This document shows, piece by piece, positions 1 to 64,000 of a stretch of 64,000 bases of DNA; position 1 is the stretch's first letter; the number at the start of each line of letters is the position of its first letter. A program made the position numbers and the translations under genes. The notes under the pieces were generated by a model. That model was not told where the DNA came from, did not search any database, and saw nothing but the letters and a program-made list of their open reading frames with translations. Source of the DNA: Phycisphaerales bacterium (GTDB lineage: Bacteria; Planctomycetota; Phycisphaerae; UBA1845); contig JADZBE010000027.1 of NCBI GenBank assembly GCA_020852275.1, positions 1 through 64,000 on the forward strand. The letters run 5' to 3'.

Positions 1-888
1 CGCGCGGTACGACTCGTCGCTGAAGAACGCCTCGCTGCGCAGGATGGCCTCGACGGTCGCCCGGATGGAGTATCCGCTGTCGCGCAGCACGCCGGCGGTT
101 TCCGCGATCAGCGCGTCCGGCGGCGCGTGCTGCACGAACTCCTCCAGCAGTTTCCTCGCAAGGAACGTCGCGCAAGCGCCCTGCCGCAGCACCAGCGCCA
201 CGATCGGGTCCGGATCGAAGTTGCCCGTCTGGCCGAACACCGTCTTGGACCCGTCGTCGTGCAGCGCGGGCGTGAAAAACGCAGCGCCGTCGCGCACGCG
301 CCAGCCGGTGAACGCGCGCGCGGCCTCCCGAATGTCCGTCTCCGAGTAATGCCCGACGCCGAGGGCGAACAGCTCGAACAGTTCGCGGGCGTAGTTCTCG
401 TTCGGCGCGCCCTTGCGGCTGACCTGCGTGTCGAGCCAGAGGATCATCGCGGGGTCTTTCGAGACGTCGACCAGCAGCGGGCCGAACTCGCCGAGGGCGT
501 GGCGCTCGAAGGTCGCCAGTTGCTGGAGCATCATCGCCACGTCGCCGACCTTGGCGAACCCGGTGGCGAAGTGGTCGTGCCAGAAGAGCGACATCTTCGC
601 CGCCAGCGGATGGGCCGTGTGGACCAGGCGCATGAGCCACCAGCCGCGTGCGGACTCGATGCTGCCGACGGAGGTCACGCTGGCGCGGATGGATTCCAGA
701 TCGACGTAGGCCTGCGGTTGCGGCTCACCGTCCAAGAGTTTGCGGATCGTCTGGTCGGGGCCTTCGTGGATGGCGCGGCGGAGCTGATCGGCGGTCGCGC
801 CCATGCCCGCGCGGCGGAGCAGATGCCCGGCGCGGCGGCGGTCCCAGGGCTGATCGGCGGAGGGGATGTAGGGTTTCAGGGTTGGCAT
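1..888 (-). CDS. DUF1800 family protein, N-terminal part (runs off window)
   Basis: The reverse frame is open from an ATG at 888 to the window edge (296 codons, no stop), so the C-terminus is missing. The family is recognisable from the LFWHDHFAT segment, then GAPNENYARELFELFALG, then REAARAFTGWRV, which are hallmarks of DUF1800. DUF1800 proteins are about 450-500 residues, often exported, and often encoded beside DUF1501 genes; any such partner would lie outside the window. Their biochemical role is unknown. No strong ribosome-binding site precedes this ATG, and no other in-frame start was seen close by. The DUF3352-like gene lies upstream on the same strand, separated by about 100 bp that contain a two-hairpin repeat. 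Confidence 0.88.
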   Translation of the reverse strand, partial: MPTLKPYIPSADQPWDRRRAGHLLRRAGMGATADQLRRAIHEGPDQTIRKLLDGEPQPQAYVDLESIRASVTSVGSIESARGWWLMRLVHTAHPLAAKMSLFWHDHFATGFAKVGDVAMMLQQLATFERHALGEFGPLLVDVSKDPAMILWLDTQVSRKGAPNENYARELFELFALGVGHYSETDIREAARAFTGWRVRDGAAFFTPALHDDGSKTVFGQTGNFDPDPIVALVLRQGACATFLARKLLEEFVQHAPPDALIAETAGVLRDSGYSIRATVEAILRSEAFFSDESYRA

Positions 889-938
889 GATGGTTCGCAC
901 GATGATGCCGGGTGCATGTCCAAGGTCTAGCGGCCTTT

Positions 939-985
939 CGGCAGGTCACAGACCTGCCGGACCTGTGGCAGCCCAGAGAGCTGCT
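939..985. repeat. Two-hairpin GGCAGGTC repeat
   Basis: A perfect 9-bp stem (CGGCAGGTC / GACCTGCCG, loop ACA) at 939-959 is followed by a second small stem, GCAGC...GCTGC. The same pair of hairpins occurs in inverted orientation at 47319-47363. It sits between two minus-strand genes and could affect transcript ends, but there is no T-run. Confidence 0.6.
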
Positions 986-992
986 CGACCCG

Positions 993-2897
993 CTACTGCG
1001 GAATCGCGCCGGGTTTCAGCGCCAGACGCGCGGTTGCCTTCAGGCCTTCCTCCGCGCGGTCGATGCTGATCGCCAGACCTTCGGTGCTCGACAGGAGTTT
1101 GAGCAGCAGGTTCCACTCGCTCTCGGCCTGCGATTTCGTCTTGTTTTCTTCCAGCATCTTCTTGGCGACGAGCGGCTCGAGGTTCGCCTTGAGGATCGCG
1201 GTCAGCTCGTCGGCCTTGACGTTCGCGTACGAGCCCGCGCGGGCCGCGCCGGACGCTGCGGAAGACGGCAGGTTTTCCGCGGCGTCGATCACGTCCTTGA
1301 TGAACTGCGGCGTGCTGCCGAGGACGAAGTGGTCCTTCACAATCGCGGCCGTGGGCGCGAAGTTGTAGCGCTGCGGCAGGGGTGAGGCGTCGGCGGGCGC
1401 GTCCGGATACTTCGCGCAGATCAACTTGCAGCCCTTGTACGAGTCCACGTCCACCAGCAGCGCGTTCTTGTCGTTCTGCGCCGCCTGCATGGAGATGAAC
1501 GAGAATGCCATCATGGTGGCACTCTCCAGCCGCTGCCCGAACTGCTTCACGTCCGTAAGCGGCAGGATCATGCCGAAGGCGGGGAACTGCGGCATCGGCG
1601 CCCTGCCCGGCTCGAACGTCTGAAGGTTGGAGAGGAACTGCAGATCGCACCCGGTCTGCGCGAGGAAGTCGTCGCCGAAGTCCATCTGCCCCAGCAGGTT
1701 CGACACGTTCCCCGCGAACTCGGACAGCTCGCTGAGACCCTTCGCGCTGACAAGCTTGTCCCGCTGCGTCCACAGCTCGTGGAAGTCGCGGCGCAGGGAA
1801 ACTCGCGCCAGCGCCCGCGGCAGCGAGAGACTCGACCAGTCCGCCGCATCCTTCGCCGGAACGAAGAAGGCCTTGTGCGAATCCGGCAGCGGCGACTTGC
1901 CGTGCAGGAAGACGTTGACGCTCAGCCCGTCGCGGCCCAGCGAAAGGTCGGCGCTGGCCGTGTCCGCGTCGCGCGCGGATTCGATGATCCCGCCGAACAC
2001 CATCGACACGAAACCGTTGGGGATCTTCTCGGGGATCCAGCGGTCCTTGAACCGCTGCCGCAGCCCGTCCACGTTCACGTAGCCCCACGCCAACGCATCG
2101 GGGGTCGTGCGCGACCGCGCCTGCTTGAACCGGTCCATGTCTGAAAGGCGCCCGCTGGATGCGTTCCGCATGCGGATCGTGCGCTCCAGCGCCTCCGCGC
2201 GATTGGTGATGGCGATGACGTTGTCGAACACCGCGTAGTACGCGTCCGCGTTGATCTGATAACCGCGGACGCCCTCCACTTCGCGCGAGCGCGTTTCATC
2301 CGGCTTGCCGTCCTTCATCAGCCCCGCCATCGGGTTCAGCGCCGCCGCCAGCTTCGCCGCGACCTCCGGCTTGTCGGTCACGCACACCGCCCACGCCACG
2401 GGCTTTCCACTTTCGCCAGGCTCCAGCGCGATCGTCAGGTTGTCGCCCAGAAGCGTTTCAAACATCTCCCACGTGTCCACGCCGGCCGCGGCCGAGAAGC
2501 CGAACACGCCGAACTTCGCCTGGTTGAAACCCGCGTCGGCCTGCAGGAGCCGGTAGATTTCGCTGTCGAGAATCGACTGATAAAACGGGTGCCTGCGGAA
2601 CTGCGCCAGTCGCGCGCCGGCTTTTTCCAGCGTCAGCGCGCCCACGGCCGTGTCAGGAATCAGGTCCGCGGCACGCTCGTACTTGTGCATTGCGGAAGGC
2701 GCGCCAGGGGTTGGCGTCCGCGCATCCGGCGACTGGGGAACGGAAGGCTGAGCGGTGGGGGGTTTCGTCGCGGCAGGCTGCGCCGGCGCGGACTGTGCGA
2801 ACAGGGCGACGGGAAAGGCGAGCAGCCCGGCAGCGAAAATGAGATTCAAGAGGGCGGATGCACCAGCACACCGCGGACGGCGCAGACCCTTGCGCAT
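993..2897 (-). CDS. Secreted DUF3352-like protein
   Basis: 634 residues. The start is the ATG at 2897, chosen because AAAGGGG lies just upstream and a signal peptide follows directly (MRKGLRR, then a hydrophobic stretch ending ALFAQS). Translation from farther upstream would bury the signal peptide. A Pro/Ala/Thr-rich linker (residues about 40-70) leads into a region that reads like DUF3352 proteins: repeated segments of the type GYVNVDGLRQRF, MDFGDDFLAQTGCDLQFL and ATARLALKPG, and alternating hydrophobic strands. The family is common in planctomycetes and cyanobacteria and has no known enzyme activity. Assignment to DUF3352 rests on recalled similarity and is tentative; that this is a real exported protein is well supported. 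Confidence 0.8.
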   Translation of the reverse strand: MRKGLRRPRCAGASALLNLIFAAGLLAFPVALFAQSAPAQPAATKPPTAQPSVPQSPDARTPTPGAPSAMHKYERAADLIPDTAVGALTLEKAGARLAQFRRHPFYQSILDSEIYRLLQADAGFNQAKFGVFGFSAAAGVDTWEMFETLLGDNLTIALEPGESGKPVAWAVCVTDKPEVAAKLAAALNPMAGLMKDGKPDETRSREVEGVRGYQINADAYYAVFDNVIAITNRAEALERTIRMRNASSGRLSDMDRFKQARSRTTPDALAWGYVNVDGLRQRFKDRWIPEKIPNGFVSMVFGGIIESARDADTASADLSLGRDGLSVNVFLHGKSPLPDSHKAFFVPAKDAADWSSLSLPRALARVSLRRDFHELWTQRDKLVSAKGLSELSEFAGNVSNLLGQMDFGDDFLAQTGCDLQFLSNLQTFEPGRAPMPQFPAFGMILPLTDVKQFGQRLESATMMAFSFISMQAAQNDKNALLVDVDSYKGCKLICAKYPDAPADASPLPQRYNFAPTAAIVKDHFVLGSTPQFIKDVIDAAENLPSSAASGAARAGSYANVKADELTAILKANLEPLVAKKMLEENKTKSQAESEWNLLLKLLSSTEGLAISIDRAEEGLKATARLALKPGAIPQ

Positions 2898-3356
2898 GAT
2901 CGTGACCCCTTTGCAGCTTCCGCGCGATCCCGCCTGCCACGCAACGGCAAGGGCGCGGCCACCAACCGGCAACGGACCGGCCGGCGAAGGAATGCGGTGA
3001 TGCTCGCGGAGATTGTACTCCCTATTTCGGATCTCAGGGAAGTTTATTCGCGATCAGACTGTGCAAACCTGTGCAGGCGCGAAGGCCGTGAACATGGACC
3101 GTCGGCGGCGTTTTCCGGTGAGTGCGCCCCAAACTCAGAGATCGTGGGCGCATGGACCTTGGCAGCCCGGGGTGGAAGCGGAAACATGGCACGGGGACTG
3201 TCACCCCCGCGCAGGCGGGGATCCAGTCCGCTCCGGAAGACCGCTGGATTCGCGCCTCGTCTGAGGACTCCGTCTGGATTCCCGCCTTCGCGGGAATGAC
3301 GAGCGCCGCCGCTCACCACGAATCAAGCGAGTGCCTGCCGTCGGATTCCGCGGCTC
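2898..3356. other. Intergenic region with repeat-family-1 copy
   Basis: This 459-bp gap between two minus-strand genes has no convincing gene. Its lower half holds the inverted repeat pair at 3200-3303; short frames across it read RHSREGGNP or LDPRLRGGD, which are translations of the repeat. Confidence 0.7.
3200..3303. repeat. Repeat family 1, copy 1 (inverted pair)
   Basis: GTCACCCCCGCGCAGGCGGG at 3200-3219 and its diverged inverse, CTGGATTCCCGCCTTCGCGG, from 3274 flank about 47 bp that contain GACCGCTGGATTCGCGCC. Related copies lie at 10245, 13160, 15043, 17447 and 60794. Each arm is itself a short palindrome, as in REP-type elements. Confidence 0.85.
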
Positions 3357-3806
3357 CTACCGGCGCCGGATGCTCCAGCGCCCCTCGATGTACACGTGCC
3401 CGCAACCGGGTCCGTGGACGTGGCCGATGTCGATCTGGATCCACGTCCGCCCGTCGTGAACGCAGCCGCAATGCGCATCATGGTGATCGTGCGAAACGCG
3501 AACGACCCGCTGCGGAACGGGCCTGGGCGCCGGACGATTCGAGCGCACCACGATCCAGTGATGCCCGTTGAACTCGTGTCCGCACCCGGGACCGTGATGA
3601 TGATGAGCCTCGATGACGATCCACTGACCGTCGTCGTAACAGTGTCCGCAGTTTTGCGAATGCACGTGTTCCACCACGACCGGACGTGCAACCACCTGCG
3701 GGGGATCGTAATGGCGGTGTTCCGAGTAACTGAACGAGCAGCCCGCCAGCGCCACGCCGATCGCCCCTGCGAGCAGTATCCAAGCCGACCTTGCAGTACG
3801 TCCCAT
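3357..3806 (-). CDS. His/Cys-rich four-repeat lipoprotein (putative metal binder)
   Basis: 149 residues. A lipoprotein signal is clear (hydrophobic stretch, then L20-A-G-C23). The start has AAGGAG seven bases upstream. After a short linker the protein has four modules in which a His cluster precedes a Cys and a Trp follows exactly nine residues after that Cys: C53/W62, C75/W84, C113/W122 and C135/W144. The first two modules are separated from the last two by 60 residues, suggesting duplication of a two-module unit. His and Cys content (HAHHHHGPGCGH type) implies binding of Zn, Cu or Ni at the cell envelope. No Pfam family is recognised. Function is inferred from composition only. The neighbouring genes give no metal context; the efflux operon is 30 kb away. 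Confidence 0.82.
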   Translation of the reverse strand: MGRTARSAWILLAGAIGVALAGCSFSYSEHRHYDPPQVVARPVVVEHVHSQNCGHCYDDGQWIVIEAHHHHGPGCGHEFNGHHWIVVRSNRPAPRPVPQRVVRVSHDHHDAHCGCVHDGRTWIQIDIGHVHGPGCGHVYIEGRWSIRRR

Positions 3807-4151
3807 GCTGATCTCCTTGGAGGTTTCAAACCGACTTCATCGCGAATTCCATCCCGGCGCGCTTATCGGCGTGCCCCATCGTCGGGGGCATCGCACGGCC
3901 AGCGCCGCGCTCGTCATCCGGCCACCCGCAGCCAATCCGCCGGCGGCGCGAGGTTCCCACCGCGCCCGCGCTCATTCGTCATATCATTCCCGCGGGTTCC
4001 GTCGACGCGCGTCCCTCCAACAGACACTCCCGCCACGGTAGCGTTGGGCGCGGCGCAGGCAACAGGCCTGCAGGGCGATGTGATGGCCGCCGGCAGGCCT
4101 GATGCGAAATACCGAAGCTGGTTCTGTCCGCCCGGCGTGGGCGAGGATCCG
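3807..4151. other. Intergenic, no gene seen
   Basis: These 345 bp lie upstream of the minus-strand lipoprotein gene. Two copies of CAGGCCTG occur about 30 bp apart near 4070-4105. Nothing else is recognised. Confidence 0.5.
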
Positions 4152-4760
4152 TCACCGGGTCGTTTCGCGCTTTTCCGGCTCCAGCTCGAAGATCGACTGC
4201 GTCTTGAGGATCGTCAGGTCGTCCGGGAAGGAGTGGAACGCGTACACGTGGAACTCGTGGTCGCGGGATTCGTAGTCCACGTACGTAAACGGGGCCATGC
4301 CGTCGCTTTCGTACTCCTCAAAGTTTACCAGGATTCCCTTTCGCTGTGCGTGGCGCAGCAGGTCGGCGTGAGTCGAGGGGAAGACCTGCGATGCCAGCCT
4401 CTCAACTTGGCTGGACAGGATATAGGTCAGCCCGCTCGGCAGCGTCTGCATGTGATCGCGCTCGCCACGGAAGCGGAAGCTCGTCGCCAAGCCAGCCTTC
4501 GGGAGGAGGTCTGTGTGCGGGGACACAAGCTCCGTAACGTAACCCTTCTCAAACTGGATGGTTACGAGGTGCGCCAGCCCCAGAGCCCAGATTTCGGCGG
4601 AGTATCGCCGCTGCTGGATCCGCGCGATCTTATGAATCTGGAAAAGCTCCGGGTGGAGCGTCCGCTCGTACAGGTAGAAGTGCAGGTCGTCGACGCGAAG
4701 TTGTGTCTGTCCTCTTTCCACAATTCTCTCTCTAGACGGTATCAGGGTTGGCAGGTCCAT
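4152..4760 (-). CDS. DUF2617-like protein
   Basis: 202 residues, soluble, without a signal peptide. The ATG at 4760 is preferred over an in-frame GTG at 4766 because the upstream GGGGG lies 8 bases from the ATG but only 2 from the GTG. The C-terminal part (FTYVDYESRDHEFHVYAFH then FPDDLTILKTQSIFEL) resembles the DUF2617 family of actinobacteria and planctomycetes, whose function is unknown. The assignment is from memory of the family and is moderate. A perfect TATAAT lies just upstream (4781-4786). Confidence 0.7.
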   Translation of the reverse strand: MDLPTLIPSRERIVERGQTQLRVDDLHFYLYERTLHPELFQIHKIARIQQRRYSAEIWALGLAHLVTIQFEKGYVTELVSPHTDLLPKAGLATSFRFRGERDHMQTLPSGLTYILSSQVERLASQVFPSTHADLLRHAQRKGILVNFEEYESDGMAPFTYVDYESRDHEFHVYAFHSFPDDLTILKTQSIFELEPEKRETTR

Positions 4761-4780
4761 TCGCACAGCCCCCGTGCCCG

Positions 4781-4786
4781 ATTATA
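4781..4786 (-). promoter_or_regulatory. Candidate -10 (TATAAT) for the DUF2617-like gene
   Basis: On the minus strand TATAAT ends about 20 bases before the ATG at 4760, inside an unusually AT-rich stretch (4781-4925). No good -35 is found at 16-18 bp, so this is only a candidate. Confidence 0.3.
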
Positions 4787-5022
4787 GGTGACAGATTCAC
4801 CAAAGCTATTGAATAACAGAAAAAGTGACACAAAAATTATCCCCCGGACGGAATCCTGCACATGTCCGTGTTCGACGGCACCATATTGTTGCCTGTAAAT
4901 GTAATTTGTAGTTTGTAGCTTGATACATGCAAGCCATCCCCCTACGGCTACCATGCCGAGGGGTCAGCCCCATCCCCTTGGATGATTGCCACGCGGGGAC
5001 GGATCACTAGAATCAGCCCGGC

Positions 5023-5499
5023 ATGAAGCTGATCCATAGAGCCTTCGCAGCTTGCTTGGGGGTCGCGGTGTTCGCGGCCTCCGGTCCGCGGTTCAGCGCC
5101 TCGGGATCGAGCGGTCCCGATGGATCGGGATGCCCGACGCTCACGCTGGACGCCTCCCTCGGCGACGAGTTCCCCAACCAGCCCCATTCCACGGTCGAGG
5201 GCGAGGACGGCGGCTCGAAGCCCGCGGATTCCGATCCCGCCTCGCACGACTCCCCCGGTTCCCCCACGCCGGATTCGGATCGCTACTTGACGGTCTTCCA
5301 CGGCAGCAACGCCGAGCGATCGCTGAAGCTCGGTTCCAAGCTGCGGCACGTGGGGCTGAACGGGCGTATGCCCAGCGCGTCGCAGGCGGTCAACGGCGAT
5401 GTGCCTGATCCGGTCCGCGTGATTCCCGAAGGCCCGTTGGATCGCAGCGTCTCTCCCCGCAAAGGTCCGATCCAGCGGCACGCACCCCCGCGCCGCTGA
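5023..5499 (+). CDS. Small secreted hypothetical protein
   Basis: 158 residues starting MKLIHRAFAACLGVAVFAA, a plausible signal peptide. The rest is Gly, Ser, Pro and Asp rich and probably disordered, with no recognised domain. No ribosome-binding site is visible before the ATG and there is no homology cue, so the gene could be spurious. It ends 172 bp before secDF on the same strand. Confidence 0.45.
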   Translation: MKLIHRAFAACLGVAVFAASGPRFSASGSSGPDGSGCPTLTLDASLGDEFPNQPHSTVEGEDGGSKPADSDPASHDSPGSPTPDSDRYLTVFHGSNAERSLKLGSKLRHVGLNGRMPSASQAVNGDVPDPVRVIPEGPLDRSVSPRKGPIQRHAPPRR

Positions 5500-5671
5500 C
5501 GCGCGACTCTTGAACGCCCGTCGCCTGGGCGGTCGGGAGCCAGCCCAACGCTTGGCCACAAACCGTCCCCGGCGAGCCTGTTCCGGGGAACCCGCGACGA
5601 TATTCTAAGAACCGCATTCTCGCGGCCGCGCGAAACGCGCCGCCCGCGACCTGTTATCTGGAGGCATTCAC

Positions 5672-8600
5672 ATGACTGATCACAACCGGCCCGTAAAGTG
5701 GGGGCTGGTCATCCTTTCGCTCGTGGCTGGGCTGATGTTCTGCTGGCCGCCGAAGGACCGGCTCAAGCTGGGCATCGACCTGGCGGGCGGCACGAGCCTG
5801 CTCTACGAGATCGACACGACCGGATTGCACGAAAGTGAAATCACCGGCTTGTCCACGCGCGTGATGGAGATCCTCAAGGATCGCGTGGACCCCAACTCGA
5901 CGATGAACCTGGTGTGGCGCCCGGTGGGCAACACGCGCCTCGAGATTCAGATGCCCATGGCGGGCAAGGAATCCCGCGACCGACGCCAGGCGAAAGAAAC
6001 GGCGTTTACGCAGATTCGCGAGCGCAACATCCGGCGCTACGACATCGAAACGGCTCTGAGCGCCCCGGCGGACCGCATCGACTCGGAACTGGCGGCGCTG
6101 ACCCGCGGCGTGGCCTCAAGGACTCCGCTGTTCGTTGAGCTGCGCAAGGCGGCAACCACCCGCCAGGCGGCGCCGGAGGATCTGGCGGCGCGCGACGCGT
6201 ATGAGAAGGCCATCGACGATGTCCTTTCGACGAACCTCGAAGAAGGCAAGGTGCGCGACGTTCTCGAGCTGACGTTCCGCAAAGGCGTGGCGCGCGAGCG
6301 CGAGCTGGCGCGGCTCAAGCAGGAACATGCAGGCTACGAAGACCTGATCGCTTCCGCGGCGCTCGCGTACGACGAGTGGGCGAAGCGCAAAAGCGATCTG
6401 GAGGATCCGTCGGACTTGAAGCGCCGCCTGAAGGGCGCCGGCGTGCTGGAGTTCCGCATCCTGGCGGACCGGGATCTCCAGTCGCCGAACTTCACGACCT
6501 CGCAGGACCCCGCGCTGCGTCAGCGCATCGACGGCTACGTGGAGTCGCTGCAGAAGCGCGGGCCTCGGGTGCGGACCGGCGACGCGTATCAGTGGGTTCC
6601 CGTCAAGGACATTGTCGAGTTCGAGAACCTCTCCGGGCGCATGACCGAAGAGCAGTTCGACGCCATTCGCGGGCGTGAGCAGCAGGTCTTCGAGAAGTAC
6701 GCCGGGCAGTGGTACGTGCTGGTGCACAACGACGAGCGCTACGGACTGACACGGCGCGCGGAGCACCCGTGGAAGCTCGAGCAGGCGTTCCCCAACATCG
6801 ACTCCAGCACGGGGCAGAATGTCGTGTCATTCCTGCTGGATCCAGTGGGTGGAGACTACTTCGCGGAACTCACCGGCGCGAACGTGGGCCGGCAGCTTTG
6901 CGTGGTGCTCGACGGGTTCTCCATGTCGCACGCCACGATCAACGAGCGCATCGGGCAGTCTGGGCAGATCAGCGGCCGCTTCACGCAGGAGAAGGTCAAC
7001 GAGCTGACGCGCACGCTGGAGGCCGGCGCGCTGCCGGGGCGCCTCAAGGAGACGCCGATCAGCGAGAAGACGGTCGGTCCCACGCTGGGCCAGCACAACC
7101 TCGACATCGCCTTGAATGCCTCGAAGTACGGGTTTGTCGTGCTGCTGATCGTGGTGGTGATGTACTACGGTCTGACGGCGGGGCTGATCGCCGACACGGC
7201 GCTGCTGCTGAACCTGATCCTGCTGCTGGCGTCCATGTCGTTCCTTCAAGCGACCTTCACCCTGCCGGGCATCGCGGGCGTGGCGCTGACGCTGGGCATG
7301 GCCATCGACGCCAACGTCCTGATCTTCGAGCGCATCCGCGAGGAGCGCGATCGCGGCGTGCCCCTCAAGAAGGCCATCGCCCTCGGCTATGAGAAGGCGT
7401 TTTCGAGCATTATCGACGGCAACGTGACGACGCTCATCACGTGCGTGGTGCTCGGCTGGGTGGGCAGCGAAGAGGTGAAGGGTTTCGCCATCACGCTGGG
7501 CATCGGTCTGGTCATCAGCCTGTACACGGCGTTGTTCGTGACGCGGCTGATCTTCGACACGCTGGTCTCCCAGGGCTGGATCAAGGACCTGTCGATGCGC
7601 CGGCTGCTCCCCAAGCCCAACATCGACTGGATGTCGAAGCGGAAGTCGTTCTTCACGTTTTCGCTGCTGACCACGCTGGCGGGGCTGGGCGCGTTCGTGA
7701 TGATGAGCGTCAAGGGGCGCGAGGCGCTATACGACATCGAGTTTCTTGGCGGTTCGAGCGTCCGGGCGGAGTTCCTGCCCACGGTGGAAGTGACCGACGA
7801 GGACGTGCGGCGCATGGTCAGCTCGTCCAACCCGAGCGAGCCGTCGGCGGCGAACTGGCTGGCTCAGGCGGCGGACAACCTTTCCGACGCGGCGCTGCAC
7901 CCGGGAGAGGACGCCGGGACTTTCGTGATGGAGTCCGGCACGGAAAAGCTTAATGGCGAGCAGATCCGGGCGTTGATGCAGGCGCAGACGGAGCCGGTGT
8001 GCGAGCGCGCGACCGCCTCCGGGCAGGCGGCCATCTTCCGCGCCAAGGCGGGCGTGACCCTGACGCCGGACCAATTCGCGGAGCTGCGCGGGCAGACCGT
8101 GAAGTACATCCGCGATCGCGCGGTGCCCAACATGCGTTCCGCGCGCGTTCAGCTTTCGACGGAGGTCAGCGCCGAGGGCGGCGCCTCCAGCAAGCTCTAC
8201 GAAATCGTGTCCGTGGACACGAACCTCCAGCTCGTGCAGACGGCGCTGCTGGCGGTGCTGGGCGACAAGCTCTCCGTGGATGAAGTGGTCAGCTACCGGC
8301 TGGTGCAGGACCCCAACCAGACGCAGGACAACTTCTTCATCATCCGCGAGGACGACCGCTACCTCAGCGACGTGATCGGCGGCAATTGGACGTACGACGT
8401 GAACCGCTACAAGGGCGGCGTCGCCATCGTGGTCGAGCAACTCGATCCGCCGCTCTCGCACGAGGAGTTCGACAAGCGCCTCCGCGAGGTGCAGATGCAG
8501 GCGGAGTACCAGCACTTCCAGGGGCGCGAGCACATGCCGATCGGGCTTTCCGAGCCGATCGCCCGCGCCGACGGGAAGCAGGCGTACAGCAAGTTCGTCG

Positions 8601-9451
8601 TGCTGGCGGTGGACGACGGGCTGCCTTACAGCGAGGACAACGCCGATTCCTGGAAGAACCTGGTGGCCGGTTCGGAGCTGAAGCTGGTGGAAACGGCGCT
8701 CGGCTCGTCGCGCACGTTCCCCAGCGTGATGCAGTTCGCGCCGCAGGTGGCGCAGGCGGCCACGCAGAACGCCATGGTGGCCATCGTCCTGGCGCTGGCG
8801 GCGATCTTGGTGTACGTGTGGGTGCGGTTCGATTCGTTCGAGTTCGGCGCGGCGTCGATCGTGGCCACGTTCCACGACGTGGCGTTCACACTGGGCGCGC
8901 TCACCCTGTCGCACCTGCTGGCCGGCAGCTTCATCGGTCGGGCGCTGGGGATCCTGCCGTTCAAGATCGACCTCGCCATGGTGGCGGCGCTGCTGACCAT
9001 CATCGGGTACAGCCTTAACGACACCGTCGTCGTGTTCGACCGCATCCGCGAAAACCGCGGGCGGGGCACGATCAACGCCGGCATGATCAACAATGCGATC
9101 AACGAGACGCTCTCCCGCACCGTGCTCACCGGCGGCACGACGCTCATCATGATCGGGTTCCTGTACACGATGGCCGGCGAGGGCGTGCGCGGGTTCTGCT
9201 ACGCGTTCCTCATCGGCGTGCTCATCGGCACGTACAGCTCGATCGCGGTGGCGTCGCCGCTGCTGTACCGCGCGGACAAGCTGTTTATCGTGTCCAAGTG
9301 CATCGCCGGCTCGGTGGCGTGCGGAATGGTGCTGGCGTACTTCGGCTCGGGCACGGGCAGCTTCATCGCCTTGGCCGTGGTCATCGCCGGCACGGCCTTC
9401 TGGATCGTGCGAGGCCGGCAGGCGATGGGGTATCGAACCGCCGCGGCGTAG
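5672..9451 (+). CDS. secDF: SecD-SecF fusion, protein translocase auxiliary subunit
   Basis: 1259 residues; separate SecD plus SecF total about 930, and Bacillus SecDF is about 740, so this fusion is large. It acts in the inner membrane, using proton motive force to help pull preproteins through SecYEG. An N-terminal membrane segment is followed by the SecD motif GIDLAGGTSLLYEI (about residues 33-46). The SecD membrane bundle contains LGMAIDANVLIFERIREE (about 545-562). After a long second periplasmic region comes the SecF bundle with GYSLNDTVVVFDRIREN (about 1112-1128). The first periplasmic domain has an extra charged helical stretch (about residues 100-260), and a long linker precedes the SecF half. 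The ATG has GGAG nine bases upstream. No yajC is adjacent. Confidence 0.97.
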   Translation: MTDHNRPVKWGLVILSLVAGLMFCWPPKDRLKLGIDLAGGTSLLYEIDTTGLHESEITGLSTRVMEILKDRVDPNSTMNLVWRPVGNTRLEIQMPMAGKESRDRRQAKETAFTQIRERNIRRYDIETALSAPADRIDSELAALTRGVASRTPLFVELRKAATTRQAAPEDLAARDAYEKAIDDVLSTNLEEGKVRDVLELTFRKGVARERELARLKQEHAGYEDLIASAALAYDEWAKRKSDLEDPSDLKRRLKGAGVLEFRILADRDLQSPNFTTSQDPALRQRIDGYVESLQKRGPRVRTGDAYQWVPVKDIVEFENLSGRMTEEQFDAIRGREQQVFEKYAGQWYVLVHNDERYGLTRRAEHPWKLEQAFPNIDSSTGQNVVSFLLDPVGGDYFAELTGANVGRQLCVVLDGFSMSHATINERIGQSGQISGRFTQEKVNELTRTLEAGALPGRLKETPISEKTVGPTLGQHNLDIALNASKYGFVVLLIVVVMYYGLTAGLIADTALLLNLILLLASMSFLQATFTLPGIAGVALTLGMAIDANVLIFERIREERDRGVPLKKAIALGYEKAFSSIIDGNVTTLITCVVLGWVGSEEVKGFAITLGIGLVISLYTALFVTRLIFDTLVSQGWIKDLSMRRLLPKPNIDWMSKRKSFFTFSLLTTLAGLGAFVMMSVKGREALYDIEFLGGSSVRAEFLPTVEVTDEDVRRMVSSSNPSEPSAANWLAQAADNLSDAALHPGEDAGTFVMESGTEKLNGEQIRALMQAQTEPVCERATASGQAAIFRAKAGVTLTPDQFAELRGQTVKYIRDRAVPNMRSARVQLSTEVSAEGGASSKLYEIVSVDTNLQLVQTALLAVLGDKLSVDEVVSYRLVQDPNQTQDNFFIIREDDRYLSDVIGGNWTYDVNRYKGGVAIVVEQLDPPLSHEEFDKRLREVQMQAEYQHFQGREHMPIGLSEPIARADGKQAYSKFVVLAVDDGLPYSEDNADSWKNLVAGSELKLVETALGSSRTFPSVMQFAPQVAQAATQNAMVAIVLALAAILVYVWVRFDSFEFGAASIVATFHDVAFTLGALTLSHLLAGSFIGRALGILPFKIDLAMVAALLTIIGYSLNDTVVVFDRIRENRGRGTINAGMINNAINETLSRTVLTGGTTLIMIGFLYTMAGEGVRGFCYAFLIGVLIGTYSSIAVASPLLYRADKLFIVSKCIAGSVACGMVLAYFGSGTGSFIALAVVIAGTAFWIVRGRQAMGYRTAAA

Positions 9452-9559
9452 GCTCGTGCGATCGTAATCAGGTAAGGTTTTCTGGGCGGTCGGGCCATCC
9501 AGCCAGGCTCGACCGCCGCGGAGGCCGCGCGCGTCAGGCGGTAGAAAAGTGGCCCCTGC

Positions 9560-9699
9560 GCCGCGACCGTCAGGGAGCGAACCCCGCGACCGAGAACCGC
9601 GCTCTCGGGCGCGCGGTCGCGCATCCCCGCCGGGAAGAAGGTGTGCAATAAGCGTCCCCGCGATGGGCGCCGCACGGCTCGCTCCCTGACGGTCGCGGC
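9560..9699. repeat. Repeat family 2, 140-bp element with perfect 21-bp inverted ends
   Basis: Positions 9560-9580 (GCCGCGACCGTCAGGGAGCG plus A) are exactly the reverse complement of 9679-9699. The interior carries a further nested hairpin around CGAGAACCGCGCTCTCGG and has no coding frame with family similarity. Degenerate copies occur at 14961-15028, 48748-48880 and 63314-63426. It looks like a small non-autonomous mobile element or REP-like sequence. Confidence 0.8.
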
Positions 9700-9747
9700 T
9701 CTGAAAGTCGCTCGTTTGCTGAGGCGCCTGGCGAAGTCGCCGGCACG

Positions 9748-10206
9748 TCACGCTTCGCCGGGCGTTCGAGCTGCAAGGAACCGCTCCATCGCCGCGAGGG
9801 TTTCCGCGCTGGTGTGATGCTCGATGCCTTCGGCGTCGAGGTGCGCGGCGCCTTCGGGAACGCCGATGGCCAGCAGGAATCGAAGCACGACCTCGTGCCG
9901 CCGGCGGCTCTGCTCGGCGAGCGCGCGGCCCGCGTCCGTCAGAAAGATGGCGCGGTACTTGCGCGCCGTGACCAGACCTTCGCGCTGAAGGCGCGCGATG
10001 GTACGACCGGCGGTCACGTGCGTGACGCCGAGCCGGGCGGCAATGTCCACAAGTCGCGCCTCGCCGTGCTCGCGGTGCAGCTCGTCGATCAGCTCGACGT
10101 AATCCTGTGCGGTCTCCGAGGCGTGATCCTCGCGCGTGCGCGCGAAGCGGTCGCGCACGCCCCCCTTCTCCGAGGCCGACGCCGTGCTGGGAAGCTCCGT
10201 GGTCAT
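9748..10206 (-). CDS. mntR: DtxR/MntR-family metal-dependent repressor
   Basis: 152 residues. The start is the ATG at 10206 (MTTELPS); an earlier in-frame start would add a tail encoded by the adjacent repeat. The protein has the winged-helix DNA-binding region of the family (ARLVDIAARLGVTHVTAGRTIARLQREGLV), followed by a dimerisation part with the expected His/Glu metal ligands (RRRHEVVLRFLLAIGVP, then HLDAEGIEHHTSAETL). The HxxxGIEH pattern and the lack of a third SH3-like domain fit MntR better than DtxR/IdeR. It lies downstream of mntH and usp on the same strand, which supports control of manganese uptake. Confidence 0.88.
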   Translation of the reverse strand: MTTELPSTASASEKGGVRDRFARTREDHASETAQDYVELIDELHREHGEARLVDIAARLGVTHVTAGRTIARLQREGLVTARKYRAIFLTDAGRALAEQSRRRHEVVLRFLLAIGVPEGAAHLDAEGIEHHTSAETLAAMERFLAARTPGEA

Positions 10207-10244
10207 GCGCGTATCGTTGATAGCTCGTGGCGAAAGGCAAGCCT

Positions 10245-10303
10245 CGTCATTCCCGCGCTGGCGGGACTCCAGCTCCGTCATTCCCGCGCGGGCGGGAATC
10301 CAG
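10245..10303. repeat. Repeat family 1, copy 2 (direct pair)
   Basis: Two adjacent direct copies of the CGTCATTCCCGCG...GCGGGAATCCAG palindrome lie between usp and mntR. Transcription of mntR from the mntH promoter would have to pass through them. Confidence 0.85.
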
Positions 10304-10360
10304 TCGCATCGCGGAGCGGCGGGCTGCTCGGAAAGCCGGCGAGGAGTGTGCGCGGCCCGA

Positions 10361-10816
10361 TCAATCCTGCATCACCCGCACGAGCAGCACGGGGATGCTC
10401 GTCCGGTGCCGCACGTTCTCCGCCACGCTGCCCAGCAGCACGTCCTTGATGAAGCGGTGCCCGTGCGTGGCCATGGCGATCAGGTCGCAGCCCTCGCGCT
10501 GCGCGGCGGCGAGAATCTCCTGCGCCGGCTCCCCGCGGGCGAGCAGGACTTCGACCGCGAAACCGTCAGACTGGAACTCCGCGCGGCGCCGCTCAAGGTA
10601 CTCGCGGTCAAGCCGGATCTCCTCGGAGTCTTCCAGATTGAGCTGGTTCTGATAACGGGCCGCGAACCCGTCCGCCACGTGAATGAGGAGCAGCCGGGCG
10701 GACGTCAGCTTCGCCAGCGGACGGATGTGCCGCAGAATGGTGTCGTCCGCGGCGGAGTTCTCCACCGGGATGAGGATGGTCTTGTAAATGCCGAATTCTC
10801 CCGAAGGCGTCGTCAT
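10361..10816 (-). CDS. Universal stress protein (UspA family)
   Basis: 151 residues. The single Usp domain begins [11 protein letters not shown] and ends with the ATP-binding-type loop and strand ([10 protein letters not shown], then [21 protein letters not shown]), matching the G-2X-G-9X-G(S/T) type of ATP-binding Usp. The ATG overlaps the mntH stop codon by four bases (ATGA), so the two are almost certainly co-translated. The UspA family is known from stress and stationary-phase responses; its link to manganese here is inferred from the overlap. Confidence 0.93.
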
Positions 10817-12237
10817 GCTCCGCCTCCCAGCCAGCCGGCGATCGTCTCGAACAGCAGGTATCCGTTCAAGCCCACGATGATGACCGTGACGCTCCACGCG
10901 GTCAGCATCAGCCAGCGGGCATTGACGAACGCTCCCATTTTCACGCGGTCGCTGGTGAACCACACCAGCGGCACAACCGCGAAGCTCAGTTGCAGCGACA
11001 AAATCACCTGGCTGAGGATGAGCAGCTTGTCCACGCCTCGCTCGCCGTACAGGCCCGCGACCACCGCGGCCGGGCCGATCGCCACCAGCCGCGTGATCAG
11101 CCGTCGCAGCCAGGGCTTCAGCCGCAGGTTCAGAAAACCCTCCATGACAATCTGCCCCGCGAGCGTTCCCGTCAACGTGGAATTCTGCCCGGATGCCAGC
11201 AGTGCCACGGCGAAGAGCGTGCTCGCGAGCGGCGCGCCGAGCACCGGCGTGAGCAGTTGATACGCGTCGCCGATGCCGGCCACGGATTCGTGCTCCGTGC
11301 CGTGAAACGCCGCGGCGCTGAGCACGAGGATGGCGCCGTTGATGAAGAAGGCGCACAGCAGGGCGACGGTGGAGTCGATCGTCGCGTACCGGACGGCCAT
11401 CGCCTTGCCCGCGGCGTCGCGGTGAAACGCCCGCGTCTGCACGATGCTGGAGTGCAGGTAGAGATTGTGCGGCATGACCGTGGCGCCGAGGATGCCGATG
11501 GCGATGTAGAGCATCTCCGGGTTGACCACCACCTGCGGACGAGGAACCAGGCCTCCCAACATGCCGGCGATGGACGGGCTGGCGCTGATCATCTCGTAGG
11601 CGAAGCAGCCGCCGATGCTGACAATCAGGCTGGCCACCACGCACTCCAGCACGCGGAAACCGCGATGCTGAAGCAGCAACACGATCATGATGTCTCCCGC
11701 GGTCAGCAGCACGCCGTATAGCAGCGGAAGCCCGAACAGGAGGTTGAGCGCGATGGCCGATCCGATCACCTCTGCCAAGTCGCACGCGGCGATGGCGATT
11801 TCGCAGAGGATCCATTGGATGAACGAAGCGGGCTTGGAGAAGTGGTCGCGGCAGGCTTGCGCCAGGTCTCGACCGGTGACGATGCCGAGCTTCAGCGCGA
11901 GGTGCTGAAGCAGGATCGCCATCATGTTCGAGATCAGAATGACACTGAGGAGCGTGTAGCCGAAGCGCGCCCCGCCGGCGAGGTCCGTCGCCCAGTTGCC
12001 CGGGTCCATGTAACCGACGGAGACCATCAGTCCCGGACCGGCGAACGCCAGGAGCTTGCGCCAGAATCGCGCCGAGTGCGGCACGGGAATGGACGCATTC
12101 AGCTCGCCCAGCGAGGCATGTTCGCCGCGCCGCCGCCAGCCAGGCTCCGGTCCATCGTCGCTCGTCGCAGCCACCGGCAGGCCGGACGCCCGCTCATCCA
12201 TCTCGCCCGCCGGCCCCTTCAAGGATGCTACTGCCAT
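10813..12237 (-). CDS. mntH: NRAMP-family manganese transporter
   Basis: 474 residues from the ATG at 12237; an in-frame GTG three codons upstream is the alternative. This inner-membrane proton-coupled Mn2+/Fe2+ importer has about 11 membrane segments. The NRAMP metal-site motifs are present: [11 protein letters not shown] in the first helix (about residues 75-85) and VMPHNLYLH in the sixth. A hydrophilic N-terminal tail of about 55 residues is longer than in Escherichia coli MntH (412 residues in total). The gene overlaps usp by four bases and lies in the same direction as mntR. A 16-bp palindrome over its presumed promoter suggests MntR control. Confidence 0.95.
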
Positions 12238-12354
12238 GTCGTTCACCGCGCTGATAGATCTCGACCTTCGTCAACCATGGACACCGACCGCAAGACCCTT
12301 GCAGGATCCTGGGTCGCTCGCGTGGAAACTGCCGCAGCCGGTACTCTCCGGCGA

Positions 12355-12370
12355 TGTAGCATATGCTACA
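12355..12370. promoter_or_regulatory. Candidate MntR operator (perfect 16-bp palindrome)
   Basis: TGTAGCATATGCTACA equals its own reverse complement. Its GTAGC-4 bp-GCTAC core has the geometry of the E. coli MntR box (ATAGC-4 bp-GCTAT). It covers the candidate -10 of mntH, 118 bp upstream of the mntH ATG, so repressor binding would block RNA polymerase. Confidence 0.55.
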
Positions 12371-12391
12371 CTTGTATCGTTACGAGTGCAA
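12363..12391 (-). promoter_or_regulatory. Candidate mntH promoter
   Basis: On the minus strand TTGCAC (12391-12386) and TAGCAT (12368-12363) are separated by 17 bp. The -10 lies inside the 16-bp palindrome. Matches to consensus are modest (3/6 and 4/6). Confidence 0.45.
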
Positions 12392-12510
12392 GTGGAGCAT
12401 GAGCACGAATATGTGTAAACTCGTCGTTCCCACTAGCCGCAATGGAATTCGCAAGCGGACGGACTCGCCGGGTCGCTAAGAGTGGGGCTCGCTTGCTGAC
12501 GCACGGAAGC

Positions 12511-12536
12511 CACGGGTCCGCTGCTGCGGACCCGTG
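12511..12536. repeat. Perfect hairpin CACGGGTCCGC/GCGGACCCGTG
   Basis: An 11-bp perfect stem with a TGCT loop lies between mntH and rplU, amid GCCGTGCCACC-type sequence. No T-run follows, so it is a palindromic repeat rather than a clear terminator. Confidence 0.6.
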
Positions 12537-12660
12537 CCGCACCCCCAGCCGTGCCACCCGCCAAGCCGTGCCACCTTCGCTCGCCGATGGCTTCCGGCGA
12601 GTTCACGGCTCTTCGAGCAGAGTCGCCTCAGGCTCCAAACATGGTAAGGAAACGCATGGA

Positions 12661-12689
12661 TTGACGCGGACCCCGGGAGGTGCCACAAT
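12661..12689 (+). promoter_or_regulatory. Candidate rplU promoter
   Basis: TTGACG (12661-12666) and CACAAT (12684-12689) are separated by 17 bp. Predicted transcription would leave a leader of about 85 nt before the rplU GTG. Confidence 0.5.
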
Positions 12690-12783
12690 GGCCCGCCTTT
12701 CGCGGCGCACGGGCGCGGCGAAGATGAAGCACGAGATCCGGCCGGACGTCATGTCCGGCTTTTGACGAGGCGGAGGCGCTGAC

Positions 12784-13101
12784 GTGTTTGCGATCATCGA
12801 CGACCGGGGCCATCAGTACAAAGTCCAGCAGGGCGACCGCTTCGACATCCAGCTCATGGACTTGGCCGAGGGACAGCAGAGCGTGCAGTTCGATCGCATC
12901 CTGATGATCGGCGACACGGGCGGCGCGGCGAAGATCGGGACGCCGGCGGTGGCCGGCGCGACGGTCAAGGCCAAGGTGCTGGACATGATCAAGGGCGACA
13001 AGATCACGATCCAGAAATTCCGCCGCCGCAAGAACTACCGCAAGAAGACCGGGCATCGGCAGAAGTATCTGCGGCTCGAGGTTGAATCCATCAACGGCTG
13101 A
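12784..13101 (+). CDS. rplU: 50S ribosomal protein L21
   Basis: 105 residues, the usual length. It starts MFAIIDDRGHQYKVQQGD and ends with the family signature in the basic C-terminal part (KFRRRKNYRKKTGHRQKYLRLEV). The start codon is GTG with GGAGG eight bases upstream. L21 binds 23S rRNA in the large subunit. The usual partner rpmA (L27) and obg do not follow; a repeat region and a minus-strand lipoprotein gene come next instead. Confidence 0.97.
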   Translation: MFAIIDDRGHQYKVQQGDRFDIQLMDLAEGQQSVQFDRILMIGDTGGAAKIGTPAVAGATVKAKVLDMIKGDKITIQKFRRRKNYRKKTGHRQKYLRLEVESING

Positions 13102-13159
13102 CGGGGCTGCCTCGGGGCTGCTCGCGCGACCCGGACATTGCCCTGCTCATGCGCCAAAC

Positions 13160-13330
13160 AGCCCGTGCTCAAACTCGAAACCGAAGGTGCGGTCCGCCAC
13201 CCCCGCGCGGGCGGAGTCCGGTGCGCCGTGGAAAACCGCTGGATTCGCACCCTCTCGGAGACCATGGGCTGGATTCCCGTTTTCGCGGGAATGACGAAGC
13301 TGGATTCCCGTTTTCGCGGGATTGGCGAGC
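13160..13330. repeat. Repeat family 1, copy 3
   Basis: CAGCCCGTG and AAACTCGAAACC lead into CCACCCCCGCGCGGGCGG, then two direct CTGGATTCCCGTTTTCGCGG units. The AAACTCGAAACC end matches, inverted, the GGTTTCGAACTCCACCACGG end of the copy at 60794. Confidence 0.8.
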
Positions 13331-13394
13331 GCAGCCTCGGAGTCCAGACTACTCAGCCCCGGGTTTGCTCGCGCGCCGAAGACGGGGGGATTGC

Positions 13395-13613
13395 TCACGC
13401 GCCGAGCACGTTAAGGAGGATGGTCTCCGCGGCGAAGAACACTTCGTTTGTGACCACCTGGGTGATCTCTGTCCGCAGCGCCGCGCCGAGCTGCTCCGTC
13501 GAGCAGCTTGCAGCTTGGAATAGAGGGAGCGCGGCCAGCAGCGCGACCGCGCTCCTGACCAGTGGGTCACATTGACGGCGGCCATCGGTCACGCGGCGGT
13601 CAGTCGCTCTCAT
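13395..13613 (-). CDS. Small secreted or lipoprotein-like hypothetical
   Basis: 72 residues, chosen for the strong GGAGG six bases before the ATG at 13613. The N-terminal basic part and hydrophobic segment (AVALLAALPLFQAASC) end at a Cys that could be a lipobox. The remaining 40 residues form one amphipathic helix-like stretch ending LLNVLGA. Similar short exported proteins, with a PLFQ-x3-C junction, are remembered from other planctomycetes, but no function is known. Confidence 0.65.
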   Translation of the reverse strand: MRATDRRVTDGRRQCDPLVRSAVALLAALPLFQAASCSTEQLGAALRTEITQVVTNEVFFAAETILLNVLGA

Positions 13614-13885
13614 CGCATTCCTCCGGGTTTGCTGCCTGAAACCGTACCCGCAAACGCTCGTTGCGGCACTCAAACGGCGAGTCCGACGGCCGCGCTGGGG
13701 CGATGATCCCCTTTTGATGCGTCCGGTCAAGCCGGGGCGTTGGTCTTTCACCGGCGGTCGCCGTAAAATCCTGGCGAACTGGGTAGCTCGTCGCTGGGCG
13801 ACGGACTGCCGCGGCACAGCGAGCCTGAGCGGCGGCATGGGGATCACCCAAGGCTCGGCGCTCGTCGCGTGCATGGGAGGCGTGC

Positions 13886-14902
13886 ATGACCACGGTACTA
13901 CATTCCGGTGTTCACGCGGCGGTTGCGCCCGCTCCTTCGCACCGCGTGGATCCCACGCTCGACCTGGAAGCGCAGATCGCAAAGCTCAAGAGGGCGCTTA
14001 ACGCGGTCATCCTCGCCCACTACTACCAGGAGGAGGACATCCAGGAAATCGCCGATTTCGTCGGCGACAGCCTTGGCCTCTCCCAGCAGGCCGCGAAGAC
14101 GCAGGCGGACGTGATCGTCTTCTGCGGCGTGCACTTCATGGCCGAGACGGCGAAGATCCTCAACCCGCGCAAGCATGTGCTGCTGCCGGACCTGGACGCG
14201 GGCTGTTCGCTGGCGGATCGCTGCCCCGCAGAGGCGTTCGCGGCGTGGCTGAAGCAGTATCCGGGGCACACGGTCATTTCGTACGTCAACTGCAGCGCGG
14301 CGGTGAAGGCGCTCTCGGACATCATCTGTACGTCCTCGAACGCAGTGGACGTGGTGAACAGCGTTCCGAGAGACACGCCCATCGTCTTCGCGCCGGACCG
14401 CCACCTGGGCAAGTGGGTGATGAAGCAGACGGGGCGCGACCTCGCCCTCTGGCCGGGCTTCTGCGTGGTTCACGAGCAGTTCTCGCATCGGCGGATTGCC
14501 AAGCTCAAGTTCGAGCATCCGGACGCGTTGTTCATCGCGCACCCGGAGTGCGAGGAGGCCGTGCTGGGCTTGGCGGATCACATCGGCTCGACCAGCTCGC
14601 TCGTCAGCTACGTGCAGAAATCTCCGCGGTCGAAATTCATCGTGGCCACCGAGGCGGGCATTCTTCACTCGATGCGGAAGGTGCGTCCGGACGCCGAGCT
14701 GATCCCGGCCGTACCGAGCAGCGGGTGCAACTGCGCGCTGTGCCCGTACATGCGTCTCAACACGCTGGAGAAGGTGTACCTGTGCATGCGCGATCGCGCC
14801 CCGGCGATCGACGTGCCGGAGGGCACGCGCGTCCGCGCGCTGCGCGCCGTGCAACGCATGTTGGACATCAGCGCGGGCAAGACCGCTCCGCAAGCCGGGT
14901 AG
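13886..14902 (+). CDS. nadA: Quinolinate synthase
   Basis: 338 residues. The cytoplasmic [4Fe-4S] enzyme condenses iminoaspartate with dihydroxyacetone phosphate to quinolinate in de novo NAD synthesis. Family motifs include [19 protein letters not shown] (44-62), [32 protein letters not shown] and [20 protein letters not shown]. Likely cluster ligands are C107, C222 and one of C281, C283 or C286. GGGAGG precedes the ATG. No nadB or nadC is adjacent. Confidence 0.97.
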
Positions 14903-14960
14903 CCCGTCGCCCGGGCGGGCCAGTGGCGCGCCTCTCCATGAGCGCATCGTTTTGCTTTCA

Positions 14961-15028
14961 GAGCCGCGCCCGCAAGGAAGCGAGTTCTGAGAATTCAGAA
15001 GCGGGACCGCTCCCTGACAGTCCGTGGC
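14961..15028. repeat. Repeat family 2, degenerate inverted pair
   Basis: GAGCCGCGCCCGCAAGGAAG at 14961 and the inverse CCGCTCCCTGACAGTCCGTG from 15007 flank a short core with the palindrome TTCTGAGAATTCAGAA. Confidence 0.7.
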
Positions 15029-15042
15029 AAGAGGCGACGCGC

Positions 15043-15180
15043 ATCATTCCCGCGAAGGCGGGAATCCAGCCGCTGGCTTGCAAGCCAACTTAATCCAGCG
15101 GTTCTCCCGGGCGAACTGGATCCCCGCCTGCGCGGGGGTGACGAAGCCCACCTCTGGTATCGAGTTTCACCACGGGCTGC
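15043..15180. repeat. Repeat family 1, copy 4 (inverted pair)
   Basis: CATTCCCGCGAAGGCGGGAA near the left end and CTGGATCCCCGCCTGCGCGG on the right flank a core containing AATCCAGCGGTTCTCCCGGG. The right end runs into TATCGAGTTTCACCACGGGC, also present in the copies at 17447 and 60794. Confidence 0.85.
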
Positions 15181-15410
15181 TGATGGTGGCGGCTCGGCAA
15201 AGATGCAAGTTCAACGAAGCGCGGCCCAAGAACCACCTCCGTTTCCTGGGGGTGGGCCGCAAGCTTCAGTCCGCACGGACGGCCGAAGGCAATCGCGCCA
15301 TTCGTTCTGCGAGCGCCTGCCGCGCGGCGTTGGGTCGGCGGGTCGCTGCAAGGCGGAAAACTGCCTTCACGTCCCTCCCGCCTTCGCCGCTGCCGGATAA
15401 ACTTCCCGGG

Positions 15411-17369
15411 ATGAACGACGGACCCGCGGGATGGGAGATCGCGCCGATCCAACGCGCGAAGCGGTGGGGGCGATTGCCGACCGCCTTCGGTGTCGGCGCG
15501 GTCGTCGTCAATCTCTGCGCGATGTTTCACCTGCTGGCCGTTTCGCGCGTCGATGCCGTGAAGTACGAATGCCTGCTCCCGCCGGATGCGGCGATGTGGG
15601 GGTCCTCGCTTGGGCAACATGTCGCGCCGGCGGTTCTGGTCGCGCTGATCCTTGGGGGCTGGGCTCATGCTCTTAAGCACCGGGCGAACGGCGTCAGGCT
15701 ATTCTTGAGCGAATGCCGCTCCTGGATCCTGCCCGGCGCCTTGGCGTGCCCCTGGCTTTGTCTTGTGGTTGCCGACGCCCGGGCGCGATTCCTGCTTCTC
15801 TGCGCGGGCATTTTGTTGTTGGGATTCTCCATCGGCCGATTCGCCGCGAGCGTAATCCGCAATGCGTCCATCCCTGAACAAGCGAAAGGCCTGGAGCCGC
15901 GTTTAGGACGCGCGGATTCACAACCTTGCACCCCGCCGGGCGGACCGCATGCTCGCGCGATTTCCTGGATCCGGGAGCCGGCGGCGTGGGTACTTCTTGC
16001 AATGTCGGTGGGTTTGACTGCATTCCACACGTATGCACAGATCCGAATGCACCGTGGTCTGGCGTATGGGAGCCCGGACATTGGGTATTACGCGGAGATG
16101 CTGCTCAACGTCCTGCGGGGCCGCGGACTGATGTGCGAGGGATTCGGGCATCATTTCTTTGCCGAACATTTCAGCCCAGGCTTGTACCTGTTGGTTCCAT
16201 TGTATGCCATTTATCCCCATATTGAGACGCTCATGCTGCTGGGCGCCGCATTCATGATGTCCGGGTCCGTGCCCGTTTACGCGATGGCCCGTGTTCGCGG
16301 ATGCAGGCCGCACGTGTCCTTGCTTCTGGGCGTGGCTTACTTGGCCTATCCCTCCACGAGCCGTGTGATCTATGGGGCTTCTTATGGATTCCACGAAATC
16401 CTGATGGCCGTGCCCCTCATGTTGTGGAGCTTTCGTTTTGAGTTCGCGCGACGACGATGGGCCATGGCGTTCTGCATGGCAACGGCAATCGCGGTCAAGG
16501 AAGATGTCGCGGTTTTCTATGCGGCGTATGGGTTCTACTCGTTCCTCCGCCACCGGAGGAACCTTGCCGCGCTGGCGCTGGGGATGGGCTGTGCGTTCTA
16601 CCTTCTGCTTGTGATGTATTGGATTGTTCCCTCCTTCAATGCCACCGGCCATTACTCGAAACTGTATCTCTACGAGCAGCTTGGAGCCGGCCCCGCGCAG
16701 ATTGCGCTCTCATTCTTAACGCGCCCATCGGTTGTATTCGCGCAACTCGTCTCATGGCGCCCATTTGGATTCGCGCTGGTGCTGCTGATCCCCGTCGGTC
16801 TGCTGGCCGCGCGACGTGCGGCGCTACTGACCGCCCTGCCCACGTTCACCTTTATTTGCCTGATGAACCCTCAGGATTTCGCATCCCTACGATTCTGGCA
16901 CCAGTCGTCCATCCTCCCGGTTGTGTGGCTGGCGACGCTCGATGCACTGTCCGCATGCTCCAGTCATGCGCGCCGCGTCGGCGCCGCGGCGACGGTGCTG
17001 GCCTGTGCGGCGCTGGCGCATTACGCGCTGGGCTTTTCGCCGCTGTCCCGCGTCTGGGCGGACATGCCGAAAAACACAGAGCGGCAAGAGCGGATGATCG
17101 AGGAACTGCATCGACGGATTCCCATCGACGACGACGTGCAGGCCAGTGCCCGTCTCGCGGCCCATTTTGTGCGGCAGAATTACATTTACCCGTTGCAGGC
17201 CGACCCTGCCCATCCTCCCGAATGGATTCTCGTGGACGAGGAGGAGGACTTCATCGAGGCGGAGAGCCGTGCGTGGCTCGACGACCGGGTGCGCCACTGG
17301 TTGGAATCCGACGAGTTCGACGTCCATCGCGTCGATTCCGTGCTCGTGCTCCGGCGGAGGCGCCGCTGA
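15411..17369 (+). CDS. DUF2079 multi-pass membrane protein
   Basis: 652 residues from the ATG at 15411 (MNDGPAGWEIAP); the frame extends upstream through repeats, which are unlikely to be coding. About ten or more membrane segments are visible. The segment GSPDIGYYAEMLLNVLRGRGLMCEGFGHHFFAEHFSPGLYLLVPLY is typical of DUF2079, which is distantly like the GT-C membrane glycosyltransferases, with an early acidic residue (SPDIG) at the expected place. The C-terminal 100 residues are soluble (PIDDDVQASARLAAHFVRQNYIYPLQ). Substrate unknown. Confidence 0.8.
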   Translation: MNDGPAGWEIAPIQRAKRWGRLPTAFGVGAVVVNLCAMFHLLAVSRVDAVKYECLLPPDAAMWGSSLGQHVAPAVLVALILGGWAHALKHRANGVRLFLSECRSWILPGALACPWLCLVVADARARFLLLCAGILLLGFSIGRFAASVIRNASIPEQAKGLEPRLGRADSQPCTPPGGPHARAISWIREPAAWVLLAMSVGLTAFHTYAQIRMHRGLAYGSPDIGYYAEMLLNVLRGRGLMCEGFGHHFFAEHFSPGLYLLVPLYAIYPHIETLMLLGAAFMMSGSVPVYAMARVRGCRPHVSLLLGVAYLAYPSTSRVIYGASYGFHEILMAVPLMLWSFRFEFARRRWAMAFCMATAIAVKEDVAVFYAAYGFYSFLRHRRNLAALALGMGCAFYLLLVMYWIVPSFNATGHYSKLYLYEQLGAGPAQIALSFLTRPSVVFAQLVSWRPFGFALVLLIPVGLLAARRAALLTALPTFTFICLMNPQDFASLRFWHQSSILPVVWLATLDALSACSSHARRVGAAATVLACAALAHYALGFSPLSRVWADMPKNTERQERMIEELHRRIPIDDDVQASARLAAHFVRQNYIYPLQADPAHPPEWILVDEEEDFIEAESRAWLDDRVRHWLESDEFDVHRVDSVLVLRRRRR

Positions 17370-17446
17370 AAGGCCACGGCAGCAATCGAAACGGGGCTTG
17401 CGCAACCTCGCCGCCGCGCAAGCGTGGGCTCGAGGCGCACCGCCCA

Positions 17447-17508
17447 GCCGCTGGATTCCCGACTGCGCGAGAATGACGAGTATCGTATTTCACCACGGAC
17501 TTCTGACG
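17447..17508. repeat. Repeat family 1, copy 5 (half element)
   Basis: CGCTGGATTCCCGACTGCGC is followed by GAGAATGACGAGTATCGTAT and TTCACCACGG. Only the right half of the composite element is present, just downstream of the DUF2079 gene. Confidence 0.7.
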
Positions 17509-17575
17509 GGCATCTGACGGGCATCTGGCGGCGCGGACTTACCCGCCGCTTCGACCCAGGCCGTCTCAGGTCGCG

Positions 17576-19069
17576 CTACCGGTAAATCGCCTCAAACTTG
17601 CTCGTCGCGTAGCGGACGAACGGCTCGACGGAAAGCGGCTTGCCCGTAACGCGGCGCACGAGGTCGGCCGCGCGGTAGCGCTGGCCGTGACGGTGGATGT
17701 TTTCGCGCAGCCACGTCAGCAGCGGCGCGAGGTCGCCCCGGCGGATGCGCGATGGAAGATCGCCCAGATCGGCGCAGGCCTTCTCATAAAACTGCGCCGC
17801 GTAGAGGTTGCCCAGCGCGTAGGTGGGGAAGTAGCCGAACGCGCCGATGGACCAGTGGATGTCCTGCAGGCAACCTCGACGGTCGTCCGGCGGGCGGACG
17901 CCGACAAGGCGCTCCATCTTCTCGTTCCACGCGCCCGGCACGTCGCGCACGGCCAGGGCGCCGGTGAACAACGCCCGCTCGATCTCGAAGCGCACCGTGA
18001 TGTGCAGGTTGTACGTCAGCTCGTCGGCCTCGACGCGGATCAGCGAGGGGCGCACCGCGTTGACCGCGCGATGAAAATCATCGAGCGACACGTTGCCCAG
18101 CGCTTCGGGGAACGCGCGCTGCAGCTCAGCATAGTGGCATTCCCAGAACTCGCGGCTGCGCCCGATGAAGTTTTCCCACAGGCGCGACTGCGATTCGTGA
18201 ATGCCCAGCGAGGTGGGCTGCGCCAGCGGGGTGAACATGTGCTCCGCCGGCAGACCCAGCTCGTACAGCGCGTGGCCCACTTCATGCAGGATGCCGAACA
18301 CGGAGCTCGACAGGTTGTTCTCGTGATAGCGTGTGGTGACGCGCACGTCGCCGTAGCCACCGATCGTGGTGCAGAACGGATGCGCCGACACGTCGATGCG
18401 CCCCGCGTCGAAGTCGTAGCGCAGCGCCTCGGCCATGCGCCGCGCAAACGCGACCTGACGCTCTTTCGGGAACGTCCGCGCCAGGATGGACTCATCCGGC
18501 CGGCGCTTCGCCGCGAGCACGCGCTTCACCAGCGGCGCCACCGCGTCGCGCAGCGCGGAAAACGTCCGCTCGATTTCCGCCACCCGCGCGCCCGGCTCGA
18601 ATTCATCGACGAGCGCTTCGTACGGCTCGGTTTCAAAGCCGATCGCCTGCGCCACGCGGGTCTTGAGCTCCACGAGTTTCGTCAGCATGGGCGCGAAATG
18701 CGCGAAGTCCGAGGTGTCGCGCGCCTTGACCCACACCTCGCGCGCCAGGGTGGTCTGCCGCGCGATCTCCTCGACCAGGTCCTTGGGCACGCGCGCGGAA
18801 CGCTCGTGCAGACGGCGCGTCTCGCGCGCGTTGACGGCCGCGTCTTCGTCGGATGCGTCGAATTTCGCCCCGTCCAGCAACCGCTTCATCTCGTCGCCGG
18901 CGAGCCACTCATGCTCCAGCCCCGCGAGCAGCGCCACCTGTTGCGCCCGCGCCTCGACGCCCCGCGCGGGCATCATCACCTCCTGGTCCCAGTCGAGCAG
19001 GGCCTTGACGGAAGAAAGGCGACCAAGGTCACGGACGCGATCGAGCAGTTTGTGATAGGTTTCGTGCAT
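17576..19069 (-). CDS. M32-family metallocarboxypeptidase (carboxypeptidase Taq)
   Basis: 497 residues, the normal family length. This cytoplasmic zinc enzyme removes C-terminal residues from peptides. The HEXXH zinc motif is in FGILHEVGHALYELG (about residues 262-276), with the downstream Glu in GIHESQSRLWENFIGR, both diagnostic of M32. Other family segments are LLDWDQEVMMPARGV near the N-terminus and DIHWSIGAFGYFPTYALGNLYAAQFY near the C-terminus. The ATG at 19069 gives MHETYHKLLDRVRDLGRL, the expected N-terminus. The DUF5615 stop codon is just four bases upstream, so the three genes may be transcribed together. Confidence 0.95.
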   Translation of the reverse strand: MHETYHKLLDRVRDLGRLSSVKALLDWDQEVMMPARGVEARAQQVALLAGLEHEWLAGDEMKRLLDGAKFDASDEDAAVNARETRRLHERSARVPKDLVEEIARQTTLAREVWVKARDTSDFAHFAPMLTKLVELKTRVAQAIGFETEPYEALVDEFEPGARVAEIERTFSALRDAVAPLVKRVLAAKRRPDESILARTFPKERQVAFARRMAEALRYDFDAGRIDVSAHPFCTTIGGYGDVRVTTRYHENNLSSSVFGILHEVGHALYELGLPAEHMFTPLAQPTSLGIHESQSRLWENFIGRSREFWECHYAELQRAFPEALGNVSLDDFHRAVNAVRPSLIRVEADELTYNLHITVRFEIERALFTGALAVRDVPGAWNEKMERLVGVRPPDDRRGCLQDIHWSIGAFGYFPTYALGNLYAAQFYEKACADLGDLPSRIRRGDLAPLLTWLRENIHRHGQRYRAADLVRRVTGKPLSVEPFVRYATSKFEAIYR

Positions 19070-19072
19070 GGT

Positions 19073-19516
19073 TTAGCCCCTGAGGCGGTTGTTCAATCCC
19101 GATCTCTTTCGCACGGAATGCCGCTTCGTTCGTGAAGCCGGGCTCGCCGGCCATCTGCCGCTGCGGATGCGCACGCGCATGAAATCCACGATAGCCAGCC
19201 GCCCCTTGATGGTGGAAAGCAATTCGGCATTGCCAAGCGCCAACGCAAGAACGGCGAGCACGTTCTCAACGCTTGTTTCATTGGGAAGGTGAAGGATCAA
19301 GATGCCGGAAAAATGGCGCGCCGGGTAGTTTCGCACGTCAGCGAAATCAAAATCTCGCGAGACCAGGCACATGTCGTTTGATTGAGCGTGCGCGGCAATT
19401 GTGTCGTCGTCGGCCGCGGCGAGAACCAAGTCGCGGACATCCACGGCACTGTGGCCCATTCGTGCGATGCGATGCACGGTGCCGCGCGGCCTGTTCGCAT
19501 CGATGAGAAAGTCCAT
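19073..19516 (-). CDS. DUF5615 (PIN-like) protein, putative toxin
   Basis: 147 residues. The N-terminus MDFLIDANRPRGTVHRIARMGH, with acidic residues in VDVRDLVLAAADDDTI and the SRDFDFADVRNYPARHFSGILIL core, matches DUF5615/PIN-like ribonuclease folds; the usual Leu-Pro-Arg motif is Arg-Pro-Arg here. The protein is about 25 residues longer than typical, with a basic C-terminal tail. It starts 9 bp after the DUF433 gene, the usual order of this putative toxin-antitoxin pairing. Toxicity is inferred from family context only. Confidence 0.8.
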   Translation of the reverse strand: MDFLIDANRPRGTVHRIARMGHSAVDVRDLVLAAADDDTIAAHAQSNDMCLVSRDFDFADVRNYPARHFSGILILHLPNETSVENVLAVLALALGNAELLSTIKGRLAIVDFMRVRIRSGRWPASPASRTKRHSVRKRSGLNNRLRG

Positions 19517-19525
19517 CTTTCAGGG

Positions 19526-19747
19526 CTATCCCGCCAGCGGATGACACGGGTCCCGCTCCACCAATGAATTGGCGTATTCCAGCGCGGCGCGGATGTCCTC
19601 GACCGTCACTTCGTATTCACGCTGAATGTCGGCAAAGCTCATTCCCGCCGCGACGCTTCCGACGATGATGGTTACGGGAACCCGCGTGCCGGTCACGACC
19701 GGCTTGCCGTGACAGACTCGCGGATCAATCGCTATTCGATCGAACAT
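19526..19747 (-). CDS. DUF433 protein, putative antitoxin
   Basis: 73 residues. The start at 19747 (MFDRIAIDPRVC) has GGGAG six bases upstream. The sequence IDPRVCHGKPVVTGTRVPV, followed by SFADIQREYEVTVEDIRAALEYA, is a textbook DUF433 domain, a small helix-turn-helix-like fold paired with PIN-type toxins. It is likely to autoregulate the pair. Confidence 0.88.
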   Translation of the reverse strand: MFDRIAIDPRVCHGKPVVTGTRVPVTIIVGSVAAGMSFADIQREYEVTVEDIRAALEYANSLVERDPCHPLAG

Positions 19748-19853
19748 GAACGGCTCCCGGCCTTGAAAGACCCGTTCGAACAAACCGAGGATTCAGCCAA
19801 GCTTGGGGTCATAATACTCGATTACACGCCGGGAAACAAAAACCGAGGAAGGC

Positions 19854-21281
19854 TCACGCCGACACCGGCAGCACTTTGTCGCTCGGGTGGATCATGTCCG
19901 CCGGGTTGAGCGCTTCGTCGAGCTGCGCGTCGGTCAGCTTGATCTTTCCGGACTTGGCCTGCTCGCGCGCGATCTGGCGGACCGTCTTGCCGGTGGCGAA
20001 CGCCTCCTTGGCAACCGCCGCGGCCGCGTCGTAGCCGATCAGCGGCGCGAGGCTGGTGCACATTGCCAGCGAGCCTTCGATCAGGTCGCGGCAGCGGTCG
20101 GTGTTCGCGGTGATGCCGGCGACGCACTTGTCGGCGAACACGCGCGAACCCGCAGTCAACAGGCGAACGGCTTCCAGCAGGTTGTGCGTCATCACGGGCA
20201 TGCCCACGTTCAGCTCGAAGAAGCTCTGGCCACAGGCGGCCGTCACCGCGGCGTCGGCGCCGATGACCTGCGCAGCCACCTGGCAGACCATCTCGCACAT
20301 CACCGGGTTGACCTTGCCGGGCATGATGCTGCTGCCGGGCTGCGTGGCGGGCAGGAGGATCTCGCCGATGCCGCAGCGCGGACCGCTGCCCAGCAGGCGG
20401 ATGTCGCTGGCGATCTTGGCGAGTCCCACGGCGATGGTCTTGAGCTGCCCGCTGACCTCGCACACGGCGTCCTTGGCCGCCTGCGCCTCGAAGTGGTCCT
20501 CGGCTTCCACGAATTCAATGCCGCATGTTCTGCTCAACTCCGCGCAGACGCGGCGCGCGAACTCCGGATGCGTGTTGATGCCCGTGCCCACGGCCGTCCC
20601 GCCAATGGGCAGCTCGCGCAGCGCCTTGACGGCCTTGCCCGCGCGCAGCGCTGCAAGCTGCGCCTGCCGTGCGTATCCGCCGAACTCCTGACCGAGCGTC
20701 ACCGGCGTGGCATCCATCAGGTGCGTGCGCCCGATCTTGATGACGTCTTTGAATTCCGTCGCCTTGCGCCCCAGCGCGTCCGCCAGGTGCTTCAGCGCGG
20801 GCACGAGGTCGGCTTGCAGCGCCTCCGCCGCGGCGACGTGGATGGCGGCGGGGATCACGTCGTTTGAAGACTGTCCCATGTTGACGTGATCGTTGGGATG
20901 CACTCCCTTCGGGCCGACGCCAGCACCGCCGAGCTGCACCGCGCGATGGGCGATGACCTCGTTGGCGTTCATGTTGGTGCTCGTCCCCGAGCCGGTCTGG
21001 AAGATGTCGAGGACGAAATGCGCGTCGTGTTTTCCCTCCATCACTTCCTGCGCGGCGCGGATGACGAGATCAGCCTTCTTCCCATCCAGCTTGTGCAGAT
21101 CGCGATTCACCTTTGCCGCGGCCTGCTTAATAAGCCCCATCGCGCGGATGAACCTGCGCCCGAAGCGATAACCACTAATGGGAAAGTTCTCCACCGCCCG
21201 CTGCGTGGTCGCGCCCCACAGCGCGTCCGCAGGCACGCTCATCTCGCCCATGCTGTCTTTTTCGATGCGAGTCGTCACCAC
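19854..21281 (-). CDS. fumC: Fumarate hydratase, class II
   Basis: 475 residues. This cytoplasmic TCA-cycle enzyme interconverts fumarate and malate. The superfamily signature GSSIMPGKVNPVMCEM is intact, as are TGSGTSTNMNANEVIAHRA, HPNDHVNMGQSSNDVIP and GRTHLMDATPVTLGQEF. The start is GTG, with AGGAG five bases upstream; a second GTG follows immediately, and the first in-frame ATG is ten codons later. The combination of GSSIMPGKVNP with TGSGTSTNMN indicates fumarase rather than aspartase, although the two families are close. Confidence 0.95.
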   Translation of the reverse strand: MVTTRIEKDSMGEMSVPADALWGATTQRAVENFPISGYRFGRRFIRAMGLIKQAAAKVNRDLHKLDGKKADLVIRAAQEVMEGKHDAHFVLDIFQTGSGTSTNMNANEVIAHRAVQLGGAGVGPKGVHPNDHVNMGQSSNDVIPAAIHVAAAEALQADLVPALKHLADALGRKATEFKDVIKIGRTHLMDATPVTLGQEFGGYARQAQLAALRAGKAVKALRELPIGGTAVGTGINTHPEFARRVCAELSRTCGIEFVEAEDHFEAQAAKDAVCEVSGQLKTIAVGLAKIASDIRLLGSGPRCGIGEILLPATQPGSSIMPGKVNPVMCEMVCQVAAQVIGADAAVTAACGQSFFELNVGMPVMTHNLLEAVRLLTAGSRVFADKCVAGITANTDRCRDLIEGSLAMCTSLAPLIGYDAAAAVAKEAFATGKTVRQIAREQAKSGKIKLTDAQLDEALNPADMIHPSDKVLPVSA

Positions 21282-21625
21282 AAAAACTCCTGTCTCAGGG
21301 CCGGTTCCTTGTTTTGAGAAACGCTTCGCGCTGCGCCAATCAGCGCGGCGGAAACCGTTGGCATGATGCTTGCCATTCCTTCATCTCTGTCCGGAGATGG
21401 TATTCGCGGAAGGCCCGTTTGTACACGCAAACGCGGTCCGGACCGCCCTCTGCGCGGCGCTTGCAGGCCAAGACCCCGATCGGCCGCGAGCGTGTCCGCA
21501 GGGGTGCGGGCTGGCTCGCGGTTCGCGGGAAAGGGCGTCCATGGGGGGACGACTTCGTCGGGCGACGAAGGGTCGCGCCGACGAGATCGTTCCAGGTTCA
21601 CGGGTCTCTTTGGAAGGGATGGGCA

Positions 21626-22840
21626 ATGCGAAGGAGTCGGTTCGATTTCAGGCGCCGCGCGCTGCTGATGGTCAGCGCCGGCGCGGGCGTGTGCCTGGCC
21701 ATGGGGCTGTTTGCCCTGGCGGCAAGGCCGGCGGACCCGGGAGACGGGCGCGGCGGCGGTCAGCGCTCGGGCGAGTATGAGATCATCGCGCAGAACGACC
21801 TCGGCATGCACTGCATGAACGAGGATTTTTCGGAGCTGATGATCCTTCCGCCGTACAACACGGTCCGGGCGCAGGTCATCAAGCGTGGGCGCGAGCCGAA
21901 CAAGGTGGACAGCGGCATCACGATCAGTTACTCGATCCCGTCGAATACGCACTCGGCGGACAAGACGAACTTCTGGCAATTCGCGGAGGCGCTATTCGGC
22001 GTCGCCCTCCCGCCGGACGTGGGGCTGACGGGCAACGGCATGCGCGGCACGATGTCGCACGTCGGAAACGCCGTCTGGGAAGTCTCCGGCATCCCGATCA
22101 CGCCCATCAACGATCAGGGGCGGCTCGATCCGTTCCCGCTGGCGACGATCGTGGCCACAAAGGATGGGGCCGAAATCGCGCGCACGCAGACGGTCATCCC
22201 CGTCTCATCAGAAATCAGTTGCAACCTCTGCCACAACACACCGGGCGTTTCGCCGGAGACGGACATCCTCCGCGCGCACGACCGGCTTCACGGCACCACG
22301 CTTGAGCAGCAGAAGCCCGTGGTCTGCGCGGCGTGCCACGGCGATCCCGCGCTGGGCATGACCGGCGATCCCAACCTGCCGATGCTTTCGCACGCCATGC
22401 ACGGCGCGCACGCCCCGCGCATGGGCGGCATGGGGCTGGACAACGACTGCTACGCCTGCCACCCGGGCTTCCGCACGAAGTGTCAGCGCGACGTGCATTT
22501 CGCGCGCGGCATCGAATGCAAGGACTGCCACGGCGACATGGCCGAGGTCGGCGATCCGGCGCGCATGCCCTGGCTTCAGCAGCCCAGTTGCGGCGGCTGC
22601 CACGCAAGACAGGGCTTCGAGTTCGAGCAGACGGGCACGCTGTTCCGCATGTCGCGCGGGCACGGCGGCATCGCCTGCCTGACCTGTCACGGCTCACCGC
22701 ACGCGATCACGCCCACGACCACGGAGGTGGACAACGTGCAGTCCATGCGCCTGCAGGGACACGCGGGCATCATCGACGACTGCGTCGTGTGCCACACGCG
22801 CAGGCCCGAGGACGCCTTCAAGCACAGGTTGTTCGACTAG
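21626..22840 (+). CDS. Seven-haem c-type cytochrome
   Basis: 404 residues. The start at 21626 is chosen for GGAAGGG upstream and a basic then hydrophobic export signal (RRRALLMVSAGAGVCLAMGLF). The first 190 residues after the signal form a non-haem domain with the conspicuous motif NDLGMHCMNEDFSELMILPP. Seven CxxCH haem sites follow from about residue 198: CNLCH, CAACH, CYACH, CKDCH, CGGCH, CLTCH and CVVCH. This is a periplasmic electron-transfer protein; partners and direction are unknown. No quinol oxidase or maturation genes are adjacent. Confidence 0.9.
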   Translation: MRRSRFDFRRRALLMVSAGAGVCLAMGLFALAARPADPGDGRGGGQRSGEYEIIAQNDLGMHCMNEDFSELMILPPYNTVRAQVIKRGREPNKVDSGITISYSIPSNTHSADKTNFWQFAEALFGVALPPDVGLTGNGMRGTMSHVGNAVWEVSGIPITPINDQGRLDPFPLATIVATKDGAEIARTQTVIPVSSEISCNLCHNTPGVSPETDILRAHDRLHGTTLEQQKPVVCAACHGDPALGMTGDPNLPMLSHAMHGAHAPRMGGMGLDNDCYACHPGFRTKCQRDVHFARGIECKDCHGDMAEVGDPARMPWLQQPSCGGCHARQGFEFEQTGTLFRMSRGHGGIACLTCHGSPHAITPTTTEVDNVQSMRLQGHAGIIDDCVVCHTRRPEDAFKHRLFD

Positions 22841-22912
22841 GGGTGAGTGATTCAAGGACAGCGGGCAGTGTGGGACCCACGTGAGCATCATCAGAAAGAT
22901 CAGGTGTTTTTC

Positions 22913-24175
22913 ATGAATACACGCAGCAGTTTCAGATGGATGTCGGCCATCGCCGCGGCAATGGCGCTGGCTTTGCCCCAGCGGGGATTCGGGGAGATTC
23001 GATACGAAGTGGTGGATCTCGGAACGTTAGGTTCGCCGCCCAGTGAGGCGCTGGGAGTCAACGGAAACGGCGTGGCCGTCGGGCAATCCTCGCTTGGCGT
23101 GACCTCGCCGAATCTGCACCCGTTCCACTGGGACGGGCAGATTGCGGATCTCGGGGCGTACGCAAGCGATCCGCACGCCGTGGCGTTTGCGATCAACGAT
23201 GCGGATCAGGCCGTCGGCAGTTCGTTCGCACTCGGCGCGCTCGACTCGCATGGAGTGAAGTGGGAGGGCGGCGGCGTGCAGCTTTTGGGGCACTTCGCGC
23301 CGCGCGATGTGAACGGATCGTGCCTCGTCGTCGGGGCGCAGCGCTATCCATCCGGCGGGGAATGGCTGGAAGGCGCGGTGCACTGGCAGGACGGAGTGTT
23401 GACGCTGCTGGGCACGCTCGGCGGGCGGCACAGCGCGGCGATGGCGATTAACGAGGCCGGGCAGGTGGTCGGCACCTCCACGCTGGCGGATGACGTGACG
23501 ACGCGCGCGTTCTGGTGGGACGGCACGGCGATGACGGATCTTGGAACGCTGGGCGGGGCCCTCAGCCAGGCAAGCGACGTCAACGACTTCCGCCAAGTCG
23601 TCGGCTTCGCGCAGCGCGGCGACGGCGTCAGCCACGCCTTCCTCTTCCAGGTCGATGATGCAGGGCAGGTCACGCAGCGCATCGACCTCGGCGAACTCGG
23701 CGGCGCCAACAGCTACGCCTTCGCGATCAACAACCTGGCGCAGGTCGTCGGCACGTCCGATGGGCGACCGTTCCTGTGGGAGAGCGGCGTGATGGCCGAT
23801 CTCAACGAGTTCATCGATCCCGCCAGCGGCTGGGAGCTGACCCACGCGCGCGCGATCAACGACGCGGGCAACATCGTCGGTCGCGGCAAGATCGCCGGCG
23901 AGATTCGCGCTTTCATGCTGAGACCGCTTGGCTCGGTGGACTGCGCCGCGATCGCCAAGCTCACCGCGAGGTGCAATCTCGGCAAGTTGACGGTCAAAGC
24001 CAAGACTTCGCTGGCGGCCGGCACGACGCTCACCATCGATGTGAATGCGGATCGCCAGACGATGACGATCAACGATCGCGGCATCGGCAAGGTCAAGTTC
24101 AAGAACCGCACGGGCCTTCAGAACGCGTCCGTGGTCGAGTGTCCGGAGCATTCCGCGACGGCGGATTGCGGGTAG
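22913..24175 (+). CDS. Secreted HAF-repeat protein with shared C-terminal domain
   Basis: 420 residues. The ATG at 22913 begins an export signal (MNTRSSFRWMSAIAAAMALAL). The body consists of HAF repeats of the form DLGTLGG-x-SxAxxIN-xxGQVVG, visible five or more times between residues 30 and 330; such repeats form a propeller-like fold in extracellular proteins. From about residue 342 a separate module follows, starting CAAIAKLTARCNLGKLTVKA and ending VVECPEHSATADCG. It resembles the end of the large BNR protein encoded at 26914-29562. No catalytic residues are recognised. Confidence 0.85.
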   Translation: MNTRSSFRWMSAIAAAMALALPQRGFGEIRYEVVDLGTLGSPPSEALGVNGNGVAVGQSSLGVTSPNLHPFHWDGQIADLGAYASDPHAVAFAINDADQAVGSSFALGALDSHGVKWEGGGVQLLGHFAPRDVNGSCLVVGAQRYPSGGEWLEGAVHWQDGVLTLLGTLGGRHSAAMAINEAGQVVGTSTLADDVTTRAFWWDGTAMTDLGTLGGALSQASDVNDFRQVVGFAQRGDGVSHAFLFQVDDAGQVTQRIDLGELGGANSYAFAINNLAQVVGTSDGRPFLWESGVMADLNEFIDPASGWELTHARAINDAGNIVGRGKIAGEIRAFMLRPLGSVDCAAIAKLTARCNLGKLTVKAKTSLAAGTTLTIDVNADRQTMTINDRGIGKVKFKNRTGLQNASVVECPEHSATADCG

Positions 24176-24238
24176 GACGATCGCATGGCGGATTACGGGT
24201 AGGACGGCCTGTTTGGCCGATAACGATCAGGGAGAGAC

Positions 24239-24292
24239 GGCTCCGGCGTGCTGGGGGATGGGAATCACTCGTGCGCCGGAGCCTGTTCTTTC
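24239..24292 (+). terminator. Candidate terminator after HAF gene
   Basis: GGCTCCGGCG (24239-24248) pairs perfectly with CGCCGGAGCC (24274-24283); the loop is 25 nt and the tail TGTTCTTTC is U-rich. The long loop lowers confidence. Confidence 0.45.
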
Positions 24293-24498
24293 GATGCACC
24301 GTGGAGGCCCCCGTTAAAGTTGGGTTACTTTGCGGGGCACGCAGGCGGTCCCGCGTAGAATGGCGGGGACCGGCGTCCTATACTTGAGAAGAGCGTTCCC
24401 GGGCGACTGGGCATCGCATCCGATCGGATGAACCGGGGACCGAAGCATATCCGCCGGCTGCCGATGCATATCTGCCGGCTGCGCATTGAACAACGACC

Positions 24499-25437
24499 TT
24501 GGACGTGGATGAACGACCCAAGCTGAATGGCCGTTTGACGATCCCGCTTATCCCGGGAGGCGAGCCGCGGATCGCGCTGACGATCACCGCGGGCGAGGGT
24601 CGCGGGCGGCGGATCGAGTGCCGCAGGCTCATCACGCTGATCGGCTCGCGCGCGGGCTGCAAGATCAACCTTCAGCATCCCAACGTCGCTCCCGTTCACG
24701 CCGCCATCGTGCACACCGGGTCGCGGCTGCTGGCGTGCGATCTCGCCACCGTCCGCGGCGCGAGGCTCAACGGGCTGCCGCTGGAGCTGGAGGAGCTGGC
24801 CGAGGGCGACGCGCTGGTCATCGGTCCGTGGGAGTTCCGCGTGGAGATGCTGCCGCCGGTGGAGCCGGATGGCGCGGCCGCCTCGCTGATGAACCTCGAA
24901 CCCGCGCCGGGAGAGTTCGTTTTCGAGCACACGGGCACGCATCGGCTCTTCCAGCCGAAGCGCGAAGTATGCGTCATCGGGCGACGGTCGAAGTGCGACA
25001 TCGCCATCGACGACGCCGAAGTCTCGCGCGTGGCCGCCCTGGTCTTCCGTTACCACGAGCACCCCGTCGTAGCCGACCTGCTCGGCTCATCTCCGCTGCT
25101 GCTGAACGACGCCGCCGTGGGGCTGGCGTATTTGCACGCGGACGACCTGCTGCGCATCGGCGCGACGGAGTTCCGCGTGCGGTTTCCGCGGCTGGCCCAT
25201 CTGCCGTCCCGCGCGGAGGGGAACGGCAACGGCGCGGGACATGCTGCGCGCCGGGGCAACGGCGCGCCCCTCCCGCGGGAATCGGGCGATGAGGACCTCG
25301 ACCTCATTGGCGTCCCGCCGCTCGCGGCGCCGGACGAGGAGATCGAAGACCTGGTCAACATCCGCGACTCCGAAGGCAGCCGCTGGCCCGTGGCGGACCA
25401 CCTCGAACGCCTGGAACGCGGGAACACCCCTCGCTGA
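24499..25437 (+). CDS. Double FHA-domain protein
   Basis: 312 residues, soluble. The start is uncertain: TTG at 24499 or GTG at 24505, neither with a clear ribosome-binding site. The first FHA domain (about residues 25-115) has LIGSRAGCKINLQHPNVAPVHA and GARLNGLPLE; the second (about 150-235) has CVIGRRSKCDIAIDDAEVSRVAA and a LLLNDAAV strand. FHA domains bind phosphothreonine peptides, so the protein probably relays Ser/Thr kinase signalling. A charged, Gly-rich C-terminal tail follows. The first domain carries HPNVAPVHA at the position where canonical domains have S-x2-H. The zinc-ribbon gene starts 111 bp downstream. Confidence 0.8.
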   Translation: MDVDERPKLNGRLTIPLIPGGEPRIALTITAGEGRGRRIECRRLITLIGSRAGCKINLQHPNVAPVHAAIVHTGSRLLACDLATVRGARLNGLPLELEELAEGDALVIGPWEFRVEMLPPVEPDGAAASLMNLEPAPGEFVFEHTGTHRLFQPKREVCVIGRRSKCDIAIDDAEVSRVAALVFRYHEHPVVADLLGSSPLLLNDAAVGLAYLHADDLLRIGATEFRVRFPRLAHLPSRAEGNGNGAGHAARRGNGAPLPRESGDEDLDLIGVPPLAAPDEEIEDLVNIRDSEGSRWPVADHLERLERGNTPR

Positions 25438-25548
25438 GGGAGGGCTTGGCCGTGTTCCGCAGGGCGAAGCGGCGGCGCGGCTCGTTGCAAGGCGCTCCAC
25501 GGTCGTGCTGGAGCCCGCGACGCATCCGGCGTTACACTGCCGCGCATC

Positions 25549-26148
25549 ATGGCCGACCCGCTCTTGGCGCACAGTCTTGGCGAAGCCTACCTCTACCTGA
25601 TGGTCACGCCGTGCGCGACCTGCGGCAAAGGTCCGCTCGCCGGCGGAGACGCGAAGCGCGTGGACACGCCCGCCGGTCGGCCCCTGTGCGTGGCGATCGA
25701 CGCCGCCTGCGGCGCGTGCAACCGCTCGCTGCGCCTCCGCTTTGAGCTTCCACACGGAACGGGCGTCGACGCGGGGACGGGACTGCCCACGATCAATCCG
25801 ACCGATGAGCCTTCGCGGCTCATCGACGTGGCGCAATACCTGACGCTCTTCCGCGTCATCACCGAGCGCGCCGCCCGCACAAAGGACAAGCAGGAATCTC
25901 GACGGCTGGGTCTGGAGGCCGCGCAGTGCCTGCAGGAAGCACTGAAGTTCTACGAGGCGGACAACGATCTGCCGCCGTCCGCCGCGCTGTTCGCGGAGCC
26001 GTCGCGCCGCCGCCTGGCCGATCATCCGCAGGAGTTCTCCCGCCAGCGGCTCCTTGACCTGCGCGCGAAGCTGCCCGCGATGAGCCTGATACGCGCCGGC
26101 GCGAGTCAAGCGATCCGGCCTCGCAGGCGGTGGTGGAAGTTCTGGTAG
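25549..26148 (+). CDS. Putative zinc-ribbon hypothetical protein
   Basis: 199 residues, no signal or membrane segment. Two CxxC pairs (PCATCGKGPL near residue 22 and ACGACNRSLRL near 55) frame a small N-terminal zinc-ribbon-like domain. An alpha-helical middle (QYLTLFRVITERAARTKDKQESRRLGLEAAQCLQEALKFY) and a basic tail ending RRRWWKFW follow. No family is recognised. No ribosome-binding site precedes the ATG, but amino-acid composition and frame use look genuine. Confidence 0.7.
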   Translation: MADPLLAHSLGEAYLYLMVTPCATCGKGPLAGGDAKRVDTPAGRPLCVAIDAACGACNRSLRLRFELPHGTGVDAGTGLPTINPTDEPSRLIDVAQYLTLFRVITERAARTKDKQESRRLGLEAAQCLQEALKFYEADNDLPPSAALFAEPSRRRLADHPQEFSRQRLLDLRAKLPAMSLIRAGASQAIRPRRRWWKFW

Positions 26149-26913
26149 GCGACGGGTCGAAGTCCGGCGCAAGCGTCGGGAAATTCGCGCCGCGTGGATA
26201 TCAACCTCGGACTTCCATTCGCTGCACCTGAGAATCAAATGGACTCCGCCTGCGAATCCTCGCGGGCGTTTGCCCTTGCGGTCACCTCGCGAGGTTGAAC
26301 GACCCCCTCCCCAAGTTGACTGGTCTTCTCGTACCCCGGAGGGGAATCCGAGAATAGCCCAGCACGTTGAGTACTGGGTAGTCTGCGGTCGTGGACCCGA
26401 AGTCCCGCAGGGACGGCAGTATTCTTCGAAACATGCGTCTGATTCATGCATCGAAGCAACCGTTCCTCCGGGGCACGAATGCACGGGATCCTGCAACCTT
26501 CGTCCAGCTCATGCGCCGCGCACCGGAGCCTGATGGAGCCTCGGCACCGGCCTATCAATTCAACCCATCGTCTGGTGCTGCACCGGCTGGAAAGCCGATG
26601 CCCGACGCCAGAATCGCTTCCAGCACGAGCCGGGCGCGGGCGAACAGGGCGATTGCCTCACCGCTGTCTCGACACCCTTTCGTGCCCCTGCGAGGAAGTA
26701 CCCGGAACCTCGAGGACGGCCCCCTTGGGAATCAGGCGGAAGACCGATCTCCCGGCTGAAAAAAAACCACAACAACCGGGCGGCATTGGATATACTGGTC
26801 GTCAGGGGGAAGAACACCCGCCGGCGTTTCGCGTTTGGACAGGGGGCAGCGAAGCGGTGGCGGGTCGGGTGCTGGGTCGTCCGAGAATGTTCGCGTGGAT
26901 CGGGAGGCTTGTC
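26149..26913. other. Long intergenic region with palindromic repeat remnants
   Basis: These 765 bp have no convincing gene. At 26358-26378 CCCAGCACGTTGAGTACTGG forms an imperfect hairpin, and at 26401 AGTCCCGCAGGGACGGCAGT follows; both are types of short palindrome remembered as dispersed repeats in planctomycetes and acidobacteria. TATACT at 26791-26796 could be a -10 for the BNR gene but lacks a -35. Confidence 0.5.
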
Positions 26914-29562
26914 ATGAAGCGAGGGGGCGTTGCTGTTTGTGCGGCCGTTGCGCTGCTGGGGTTCGGGGCGTACCGTGTCTTCGTGTACTCGCCGCCGCCG
27001 GGCGCGAATCCGAGCGTGGCGAGCCTCGTCACGGAAGTCGTTCCCTCCGCGCCCCCTGCCGAGACTCGCGGCGAGTCCTCCGACGAAGCGCGTCCGGAGC
27101 ACCCCGGCGAAGCGGCCTACATCCGCTGGCAGCAGCGGCTCAGCGAGGACGGGATGATTCCGCACGACGCGCTGATGACGGCGTTTCGCCAGCGCGCGGA
27201 GATGCTCGCGGCGCAGGGCGACAGCGGCATCGCGGGGGGGGGGATTTCGCCGGCGCGGTGGACGTGGCTGGGGCCGGGCAACATCGGCGGGCGCATCCGC
27301 TCGGTGCTGATCCATCCGACGGATCCGAACCTGATGTGGGTGGGCAGCGTCAGCGGCGGCATCTGGAAGTCCGTGAACGCGGGAGCGCACTTCGAGCCGG
27401 TCGATGACTTCCTGCCCAATCTCGCCATCACGACGATGATCTTCGATCCGCAGGATCCGGGCGTGATGTACGCCGGCACGGGCGAAGGCGGGTTCTTCAC
27501 GAACCTCGATGGATCATCCAACACGGCGGCGGTGCGCGGCGCCGGCGTGTTCAAGTCCGACGACGGCGGCGACACCTGGACGCGGCTGGAGAGCACGTCC
27601 GGACCGGAGTGGTACCAGGTCTGCCGGCTGGCGGCGGACCCGACGAACGGCGCGACGCTGCTCGCCGCGACCGCGAGCGGCATCTTCCGCAGCACGGACG
27701 GCGGCGCGACGTGGAATCAACGGACGACGACGCGGACGCTGGACGTGGATTTTCATCCGACCAGCGGCGCGCTGGCGATCGCCGGCCGGCATGACGGCAT
27801 CGCGCAATACTCGACCGACGGCGGGCTGACGTGGACCAACGCCACAGGCATCACTGGGACGCGCGTCGAGCTGGCGTATGCGCCGAGTAATCCCAACACG
27901 GTGTACGCCTCGGTCAGCCGCAACGGAGCACTCAGAGCGTATCGCTCGACCGACGGCGGGCGCACGTTCGCCGCGCGCGGCGGCGGCTTCAGCACGCTGG
28001 CGCTGTACGACGACGCGCTGTGGGTATCCCCGGTGAATGAGAACTTCGTCGTCGTGGGCGGACTGGAGCTTTACCGCAGCACTGACGGCGCCGGCTCCTT
28101 CACGCAGATCAGCATCTGGTATCTCGCGCCGGACTCGCCCCACGCCGACACGCACCTGATCATGAGCCACCCCGGCTTCAACGGCTCGACCAACAAGACC
28201 GTGTACATCGGCAACGACGGCGGGCTGTACCGCACGGACGACATCACCACGGTCACCACGGACACGGGCTGGATCGTGATGAACAACAACCTCGGCATCA
28301 CGCAGTTCTACGGCGCGGCCACGGGACCGCTGTCGGAGACGATGGTCGGCGGCACGCAGGACAACGGCACCCTGCGCTACCGCGGGGATCCGCAGGCGTG
28401 GGACACGATCTTCGGCGGCGACGGAACCTACGCCGCGGCCGATCCGACCGACGGCGATGTCTTTTACGGCGGCTCGCAGCGGCTCAACCTCTTCCGCACG
28501 GACAACGGGGGCAACAGCACGTCGAGCATCGTCGGCGGAAGCAACGACCTGCTCGACCGCGGATCGGGCCGCTGCAACTTCATCCCGTGGTTCATGCTGG
28601 ATCCGAATGAGCCGAACCGGATGCTGGCGGGCGGGCGGCAACTGTGGCGGACGAACAACGTCAAGAGCGGGCAGCCCGACTGGTTCTCCATCAAGCCGCT
28701 GGCGGAAGGCTGCACGAACGGCCCGGACGGCGACGAACACGAGCATCTGCACGGTGAAGGCCACCAGGACCACTTCAACGACAACAACCCGTGCAACATT
28801 TCGTCGATCGCCGTGGCGCCCGGCAACTCCGACGTGATCTGGGTCGGGCACAATCGCGGCGACATCTTCATGACCACGAACGGGACGGCAGGCAGCCCGA
28901 CGTGGACGCAGGTGGACGGCAACGATCCGCTGCTGCCGAACCGGTGGGTCTCGAGCATTGCCGTGTCGCCCTTCGATTCCAACCGCGTGTACGTCGCTTT
29001 CATGGGGTATGAGGCGGACAACGTGTGGCGCACGCCCGACGGCGGCGCGACGTGGGAGCGGATCACCGGCTCCGGCGCGGGCACGCTGCCCAGCGCGCCG
29101 GCCCCGTGGATCGTGCACCATCGCACCAAGCCCGGCTGGCTGTACGTGGCCACCGACGTGGGCATCTTCGCCAGCGAGGACGACGGCGCGACTTGGTCCG
29201 CCAGCAACGACGGGCCGGCGGCGTGCACGGTAGATCAGCTCTTCTGGAAGGATGACTGCACGCTGTTTGCGGTAGCGCACGGGCGGGGCATCTACCGGGC
29301 AGACGTGTGCGGACTGTGCGAGGGGATCAGCCGGGTGAAAGCGCGCTGCCGCGACGGCGCGTTCAAGCTCAAGGCCACGGCAGTCACAACGCTGGCGGAA
29401 GGCACAACGCTCACGCTGGTGCGCGACAACGTGGAGACGATCACGGCGACCGTGAACGCCCGCGGCAAAGCGAAGGGCGCTTTCCAAGGTGTCCCGGCCG
29501 GGGCGCATGACGTGTGCGTGAAGGAGTGCACCACACAGTGCGCGACGACGGAGTGTCAGTGA
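26914..29562 (+). CDS. Large secreted BNR/sortilin-like propeller protein
   Basis: 882 residues. The frame is open far upstream, but the ATG at 26914 has GGGAGG seven bases before it and begins a signal or membrane anchor (MKRGGVAVCAAVALLGFGAY). After a linker the sequence is a series of Asp-box motifs typical of BNR and VPS10/sortilin propellers: SDDGGDTW, STDGGATW, STDGGLTW, STDGGRTF, TPDGGATW and SEDDGATW. WLGPGNIGGRIRSVLIHPTD opens the propeller, as in many planctomycete exported proteins. From about residue 800 comes a Cys-bracketed module (CEGISRVKARCRDGAFKLKA to CVKEC) like that of the HAF protein. Ligand or activity unknown; the glycosyl-hydrolase label often given to BNR proteins is not supported. 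Confidence 0.88.
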   Translation: MKRGGVAVCAAVALLGFGAYRVFVYSPPPGANPSVASLVTEVVPSAPPAETRGESSDEARPEHPGEAAYIRWQQRLSEDGMIPHDALMTAFRQRAEMLAAQGDSGIAGGGISPARWTWLGPGNIGGRIRSVLIHPTDPNLMWVGSVSGGIWKSVNAGAHFEPVDDFLPNLAITTMIFDPQDPGVMYAGTGEGGFFTNLDGSSNTAAVRGAGVFKSDDGGDTWTRLESTSGPEWYQVCRLAADPTNGATLLAATASGIFRSTDGGATWNQRTTTRTLDVDFHPTSGALAIAGRHDGIAQYSTDGGLTWTNATGITGTRVELAYAPSNPNTVYASVSRNGALRAYRSTDGGRTFAARGGGFSTLALYDDALWVSPVNENFVVVGGLELYRSTDGAGSFTQISIWYLAPDSPHADTHLIMSHPGFNGSTNKTVYIGNDGGLYRTDDITTVTTDTGWIVMNNNLGITQFYGAATGPLSETMVGGTQDNGTLRYRGDPQAWDTIFGGDGTYAAADPTDGDVFYGGSQRLNLFRTDNGGNSTSSIVGGSNDLLDRGSGRCNFIPWFMLDPNEPNRMLAGGRQLWRTNNVKSGQPDWFSIKPLAEGCTNGPDGDEHEHLHGEGHQDHFNDNNPCNISSIAVAPGNSDVIWVGHNRGDIFMTTNGTAGSPTWTQVDGNDPLLPNRWVSSIAVSPFDSNRVYVAFMGYEADNVWRTPDGGATWERITGSGAGTLPSAPAPWIVHHRTKPGWLYVATDVGIFASEDDGATWSASNDGPAACTVDQLFWKDDCTLFAVAHGRGIYRADVCGLCEGISRVKARCRDGAFKLKATAVTTLAEGTTLTLVRDNVETITATVNARGKAKGAFQGVPAGAHDVCVKECTTQCATTECQ

Positions 29563-29957
29563 CGATAGGACATCACGGGCGACAAGGCGCCGCAGCGGCG
29601 GCGCGCCGAAGGCGAAGCGCTTGAGACGACCGGCGTGCTTGAGAGGGCGACGTGCTCCAGACCGCGGAGGGCACATCACGGGGGCAGGGGTCCAATGCTT
29701 GGGGAGCGCTGGACGGTCCGTGTCAGCGCCCGCCGATCCGCGGACCAGACCCAGCCGCCCCGGCAATCCTCAGCCGCTGGATGCGGCTCGAAACTGAAAC
29801 GCCAAAATGCGTGGCCAGACCCCGCTTCATCGTTGAAACGCTCACCGCTGGACGGCCGGCGCCCGCCTTGGTATGATGCCCGGCTCGAAAATACGCTCAC
29901 GCGGAGACGGTGCGGGCCGCTCGCGTTGGCAGATCACACGGTAGCAGGAGCCAACAG
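29563..29957. other. Intergenic, no gene seen
   Basis: These 395 bp separate the BNR gene from a 57-residue gene. Frames here are short and have no family similarity. Confidence 0.4.
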
Positions 29958-30131
29958 GTGCCAAGAGCCAACAAGGCCGTGAAGCGACAGCTCGTTATGG
30001 CGGGCGCGGAGTACAAGAAGGGCAAGCATGAGGAGGCGTACAAGCTCTGGACGGCCGCCGCCAAAACGCGGCAGGAACTCGCCGCCAAGAAGCGCAACAA
30101 GAAGCAGGCCGCCGAGCCGGCCGCTTCCTGA
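29958..30131 (+). CDS. Small basic hypothetical protein
   Basis: 57 residues from a GTG with GGAG seven bases upstream. The sequence is Lys/Ala rich (NKAVKRQLVMAGAEYKKGKH, then EEAYKLWTAAAKTRQELAAKKRNKK). Its pattern of a single helical hairpin with a YKKGxxEEAYKLW core resembles one TPR-like motif followed by a basic tail. It may bind nucleic acid or a ribosomal surface, but nothing proves this. Confidence 0.55.
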   Translation: MPRANKAVKRQLVMAGAEYKKGKHEEAYKLWTAAAKTRQELAAKKRNKKQAAEPAAS

Positions 30132-30360
30132 CGTCTCCATCCGCGCCGGCGCAGCGCTGCAGACCCAAGGCAGCCAGGCGCGTCCGTTTTTTCGTGCGAG
30201 TCGACAGAACCGAAGCGTCGACCCACGATAAGGATGCCAGGAACTTCGATGGCGCAGGCCTTACGTGCGCCTCGCCCGGATTTCCGGGCACCCCAACGGC
30301 AGGCGTGCCCGCGCTGCTGCGTTGACATCGCTCGCCCGCGCCCTATCTTCGCCCTTCTTC

Positions 30361-31698
30361 ATGATTCGGCGACGATCCGGCATGCTCCGCTCCAACCTCC
30401 GCGCCAGCGTTGTCGACGGCGGGGCCTTCAGCGTCATGGTCGGGATCGGCGAGACCTACCTGCCCGCGTTCGTGCTGGCGCTCGGTTTGGGAGAGGCGCT
30501 GGCAGGGCTCGTGGCAGCCGTGCCCATGCTCGGCGGGTCGATGCTGCAGATGGCCGCGCCGTGGGGCGTGCGGCGCCTGGGGTCGCTGAAACGCTGGGTC
30601 GTGGCGTGCGCGCTTCTGCAGGCGGTCAGCCTCCTGCCGCTGGTGTACTTCGCCCTGACCCGCCGCGTCAGCGTCTGGGCGATCTTCCTGGTGGCGACGG
30701 TGTACTGGGCGAGCGGACTCGGCGTGGCGCCGGCGTGGAACACGTGGATGGGCGCGCTGATCCCCCGTCGGCTGCGGGCGCATTTCTTCGGTCGCCGCGT
30801 GCGCATCACGCAGGCGTGCCTGCTTTCAGGACTGGTCGCGGGCGGGCTGATCCTGCAACTGGCCGGCGGCGGCGACGCCAAGGTGCACTTGTTCGCGGCG
30901 CTCTTCGGCATGGCGATGCTCAGCCGCCTTGTGTCCGCGCGATACCTTGCCGCGCAGTCCGACGTACCGCTGCCCGTTGAGGAGCACCGCGTCGTGTCGC
31001 TGCGCGAGTTGATCCGCCGCGCCAGCCACAGCGCTGACGGACGACTCGTCGCTTATCTGCTCGCGCTCCAGACGACGGCCCAGCTCGCCAGTCCGTTCTT
31101 CACGCCGTACATGCTGGAAAAGCTCCGGTTCCCTTACGCCTTGTTTATGCTCGTGCTGGCCACGTCGTACCTGACGAAAGTGGTCGCGTCGCCGATGCTG
31201 GGGCGACTGGCGGCGCGGCATGGAGCGCGCCTGCTGCTGCGGATCGGGGGCGCGGGCATCGTTCCGCTGGCGTGGTTGTGGACGCTGACCGACGACTGGC
31301 GCTGGCTTCTGCTCATTCAGGTCGCCTCGGGGCTAGCGTGGGGGTCATTTGAACTCGCCAACCTGCTGATGTTCTTCGAGACCATCCGCGAGGACGAGAG
31401 GACCAGCGTCCTGACGGCGTTCAACTTCCTCAACGCGCTGGCCACCGTGGTGGGCGCTTCCTGTGGCGCGTGGCTCCTGGGTCATCTCGGCGAGACGAAG
31501 ACCGCCTACCACACGATGTTCACGGTCTCGACGCTGGCCCGCGCCGCAACGCTGTTCCTCCAAGCCCGAGTCGTGGCGGGGAACATCCGCGTACCCGCCC
31601 CGGCGGAGCAGACGCTCGCCGTCCGTCCGGCGCTCGGCTCCATCGAAGAGCCAATCCTCTCAAGCCTCCCTGGAGAGGCGGCTCCGCAGCGCCGGTGA
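30361..31698 (+). CDS. Major facilitator superfamily transporter
   Basis: 445 residues from the ATG at 30361; another in-frame ATG at 30382 (MLRSNLRAS) is possible. About 12 hydrophobic segments are visible, with short charged loops in MFS style, for example GVRRLGSLKRW after helix 2 and MLGRLAARHGARLLLR after helix 8. An N-terminal DGGAFSVMVGIGETYLPAFVLALG segment and a conserved WNTWMGALIPRRLRAHFFGRRVRI loop resemble a planctomycete MFS subgroup of unknown substrate. It is followed by 344 bp without a clear gene. Confidence 0.85.
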   Translation: MIRRRSGMLRSNLRASVVDGGAFSVMVGIGETYLPAFVLALGLGEALAGLVAAVPMLGGSMLQMAAPWGVRRLGSLKRWVVACALLQAVSLLPLVYFALTRRVSVWAIFLVATVYWASGLGVAPAWNTWMGALIPRRLRAHFFGRRVRITQACLLSGLVAGGLILQLAGGGDAKVHLFAALFGMAMLSRLVSARYLAAQSDVPLPVEEHRVVSLRELIRRASHSADGRLVAYLLALQTTAQLASPFFTPYMLEKLRFPYALFMLVLATSYLTKVVASPMLGRLAARHGARLLLRIGGAGIVPLAWLWTLTDDWRWLLLIQVASGLAWGSFELANLLMFFETIREDERTSVLTAFNFLNALATVVGASCGAWLLGHLGETKTAYHTMFTVSTLARAATLFLQARVVAGNIRVPAPAEQTLAVRPALGSIEEPILSSLPGEAAPQRR

Positions 31699-32042
31699 TC
31701 ACGCTATTCCCCGGTCGAACCGTGCCGTTTCACTCAATTCGGCCGCGATTCGAGCCGTTTGGCGCGATCCGCTGCGCGGCGGTGCAGCGAGTCGGCACGA
31801 TTGCGGCCTCCTGATTCCGAGAATCAGCGCTGAACTCCCATTTGCGAACATCCCCCACGTGGAGCCGGCCTTGCTCGCGTCGCGCGCCACCAAGTCCGAC
31901 ATTCATGAATTCGCCTTCCGCGCTCCACGAATACAACGGACAGACCCGAGAACCTGCCGATACATTGGAACGGAGAGGCATCGGGGGGCATCAGAGAACT
32001 CGACGCTCATGCTTGACGCTCAAGCCAGCGAGGAGGATGGTC
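31699..32042. other. Intergenic, no gene seen
   Basis: Nothing recognisable is found in these 344 bp apart from the strong ribosome-binding site at its right end for the 91-residue gene. Confidence 0.4.
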
Positions 32043-32318
32043 ATGTGCATTGATGAACTGGAAGCGGCGCCGACCATCGGACGCGCGCTCGATGCCTCAA
32101 ACCCGCCACGCACGACCTCGGGTCCGACCGCCACCGAGCTTGTCAGAATGGAGCAATCCCGCGTCTTCGACCTGGGCCTGAAAGAAGACCTGCACTCGCT
32201 CGACGGATGCACGGCTTGCGTGCCGCAGCTTCTGGAGCTGTCGCAAAGATCGCACCCCCGCTGGTGGAGCGACCCCCCCGCGGCGCTGACGGAGGACTCC
32301 TCCGTCTTTCTGGGCTGA
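32043..32318 (+). CDS. Small hypothetical protein
   Basis: 91 residues. GGAGG lies six bases before the ATG at 32043. The protein is soluble and has an acidic middle (RVFDLGLKEDLHSLDGCTACVPQLLELSQ) with a lone CxxC. No family is recognised. It lies 201 bp upstream of the glycosyltransferase gene on the same strand. Confidence 0.5.
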   Translation: MCIDELEAAPTIGRALDASNPPRTTSGPTATELVRMEQSRVFDLGLKEDLHSLDGCTACVPQLLELSQRSHPRWWSDPPAALTEDSSVFLG

Positions 32319-32519
32319 ACGGCCGCGCGGCGCGTCGGCGAAGCCGCGATTGTGAAACAACGTCGCTCCCGCGTTTGACGGTCCCGCATGCGACCGCTAA
32401 TCTGTCAGTCCCACCTGCGTGCCGGCCGCGTGGGGTTACTACTTGCCGCAAGCGTTGGAATGACCCGGGCAAAGTGGCCGGTTTATCGTCCGATAACAGG
32501 GACAGGAAGCACGGATCGC

Positions 32520-34007
32520 ATGAGAATCGCGATGTTTTCGTGGGAGTCAATGCACTCCATCGCCGTCGGCGGTTTGGCGCCGCACATTACGGAGCTTTCG
32601 GCGGCGATGGCGCGACTCGGACATGAAGTGCACATCTTCACGCGCGTCGGTCCGAACCAGCGCGGCTACGACTTCATCGACGGCGTTCACTATCACCGCT
32701 GCCCGTTTCAGCACCATGACGACTTCCTCACCTACACCGACCGCATGTGCGAAAGCTTCGTCTGGCATCTCGGCGAGGCCGAACATTTTCTGGGCGGGCG
32801 ATTCGACATCATCCACGGGCACGACTGGCTCAGTTGCCGCGCGCTGCGGCAGATCAAGAACGAATGGCGCCGCCCGGTCGTGTTCACCGTGCACTCGACG
32901 GAGTACGGGCGCTGCGGCAACAGCCTGTGGGATGATCCCATGTCGCGGCACATCCGCGATCTCGAATGGGAGGGGACGTTCCTGGCGGACCGCGTGATCT
33001 GCGTGTCCAAGACGCTGACGAGCGAGGTGCAGGAGCAATATCGCGTTCCGCCTGCCAAGCTTTTCTCGATCTACAACGGCGTGGATGTGTACAAGTACGA
33101 CACCCACGTCGATGTCCCCGCTGTTCGTCGCAAGCATTCCGTCGGCGCCGACGACCCCTGCGTGCTCTTCGCCGGGCGCATCACCTGGCAGAAAGGTCCG
33201 GACCTTCTGCTCGAAGCGGTTCCGCACGTGCTCGCGGAGCATCCGAAGACCAAGATTGTGTTCGCCGGCGAAGGGGACATGCGTCCGCGGCTTCAGGATC
33301 GCGCCTCTCGGCTGGGGCTTGCGGATTCAATTCGATTCCTCGGGCATCGCTCGTCGGGCGAGCTGGTGGGACTGTTCAAGAGTTCGGACTTGGTGTGCGT
33401 GCCCAGCCGCAACGAGCCCTTCGGCATCGTCATTCTCGAAGCGTGGAGCGCGGCCAAGCCCGTGGTAGCGACGCGCATCGGCGGACCGGCGGAGTTCGTC
33501 AAGGATCATCACACGGGCGTGACGGTCGAGGCCGAGGTGATTCCCATCTCCGACGCGATCCGCGCCGCCCTGAACGACAAGGAGCAGATGCGCGCGATGG
33601 GGCGCAACGGGCGCATCGAGGCCGAGTCGAAGTTCACGTGGGACCACGCGGCCGCGGGGACGGAGATCGTGTATTCAACGCTGATGGAGGCGAAACGCAA
33701 CGGGCGCGGCGAACCGAACGGGCGCGCACCGGTGGAGAAGACGGTCATGAACGCCGAGAAGACATTGAAATCGTCCGCCGAGCCTGCGGCGCCGTTGAGC
33801 GGCGGTCCAAAGGGAGCGGCTATGAAAGACGCGACCCACTCCGCGGGATCGCCCGGCCCGTCGGAGGCCGACATCCGCCGCAGGGCCCACGCGATATACC
33901 TGGCACGCAAGGGCGCCCCGGGGGATCCCACGGTCGACTGGCTCCAGGCCGAGCGCGAGTTGAGGGCCGCGGAAAAACCCCCGACAAAAACGCGCAAATC
34001 GCGGTGA
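32520..34007 (+). CDS. GT4-type glycosyltransferase with C-terminal DUF2934
   Basis: 495 residues from the ATG at 32520. The first 400 residues are a GT-B fold glycosyltransferase, family 4: N-terminal GGLAPHITELSAAMARLGHEVHIFT, acceptor-side HGHDWLSCRAL and TVHSTEYGRCGNS, then donor-binding FAGRITWQKGPDLLLEA and the E-x7-E element in PSRNEPFGIVILEAWSAAKPV. It probably transfers a sugar from a nucleotide donor in polysaccharide or glycogen-type synthesis. After a low-complexity linker (about 405-450) the end contains EADIRRRAHAIYLARKG and VDWLQAERELRAAE, a DUF2934 domain, normally found in short stand-alone proteins. Acceptor unknown. Confidence 0.92.
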   Translation: MRIAMFSWESMHSIAVGGLAPHITELSAAMARLGHEVHIFTRVGPNQRGYDFIDGVHYHRCPFQHHDDFLTYTDRMCESFVWHLGEAEHFLGGRFDIIHGHDWLSCRALRQIKNEWRRPVVFTVHSTEYGRCGNSLWDDPMSRHIRDLEWEGTFLADRVICVSKTLTSEVQEQYRVPPAKLFSIYNGVDVYKYDTHVDVPAVRRKHSVGADDPCVLFAGRITWQKGPDLLLEAVPHVLAEHPKTKIVFAGEGDMRPRLQDRASRLGLADSIRFLGHRSSGELVGLFKSSDLVCVPSRNEPFGIVILEAWSAAKPVVATRIGGPAEFVKDHHTGVTVEAEVIPISDAIRAALNDKEQMRAMGRNGRIEAESKFTWDHAAAGTEIVYSTLMEAKRNGRGEPNGRAPVEKTVMNAEKTLKSSAEPAAPLSGGPKGAAMKDATHSAGSPGPSEADIRRRAHAIYLARKGAPGDPTVDWLQAERELRAAEKPPTKTRKSR

Positions 34008-34017
34008 CCCGAGGTGA

Positions 34018-34045
34018 TTGCCCACATCAGGCCCGCCGATATAAT
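34018..34045 (+). promoter_or_regulatory. Candidate promoter of the metal-efflux operon
   Basis: TTGCCC (34018-34023), a 16-bp spacer and a perfect TATAAT (34040-34045) end only 8 bases before the ATG at 34054, so the transcript would be nearly leaderless. CCCGCC/GGGCGG flank the -10 as an inverted repeat, which could be a regulator site. Confidence 0.4.
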
Positions 34046-34053
34046 GGGCGGAG

Positions 34054-34422
34054 ATGGGCAAGTCCACGAAGACATCCTGGCTTGGGTGCGCGCTGATCGT
34101 GTTGTGCCCGGTCATGTGCCACGGCGACGCAGCCGCGCCTTCGGGTGCGCCGTCGAAAGCTGATTCTTGCTGCGACCACAGCGAGAAATCCCCACAGGCG
34201 CCCCAGCCCGACGGCGGAGATGATTGCTTCTGCTGCTCAGCCGCGTCCGCTCCGCTCGGCAGTCGCGCGGTATCGCCCGGCCCGTCCGCGGCTTGGGTCT
34301 TCGGCGACGCGGCGCCGAGCACGTTCCATGCTCCACTCGATGCTGCTTCCGCCGCTGTTGCCACCCTGTCGTCCCTTTCATTCCGTGCTCCGCCCGCGCG
34401 CATCCTGCCTCTGCTGATCTGA
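34054..34422 (+). CDS. Small Cys-rich secreted protein heading efflux operon
   Basis: 122 residues. The signal peptide (KTSWLGCALIVLCPVMCHGDA) is followed by a Cys/His/Asp-rich stretch with SCCDHSEKSP and DDCFCCSAASA, then an Ala/Pro-rich tail ending PARILPLLI. Short Cys-rich exported proteins at this position, just before an outer-membrane factor of a heavy-metal RND system, are remembered from other planctomycete loci and are CzcI- or CopB-like in position only. The Cys cluster suggests periplasmic metal sensing or buffering. The ATG is preceded by GGCGGAG. Confidence 0.7.
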   Translation: MGKSTKTSWLGCALIVLCPVMCHGDAAAPSGAPSKADSCCDHSEKSPQAPQPDGGDDCFCCSAASAPLGSRAVSPGPSAAWVFGDAAPSTFHAPLDAASAAVATLSSLSFRAPPARILPLLI

Positions 34423-34644
34423 TTCCACGGCTCCGGACCGTTTTCTCCTGCGGCGCATGATCCGCGCGCTGCGCCTGTTGCCTGTCGCGCGGCTGGCCTG
34501 CTGCTGCCGCGCAGCGCGGACGCGGGAAGATGTGCCCGGCGTTTCGCATCTTAATCCCGGTGGAATCTGACGTTCGGGGAGCGCCACGGCAGCAGGGTCG
34601 CGGCCTATGCCGCTCGCTCCGGTCATACCCAAAGGACTTGAATC

Positions 34645-36183
34645 GTGTTGACGCAACGATCTCGACGCGCGCACGGCGTGCGCCAAACGGGCCTGATCGT
34701 CGCCGCCGCCCTGGTTTTGGCCTGGTCCGGCTGCGCCAAGGTGGACCCACGGCCGGATTTTGAGCAGGTCAACCAGCGCGTCGGGGAGGCGATCGAGCCG
34801 GTCGGCGAAGGCCCGGCGGACGACGCGGAGTCGGTCCGGAAGCGGGCGGAAGAGATGCTCGCCGCCGGACTCACCGCGGACGACGCCATGCGGCTCTGTC
34901 TGCTCAACAACCCCGAGTTGGACGCGGCCTATGCGCGCGTGGGCATCGCACGGGCGGACCTGGTGCAGAGCGGGCTGTTTGCGAACCCGATGCTGGCGAC
35001 GTCGCTGCGCCTGCCGGACGAGGGCGGACTGGCCAACGCGATGCTCGACGTGGCGCAGAACATCACCGACCTGTGGCAGTTGCCCGTGCGGCGGCGATCG
35101 TCGCAGGCCGCGCTGGACCGCGAGATTCTCTCTGCCGCCCGTCAAATCGCCGCGGTGGCGCTGGACACGCAGCGGACGTACTTCCAGGCCGTCGCCGCGG
35201 AACGGCTGCGCGACATCAGCCTGGAGAACCTGGCGATTGCGCAGCGCCTGCTGGACGCGGCCGTCGCGCGGCAGGAAGCCGGCGCGGGCAGCGCGGTGGA
35301 GGTGAACCTCGCGCGGTCGGAAGTGCTGGCGATGGAGCTGGAATCGCGCAATGCGGGACTTGAGGCCTTCGACGCACGGCGCGAGCTGGCGATGAAGCTC
35401 GGGCTGACGCGCTCGCCGACGGAAGTGACGCTGACCGAGGGGTTGCCGGATCCCGTCAACTTCGACGTGGAAGTCGAGGCGCTGATCGAGCTGGCGTTGG
35501 ACCATCGCCTTGATCTGCTTGTCGCGGATCGCGAGGTCTCGATGGCGCTGGCGGACATGGACCTGGAGCGGCTGCGGGTGTTCCCTTCAGTCGAGCTGGG
35601 CATCTCCTTCGAGCGCGAGGCGCGGGAGCGCGGACAGGACACAAGCTACCTGAAGGAATCGGCCAAGGCATCGCTGGAGGCGCAGGAGTTCACGCTGGCG
35701 CCGTGGGGTAAGAGCCGGCGGCAGGGTGAAATGACCGTGCTCGGTCCGACGCTTTCGCTGGAGCTGCCCCTCTTTGATCAGAACCAGGCGCAGATCGCGC
35801 GGGCGTACTACGCCTGGCGCGAAGCGGCCGGACAGCGCGAGGCCATGCGCCGCCAGGCCGTGCAGGAAGTGCGGGGCGCGCACGAGCGCGCCCGCGTCGC
35901 CCTGACGAACGCCCGCTTCTACCACGATCAGTTGCTTCCGTTGCGCGAGCAGAACCTCGAGCTTTCGCGCGACGGATACCGCGCCGGCAAAACGCCGTTT
36001 TTCGACGTGTTGGATGCGCAGCGCAATCTGCTTAGGGCCCGCGGCGATGCCGTCGAGGCGCAGCGCGACGCCGCGCAAGAACTGACCGAACTCCAGCGCG
36101 CCGCGGGCCGACCGCTCCGCGAGCTGCTCTCGCCAACGACGCCGGCATCCGCCGAAACGCAAACCCAGGGATCGAAACCATGA
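34645..36183 (+). CDS. TolC-family outer-membrane efflux factor (CzcC/CusC type)
   Basis: 512 residues. The start is GTG with AAAGGA eight bases upstream. A lipoprotein-type signal (IVAAALVLAWSGC) is followed by two TolC-type coiled-coil repeats: LCLLNNPELDAAYARVGIARADLVQSGLFANP in the first, and VLGPTLSLELPLFDQNQAQIARAYY near residue 370 in the second. It would form the trimeric outer-membrane channel of a tripartite metal exporter. Its stop overlaps the next start by four bases (ATGA). It is the only outer-membrane factor in an operon with two pumps. Confidence 0.92.
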   Translation: MLTQRSRRAHGVRQTGLIVAAALVLAWSGCAKVDPRPDFEQVNQRVGEAIEPVGEGPADDAESVRKRAEEMLAAGLTADDAMRLCLLNNPELDAAYARVGIARADLVQSGLFANPMLATSLRLPDEGGLANAMLDVAQNITDLWQLPVRRRSSQAALDREILSAARQIAAVALDTQRTYFQAVAAERLRDISLENLAIAQRLLDAAVARQEAGAGSAVEVNLARSEVLAMELESRNAGLEAFDARRELAMKLGLTRSPTEVTLTEGLPDPVNFDVEVEALIELALDHRLDLLVADREVSMALADMDLERLRVFPSVELGISFEREARERGQDTSYLKESAKASLEAQEFTLAPWGKSRRQGEMTVLGPTLSLELPLFDQNQAQIARAYYAWREAAGQREAMRRQAVQEVRGAHERARVALTNARFYHDQLLPLREQNLELSRDGYRAGKTPFFDVLDAQRNLLRARGDAVEAQRDAAQELTELQRAAGRPLRELLSPTTPASAETQTQGSKP

Positions 36184-37592
36184 AAGCCTTGAACTTCCAC
36201 GCCGTTGCACTGTTGATCTGGATCGCGCCGCTGTCCTGCACCCGCAGACCGCAGGCGAACGAGAACCCGCCGAGCGCGAAAGCGTCGCACGCGGGGGACC
36301 GCGCCGGCGCGCAGGTTGCGGAAACCGATCACGCGCACGAAGGGCACGCGCACGAGGACGCCGCGGCCGAGCCGGCGCATGACCCTGCAGGCCATGCGCA
36401 CGAGGCCGCGACGGCTGAATCGTCGCATGAGCATGGTGAGAGCGAGCCCGCGCCGTCCGGGCACGTGGACGAGATCAAGCTCACGGCGGAGGCGGTCAAG
36501 CGACATGGAATCGAGGTCGCGGCGGCGGAGCAGCACAGGCTCAAGCCCACGTTCGTCGCTCCCGCCCAAGTGGGGTTCAACGCGGAGGCGATCGCCCATG
36601 TCGGGTCCTGGCTGCCGGGGCGCGTGCAGGAGCTGCGCGTCCGGCTCGGCGACGTCGTCAACAAGGGGGACGTTCTCCTCGTGGTGGAAAGCCCTGAGCT
36701 GGGAGAGGCACAGAGTGAGTTTCTCCAGAAGCGGATCATCGCCCAGACGGGGGTGTCCACCGTCGAGCTTGCAAAGAGCGGACTGGATCGGGCATCGCGC
36801 CTGTATGACCTCAACAAGAGCATCCCGCTTGACGAAGTGCAGAAGCGGGAGCTGGAATTCAAGTCGGCGCAAGCCCTGCAGTTGGCTGCTCAATCCGCCG
36901 CGCTCGCCGCGGAGAACAAGCTGCACCTGATGGGCATGGATCAGGCTGCCGTGCAGCAACTTGAGGAATCGGGGGAGGTCAACCCGCGAATGAACATCTT
37001 GGCGCCGCTCGCCGGGCGCGTGGTCGAACGCGAGGTCACGCTCGGCGAACTCGTCAGCCCTGAAAAAGAAGCCCTGATCGTCCTGGCGGATACGACGACC
37101 CTGTGGGTGCTGGCGGACGTGCCCGACGCACGCCTGCACGAAGTGAGCTTGGGCGCCGCGTCCTGGATCAGGTCGGATACACTCAGCGGACACAAGCACC
37201 CGGGTCAGGTGTCATACATCTCGCCGATGGTGGACCCGCGCACGCGCTCGGCCCAGGTCCGCGTCGCCGTCCAGTGCGAACACGGGACGCTGTGTCCCGG
37301 CATGTTCGTTCAAGTCGAAATCACGGCGACGAATCCCGCCGACCCGGATCCGGCGCCGCGGGTCGCCGTCCCGGAAGACGCGATCCAGACCGTGGAAGGC
37401 CTGCCTTCGGTTTTTGTCCCGGTCCCCGGCGAGTCCAACACGTTTTCCCCCCGCCCCGTCGTTCTCGGAAAACCGGTCGCCGGCATGGTCCCCGTCTATT
37501 CCGGATTGGCCGAGGGCGAGTCGTTCGTCAAGGGCGGCACGTTCATCCTGAAGGCCGAGCTGGGCAAAGGCGCCGCGGCACACGAACACTGA
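36180..37592 (+). CDS. RND efflux periplasmic adaptor, His-rich (CzcB type), unit 1
   Basis: 470 residues. After a lipoprotein-like signal (LLIWIAPLSC) comes a His/Glu-rich segment (about residues 50-98; DHAHEGHAHEDAAAEPAHDP and similar) likely to hold metal ions. The adaptor body follows: lipoyl-like half motifs VGSWLPGRVQELRVRLGDVVNKGDVLLVV and MNILAPLAGRVVEREVTLGELV around a coiled-coil hairpin, then a beta-barrel and membrane-proximal domain. This membrane-fusion protein links the pump to the outer channel and may hand over metal. The divalent-cation type (Zn, Co, Cd, Ni or Cu) cannot be fixed from sequence. Confidence 0.92.
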   Translation: MKALNFHAVALLIWIAPLSCTRRPQANENPPSAKASHAGDRAGAQVAETDHAHEGHAHEDAAAEPAHDPAGHAHEAATAESSHEHGESEPAPSGHVDEIKLTAEAVKRHGIEVAAAEQHRLKPTFVAPAQVGFNAEAIAHVGSWLPGRVQELRVRLGDVVNKGDVLLVVESPELGEAQSEFLQKRIIAQTGVSTVELAKSGLDRASRLYDLNKSIPLDEVQKRELEFKSAQALQLAAQSAALAAENKLHLMGMDQAAVQQLEESGEVNPRMNILAPLAGRVVEREVTLGELVSPEKEALIVLADTTTLWVLADVPDARLHEVSLGAASWIRSDTLSGHKHPGQVSYISPMVDPRTRSAQVRVAVQCEHGTLCPGMFVQVEITATNPADPDPAPRVAVPEDAIQTVEGLPSVFVPVPGESNTFSPRPVVLGKPVAGMVPVYSGLAEGESFVKGGTFILKAELGKGAAAHEH

Positions 37593-37624
37593 GAAGTTGA
37601 TAATCCCAAGGGAATCCGCTCGTC

Positions 37625-41113
<3,489 letters not shown>

Positions 41114-41135
41114 GGCTTCGTGGGGAGCATGAAAC

Positions 41136-42671
41136 ATGAGGAACATCCTCGCCTTGACGATGGTCGCGGGCGTCGTGGCCGGCGGAGTCTGGTATGCACT
41201 GCGGCGTCCGCGGATTGCAGGGGAATCCGCCGCGGATGGATCGGTGTGCGCCGAGCACGGTTTGGCGCCGGCGGAGTGTCCCTGGTGCGACCCGACGCTC
41301 GTTGAAAAACTCGGCATGTGCGCCGGGCACGGCGTCCCCGAGGCGCTGTGCTGGAAGTGTCATGACAAGCTGGTCGCGGCGTTCAAGAAGAAGAACGATT
41401 GGTGCGCCGGACACGACTGCCCGGAATCGCTCTGCAAGATCTGCAATGGCGAGGGCGGTTCGGACAAGCCGGCGGCGGAGCGTGCCGGACAGGATGCCCC
41501 ACGCGCGGCGGCGGCTCCGGCTGGCGCCATCAACGGGGATGGGACGATTTCGCCAACGCGTCACTCGCAGGCGCCCAACGCGCGGTGTGAGACGGGCAAG
41601 ACGCTCGTGACGCTGGCCGACGCCGAGACGGTTCGAAGAGCGGGACTGGAGTTCGCCCCGGTGGAACGAAAGCCCATCAGTCAGACGATCTCCTGCAACG
41701 CTCAACTGGGGTACGACCTCAATCGCTTCGCGCGGCTGACCCCGCGCGCGCCAGGCCTGCTCAGCGAGGTCCGCGTAGACCTGGGGTCCGCCCTGCGCCG
41801 CGGCGACGTGCTGGCCGTCGTCGATTCCGCGGAGTTCGCCCAGGCGAAGGCCGACTACCTTCAGGCCGTCGCTTCGCTGCACCTGGCGGAAAAAAACAGC
41901 GACCGCGAACGGGAGCTGCACGAGCGTTCAGGCACGCCGATGAAGGATCTGCTCGAAGCCGAGGCCCGCCTCATCTCCAGTCAGATGGACGTCCGGAAGG
42001 CGAGCCTGCGGCTGCACACGCTGGGCTGGGACGACTCCCGCGTGCAGGGATTGGAGCAATCCAAGGACCTCAGTTCACTGCTGGAACTGGTCGCCCCGTT
42101 CGACGGTCTCGTGGTCGAGCGCAGCGCGGTCGTGGGGGAGAGCGTGGATACGACGCGCGCCCTGTTCGCGGTGGCGGATACGTCGCGGATGTGGGCGATG
42201 CTGGATCTCCATTCGTCCGACGCGGCGCTGCTGGCGCTGGGGCAGCCGGTGCAGGTGGACATCGACGGCGCAAGCGGACCGATCCCGGAGGCGCGCATCT
42301 CCTGGATCAGCACGGAGGTGGACCCCCGGACCCGGACGCTCAAGGCACGAGCCGAGCTGCACAACGCATCCTCTGCCCTGCGCGCCAACATGTTCGCGCA
42401 CGCGAAGGTCCGCGTGCTCGAGGAGCAGCCCCTGCTCACCGTGCCCAAGCCCGCGCTGCAATGGGACGGGTGCTGCAACATCGTCTTCGTTCGCAAGTCC
42501 GAACGGGAATTCGAGCCTCGAAAAGTGTCGCTCGGTTACGAAACACAGGACCTCGTGGAAATTCGCGGCGGCGTGACGGAGGGGGAAAGCGTCGTCACCA
42601 CCGGCAGTTATCTGCTCAAGACAGAAATCATGAAGAGCAGCATCGGGGCCGGCTGCTGCCCGGATGATTGA
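41136..42671 (+). CDS. RND efflux periplasmic adaptor with triple C-H-C-C repeat, unit 2
   Basis: 511 residues. An N-terminal membrane segment (LALTMVAGVVAGGVWYAL) is followed by three modules with identical C-x2-H-x6-C-x2-C spacing: C38/H41/C48/C51, C62/H65/C72/C75 and C90/H93/C100/C103. Each is a likely zinc- or copper-binding knuckle. The adaptor body runs from about residue 150: FARLTPRAPGLLSEVRVDLGSALRRGDVLAVVDS, a coiled coil, then LLELVAPFDGLVVERSAVVGES and VDPRTRTLKARAELHN. The C-terminus ends GAGCCPDD, adding another Cys pair. Similar knuckles occur in other planctomycete adaptors from memory; function as metal capture is inferred. Confidence 0.92.
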   Translation: MRNILALTMVAGVVAGGVWYALRRPRIAGESAADGSVCAEHGLAPAECPWCDPTLVEKLGMCAGHGVPEALCWKCHDKLVAAFKKKNDWCAGHDCPESLCKICNGEGGSDKPAAERAGQDAPRAAAAPAGAINGDGTISPTRHSQAPNARCETGKTLVTLADAETVRRAGLEFAPVERKPISQTISCNAQLGYDLNRFARLTPRAPGLLSEVRVDLGSALRRGDVLAVVDSAEFAQAKADYLQAVASLHLAEKNSDRERELHERSGTPMKDLLEAEARLISSQMDVRKASLRLHTLGWDDSRVQGLEQSKDLSSLLELVAPFDGLVVERSAVVGESVDTTRALFAVADTSRMWAMLDLHSSDAALLALGQPVQVDIDGASGPIPEARISWISTEVDPRTRTLKARAELHNASSALRANMFAHAKVRVLEEQPLLTVPKPALQWDGCCNIVFVRKSEREFEPRKVSLGYETQDLVEIRGGVTEGESVVTTGSYLLKTEIMKSSIGAGCCPDD

Positions 42672-42686
42672 GAATCGGCGATGTGT

Positions 42687-42734
42687 GGCACCGGTTTCCA
42701 ACCGGTGAGTGTAGCACAGGATTCCAACCTGTGC
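42687..42734. repeat. Repeat family 3, two units inside the efflux operon
   Basis: GGCACCGGTTTCCAACCGGT and GCACAGGATTCCAACCTGTG are two palindromic units of the GGTTGGAAACC family, in the 158-bp space between adaptor 2 and pump 2. Confidence 0.85.
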
Positions 42735-42829
42735 CGCTGCATATTCCCCATCATTGGAGCCTTATGGGAATCTCCATACTCGACTGCGAACCTCAGGATT
42801 TGCACCATTCAAGCTCGGGGACTGCCTGA

Positions 42830-45800
42830 ATGCTCAACCGGATCATCATCTGGTCACTGCAGAACCGCTTTCTGGTCATCGTCCTGACGGCGGCGCTGAT
42901 CGGCTCCGGGCTGGTTGCTCTGCGCCATCTGCCCATCGACGCCTTCCCGGACACCACCCCCGTGATGGTGCAGGTCAATGCCGTGGCGCCGTCGCTGGGT
43001 CCAGTGGAGATCGAACAGCAGATCACGGCGCCGCTGGAGCGCGTGGTGTCCGGCCTGCCCAAGTTGACGGAAGTCCGGTCGGTTTCCAAGTTCGGATTCT
43101 GCCAGCTCGCGGCCGTGTTTGAAGACGGCACGGACATTTACTTCGCGCGCCAGATGGTAAGCGAGCGACTGCAGTCTGCGGAATTGCCCGAGGGCGTGGA
43201 TCGACCTGAGCTTGGACCGATTGCCACGGGACTGGGGGAGATCTTTCATTATATTGTGACCAGTCCGACGCGGAGCCTCACGGAACTGACCACGATTCAG
43301 GACTGGATCATCAAGCCGCAACTGGCGTCCGTCTCCGGCGTGGCCGAGGTAAACACGTGGGGCGGGCAGCGCCGCCAGTTCCAGGTGCTTGTGCAGCCGG
43401 CCGCGCTCGTCAAACACTCCCTGACGCTCGACGACGTGCGCGACGCACTGCAACACAACAACCTCAGCGTCGGCGGCGGGCAGTTGATACAGGCGGGGGA
43501 ACTGCACGTCATCTATGGTCTGGCGCTGACCACCAACCTCGATCAAGTCGGCAACATTGTCATCGAGGCGCACGACGGCGTGCCCATTCGCATCCGCGAC
43601 GTGGCCGAGGTGCGAGAAGGTTATGAGATCCGTCGCGGCGGTGTCACCGCCAACGGGAAGGGAGAGATCGTCCACGGGCTGGGCTTCATGCTCATGGGCG
43701 AGAACAGCCATGACGTGACGCAGCGGCTCGAGGCCAAGCTGGACGAAGCGCGCAAGTCGCTGCCCGAGGACGTGGAAGTCCGCGTGGTGTACGAGCGCAC
43801 GGAGCTGGTTGACAGAGTCATCGCGACCGTGAAGCGCAACTTGTACGAGGGCGCCATTCTCGTGGTGGCGGTGTTGTTTGTATTCCTCGGCCACCTGCGC
43901 GCCGGCCTGATCGTAGCACTGGCTATCCCCCTTTCCATGTTTTTCGCCTTCAACAACATGGTGCGTTTCGGCATTGCCGCCAGTCTGCTCAGTCTGGGCG
44001 CCATAGACTTCGGCCTGGTCGTGGACAGCACCGTCATCATGGTGGAGAACTGCGTCCGCCGCCTGGAGCAGGCCGGAGAGGCGCGACCCGCGCGGGAGGT
44101 CGTGCGCGACGCGGCGATTGAAGTTCGCGGACCCACGATGTTCGGCGAACTTATCATCATGGTCGTCTATCTGCCCATTCTTCTGCTCGAAGGAATCGAA
44201 GGCAAACTGTTCCGGCCGATGGCGCTGACGGTCTTGTTCGCCCTGGCCAGTTCGCTGGTGTTGTCGCTGACGCTCATGCCGGTGTTGTGCAGTCTGTTCC
44301 TTCGCCGCAAGCAACATGCCGCGAAGGAAAACGCATTGATCCGTCTGTTGCAGGCGATTTTCAGACCCCTCATCCGCGCGGCGGTGCGTCACTGTGTTTT
44401 GACGCTTTCCGGCGGACTGGTCTTGTTGGGCGGCGGCGTGTGGCTAGGGGCCGGCCTGGGCGCGGAGTTTATTCCGCGTCTGTCCGAAATGGCCATTGTC
44501 ATGAACACGGTCCGGTTGGCCGGCGTGTCGCTGGATGAATCGCTGCGCTATGGAACACGGATTGAGCAACTGCTGTTGGAACGCTTTCCGGATGAAATCC
44601 GGGACGTCTGGAGCCGGACCGGCTCGGCGGAGATTGCGACCGACCCGATGGGACTGGAATTGACGGACATTTTTCTGACGCTCGAGCCGCGCGAGCAATG
44701 GAAGCGCGCGACTTCCCAGGACGAACTCGTGGAGCGCCTGGACGAGGAATTGGCGCGCCTGCCCGGCATGAACGTCGCCTTCAGTCAGCCGATTGAAATG
44801 CGCATGAACGAGATGATCGCCGGGATTCGCGCCGACGTGGGGGTCAAGATTTTCGGCGAAGACCTGGAGGTTTTGAAACAGCAGGCTCGCGCCGCGGAGA
44901 CGATCCTCAAGTCGATCCCCGGCAGCGCGGACGTCTCGGTCGAGCAGATCACCGGGCTGCCGGTGGTGGAAGTGCGCATCGATCAGGACGCCGTCGCGCG
45001 CCACGGCGTGCCCGCGGCGCACGTACTGGAGATGATCGAGGCCCTCGGCGGCATCACGGTCGGACAGGTCCGCGAAGGGGACCGCCGGTTCGACCTCGTG
45101 GTCAAGCTCGGCGAGAATGTGGCGCGGGATGTTGCCGCCCTGTCGGACCTGCTGATCACCACGGCTTCCGGCGAGCAGCTTCCCCTGCACCGCCTGGCGA
45201 CCCTCCGCCAGGTTGAAGGACCGGCCACCATCAACCGTGAGTGGCAGAAGCGCCGGATCATTGCGCAGTGCAACGTGCGCGGCCGCGACCTGGGCGGGTT
45301 CGTCAGCGAAGCAGCGGGCAGATTGAATGCGGAGTTGAGACTGCCCGTGGGGTATCACTGGACGCTCGGCGGTCAGTATCAGCACCTCATCCGTGCGAGC
45401 AAGCGGCTCTCGGTTGTCGTTCCGCTGGCCTTGGCGATGATCCTGGTGCTGCTCTACTTGAGCGTGCGATCGGTGCGCGATGCGCTGATCATCTTCTCCG
45501 GCGCGCCGTTCGCCGCGTTGGGCGGCATCGTCGCGCTGTGGTTGCGGGACATGCCGTTCACCATTGCCGCGGGCGTGGGCTTCGTGGCCGTGTCCGGCGT
45601 GTCCATGCTCAATGGGTTGGTGCTCGTTTCGACGCTGCGCCAACGCCTTGCCGCGGGCGTCGCGCTGCCTGAGGCGATCGAAGAAACGCGCGTCATGCGC
45701 CTGCGCCCGATCCTGATGACGGCGACCGTGGCCGCGCTGGGCTTCATCCCCATGGCGCTGAACACGGGCATCGGCGCGGAAGTGCAGCGCCCGCTGGCGA

Positions 45801-45943
45801 CGGTGGTGATCGGCGGCGTCATTTCGGACAACCTGCTGACGTTGATGATGATCCCGGCGCTGTATTCGCTGCTGGGCGCGGGGCGCGTGACGAAGCGCGA
45901 AGCTGTCGGCATGGAATCTGTGGGTGGCACTCCGTCGATGTGA
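42830..45943 (+). CDS. Heavy-metal RND pump (CzcA type), unit 2
   Basis: 1037 residues, the usual length. It carries the HME helix-4 motif SLGAIDFGLVVDSTVIMVENCVRR (about residue 393), with Ser-Thr in place of Gly-Ala in unit 1. N-terminal LPIDAFPDTTPVMVQVNA and the second-repeat GGQYQHLIRASKRLSVVVPLALAMILVLLYLS are as expected. It lacks the His-rich periplasmic insertion of unit 1. Sequence differences in the central helices and the different adaptor suggest a different metal specificity. It follows a 158-bp gap containing repeats, and it is not known whether transcription continues across that gap. Confidence 0.95.
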   Translation: MLNRIIIWSLQNRFLVIVLTAALIGSGLVALRHLPIDAFPDTTPVMVQVNAVAPSLGPVEIEQQITAPLERVVSGLPKLTEVRSVSKFGFCQLAAVFEDGTDIYFARQMVSERLQSAELPEGVDRPELGPIATGLGEIFHYIVTSPTRSLTELTTIQDWIIKPQLASVSGVAEVNTWGGQRRQFQVLVQPAALVKHSLTLDDVRDALQHNNLSVGGGQLIQAGELHVIYGLALTTNLDQVGNIVIEAHDGVPIRIRDVAEVREGYEIRRGGVTANGKGEIVHGLGFMLMGENSHDVTQRLEAKLDEARKSLPEDVEVRVVYERTELVDRVIATVKRNLYEGAILVVAVLFVFLGHLRAGLIVALAIPLSMFFAFNNMVRFGIAASLLSLGAIDFGLVVDSTVIMVENCVRRLEQAGEARPAREVVRDAAIEVRGPTMFGELIIMVVYLPILLLEGIEGKLFRPMALTVLFALASSLVLSLTLMPVLCSLFLRRKQHAAKENALIRLLQAIFRPLIRAAVRHCVLTLSGGLVLLGGGVWLGAGLGAEFIPRLSEMAIVMNTVRLAGVSLDESLRYGTRIEQLLLERFPDEIRDVWSRTGSAEIATDPMGLELTDIFLTLEPREQWKRATSQDELVERLDEELARLPGMNVAFSQPIEMRMNEMIAGIRADVGVKIFGEDLEVLKQQARAAETILKSIPGSADVSVEQITGLPVVEVRIDQDAVARHGVPAAHVLEMIEALGGITVGQVREGDRRFDLVVKLGENVARDVAALSDLLITTASGEQLPLHRLATLRQVEGPATINREWQKRRIIAQCNVRGRDLGGFVSEAAGRLNAELRLPVGYHWTLGGQYQHLIRASKRLSVVVPLALAMILVLLYLSVRSVRDALIIFSGAPFAALGGIVALWLRDMPFTIAAGVGFVAVSGVSMLNGLVLVSTLRQRLAAGVALPEAIEETRVMRLRPILMTATVAALGFIPMALNTGIGAEVQRPLATVVIGGVISDNLLTLMMIPALYSLLGAGRVTKREAVGMESVGGTPSM

Positions 45944-45996
45944 ATCGGGCCTGCGGATGCGTCACGATTCTGCCGAGACGTGGGTTTGGAATGCTG

Positions 45997-46178
45997 CACA
46001 GGTTGGAAACCTGTGCTACCGCCACCGGTTGGAAACCTGGGCTACAGCCACCGGTTGGAAACCGGTGCCACAGGCACCGATTGGGAACCTGGGCTACAGC
46101 CACCGGTTGGAAACCGGTGCCACAGAGACCGGTTGGGAACCTGGGCATTAGGAACAGGTTGGACACCGGTGCCACATT
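45997..46178. repeat. Repeat family 3, seven-unit 26-bp tandem array
   Basis: GGTTGG (or GATTGG) recurs at 46001, 46027, 46053, 46079, 46105, 46131 and 46157, an exact 26-bp period. Units have the form CACCGGTTGGAAACCGGTGC with imperfect palindromy. The array sits between the convergent ends of pump 2 and trxB. Reading frames through it give TGWKPVPQ-type peptides that are not proteins. Confidence 0.9.
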
Positions 46179-46187
46179 CACCTCTGC

Positions 46188-47228
46188 TCAGTGCACGCCC
46201 TTGTCGGCGAGCCACCGCTCCGCGTCGATCGCCGCCTTGCAGCCCATGCCCGCGGCCGTGATCGCCTGGCGATAGACGCTGTCCACGCAATCGCCCGCGG
46301 CGAACACACCGTCCACGCTGGCCATCGAGCGGAAGGCGTCCGTCAGCTTGATGTACCCCTTGGCGTCGAGCGAGAGTTGTCCGCCGAGGAAGGCGGTCGC
46401 CGGGGTGTGACCGATGGCGCAGAACATGCCGGACACCGGCAGGTCAGACATCGCGCCGGTCACCGTGTCCTTCAATCGCAAGGCGGTGATGTGCTGATCA
46501 CCGAGCACGTCGGCGACCGTCTTGTTCCACTGTGGCGCGATTTTGGGATTGGAGAGCGCCCGCTGCTGCATGATCTTGCTGGCGCGAAGCTGATCGCGGC
46601 GGTGAATGAGGTACACCTTGGACGCGAACTTGGTCAGATATGACGCTTCCTCGATGGCCGAGTCGCCGCCGCCGATGACCGCGACGTCTTTGTTGCGAAA
46701 CGCCGGCAAAGCCCCGTCGCACACGGCGCAGGCGCTGACGCCCCCTCCGCTGCGCGCCAGCCGCTGCTCGTTGGGCAGGTTCAGCCAGTTGGCCGTCGCG
46801 CCGGTGGCGACGATCACACTTTGCGCGCGGTACTCGGTTCCGTCCTCGCCGACGACTTTGAACGGACGGCTGCCAAGATCCACGCTCGCGCAGTCGTGAT
46901 AGGCGGCGTCGTGCCCGTTGAAGCGGTCGGAGACGTCGGGGTCGAATCCCTTGTCGCTGACGACGCGCGTGCCGAACCGCACGGCCTGCTGCTCGAAGTG
47001 CCACATCAGCGTCGGTCCGTCCACGCCGTGCGGGAAGCCCGGGTAGTTCTCAACTTCCGTGGTGAGCATGAGCTGTCCGCCGGGGAGGATCGTCGTCGGC
47101 GTCTGCTTGGGCCGGCCGGCGAACACGAGCGGGGCGAGGTTCGCCCGCGCGGCGTAGATCGCGGCCGTCCAGCCGGCGGGACCGGATCCGATGATGATGA
47201 CCTTCTCCACGTTCGCGTGCGTTGTCAT
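46188..47228 (-). CDS. trxB: Thioredoxin reductase
   Basis: 346 residues, slightly longer than the usual 320. This cytoplasmic FAD enzyme transfers electrons from NADPH to thioredoxin. The FAD-binding motif is IIIGSGPAGWTAAIYAARANL (about residues 11-31), the redox-active dithiol is CAVCDGALP (C167, C170), and NADPH binding is VAVIGGGDSAIEEASYL. The C-terminal FAD signature GVFAAGDCVDSVYRQAITAAGMGCKAAIDAERWL is intact. AGGCAGG is upstream. No thioredoxin gene is adjacent. Confidence 0.96.
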   Translation of the reverse strand: MTTHANVEKVIIIGSGPAGWTAAIYAARANLAPLVFAGRPKQTPTTILPGGQLMLTTEVENYPGFPHGVDGPTLMWHFEQQAVRFGTRVVSDKGFDPDVSDRFNGHDAAYHDCASVDLGSRPFKVVGEDGTEYRAQSVIVATGATANWLNLPNEQRLARSGGGVSACAVCDGALPAFRNKDVAVIGGGDSAIEEASYLTKFASKVYLIHRRDQLRASKIMQQRALSNPKIAPQWNKTVADVLGDQHITALRLKDTVTGAMSDLPVSGMFCAIGHTPATAFLGGQLSLDAKGYIKLTDAFRSMASVDGVFAAGDCVDSVYRQAITAAGMGCKAAIDAERWLADKGVH

Positions 47229-47318
47229 GGCATGACCTGCCTTTCAGGATGTTGGATGCTCGATGCGGGCTGATGGTAATGCGGCGGCGGAGCTGAACCA
47301 AGGTGGGGCAGGGGACGC

Positions 47319-47363
47319 GCAGCTCGGAAAGCTGCAGAAACCCTGGCAGGTCGGAGACCTGCC
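47319..47363. repeat. Two-hairpin GGCAGGTC repeat, inverted copy
   Basis: GCAGCT/AGCTGC (47319-47335) and GGCAGGTC/GACCTGCC (47345-47363) match the element at 939-985 in opposite orientation. Confidence 0.6.
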
Positions 47364-47393
47364 CCGCCGCGCCGGGCTCGCACTCGCGCGCGG

Positions 47394-48689
47394 CTACGCG
47401 ATGCCGTGGTTGACGGCGTGCTCGAACGCATCGGCGAAGCGATCCACCTCCGCCAGCGTCGTGTACGTGTTGGGCGTGATGCGGATGCCGTTAACCGCTC
47501 CGATCACAATGGGCGTCACGACGATCTTGTGCTTGTCCCACAACCACCCGGTCAGCGCGCCGGCGTCCAGCCCTTCCACGCCGAGCGTGCAGATCGCCCC
47601 GCCCATGCCCGCCTCCAGGCTCGTGTAACAGCGCACCTTCGGCAGCTTTGTGAGTCGCGCTGCATGGCGGTCGCGCAGGTAGGTCAGCCGCGCGATCTTC
47701 CGCTCGGCGCCGATGCCCTCGTAAAACGACAGCGCCTCCGCGATCGCCAGCCGCGGCGCCGTCGGGTGTGTGCCGATTTCCTCGAACTTGCGGATGTCGT
47801 CCTTCTTCGGGTCCGGCGCGGCCATGAGCGGCCAGAGGTTGGCGATCTTCGACTTGCGGACGTAGAGGAATCCGGTGCCGATCGGCGCGGAGCACCACTT
47901 GTGCAGGCTGGTCCCGTAGTAGTCGCAGTCGAGGTCGGCGTGATGAAACGGGAAATGCGCGAAGGCGTGCGCGCCATCGACGATGACCTCGATGTGGCGC
48001 TGCCGCGCCATGTGCACGACCTCCTTGACCGGGAAGATCTGCCCCGTCAGGTTGGTGATATGGCACATGAGGATCGCGCGGGTCTTCGGCGTCACGTTTT
48101 TCTCGAAGAGCGCCGCCAGCTCGGCCTTGGACTTCGGCGGTGTGTCGAACTCGAAGGTCCTGAGCACGATGCCCTCGCGCGCCTCGCGCTGTTTGAGCGT
48201 GTTGAGCATGCGCGGGTAGTCGTGCGCCGTGGCCAGCACCTCGTCGCCGGGCCTGAGGTCCAGACCGAACAGGCAGATCTGCAGGGCTTCGCTCGAGTTC
48301 CGCGTGATGGCGATTTCTTCGGCGTCGCAGCCGAAGTGGTCGGCCAGTCGCCTGCGAACGGTTTCCACCTGCGGGTCCAGCACGGCCCAGAGATAGCGCG
48401 AGGGCGCGTGATTGGTGATCGCTTCGTTACGACCCTGCGCCGCGAGGACCATGCTCGGCGCCGGCGCGACGCCGCCGTTGTTGAGGTTGGTGATCGAGCG
48501 GTCCACGTCGTACGCCCGCTGGACCTGGAACCAGAAGTCCTCGTGGGACGCCAGCTCCTGCGGCGTGGCGCCGCCCGCATCGGCGACCGCCGCGCGCACG
48601 CGCGCCACCGCGTCGTTGCGAAACGCCGCCACATATCCGAAAGCGGCGGCGGCGCAGGATTGTCTGAGAAAAGATCGTCGTGTGCTCAA
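47394..48689 (-). CDS. Tat-signal class V aminotransferase-like PLP enzyme
   Basis: 431 residues from a TTG at 48689. This start is preferred because GGGAG lies seven bases upstream and the product then begins STRRSFLRQSCAAAAFGYVAA, a twin-arginine signal. An earlier ATG at 48737 would put about 16 extra residues in front, and its frame runs back into a family-2 repeat. The PLP lysine is in CDYYGTSLHKWC (K264), with the PLP-binding Asp and His in VIVDGAHAF (D239, H241). The closest remembered relatives are isopenicillin N epimerase-like and cysteine desulfurase-like proteins. Substrate is unknown. Export of a PLP enzyme by Tat with its cofactor is plausible. Confidence 0.86.
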   Translation of the reverse strand: MSTRRSFLRQSCAAAAFGYVAAFRNDAVARVRAAVADAGGATPQELASHEDFWFQVQRAYDVDRSITNLNNGGVAPAPSMVLAAQGRNEAITNHAPSRYLWAVLDPQVETVRRRLADHFGCDAEEIAITRNSSEALQICLFGLDLRPGDEVLATAHDYPRMLNTLKQREAREGIVLRTFEFDTPPKSKAELAALFEKNVTPKTRAILMCHITNLTGQIFPVKEVVHMARQRHIEVIVDGAHAFAHFPFHHADLDCDYYGTSLHKWCSAPIGTGFLYVRKSKIANLWPLMAAPDPKKDDIRKFEEIGTHPTAPRLAIAEALSFYEGIGAERKIARLTYLRDRHAARLTKLPKVRCYTSLEAGMGGAICTLGVEGLDAGALTGWLWDKHKIVVTPIVIGAVNGIRITPNTYTTLAEVDRFADAFEHAVNHGIA

Positions 48690-48747
48690 CGGACGGCTCC
48701 CGTAAGTGCGCTGGTGTGCGCCTCGTTGAAATTGCATCCTGTCCAAG

Positions 48748-48880
48748 CCGCGACCCTGCGGGAGCGATTCCGCTTCTGAGTGTCAGAACTCGCTCCCTCA
48801 CGATCGCGGCTCTGATCTCTTCCGGTCGCGGCTCTGATCGCCTGTGGGCGCGGCGCTGATCTCTTCCGGGCGCGGCTCTG
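48748..48880. repeat. Repeat family 2, copy with direct tail repeats
   Basis: GCCGCGACCCTGCGGGAGCG at 48748 and its inverse CGCTCCCTCACGATCGCGGC at 48791 form an inverted pair; CTCTTCCGGTCGCGGCTCTG and CTCTTCCGGGCGCGGCTCTG then repeat directly. Confidence 0.75.
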
Positions 48881-48898
48881 ACCAGCGGCGTGCCCGCC

Positions 48899-49780
48899 TT
48901 ACGCCGAGTTACGGCGCCGGTCCTGAAAAACACCCAGACCTCTCGCCAGGTCGTGATACGTCGCCATCATGCGCCGCGTGATCGCGCCGACCTGCCCGTC
49001 GGCGATGGGCCGGCCGTCCAGGGACGTCACCGGCAGCACTTCCTCCGTCGTGCTGGTGAGGAACATCTCGTCCGCGGCGCGAAGTTCGTCGATGTGCACG
49101 GGGCGCTCCTCGCACGCGATACCCAGATGCTCCGCGCACTGCGTGACGGTCAGCAGCGTCACGCCGTGAAGAATGGACGCGTCGCGGCAGGGGAACACGA
49201 GCCGCCCGCCCCTCACCATCACCACGTTGGACGAAGTGCCCTCGCGAACGTCCCCGTCGGGCGCGACAAAGATCGCATCGTGGAAGCCGCCCGCCCGAGC
49301 GTCCATCCGCGTCAGAACGTTCGGGAGCAGCGTCGTGGCCTTGACGTAGCACATCGCCCAGCGGATCTCCGCCGCGGTCATCAGCGCCACCCCGTGCTCC
49401 TTCGCCGGCGCGGAGACCTGCGGCAGCGGGCGAAACGTCATGACGACGGTGGGCTTGATTCCGGGCGGGGCAATGTGCGTCCGCGGAGCGACGCCGCGCG
49501 TGATCTGAATGTAGGCCATCGCCTCGTCGAAGCCGCAGCGCGTCAGCCCCTCGCGCACCAGCGATTCGATCTTCAGCGTGGTGAGATCCAGCTCGATCCG
49601 CAGCGCCGACAGGCTCGTGCCGAGGCGGTGCAGGTGATCGGCCATGCGGAAGGGTCGCCCGCCGTACGCCGCGATGACTTCATAAACGCTGTCGCCGTAT
49701 TGGAATCCGCGGTCGTTGATCGAGACCGTCGCCTGCTCCATCGGGCAGAACACGCCGTTGACGTACGCGATTTCCTGCAT
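48899..49780 (-). CDS. dat: D-amino-acid transaminase
   Basis: 293 residues from the ATG at 49780, with AAAGGAG upstream. This fold-type IV PLP enzyme interconverts D-alanine and D-glutamate with their keto acids, supplying D-amino acids for peptidoglycan. The D-specific carboxylate trap of Bacillus enzymes is conserved: Y33 (GDSVYEV), R100 and H102 (YIQITRGVAPRTH). The PLP lysine is K147 (CYVKATTLLPNVL) and the catalytic-site Glu is E180 (DVREGTSSNV). These residues separate it from branched-chain aminotransferase and aminodeoxychorismate lyase of the same fold. It follows the rhomboid gene on the same strand. Confidence 0.92.
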   Translation of the reverse strand: MQEIAYVNGVFCPMEQATVSINDRGFQYGDSVYEVIAAYGGRPFRMADHLHRLGTSLSALRIELDLTTLKIESLVREGLTRCGFDEAMAYIQITRGVAPRTHIAPPGIKPTVVMTFRPLPQVSAPAKEHGVALMTAAEIRWAMCYVKATTLLPNVLTRMDARAGGFHDAIFVAPDGDVREGTSSNVVMVRGGRLVFPCRDASILHGVTLLTVTQCAEHLGIACEERPVHIDELRAADEMFLTSTTEEVLPVTSLDGRPIADGQVGAITRRMMATYHDLARGLGVFQDRRRNSA

Positions 49781-49957
49781 GTCCAGACTCCTTTCCGTAA
49801 ATCGGTGACAGCCGCCCGCGCGCGACCTCGCGCCGGACGCCGCATCATCCTCATCACCGCGACGGGAATCCCGCCCGCCGCCAACGCTCTTCGTTCGATC
49901 CGGCTGCACGCTCTTTAGGTAAATCTTCCCGAACCCGGCTCTTCCCGCGCGCCCGGT

Positions 49958-51154
49958 TCACCCCTCCATCGTCGGTCGCCCCAACGCCGCGCGCACGTGC
50001 CGCAGCCAGTGCAGGCATTGCTCGCGCCGCGCCGCATCCGTCAGGCGATCCAGCGCGGAGGTCAAAACCCCGTCTGCCAATTCGTAGCGCTGCAAGTCTC
50101 GCGCGTAAATCACGCCCAGCAGCAGCCCCACCGCCGGCGCTTCGGTCGAGCCGCGATACACCGCGAGAAATCGCTCGAACGCCGCCGCCGCCTGCGGACT
50201 CCGTCCAGCTTCGTAGTGCGCGCGTCCGATCAGAATCTGGTCGCGCTCACTGAGACACAGCGATGCATCCAGCGCGATCAGTCTTTCCTGCGCCGCACAC
50301 GCCTGCTCAGTTTCGCCCGCCGCGAGATGACGCGAAATCACGTCCCGCAACTCGGCCGCGCGATCCAGCCGCGCTGTGTCCGTCGTCGTGCGCTGCGCGG
50401 CCACGCGACCCGGAATCCATGCGCCGTCGATCGTCGCTGTGCCACCCGCGCCGGCCATCGCGCGCCGCCAGGCGAAGCGCCGCGCCGCGCGATCCCACAG
50501 CGCCAGCATATCGTAATGATCCCGCGGCACGCCGCGCAGCAGAAGCAGCAGCAGCGCGACCCCGAAACCGTACGCGTATCCCGCCAGATGCGCCGCGTGC
50601 GCGACGTTGCCGCCCTCGTCCGCGCCCATCGCCACCACGTCCCATAGAATAACCTTCAACAAAATCAACACCATAGCCGGAACGCGGAAAAATCCGATCA
50701 CGAACATCAGCGACAGGATCACCACCCGGCTCAGCGGGAACAACACGAGATACGCCGTCGTCACCGCCGCGATCGAGCCGGACGCGCCGATCAACTCCGC
50801 CCCGCGATCGTCCGTCATCGCGAACCCCCATGCCGCGAACACCCCGCCCCCCAGGTACAGCAGCAGGTATGGACCGTGCCCCATCTTGGCATTCACGCTG
50901 CTGCCGAACACCCAGAGGAAGAGCATGTTCGCGGCCAGGTGCATCAGGTCCGCGTGGAGGAACTGATAGGTGAGGAACTGGAGCGGCCGCGGCTGGAGGG
51001 TGAAGAGGGCGAGGTCGCGTTTCAGCCCGATGAGCGCCGGAACGCCTGCCACGTTGAACGCCAGATACGCGGCGATGCACAAACCGATGAGGGCGATGTT
51101 GACCCACGGCGTGCGGCGGATGGGGGACTCAGTGCGGATCGGGATCAGCGGCAT
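49958..51154 (-). CDS. Rhomboid-family intramembrane serine protease with C-terminal TPR-like region
   Basis: 398 residues. The six-helix rhomboid core occupies residues 15-205. The catalytic Ser is in ELIGASGSIAAV (S125), the His is in HAAHLAGYAYGF (H189), and the oxyanion-side segment FLHADLMHLAANMLFLWVFG is intact. A cytoplasmic C-terminal extension (about 210-398) has helical repeats of TPR character (ISRHLAAGETEQACAAQERLI and RAHYEAGRSPQAAAAFERFL), which may recruit substrates. Substrates unknown. The start is the ATG at 51154. Confidence 0.92.
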   Translation of the reverse strand: MPLIPIRTESPIRRTPWVNIALIGLCIAAYLAFNVAGVPALIGLKRDLALFTLQPRPLQFLTYQFLHADLMHLAANMLFLWVFGSSVNAKMGHGPYLLLYLGGGVFAAWGFAMTDDRGAELIGASGSIAAVTTAYLVLFPLSRVVILSLMFVIGFFRVPAMVLILLKVILWDVVAMGADEGGNVAHAAHLAGYAYGFGVALLLLLLRGVPRDHYDMLALWDRAARRFAWRRAMAGAGGTATIDGAWIPGRVAAQRTTTDTARLDRAAELRDVISRHLAAGETEQACAAQERLIALDASLCLSERDQILIGRAHYEAGRSPQAAAAFERFLAVYRGSTEAPAVGLLLGVIYARDLQRYELADGVLTSALDRLTDAARREQCLHWLRHVRAALGRPTMEG

Positions 51155-51340
51155 CGAGCAGCCCGCGGCGGAACTTTGTCGGATCGTGCCTCAACGATAC
51201 GCGGCATCGGCACCCTCATCTTTCCGAACCCGAAGCCCGCGATGGAGTCCCGCGTCCTGGTCGACGTTTTCCCTCGCGGGCGCTGGGGGGGTCGGACAAA
51301 GTACCATCGCCCTCGCGGGTGCTACGGGTTCTGATTCATC

Positions 51341-51742
51341 CTAGCCCCCTGCGGGCGCGGAGGGCGACGGCGCTGACGGCGGCATGGCCCCGGTGATGCG
51401 CACCCACTCCATCCGCAATTCGTACAGCACCTGCTCCAGCAGTTGCTTCTCCTCCTCGGAGAGGTTCCCCCTTGTCTTTTCCTCCAGCAGCCCCAGCAGG
51501 TCGATAAAGTACCGCGCGGCCTGCAGGTCCGGCGGCATCGGCTGCCCGCCCGGACCCATCATCCCGCCCAGCGAGGCCATGACCTGCATGACCATCAGGT
51601 TGAGCAGATCGGCGAAGCGAGGCTTGCCCGCGCCCTCCTGGGCCGCCTTTGCCTCCGCAGCGGCGAGCTTCTCCTTCTCGCGCTTGGCCTCTTCCTTCCA
51701 GTCGGAATCGATGAACAGCCCCTCGCCCGGTTGGTTCGCCAC
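51341..51742 (-). CDS. DUF1844 family protein
   Basis: 133 residues from a GTG at 51742, chosen because GGGGG is six bases upstream and the typical family start (LFIDSDWKEEAKREKEKL) comes shortly after. The frame opens farther upstream, but that part has no family similarity. The conserved DUF1844 core is FADLLNLMVMQVMASLGGM followed by LQAARYFIDLLGLLEEKTRGNLSEEEKQLLEQVLYELRMEW. The role is unknown; the family is widespread in Planctomycetota and Acidobacteria. Confidence 0.88.
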   Translation of the reverse strand: MANQPGEGLFIDSDWKEEAKREKEKLAAAEAKAAQEGAGKPRFADLLNLMVMQVMASLGGMMGPGGQPMPPDLQAARYFIDLLGLLEEKTRGNLSEEEKQLLEQVLYELRMEWVRITGAMPPSAPSPSAPAGG

Positions 51743-52099
51743 GGTGTACCCCCACGCCGCAATCGCCGCGGTCAAGCCTCCCACTGGTGCGCGCGCCTGC
51801 GATTCTGGCAGGCCGATTGTACGGAGATCAGACGGGATGCCAACCGCGAGGTTGCACGACGCCGCCGTGGGGAAGGGCAGCCGCGGAAAGGGGTCGCCAC
51901 GCCGCACTGCAACCGCCGCGGGGAATCTGCCTGGCCTTCGCCTCGGAGTACCGCATAAAATGCTCGCTGTCGTGGTCTTGCAAACACCGCGCCAACGGGA
52001 CCGAGTTCAACGGGATGAGTGGGCGTCCGAGCGTCTCCCCTCGCGCCCGCCATTTCAAGACGCCTGCCATCTCAAGACGCCTGCCTGAAACCCGCATCC

Positions 52100-52861
52100 A
52101 TGGGCTTCTTCTTCAACCGCATCACGGTCCTGTCGAACTGGGTGGACGAGCTGCTGCGGCACGGGCGCCCGGAGGAAGCGGACGGTGACGCGCCAGCCAC
52201 GCTGGTGATGCTCGACGGCGTGGGCGGGTGGTTCTTCGGTCCGCTGATGATGCGACGCGCCCTGCGCTCCCTGGGAACGCCCATGCACACGGTGCTGTTC
52301 GACTGGCACTCCCGGCCCCGCGGCAACATGCTGGCGGACCTGATGGGTTTGAAACGCAACCGCCTGGCGGCCTGCCGGCTGGCGAGGAAGATCAACGCGC
52401 TGCACCGCGCGACTCCGCAGCGCAGGATTCACGTCGCGGCCTACAGCGGCGGCTGCGGCATCGCCGTATTCGCGCTGGAGAAGTTGAAGCGCAGCGGCCT
52501 GGTGGACACGGTCATTCTCCTCGCGCCGGCGCTGTCGCCGGGTTACGACCTCGCGCCGGCGCTGCGAAACGTGCGCCGCTGCGTCGTGGGCGTCAGCCGG
52601 CGCGACTGCTTCCTGCTGGGCGCGGGCACGCGGCTCTTCGGCACCATCGACCGCGTGCACACCAGTTCCGCAGGGCGCGTGGGCTTCCGCCCGGGAAAAG
52701 GGACAACGCCGGAGCAGACCGCCCTGCACGCTAAACTGGAGTCGCTCGTCTGGACTCCCGAGTGGAAAAGCAGAAACCATCACGGCGGGCACACGGCCTG
52801 GATCCACCCGGTCTTTCTGGCGCGACTGTTTCAGGAACTGCGAATCTGCCCTATCGTTTGA
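52100..52861 (+). CDS. Alpha/beta-hydrolase-like protein
   Basis: 253 residues from the ATG at 52100. An oxyanion-type loop (MLDGVGGWFFGPLMMRRALR) is followed by IHVAAYSGGCGIAVFALEKL, whose AYSGG is a nucleophile elbow (S116). A C-terminal His (HHGGHTAWIHP) could complete the triad. No signal is visible. The particular hydrolase group cannot be named, and the fold call rests on these motifs. A short duplication, TCAAGACGCCTGCC twice, lies just upstream. Confidence 0.75.
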   Translation: MGFFFNRITVLSNWVDELLRHGRPEEADGDAPATLVMLDGVGGWFFGPLMMRRALRSLGTPMHTVLFDWHSRPRGNMLADLMGLKRNRLAACRLARKINALHRATPQRRIHVAAYSGGCGIAVFALEKLKRSGLVDTVILLAPALSPGYDLAPALRNVRRCVVGVSRRDCFLLGAGTRLFGTIDRVHTSSAGRVGFRPGKGTTPEQTALHAKLESLVWTPEWKSRNHHGGHTAWIHPVFLARLFQELRICPIV

Positions 52862-53003
52862 GCGACGTCTTTCAGAACCCCGTACACACGTGCGGGGGCG
52901 CAAGCCTTTGCAGACCGCCCCCCGACCCGGGTCGGGGGTTCTGGAACGGCGCGAGTGGGAACATCCCTGGACGAACAGCCACGGGAACCGAGGCGAGCGT
53001 TTT

Positions 53004-54026
53004 ATGAAAGCCGCATGGCTCGAATCTTTCGGCGGTCCGGAGGCGCTTCAGTACGGCGATCGCCCCGATCCCCGGCCAGGAGCGGGCGAAGTGCTCGTTC
53101 GCGTCAAGGCGTGCTCGCTGAATCACCTGGACGTGTGGGTGCGGCGCGGAAAGTCCTTTCCACGGCCTTTGATCCCGGGCAGCGACATCGTCGGCGTGGT
53201 CGAGGAGCTTGGACCCGGCGCGGAGGGCGTGCGCGTCGGGCAGGAGGTCATCGCGTTTCCCTGCTACGCGAAAAACCAGAGCATCGAGAAGCTCCGCGGG
53301 TACTATCCGCTCTGCGACGACTTTCAGATCTTCGGCGCACATCGTGACGGCGGCTGCGCCGAACGGGTCGCCGTGCCCGCCGCGGTCTTGCTTGAGAAGC
53401 CCGCCTCGGTCTCGTGGTTCGACGCGGCCTGCCTGCCCATCGCGTTCCTGACCGCCTGGCACATGCTCTTCGCGCGGGCGGGATTGAAGGCGGGCGAAAC
53501 GGTGCTCGTGCAGTCGGCCGGCGGGGGCGTCGGTCACGCGGCGATTCAGATGGCGCGTCATGCGGGCGCGAATGTGATTGCAACCACCGGCTCGCCCGAG
53601 AAGGCGCTGCGCGCGCGGGACCTCGGCGCGGACCCGGTCATCGACTACACGAAGGAGGACGTCGCCGCGCGCGTGCGCGAGGTCACCTCCGGGCGCGGCG
53701 CTGACGTGGTCATCGACCACAACGGCGCGATGACGTGGAAGTCGAGCGTCGACGCACTCGCGAAAGGGGGCCGGCTCGTCGTCTGCGGAACAACCCAGGG
53801 GGCGGAGGTGTCCTTCGACCTCGGTCGCTTCTTCTACGCGGCGCAGAGCATCCTCGGCTCGACGCTGGGAACGCCCTCCGATCTGCACGAGGTGATACAA
53901 CTTGTCGCGCTCGGCAGAATCAAGCCCGTCATCGACCGTGCGTATCCGCTTTCGCAGATTCGAGAAGCGCACGCGCGGCAGACCGATGCGGACAGATTCG
54001 GCAAAGTGGTGGTCTATCCAAGCTGA
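53004..54026 (+). CDS. Zinc-type MDR oxidoreductase (quinone oxidoreductase-like)
   Basis: 340 residues from the ATG at 53004. It is a medium-chain dehydrogenase/reductase: N-terminal GroES-like domain (GEVLVRVKACSLNHLDVWVRRG, PLIPGSDIVGVV) and a Rossmann domain with VLVQSAGGGVGHAAIQMARHAGA. The absence of a full structural-zinc cluster and of typical alcohol-dehydrogenase ligands favours NADPH:quinone or enoyl reductase function. Substrate unknown. Confidence 0.9.
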   Translation: MKAAWLESFGGPEALQYGDRPDPRPGAGEVLVRVKACSLNHLDVWVRRGKSFPRPLIPGSDIVGVVEELGPGAEGVRVGQEVIAFPCYAKNQSIEKLRGYYPLCDDFQIFGAHRDGGCAERVAVPAAVLLEKPASVSWFDAACLPIAFLTAWHMLFARAGLKAGETVLVQSAGGGVGHAAIQMARHAGANVIATTGSPEKALRARDLGADPVIDYTKEDVAARVREVTSGRGADVVIDHNGAMTWKSSVDALAKGGRLVVCGTTQGAEVSFDLGRFFYAAQSILGSTLGTPSDLHEVIQLVALGRIKPVIDRAYPLSQIREAHARQTDADRFGKVVVYPS

Positions 54027-54524
54027 ACCCGAGGCGGTTGCAATGCGGGAGGTCGGGAAATCGAACATCGCAAGCCCGATAACCCGAGGTGCCACGCCTT
54101 GCCGATGTTCGATAACAGCGGGTTACAGGGCATGGCGGCCTTGGACCCTGGTATTTGCGCAACCATTTACAATTAAATGAGTTAAGTCGAATGCGCGGCG
54201 CGGACGGATAGTTGGGGTCCGCCGCCAGGGAGGATAATCCACGCGATTATGCTTCTGCGGAGCTTGCCTCGCGCCCGTTAACTTAGCCATGCGGAGTAAA
54301 AAGCCTTGATTCGGGAGGCGATTTCCTCATAATTGGACGATGGCAGAGTTGTAGGTGTCGGGTTTTGAACGATTGTGTTGTGCCCCCCTCGGCGCAACGC
54401 AACCGCTCAGGCTGTGAGGACGGCGGGAGCCCGATCGAGCTTGCGGAGCGAAGAGAGAGCGGCGCGCTTGGGGGGTGACTGCGTGTCGTGCAACCGCGGA
54501 GCAGCGAGGAAAGAGGCTGGATCC
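54027..54524. other. Intergenic, no gene seen
   Basis: These 498 bp upstream of the PEP-CTERM gene include an AT-richer stretch (54160-54185) but no recognised promoter, RNA gene or repeat. Confidence 0.4.
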
Positions 54525-55211
54525 ATGAAAAGTCTGCGCAGCATGATCCTGATTGTGGCGCTCGCGTGTGGTGCGCCGGCGTGGGCTGACGAGATGTCGT
54601 TCAGCGAGATGGCGTCGTTCACCAGCGACTTGAACAACGACGTTGTCCTTGCGCTGCCGTCGTTCGATACGCAGAATGGCGCTCGCACGCTGCAAGACGT
54701 GAAAATCGAGTTCTTTCACACGGGCACGGTTCGCCTCGGCGCTGACAACGACGACCCGTTCAAGACGGCCCGGGTGAACGGGCGCATGATTCGAAGCTGG
54801 CTCGCCTCCGGTCCCGGCGTGGGCACCAGCGAATTCCATCAGCAGATGACCAACCAGGTCTTCCTGGACGTGGACAACGGCGACGGCGCCAACTTCGACC
54901 CCACGCCGCCGGATGGGACGAACTTCGGCGGTCCGCTTGCCTACGCCGAAGCGGGCGACGTGTTCTTCCCCAGCGAGAACCTCTACGCCACCAACGGACC
55001 AGGGACCGTGAACTTCACCGTCGACGTGCTGCTCATGATCAATGACCTCCAGTTCACCGGCACGCCGCCCGACCGCTGGACGCTGGAGGTTCAGGATCCG
55101 CTTCTCACCGTCGAGACAAAGGTTACGTACACGTTCATTCCCGAGCCGGCCTCGCTGCTGCTGCTGGCGGCGGGCGGTGCGGTCGCGCTCCTTCGACGCC
55201 GCGGCGCATGA
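54525..55211 (+). CDS. PEP-CTERM exported protein, choice-of-anchor E-like
   Basis: 228 residues from the ATG at 54525, with AGAGG upstream. It has a signal peptide (SLRSMILIVALACGAPAWA) and a C-terminal sorting tag: PEP motif in FIPEPASLLLLAAG, a hydrophobic helix, then a basic end (RRRGA). Such tags direct proteins to the exosortase/archaeosortase-like EpsH system and the cell surface. The body (LALPSFDTQNGARTLQDVKIEFFHTGTVRLG) resembles choice-of-anchor E extracellular beta proteins. No exosortase gene is in the window. Confidence 0.85.
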   Translation: MKSLRSMILIVALACGAPAWADEMSFSEMASFTSDLNNDVVLALPSFDTQNGARTLQDVKIEFFHTGTVRLGADNDDPFKTARVNGRMIRSWLASGPGVGTSEFHQQMTNQVFLDVDNGDGANFDPTPPDGTNFGGPLAYAEAGDVFFPSENLYATNGPGTVNFTVDVLLMINDLQFTGTPPDRWTLEVQDPLLTVETKVTYTFIPEPASLLLLAAGGAVALLRRRGA

Positions 55212-55524
55212 GGATGTGCATCGTCCGCAGGTTCGGATGCGCGCAGATGCTTCAGCCCCTGCATGAATCGAGGTCGCGTGCGCAGTTTTGGGTAGATTCC
55301 CGACTGGCAGAGCGGCCTTTTGTTTAAGATGATGACGCGAGGTGGCCGAGTACAAGTCTGGTCACTTCGTTCTGAAGGAACGATGCTCGTCGATCGACCG
55401 AGGCGCGGCCCCTTCGACTTTCGGCATCGGTGCAGCCTGACAGCTTAAGCGGTAGCTCACGAGTTTCCTGCGCGGCAGGGGATCGTGCGTGTTTTCTTTC
55501 GGCTCCTGGAGGCGGAGGATCTGG
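55212..55524. other. Intergenic, no gene seen
   Basis: These 313 bp between the PEP-CTERM gene and the SUMF1-like gene show only the ribosome-binding site of the latter. Confidence 0.4.
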
Positions 55525-56955
55525 ATGAAGACCTGTCTTGCGGTCTGCGCGGCGGCGACCCTGTGCCTGGCTGGATTCGTCCACGCCGGACAGGGGCCGA
55601 GGTTCGAACTTGCACTCAGCACGGTTCCCGGCGGGGGCGCCGGACCGGCCTATTCCTTCAAGATAGGCCAATTCGAGGTCAGCAACGTTGAGTTTGCCGA
55701 GTTTCTCAATGATGCCGAGGCCAACCCAGGCAACGAGCGCGGCGCGAACATGCTGTACGACGCCAGCGGCGACGTCGGTCTGACGTCGGGATACTTCAAG
55801 GACGCACTATACGACCTCAGCGACAACTGCGACTCGCGCAACGGCGGCGCGTGCCCCATCATCACGTACAATCGTGCAGCGCCACCCGGCTCGCGCTATG
55901 CGGTCGCGGGCGGGTATGAAAACCACCCCGCCACCGGTGTCGGTTGGATCGGCGCCGTGAAGTTCTGCAACTGGCTGACGCTCGATCAGGGGCTGGGCGT
56001 TGAGCAGATCTGCTACACCGAAGGCCCGCGGGAAGAAGACTGGCATCCGGTCGTGATCGACACGGTGAGCTGGCTGGGGCGGGATCTCAACGACGAAGAG
56101 CGCGCCCGGCTGGTCAGCGACGTGCACGGGTTCCGGCTGCCCATGGACAACCTCGGGTATGGCAACGGTCCCATCAGCCGTCAGCAGAACCTCTACAACG
56201 AATGGTACAAGGCCGCCGCCTACGACACGGCCGCGCCGGACACGGAACGCCGCGGGCCGGGCAACGAATACGTTTCGCCGGACCACTGGATCTACGCCAT
56301 CGGGCGCGACGCGGTGGTGAACGAAGACTCGAACTTCCGCAACAGCCGCGACGCCTACGAGCCGTGGATCACGCCGATGGGATACTACAACGGCGAAAAC
56401 CTCATGGGTGACGGCTTCACCCGGTCTCACGACACGAACAACCCCTGGCGACTGTACGACCTCAGCGGCAACGTCGGCGAGTGGCTGCAGGATCACTGTC
56501 TGCTGGTGAACTACCGCGCCGTCCGCGGCGGGACGTTTGACGACGGATCCGGCGGAATGAGCGCCGCCATCCGCTCGACGGAGCAGACGCGGACCTCGGC
56601 GCCGGACATCGGCTTCCGCGTCCTTCGCATCGAGGGTTGCGCACCCGAAGTTCGCAGGCTCAGCGCCGTGGTGGACGGTCAGCAGCTCGACAAGGTTGAT
56701 ATCAAGATCAAGCTCGTCAATAACGGCTCGCCGGCGGTGGGCTGGTCCATCCTATGCCAGACGACGCAGGTCGAGAACGGGCGCATCAGACAGCACCCCA
56801 TGCCGCCAACCGATCCGCGAGGGCTTGCGAAGAACTCCATCCGCCTGCCCTCCGGCACCTACGTTCTGGAGATCATCGACATTCAGGACTCCAACGGCTT
56901 CCCGTGCATGCCGCCGGCGTGCAGGCACTGCTTGGCCGTGTTCACGATTCCGTAG
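55525..56955 (+). CDS. Secreted SUMF1/FGE-fold protein
   Basis: 476 residues. The ATG at 55525 has GGAGG upstream and begins an export signal (MKTCLAVCAAATLCLAGFVHA). The formylglycine-generating-enzyme-like (SUMF1) domain occupies about 25-370: FKIGQFEVSNVEFAEFLN, HPATGVGWIGAVKFCNWLT, FRLPMDNLGYGN, YDLSGNVGEWLQD and RAVRGGTFDD. No FGE catalytic Cys pair is evident in the second half, so enzymatic activity is doubtful; many secreted planctomycete SUMF1 proteins bind rather than modify. A further C-terminal region (about 375-476) contains a Cys-rich end (FPCMPPACRHC). Confidence 0.85.
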   Translation: MKTCLAVCAAATLCLAGFVHAGQGPRFELALSTVPGGGAGPAYSFKIGQFEVSNVEFAEFLNDAEANPGNERGANMLYDASGDVGLTSGYFKDALYDLSDNCDSRNGGACPIITYNRAAPPGSRYAVAGGYENHPATGVGWIGAVKFCNWLTLDQGLGVEQICYTEGPREEDWHPVVIDTVSWLGRDLNDEERARLVSDVHGFRLPMDNLGYGNGPISRQQNLYNEWYKAAAYDTAAPDTERRGPGNEYVSPDHWIYAIGRDAVVNEDSNFRNSRDAYEPWITPMGYYNGENLMGDGFTRSHDTNNPWRLYDLSGNVGEWLQDHCLLVNYRAVRGGTFDDGSGGMSAAIRSTEQTRTSAPDIGFRVLRIEGCAPEVRRLSAVVDGQQLDKVDIKIKLVNNGSPAVGWSILCQTTQVENGRIRQHPMPPTDPRGLAKNSIRLPSGTYVLEIIDIQDSNGFPCMPPACRHCLAVFTIP

Positions 56956-56988
56956 CGGATTCAGCGGCGTCAGCCGCACTCAAGGTCG

Positions 56989-57021
56989 CCCCGTCTCCGC
57001 GGCATCGGAGGCGGGGTTTTT
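56989..57021 (+). terminator. Rho-independent terminator
   Basis: CCCCGTCTCCG and CGGAGGCGGGG form an 11-bp stem (one G-U) with a six-base loop, followed by TTTTT. It lies 34 bp after the SUMF1-like stop codon. Confidence 0.8.
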
Positions 57022-57176
57022 CATGCGCCAAGCTCCCCGCGGACGGCGTGGTCGCCTCGCTCTTCGCCCGGTAGAATCAGGAAGCTGGACGCATTCGCGC
57101 GGTCGAGGACGGCGGGGCGCCGCCCACGAGGGCGTGGGACCGCGTGCGCCGATGGCAGCGACGAGGGAGATCGTGC

Positions 57177-58271
57177 ATGAGCACCGACTTTTTGCCCATC
57201 CAGGGTTTTGATCACGTCGAGTTCTACGTCGGCAACGCCAAGCAGGCGGCGCACTTCTACGAGAAGGTGCTGGGGTTCACGCCCGTGGCGAAGCTGGGGC
57301 TGGAGACCGGCGTGCGCGACCGGGCGAGCTACGCCCTGCGTCAGGGCCACGTGACCTTCGTCTTCACCTGCGCACTGACGCCGGATCACGAGATCGCCCG
57401 GCATCAGGCGCTGCACGGCGACGGCGTCAAGTGCGTGGCACTGGCGGTGACGGACGTGGAAGCGGCCATGCGCGAGGTGAAAGCCCGCGGCGCGACGGTC
57501 CTGCAGCCGGCGAAGTCGTTTGAGGACGAGCACGGCGCGCTGCGCACGGGCGTGGTCCGCTACGCCGGCGACACGATATTCAAGCTCGTCGAGCGGCGGC
57601 ACTATCGCGGCGTCTTCGCCCCCGGTTATCGCCCGATCGAGCTGCGCGGCGAGGTGCGCCCCGTGGGACTGGCGGCCGTCGATCACATGGTCACCAACGT
57701 GCACCTGGGCGAGATGAATTACTGGGTCCGCTGGTTCGAGCAGGTGATGGGTTTTTCGCAACTGTGCCACTTCGACGACAAGCAGATCAGCACCGAGTAC
57801 AGCGCTTTGATGAGCAAGGTCATGGAGAACGGATCGGGCAAGATCAAGCTGCCGATCAACGAGCCGGCGGAAGGGCGCAAGAAGTCCCAGATCGACGAGT
57901 ACCTCGAGTGGTACCACGGACCGGGCATCCAGCACATCGCCATGAGCACGAAGGACATCTGCGCCACGGTGCGCGAGCTGCGGAAGCGCGACATCGACTT
58001 CCTCCGCGTGCCGGACACGTACTATGCCGACCTGCGCAGCCGCGTGGGCCAGATCGACGAGAACTACGACACGCTGCAGGAGCTGGGCATCCTCGTGGAT
58101 CGCGATGAGGACGGCTACCTGCTCCAGATCTTCACACAACCGATGCAGGACCGCCCGACGCTGTTCTTCGAGGTCATCGAGCGCCACGGCAGCCGCGGCT
58201 TCGGGCTGGGCAACTTCAAGGCGCTGTTCGTCTCGCTGGAACGGGAGCAGGCGGCGCGGGGGAATCTATGA
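57177..58271 (+). CDS. hppD: 4-hydroxyphenylpyruvate dioxygenase
   Basis: 364 residues from the ATG at 57177, with GGGAG upstream. This Fe(II) enzyme converts 4-hydroxyphenylpyruvate to homogentisate in tyrosine degradation. The two-barrel VOC fold is complete, with iron ligands H170 (AAVDHMVTNVH), H253 (GPGIQHIAM) and E332 (LFFEVIERHG). The typical HPPD C-terminus RHGSRGFGLGNFKALFVSLEREQ follows. No homogentisate dioxygenase is in the window, but phhB and an aminotransferase lie within 1.4 kb downstream on the same strand. Confidence 0.96.
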   Translation: MSTDFLPIQGFDHVEFYVGNAKQAAHFYEKVLGFTPVAKLGLETGVRDRASYALRQGHVTFVFTCALTPDHEIARHQALHGDGVKCVALAVTDVEAAMREVKARGATVLQPAKSFEDEHGALRTGVVRYAGDTIFKLVERRHYRGVFAPGYRPIELRGEVRPVGLAAVDHMVTNVHLGEMNYWVRWFEQVMGFSQLCHFDDKQISTEYSALMSKVMENGSGKIKLPINEPAEGRKKSQIDEYLEWYHGPGIQHIAMSTKDICATVRELRKRDIDFLRVPDTYYADLRSRVGQIDENYDTLQELGILVDRDEDGYLLQIFTQPMQDRPTLFFEVIERHGSRGFGLGNFKALFVSLEREQAARGNL

Positions 58272-58304
58272 TCCCCTTCTCGATTATGGAAGGGAGGCGG
58301 CAGA

Positions 58305-58418
58305 ATGACCCCATCTGAGAGCAAGCCGCAGGACGAGACCATGGAGCGCTATTGTGATTGCGCCAAGCAAAAAGACCGCATGGGTCCGCACGAGCAGATT
58401 CGTGCCCAGAAAACCTGA
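58305..58418 (+). CDS. Possible very small protein
   Basis: 37 codons from an ATG with GGAGG seven bases upstream (MTPSESKPQDETMERYCDCA). It is hydrophilic with one CDC motif. It starts 33 bp after hppD. No family is known and the frame is short, so confidence is low. Confidence 0.35.
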   Translation: MTPSESKPQDETMERYCDCAKQKDRMGPHEQIRAQKT

Positions 58419-58558
58419 GGTGAGGCGGGGATCTGCCCAATCATGGCACACCGGCTGGCAATGTCTGAATCGCGGAACATAGCGGCAGTTGGATCTACCG
58501 TGAAAAAGAGCGGGGGTTCCCACCCGAAACCGCGACAGTATGTCCCGTGGAAACCGAA

Positions 58559-58819
58559 ATGCCAAAAGTCAGTGAGTTTTATGGAATCCAGATATACTTC
58601 TACTTCGAGGACCACCCACCCGCACACTTCCATGCGTTTTATGGCGACAACGAAGCAAAAGTCGCGATTGAGTCGTTGGACATCATTGCCGGCCGTCTTC
58701 CTCCCCGCGCGTATGCCCTGGTCGTGGAATAGGCATTGAAACGCAGAGCTGAGTTACGCCGGGCTTGGGAACAAGCCTCACGGCCCGGACCGATCGGCCC
58801 TATTCAACCGTTGGACTGA
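58559..58819 (+). pseudogene. DUF4160 protein interrupted by an in-frame TAG
   Basis: From the ATG at 58559 the sequence MPKVSEFYGIQIYFYFEDHP, then PAHFHAFYGDNEAKVAIE, is a clear DUF4160 domain. A TAG occurs at 58730-58732 (LVVE-stop). The same frame then continues ALKRRAELRRAWEQASRPGP to a TGA at 58817, which matches the C-terminal half (family consensus E-W-A-x-H-x-x-EL-x-x-NW). The stop replaces the Trp codon TGG expected after Glu, so a single G-to-A change inactivated or shortened the gene, or there is a sequencing error. DUF2442 follows 11 bp later. Confidence 0.75.
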
Positions 58820-58830
58820 GGATTCAAATC

Positions 58831-59112
58831 ATGGAACGAATTACTTGTGCAGAAGCTCGACCCGCTTATCGCCTCTGGCTGCGATTCACCGACGCAAGTG
58901 AAGGCGAGATCGACCTTTCACACTTGGTAGGCCGGGGTGTGTTCGCATCATGGAGTGATCCGGCTCGTTTTGCGCAAGTCAAAGTCGACCCCGTGACCCG
59001 CACCGTCTGCTGGCCGGGCGGGATTGACCTGGACCCGGACGTGCTTTATGCGCGAGTGACGGGCAAACCGGTTCCCGGCGCGGACGCGATGGCAACGTCT
59101 CGCGCCTCATGA
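58831..59112 (+). CDS. DUF2442 protein
   Basis: 93 residues from the ATG at 58831. The sequence RLWLRFTDASEGEIDLSHLVGRGVF, then FAQVKVDPVTRTVCWPGGIDLDPDVLYARV, is typical of DUF2442, a small protein often encoded next to DUF4160 and considered a possible toxin-antitoxin or mobile-associated pair. This copy is intact while its DUF4160 partner has a premature stop. Confidence 0.85.
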   Translation: MERITCAEARPAYRLWLRFTDASEGEIDLSHLVGRGVFASWSDPARFAQVKVDPVTRTVCWPGGIDLDPDVLYARVTGKPVPGADAMATSRAS

Positions 59113-59127
59113 GAGGGAGGCATTCGG

Positions 59128-59460
59128 ATGTCGGACTTGGCGGCCAAACAATGTACTCCCTGCCGCGGCGGCGTGCCGCCGCTGACAGGAGCGGCGTTGA
59201 AAAATCTGCTTGCGCAGGTCTCCGGCTGGCAGGCAATGCGGGAGCATCATCTCGCCAAGGAGTACGCGTTCCCCGACTTCGCCGCGGCACTGGCGTTCGT
59301 CAACCGGGTCGGCTCGCTGGCGGAGGAACAGGGGCATCATCCGGACGTGTACCTGGCGTGGGGCAAGGTGCGGATCGAGATCTGGACGCACAAGATTGAC
59401 GGGCTGACCGAAAGCGACTTCATCCTTGCGGCCAAGATCGACGGCTTGGAAGCGCTATGA
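59128..59460 (+). CDS. phhB: Pterin-4a-carbinolamine dehydratase
   Basis: 110 residues. The enzyme dehydrates 4a-hydroxytetrahydrobiopterin formed by aromatic amino-acid hydroxylases. The active-site segment is GHHPDVYLAWGKVRIEIWTHKIDGLTESDF, with H70, H71, P72, D73 and H88. The ATG has GGGAGG upstream. With hppD nearby this suggests a phenylalanine hydroxylase elsewhere; none is in the window. In other bacteria the protein can act as a dimerisation cofactor or in molybdopterin metabolism, so the role is not certain. Confidence 0.93.
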   Translation: MSDLAAKQCTPCRGGVPPLTGAALKNLLAQVSGWQAMREHHLAKEYAFPDFAAALAFVNRVGSLAEEQGHHPDVYLAWGKVRIEIWTHKIDGLTESDFILAAKIDGLEAL

Positions 59461-59550
59461 GCTGTTCGCTGTAAGCTGTAAGCTGTAAGCCGGATGGCTC
59501 ATCGACACTTGTGATATGGCTAACAGCGCATAGCCAAGAGCTTACAGCCC
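59461..59550. repeat. Heptamer tandem repeat GCTGTAA with inverted end
   Basis: GCTGTTC followed by three exact GCTGTAA units begins directly after the phhB stop. An inverse, GCTTACAGC, lies at 59540-59548, and GGCTAACAGCGCATAGCC forms a small hairpin between them. Confidence 0.7.
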
Positions 59551-59598
59551 TCCTTGTTCCAAACGATGGTAGAGGAGCGATACGGAAAGAACGAATCC

Positions 59599-60771
59599 AT
59601 GAACAAAGTTGCGACAACCACGTTACCCATGGCCGATCGGGTCAAGGGCATTCGCCAGTCGGACATCCGCCGGTATTCGGCCATCTGTCAGGCGATGGGC
59701 GGCGTGAATCTTTCGCAGGGCGTCTGTGATCAGCCGGCGCCGAAGGAAGTGAAGGAAGCCGCCAAGCGCGCGATCGACGAAGATCACGCCATCTATACGC
59801 ACCTCAAAGGCATCGCGCCGCTGCGGCAGGCCATCGCAGGGAAGATGAGGGCGTTCAACGGCATCGAGTGCGACCCGGAGACGCAGGTGGCGGTCAACGT
59901 CGGCACGGCCGGCTCCTTCGCCTGCACGAGCCTCTCCATTCTCAATCCGGGCGACGAGGTGTTGATCTTCTCCCCCTACTACAGTTACCACGTGAATCTG
60001 CTTTCGCTGATCGGTGCGAAGCCAACGTATGTGGACTTGAAGCCGCCGCAGTGGAATTACGACTCCGCGCAGCTTGCGGCGGCATTCAACGCGCGCACGC
60101 GAATGATTGTCATCAACACGCCCGCCAATCCGACCGGCAAGGTGTTTTCACGCGAGGAATTGAAGGAAATCGCGGCGCTGGCGGACCGTCACAACTGCTG
60201 GATCGTAACGGACGAGATTTATGAGTACATCACGCACGAGGCGCCGCACGTCTCGATCGGCGCCTTCCCCGAGGCCCGCGAGCGGACACTCACCATCAGC
60301 GGCGCTTCCAAGACCTATGCGGTGACGGGTTGGCGCGTGGGCTATACCGTAGGTGCGGCCGACATGATCGAGCGCATCGCCGTGGTCAGCGATCTGTTCT
60401 ACATCTGCGCGCCCGCGCCGCTGCAGCACGGCATTGTCGCAGGCCTGGGTCTGCCGCAATCCTATTATGAGCAGATGCGCAAGGACTATGAGATCAAGCG
60501 CAATCTCATGGCCGATACGCTTCGCGGGATCGGCTTCACGCCATACCTGCCAACGGGAAGCTACTACATGCTGGCGGCGTTCGAGCGCGGTCGCTGGTCC
60601 GGCGCCGTGGCCGCGGCGGAGAGCATTCTCGAATCAACCGGCGTGGCGTCCGTTCCCGGATCGGCGTTCTATCGCAACCCCGCCGACGGCGAAAACCAGC
60701 TTCGCTTCTGCTACGCCAAGAAGATGCCCGAATTGGAAGAAGCCTGCCGCAGACTGATGAAGCTGCGTTAG
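59599..60771 (+). CDS. Class I aminotransferase (aspartate/aromatic type)
   Basis: 390 residues from the ATG at 59599, preceded by GGAAAG; alternative starts lie up to 15 codons upstream. Fold-type I PLP enzyme: NTPANPTGKVFS (about 173-184), cofactor Asp in IVTDEIYEY, PLP lysine K238 in SGASKTYAVTGWRVGY and a C-terminal Arg in QLRFCYAKK. Sub-family 1-alpha aspartate or aromatic aminotransferases are the nearest type. Proximity to hppD and phhB makes tyrosine to 4-hydroxyphenylpyruvate a plausible reaction, but aspartate or methionine aminotransferase is as likely from motifs alone. Confidence 0.9.
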   Translation: MNKVATTTLPMADRVKGIRQSDIRRYSAICQAMGGVNLSQGVCDQPAPKEVKEAAKRAIDEDHAIYTHLKGIAPLRQAIAGKMRAFNGIECDPETQVAVNVGTAGSFACTSLSILNPGDEVLIFSPYYSYHVNLLSLIGAKPTYVDLKPPQWNYDSAQLAAAFNARTRMIVINTPANPTGKVFSREELKEIAALADRHNCWIVTDEIYEYITHEAPHVSIGAFPEARERTLTISGASKTYAVTGWRVGYTVGAADMIERIAVVSDLFYICAPAPLQHGIVAGLGLPQSYYEQMRKDYEIKRNLMADTLRGIGFTPYLPTGSYYMLAAFERGRWSGAVAAAESILESTGVASVPGSAFYRNPADGENQLRFCYAKKMPELEEACRRLMKLR

Positions 60772-60793
60772 CGATCCGGGGCGAAGGGCGACG

Positions 60794-60968
60794 CTCGTCA
60801 TTTCCGGAAAGCTGGGAATCCAGTTTCGTCGTTCCCGCGCAGGCGGGAATCCCGACGGTGGCGTGTGAGGAGGCACGGATCCGGCGGTTTTCCCGGGTGG
60901 ACCTGGACCCCCGCCTGCGCGGGGGTGACGGACCCCATGTACGGTTTCGAACTCCACCACGGGCTGCC
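60794..60968. repeat. Repeat family 1, copy 6 (long form)
   Basis: The longest copy: CGTCATTTCCGGAAAGCTGG, CGTTCCCGCGCAGGCGGGAA, a core with GCGGTTTTCCCGGGTGGACC, then CCCCCGCCTGCGCGGGGGTG and the tail GGTTTCGAACTCCACCACGG. Confidence 0.85.
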
Positions 60969-61011
60969 AGGCCTGGGCTATTGGCAGGAGCGGCCGCACC
61001 GCAAGCAATGC

Positions 61012-61040
61012 GAGCACCGGGGGATGATCCCCCGGTGCTC
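61012..61040. repeat. Perfect 12-bp hairpin GAGCACCGGGGG/CCCCCGGTGCTC
   Basis: Loop ATGAT. There is no downstream T-run on either strand, so this is a palindromic repeat or a structural stop for convergent transcripts rather than a canonical terminator. Confidence 0.6.
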
Positions 61041-61141
61041 ACGGGTGTGGGGTGTGTGTATTGTGAGTGCGGCCCGCGGGCGCGCCGCGGCTCGCGCGAC
61101 AGCCGGCCCCCGACTTGCGCCGGGGGTGCTGAAATGCCGCG

Positions 61142-63217
61142 CTATTCGTCCTTCATCATCTGCTGGTACTTCTCATAAAGCCGCGGGTCGCTCTTCTGGA
61201 GATCCTGTTCGCTCCTAAACGTGCGGATCATTTCCGAGTCGCCCTTGCGGATGTGGACCTCGATGCTCCCGTCCGGCGCGACATGGTAGCTCTGCCTCGC
61301 CTTGCTCAGTCCACTTAATCCCGGCTGGCCGTCCTTGAAGAACGAGTCGAGCTTGCCGAGGTGCTCGCGCCACTGCTTGAAGTCGCCGTCGTCGAAATTC
61401 TGCTTCCACTCCGACTCGATGTCCTTCATCGCGCCCTGAAACGCCTCTTCGGCCTCGCGCAGTTTCGCCTTCAGTTCCTCAAGGTATTTCGGGTCGCCCG
61501 CCCCGCCGTGTCGAAGCCATGAGTGCGGGTCCGCGCCCTGACCGCCGAAGAACGCCCCCCCTCCGTGTCCTTCGATCAGGGAAGCGGCCTCCTCATCATT
61601 CTTGCGAAGCTCCTCGCGGTTGGCATAGGACGCTTTCTTCTCATTGCCCTGAGCGTCCTTGCGAACGACGTCGATCTGGCCATCCTCGCCCTGCTCGACG
61701 ACGATCGTTTCGCCGTTGATGGTGCGCTCGATGCGGATGGACTGCCGGTCGCCGTCCACATAGAACTTCTGAATCGTGCTCTGGCCATGCGGCATGAGTT
61801 TCTGGATCACGCCGGGCAGCCCTTCCACGTCCGCAGCGTCCAGGTCGTCGATGTCCTCAACGATCCACGCGCCATTCTCGTCGGGGCGGATAATCCGCCC
61901 GCGGAGGTTGACGGAATCCTCGGCCGTCATGCCCGGCGCGAAGTCGAACTTCCACTGAAAGTCCCCGCTGCGTTGGGCGAGCGTCGCATCGAGCTTCAGC
62001 GCCTTGCCCTGCCGCATCACGTCCAACGTCACGCGATCACCGGCTTTGAGCGCGCCGATCAACTCCGCCACGGCCGGGACGCCGCCGCTCGCCGGCTGCC
62101 CGTTCACCGCAGTGATGATGTCGAAACGCAGCAGGCCGGCCTTTTCCGCCGGACTGTCCTTGACGATGTTGAGCACGGTGACGCCCTGTCCCGCGGCCAG
62201 ATCAAGCTGCGCAGAAAGGATGTCGGAAACCTCGCCGAGCTGCACGCCGAGCCACGCGCCGGAATTCGCGCCCGCGACGGCCACCGCCGCCGCGCGCGGC
62301 GCCTGGACGACGTCCTCGCTGATCGTGGTGAACATGGACGGCGTCAGCGCCAAGGTCGCGCCGTTTGCTGCGGAGAAGCTCGTCGTTGGCGTCAAGGTCA
62401 TCATCCCCGAGGCACCCCCGACGGCTGCGCTCATCGTCGCGGGCTTGCACTCCACGGCCACGCCGCAGTTGACGGATGTGTTGCACGTCGCGCCGCTGGC
62501 GCACCCTGCGCCCGTGGTGGACTTGGCGCCGGACGTACATGCGGCGCCCGTTGCACAAGTGGCGCCTGTCGCGCACTTCGCCGCCCCACTTCCGCAGCAA
62601 CAGGTGCTGGACTTCGCGCTGGTAGTCGGCGGGCAGATCATCACCCTCCCCGGCGCTCTGCCTTGGATCATGAGCTGCCCGCTCGAAAGCGTCCGGCACG
62701 GCTTGCCGTCGCCGGTCGTGCACGTCACCTGGCACTGGCCCGCACTGTCCGTCGGCGAGCAGATCATCACTTGGCCGGGCGCTGCGCCCTGAATCGTGAG
62801 CTGCCCACAGGACAGGGACTGACAGGTTTTTCCATCGCCGGTGGTGCAGGTCACGCCGCACTGCACCGCGCCGGCGCCGGAAGGCGAGCAGACCAGGATG
62901 CGCTGATTTCCCTGCTGAAGCGACAACTGCCCGCATTCCATTTTGCAGGGCGCGCCGCCCTTGTCGTCGCAGACCCACACGCAGACGTTTCTACCGTCGC
63001 CGCCGGCGAGTTGGGCGCTGCCGCCCGGCTTGCAGGTGATGACGCAGTTCGTGGCCGTTCCCGCCGTCGTGCCGCATTTCATCTGCGACGGCGCGCAGCG
63101 CACTTCTTCCATCGCCGCCGCCGCAGCATTCGCGCCTGAAGCGCTGGCCACCCCGCCCGCGCTGAGCAGCGCCAGCACTGCTCCGAAGTTCCACTGTCGA
63201 TCGATCCGCATTCTCAT
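61142..63217 (-). CDS. Secreted PDZ protein with Cys-rich 42-residue repeats
   Basis: 691 residues from the ATG at 63217; AGGAG lies seven bases upstream, better than the ATG at 63235. After a signal (FGAVLALLSAGGVASASG), residues 41-200 hold repeats spaced exactly 42 residues: C95-GQL, C137-GQL and S179-GQL, each followed by an IQG-x-APG-x-VMIC type strand. C124-TTGDGK and C166-TTGDGK fall within the same period. Residues 206-257 are a low-complexity Cys-Ala-Thr-Gly tract. A PDZ domain follows (about 318-405: GAWLGVQLGEVSDILSA, DSPAEKAGLLRFDIITAVNGQ), then a charged helical tail (about 530-691). No protease active site is seen. An anti-sigma-like gene lies upstream. Confidence 0.88.
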   Translation of the reverse strand: MRMRIDRQWNFGAVLALLSAGGVASASGANAAAAAMEEVRCAPSQMKCGTTAGTATNCVITCKPGGSAQLAGGDGRNVCVWVCDDKGGAPCKMECGQLSLQQGNQRILVCSPSGAGAVQCGVTCTTGDGKTCQSLSCGQLTIQGAAPGQVMICSPTDSAGQCQVTCTTGDGKPCRTLSSGQLMIQGRAPGRVMICPPTTSAKSSTCCCGSGAAKCATGATCATGAACTSGAKSTTGAGCASGATCNTSVNCGVAVECKPATMSAAVGGASGMMTLTPTTSFSAANGATLALTPSMFTTISEDVVQAPRAAAVAVAGANSGAWLGVQLGEVSDILSAQLDLAAGQGVTVLNIVKDSPAEKAGLLRFDIITAVNGQPASGGVPAVAELIGALKAGDRVTLDVMRQGKALKLDATLAQRSGDFQWKFDFAPGMTAEDSVNLRGRIIRPDENGAWIVEDIDDLDAADVEGLPGVIQKLMPHGQSTIQKFYVDGDRQSIRIERTINGETIVVEQGEDGQIDVVRKDAQGNEKKASYANREELRKNDEEAASLIEGHGGGAFFGGQGADPHSWLRHGGAGDPKYLEELKAKLREAEEAFQGAMKDIESEWKQNFDDGDFKQWREHLGKLDSFFKDGQPGLSGLSKARQSYHVAPDGSIEVHIRKGDSEMIRTFRSEQDLQKSDPRLYEKYQQMMKDE

Positions 63218-63313
63218 GCTCTTGCTCCTTGACATGTTGGTTGGATGTGAGTCTTGATTCACTCTACGGGTTCGGCGGATGCGCTCCGAGCCAGGCCCCT
63301 GTGGCACACTCAA

Positions 63314-63426
63314 AGCCGCGCCCGTCAGGAAGCGGTGCTTCGTGCGTCGTGCCGCATCTTCTGCCGCTCCCTTAGATCGCACGGGTCGCTTCCTTACGGG
63401 CGCGGCTCCGAACGGGCGCGGCTCCG
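63314..63426. repeat. Repeat family 2, degenerate copy
   Basis: GCCGCGCCCGTCAGGAAGCG at 63314 and the inverse CGCTTCCTTACGGGCGCGGC at about 63386-63405 form the pair; a further CGGGCGCGGCTCCG follows. It lies between the anti-sigma-like and PDZ genes. Confidence 0.75.
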
Positions 63427-63454
63427 ATAAGAGGCGATCCGTTCGCATAGGCCA

Positions 63455-64000
63455 CTACAGTCCGTCTGGATCCCCGGTGCCCGAAGCCGCGCCGCCGGGG
63501 ATCCGCAGCGTCTGCGTTCGGTCGAGTTCGAGAATCCAAACTTTCCCGTCGCGGTCGATCACGCCGATCACGTCCCGCGAGGTGTTTCGTTTCACGTTGG
63601 TTGGATTCGTGCTGACCGGAGTCCCCCATTCCATCCGGGGTGGCTGCATATGGGGAAGGACGACGTCCGAGTTGGTGTTCTGGTTAAGCGAAACCCGCTG
63701 GGTCGCGCTGCGCTGCGCGGGAAAGATCACCGCGATCATGATCGCCGCCGCAGCCGCCGCAGGAACGAACCACCGCTCCAACAGCGCCCACCCGCGCTGC
63801 CCGCGCGAGGGCGCGACGATCGCCCCGGCCTGCGCGAGCGACCCCGTTGCGTCCTGTCGCCGCGGCGCCAGCGACTCGACGAGCGCGGCGGACGCGAGCC
63901 GGTCAACGGCCGCGAAATCATCGTGCATCTCGCGCAGCCGCGGATTGCGGATCATCTCGCGGTTGAGCTGAAGCGCCTGCTCGTCGTCCAGCTCGCCGTG
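63455..64000 (-). CDS. Anti-sigma-factor-like membrane protein, C-terminal part (start outside window)
   Basis: 181 codons visible; the frame is open to the window edge. The first visible residues, HGELDDEQALQLNREMIRNP, match the DGELD motif at the end of zinc-finger anti-sigma (zf-HC2-type) domains, so the Cys/His part is probably just beyond the edge. A single membrane helix follows (LERWFVPAAAAAAIMIAVIF), then a soluble C-terminal domain with VIDRDGKVWILELDRTQTLR. It probably sequesters an ECF sigma factor encoded farther upstream. The PDZ gene is 237 bp downstream on the same strand. Confidence 0.75.
   Translation of the reverse strand, partial: HGELDDEQALQLNREMIRNPRLREMHDDFAAVDRLASAALVESLAPRRQDATGSLAQAGAIVAPSRGQRGWALLERWFVPAAAAAAIMIAVIFPAQRSATQRVSLNQNTNSDVVLPHMQPPRMEWGTPVSTNPTNVKRNTSRDVIGVIDRDGKVWILELDRTQTLRIPGGAASGTGDPDGL

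Follow-up and report, generated by a model that had tools for sequence, protein, structure and literature searches.

The window, by which we mean the whole 64-kb stretch of DNA that was analysed, contains a metal-pump gene cluster in the order outer membrane factor (OMF), adaptor (AD1), RND transporter (RND1), a second adaptor with a cysteine-rich N-terminal segment, and a second RND transporter (RND2). The gene for the second adaptor, which is the subject of this study, starts 22 bases after that of RND1 (Table 1). The N-terminal segment of AD1 is rich in histidine, with 10 His in 48 residues, and RND1 carries a His-rich insert close to residue 692. No promoter was found by a scan for them, and sites resembling terminators were no more frequent than expected by chance.

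Table 1. Features of the metal-pump cluster and of the knuckle adaptor, in window positions.
Feature	Position	Strand	Remarks
Outer membrane factor (OEP)	34645..36183	+	Sole OMF gene identified in cluster
AD1, upstream adaptor without knuckles	36180..37592	+	
RND1, RND transporter upstream of adaptor	37625..41113	+	TMH4 motif DFGLIVDGAVIIVEN
RND periplasmic adaptor, 511 aa, N-terminal CHCC knuckle array	41136..42671	+	Nearest solved adaptor ZneB
Hydrophobic N-terminal helix, residues 2-22, presumed inner-membrane anchor	41139..41201	+	AF2 helix
Unit 1, CAEHGLAPAECPWC, C38/H41/C48/C51, residues 38-51	41247..41288	+	Aligned cysteines in 36/64 relatives
Unit 2, CAGHGVPEALCWKC, C62/H65/C72/C75, residues 62-75	41319..41360	+	Ligands in 64/64 aligned adaptors
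Unit 3, CAGHDCPESLCKIC, C90/H93/C100/C103, residues 90-103	41403..41444	+	Ligands in 64/64 aligned adaptors
GCCN motif, C446/C447, adaptor body	42468..42479	+	Cysteines in 40/64 and 41/64 relatives
IGAGCC tail, adaptor C-terminus	42642..42659	+	C507 in 64/64, C508 in 54/64 unit-bearing adaptors
RND2, partner RND transporter, ACR_tran, ZneA/CzcA-like	42830..45943	+	
TMH4 motif of RND2, DFGLVVDSTVIMVEN	44006-44050	+	

The three CHCC units of the window adaptor

The body of the adaptor matches HlyD_D23 in Pfam (1.9e-43, 148.7 bits against a cut-off of 30), followed by HlyD_3 (9.4e-17), so the protein is an RND adaptor as the earlier note had it. Among the NCBIfam models it lies nearest to the CzcB/NccB type and to RND_mfp, below the cut-off of TIGR00999 and above that of RND_mfp. 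Its link to an RND transporter is provided by RND2, which matches ACR_tran with 898 bits. The alignment with the closest solved adaptor, ZneB (3lnn), begins only at residue 146 of the window adaptor. The N-terminal helix presumably places the segment that follows it in the periplasm, an orientation taken from the periplasmic adaptor body. Basic residues are found mainly after the helix (R23, R24 and R26), and this alone would not favour the outside for the downstream segment.

Between the helix and the body are three copies of the pattern C-x2-H-x6-C-x2-C, at exactly the residues given in the earlier note, as seen in a pattern search of the protein and of all six frames. Across all six frames of the 64-kb window the pattern has just three matches, each of them in this adaptor, and none of 200,000 shuffles of its first 120 residues gave three matches. 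The units start 24 and then 28 residues apart. A shared core of the form (A/V)PE-x-(L/x)C, which had also been proposed, is present in unit 2 (VPEALC), while unit 1 (LAPAEC) and unit 3 (CPESLC) depart from it. In unit 2 the CxxC is followed by His76, giving CxxCH (C72-W-K-C75-H76); the corresponding residues of units 1 and 3 are Asp and Asn. Unit 3 has an additional cysteine, C95, that is not one of the ligands. The only methionine after the anchor up to residue 140 is M61, so that methionine sites of the CusB type are absent. The array is thus distinct from the methionine sites of CusF and CusB, and its separation from His-rich tails is likewise supported.

AlphaFold2 (AF2) models of the array are compact and confident. 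The isolated segment has a mean pLDDT of 82, with blocks at 89-93 across residues 11-70. For the full adaptor the value is 89.7, with residues 41-100 at 92-96 and the block that holds the first cysteine of unit 1 at only 68. The array is modelled as isolated bridges and short helices, the latter following units 1 and 2, with no barrel of the CusF kind. A Foldseek search gave only two chains of the multihaem cytochrome MtrC (E 6.4 and 6.8, probability 0.01), and VIA-align found nothing for the segment. Solved structures therefore lend no support to a known metal fold. The sole sequence match in the PDB, cereblon (E>=0.15), was rejected as chance.

Occurrence, operon context and copy number of the unit

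Searching with the module beyond this adaptor, as the earlier note had suggested, found it again on RND adaptors of many bacteria. A scan of one genome per species, with peptide patterns containing the unit's Cys, His, Pro and Glu, gave 438 matches, of which 405 were confirmed and the best 80 analysed. Going by the titles of their records, many of them metagenome bins, these best 80 of 405 loci come from ten phyla: 40 are in Planctomycetota, 19 in Myxococcota, three each in Acidobacteriota and Thermodesulfobacteriota, two each in Cloacimonadota, Armatimonadota and Calditrichota, one each in Zixibacteria, Eisenbacteria and Ignavibacteriota, and six are unplaced. The N-terminal segment was matched in 22 of 40 genomes comprising that of the window and its relatives, in 11 of 120 genomes sampled from the class and in at least 59 of 294 sampled from the phylum, where up to 23 candidates per genome were scored; the last two samples also include the window's genome. 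That genome has the unit in one place only, and no standalone unit protein was found in it. Two of 72,556 plasmid records matched, both planctomycete. Viral contigs gave one place, with a match over 12 residues, and no match to the unit was found in phages.

Within the local stretch around each of the best 80 loci, an RND adaptor is present in 79, an RND pump in 74 and an OMF in 28. The units are fused to the adaptor in 78 of the 80 as counted by script, and the adaptor of L104 also bears two units, while the stretch of L111 stops before any adaptor. L101 is an exception, in that its adaptor frame is short and no RND was found within about 4 kb downstream. Twenty additional places came from the phylum search, 19 of them with an adaptor and 19 with an RND. 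Of these, 18 are weak (E 1e-10 to 1e-3) and were found by profile rather than by pattern; all 18 are on adaptors and 17 have at least one complete C-x1/2-H-x4-8-C-x2-C unit, the other (L168) having a damaged unit that has lost one ligand. The 20 also include L172, with a standalone two-unit protein beside the end of an RND gene, and L173, in which a standalone protein of three units lies upstream of an adaptor with no units. The counts at the 80 and the 20 places tie the domain closely to RND pump operons.

For conservation we aligned 64 adaptors, namely that of the window, L010, L011 and 61 of 77 long ORFs, 16 near-duplicates or misread frames being omitted. A HlyD_D23 body was matched in all 64 (E<=0.01). 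None of the ligands in units 2 and 3 varies across this set (Table 1), and those of the 26 standalone proteins described below are equally constant, with the histidine kept in 26/26. Outside the ligands, D88, W89 and P96 are also invariant (64/64), and E97 and S98 are found in 90% or more. Part of the ligand invariance is built in, since the search patterns contained some of the ligand residues and the unit-bearing ORFs had to contain a strict unit; the weak places found by profile were not selected by pattern and so provide a less biased check. Some of the conserved non-ligand residues are also part of the search pattern.

With a looser pattern 222 units were collected. The spacing is x2/x6 in 192 of them, and the 30 that depart from it comprise 15 with x1/x6, 13 with x2/x4 and two with x3/x5. 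The residue after the CxxC is Asn in 115/222 and His in 32/222. A long ORF carries from one to eight units by the strict count and up to 12 by the looser one. In L114 adjacent repeats of 95 residues are up to 92% identical, which indicates that arrays grow by recent tandem duplication. The existence of adaptors with one unit, and of the L173 adaptor with none, indicates that the array is not essential.

The unit is also found on its own. A short standalone protein with units is encoded at 26 of the best 80 of 405 loci, 107-159 aa long in the frames used, with two or three units behind an N-terminal hydrophobic anchor or lipoprotein-like signal (judged by eye). Its gene is directly upstream of that for the adaptor in 23 of the 26 and after the RND gene in two (L040 and L060); the L111 stretch ends too early for its standalone gene to be placed relative to an adaptor. 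By hand count, 22 of the 59 phylum-search genomes have a copy in a small frame (at most 200 codons) lying no further than 8 kb from one in a large frame, often about 4.8 kb downstream of it, i.e. after the RND gene. Six of the eight three-unit small proteins contain no cysteine other than those of the units. On plasmid pK2D_1 the standalone gene K2D_47010, annotated as 'hypothetical protein', directly follows czcCBA. The genes after it carry the annotations heavy-metal-associated protein, cadA, thioredoxin and czcD, and one annotated merA lies to the other side.

The earlier note had allowed that the module might be an established domain, but we found no convincing match for it in Pfam or NCBIfam. 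The window segment had no match in either at E<=1, PF19335 included, and PF19335 was also absent among the 15 families matched by the 26 small proteins (E<=0.1) and the 11 matched by the 64 adaptors (E<=0.01). The only domain recognised in the small proteins is the unit itself. The best of their matches was DUF2749 (4.4e-4, one member); DUF5879 appeared in five (best 0.0022), zf-B_box_Trim66 in seven (best 0.011) and other zinc-finger names in one or two each. A separate profile search gave 7.6e-4 at best, for one member, and two zinc-ribbon-type names that matched single small proteins at 0.004-0.008. DUF2196, GATA_AreA and zf-B_box_Trim66 matched single adaptors (1.7e-4 to 0.0084). All of these were judged to reflect chance or a common cysteine spacing. 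The literature found within our coverage, which leaves out most subscription papers, has no paper with the sequence strings of the unit, the tail or TMH4, and the work so covered on zinc-finger or cysteine domains of CzcB and other adaptors and on Planctomycetes does not describe the unit. The available text of a 2026 adaptor review (PMC13328181) has ZneB in its reference list only, with no mention found there of cysteine, zinc, CusF, CzcB or metal-binding.

The family closest in layout is HMBD (PF19335), which has the same order C-x2-H ... C-x2-C over about 26 residues, is also carried by RND adaptors and occurs in 32 of the 40 genomes, including one adaptor frame of the window's genome. The loop between the two halves, however, is 10-11 residues in all 38 HMBD examples, collected with a pattern that permitted 6-14 and demanded a Met after the CxxC, whereas it is six in 207 of the 222 units and four or five in the rest. 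The second half is CPxCGM-like in HMBD and CxxCN in the unit, and alignment of the two by hhalign (68.8%) covers 13 columns in the CxxC half only. Loop length and the absent model match led us to reject the unit as an HMBD, though a common origin of the two is possible.

A second cysteine feature of these adaptors is the C-terminal tail, which we surveyed in 138 distinct adaptor ORFs with a C-terminus, duplicates being judged by the last 150 residues. A G-x-G-C tail is present in 97 of the 99 adaptors that carry at least two units; among those with a single unit it occurs in 3 of 9, among unit-free ones in 1 of 19 and among HMBD adaptors in 0 of 11. The two tail-less adaptors with at least two units (L101 and L014) appear broken or cut short, and the six with one unit terminate exactly at GAG. 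The sole tail-bearing adaptor without units is that of L173, which has the separate three-unit protein upstream. We built a FastTree tree of 132 adaptor bodies, with the tail excluded where the body match reached it; of the 138, L101, L014 and sequences that were too short were omitted. On this tree units and tail each undergo six changes. The adaptors that carry HMBD group by themselves on a branch of 10 rows with local support 97, which requires one change. Well-supported branches provide three or four independent pairs, two or three of them concordant, and a sign test on these is not significant. The association of units and tail, striking as the counts are, is thus largely a matter of shared ancestry.

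Pump type and likely substrate

RND2 scores 667 bits with ZneA (4k0e) and 572 bits with CusA. The zinc site of ZneA, which we take to be E136, D172, E610 and D654, faces E, E, D and M in RND2. The three methionines of the CusA copper site, M573, M623 and M672 (PMC8092243), face N559, L611 and an E in RND2 when aligned by eye, so that RND2 lacks the HME4 signature, while the acidic residue near that site, E625, faces D613. The earlier note had named zinc or copper as the metal bound; the greater closeness to ZneA and the replacement of the CusA methionines by N, L and E disfavour copper as the substrate.

The TMH4 motif described for the HME1 and HME2 pumps of Co, Zn, Cd and Ni is DFGX3DGAX3VEN (PMC3637150); RND1 (DFGLIVDGAVIIVEN) has it and RND2 (DFGLVVDSTVIMVEN) does not. 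In a set of partner RNDs selected by motif, 40 of 42 have DFGL[IV]VDSSVI. SSV is found in 47 of 68 downstream ORFs, a count in which at least five of the remainder are spurious frames, and at no fewer than 10 loci the downstream RND has a different TMH4 motif, which at some of them departs from the DFG type. The HME3b pumps are listed as pumps of monovalent cations (PMC7060636, PMC3637150), and should the partner motif prove to be HME3b the substrate may be a monovalent cation.

Regulators near the units add to the picture. A first, stricter pattern found no ArsR-like regulator. An ArsR-type HTH was matched in 6 of 139 flanking ORFs (139 of the 150 listed, out of 194), and a looser ArsR pattern found three ArsR-like regulators, two of them, upstream in two operons, with a CVC motif, which we presume to speak for a thiophilic metal. 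No metal-resistance phenotype was found for any unit-bearing member. Taken together, the ZneA-like pump without CusA methionines, the cadA, czcD and merA neighbours, the ArsR-type HTH and the CVC regulators make a thiophilic divalent ion of the Zn/Cd/Pb class the probable substrate.

Proposed role and comparison with known systems

The three-unit array is thus confirmed as described, and the reading of it as a metal-capture antenna is supported in part. Both the operon setting and the growth in copy number are in keeping with metal capture. The sequences directly establish the repeat and its conservation, its fusion to the adaptor, the operon setting, the range of copy number and the companion proteins, and from these we infer metal binding, the metal concerned, its hand-off and the location of the array. 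We propose, with a probability of about 0.55, that the array consists of copies of a putative metal-binding domain of the CHCC type, apparently without a name so far, which would capture a thiophilic divalent metal and feed it to the pump, much as CusF and the N-terminus of CusB do with other chemistry. Each unit, of some 24-28 residues, consists of C-x2-H, a short loop and C-x2-C, often with a short helix after it, and would most likely bind one thiophilic divalent ion through its three cysteines and its histidine. Lying between the anchor and the body of the adaptor, the array would be predicted to be close to the periplasmic entrance of the RND, at the pump's membrane-proximal end. There it could catch periplasmic metal and pass it to the adaptor or the RND, perhaps by way of the conserved IGAGC(C) tail, and in many other species the standalone lipoprotein-like or anchored protein might serve as metal donor or reservoir. 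We favour capture and hand-off because the anatomy parallels that of Cus, with an N-terminal segment, a small companion and a metal-type pump. Cysteine-rich metal sites are unusual in the oxidising periplasm, which counts against this reading, as do the variable unit 1 and spacing, the adaptors with one unit or none, and the lack of a matching metal fold among solved structures. A fuller scheme, which we offer tentatively and consider possible, is a thiol relay in which the CHCC lipoprotein and the adaptor array move ions of the Zn/Cd/Pb class via the IGAGC(C) tail to the ZneA-like RND, with the number of copies (one to about 12) tuned to the metal load by tandem duplication.

The main rival to capture and hand-off is that the units are structural zinc knuckles, whose permanently held metal folds a docking platform on which adaptors oligomerise or which recruits the RND, the OMF or the small partner, with no metal handed on. 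Structural zinc sites typically show a fixed ligand spacing such as this, the conserved D88, W89, P96, E97 and S98 (some of them in the search pattern) suggest a shared surface, and the compact, confident AF2 models would suit such a platform. Arrays of one to about 12 copies with recent tandem duplication would not be expected of it, though, nor would the tight link to metal-type pumps, and we consider this explanation unlikely.

A metal-responsive switch or buffer, where the array would sense or store metal of the periplasm and alter pump activity without delivering ions, would draw on the reports that CusB activates CusA and that ZneB binds zinc with a conformational change (PMC4446572), and graded copy number would suit a buffer. 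The sequence offers nothing to distinguish this from delivery, and the standalone forms fit a carrier or a reservoir equally well; we regard it as quite unlikely.

Disulfide or redox modules, with paired cysteines and no metal, would be in keeping with the oxidising periplasm, the CxxC pairs and the even number of cysteines in paired units. Three cysteines per unit, however, leave one unpaired within each, and a histidine retained in 64/64 adaptors and 26/26 small proteins (sets in part chosen by pattern) would be needless for disulfides. The three cysteines with their conserved histidine, and the lack of other cysteines in most of the three-unit small proteins, argue for a metal site, and a pure disulfide role is very improbable. 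Covalent attachment of haem c, for which unit 2 of the window and the cytochrome rows from Foldseek might be cited, is hardly credible, as CxxCH is too rare (one of the three window units and 32/222 overall, against 115 units with Asn at that position).

Capture and hand-off has its closest parallel in the Cus system. In CusB it is the N-terminal 61 residues that bind the metal, taking it over from CusF and handing it on to CusA (PMC4446572). As there, a metal-type RND adaptor has a metal-related N-terminal extension, and related operons add a small protein. Cus differs in relying on clusters of methionine for Cu(I)/Ag(I) and on a CusF beta-barrel (PMC4446572), whereas here we find Cys3His knuckles, a single domain shared by both proteins and a pump that is ZneA-like. 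The delivery of periplasmic metal to RND pumps has been worked out mainly for copper and silver, along the path CusF to CusB to CusA. If our proposal is true, there would be a second, chemically different delivery route, on ZneA-like pumps, and the adaptor and companion forms would make metal delivery to divalent-metal pumps directly testable, with the range of copy number as a natural series for tests of binding capacity. Naming the domain would also improve annotation, given that the Pfam and NCBIfam releases searched have no convincing model for it and that its standalone form is a 'hypothetical protein' in one annotated record.

The ZneCAB and CzcCBA systems supply the nearest solved adaptor (ZneB) and RND (ZneA), although nothing in the ZneB chain of 359 residues corresponds to the knuckle segment. 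SilB of C. metallidurans resembles the proteins described here in being an adaptor with an extra metal-chaperone domain that also exists on its own (PMC4446572), but that domain is a C-terminal CusF-like beta-barrel and not an N-terminal CHCC repeat. The HME3b operon hmyFCBA of Cupriavidus likewise joins a metal RND to a small protein, HmyF, which is predicted to work in the manner of CusF and is described there by no more than a low identity to it (PMC7060636). Compared with these systems, what is apparently new is the putative metal-binding domain, while its role as adaptor extension or chaperone is a known one, and the whole would not be a new kind of system.

A His-type and a Cys/His-type pump in one cluster

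AD1, the adaptor that precedes RND1, carries a His-rich N-terminal segment, and RND1 itself has a His-rich insert (Table). The cluster, with its one OMF gene, thus pairs a His-type pump with the Cys/His-type pump of the knuckle adaptor, the adaptor with three C-x2-H-x6-C-x2-C units. Three other genomes carry AD1 relatives (62-70% identity) at most about 12 kb from a knuckle adaptor, which suggests that the double-pump island is conserved. AD1 relatives also occur in two further genomes (G036 and G016), which gave no match to the unit.

Table. Locations of the His-rich segments, the repeat and the AD1 relatives near a knuckle adaptor
Feature	Location	Detail
His-rich N-terminal segment of AD1	window 36327-36470	10 His in 48 residues
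His-rich insert of RND1	window about 39698	near residue 692
26-bp tandem repeat	window 45971-46182	after RND2; GGTTGGAAACC-like, partly palindromic cores
Stretch with AD1 relative and knuckle adaptor	G026:C1 2819283-2827948	
Stretch with AD1 relative and knuckle adaptor	G023:C161 20005-30521	
Stretch with AD1 relative and knuckle adaptor	G038:C11 45495-58492	

Repeats and the convergent gene

Two sequences related to the 26-bp repeat were recognised by eye in the 158 bp that separate the knuckle adaptor from RND2 (42672-42829), and these, together with the array after RND2, may be REP-like elements. Convergent with the pump cluster is a gene for a thioredoxin-reductase-like pyridine nucleotide-disulphide oxidoreductase (46188-47228, minus strand), with a single CAVC.

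Unit-like segments and HMBD matches in other adaptors

An adaptor from a planctomycete sample (L160:1239-3317) has nine diverged knuckles, loose matches of the CKEH-x-RYEDRCWLCHPD type. The same type also occurs at loci L162 and L174, and the diverged knuckles of all three may form a separate, second unit subfamily. On a plasmid of Planctomyces sp. SH-PL62, an adaptor (L154:14869-16398) has one strict unit and additional unit-like segments with altered spacing (x7 loop, C-x-H). At G000:C42:50543-52408 the window's own genome also has a 919-codon adaptor frame with three matches to HMBD (PF19335), which has the ligand order of the unit with a loop of 10-11 residues instead of 6.
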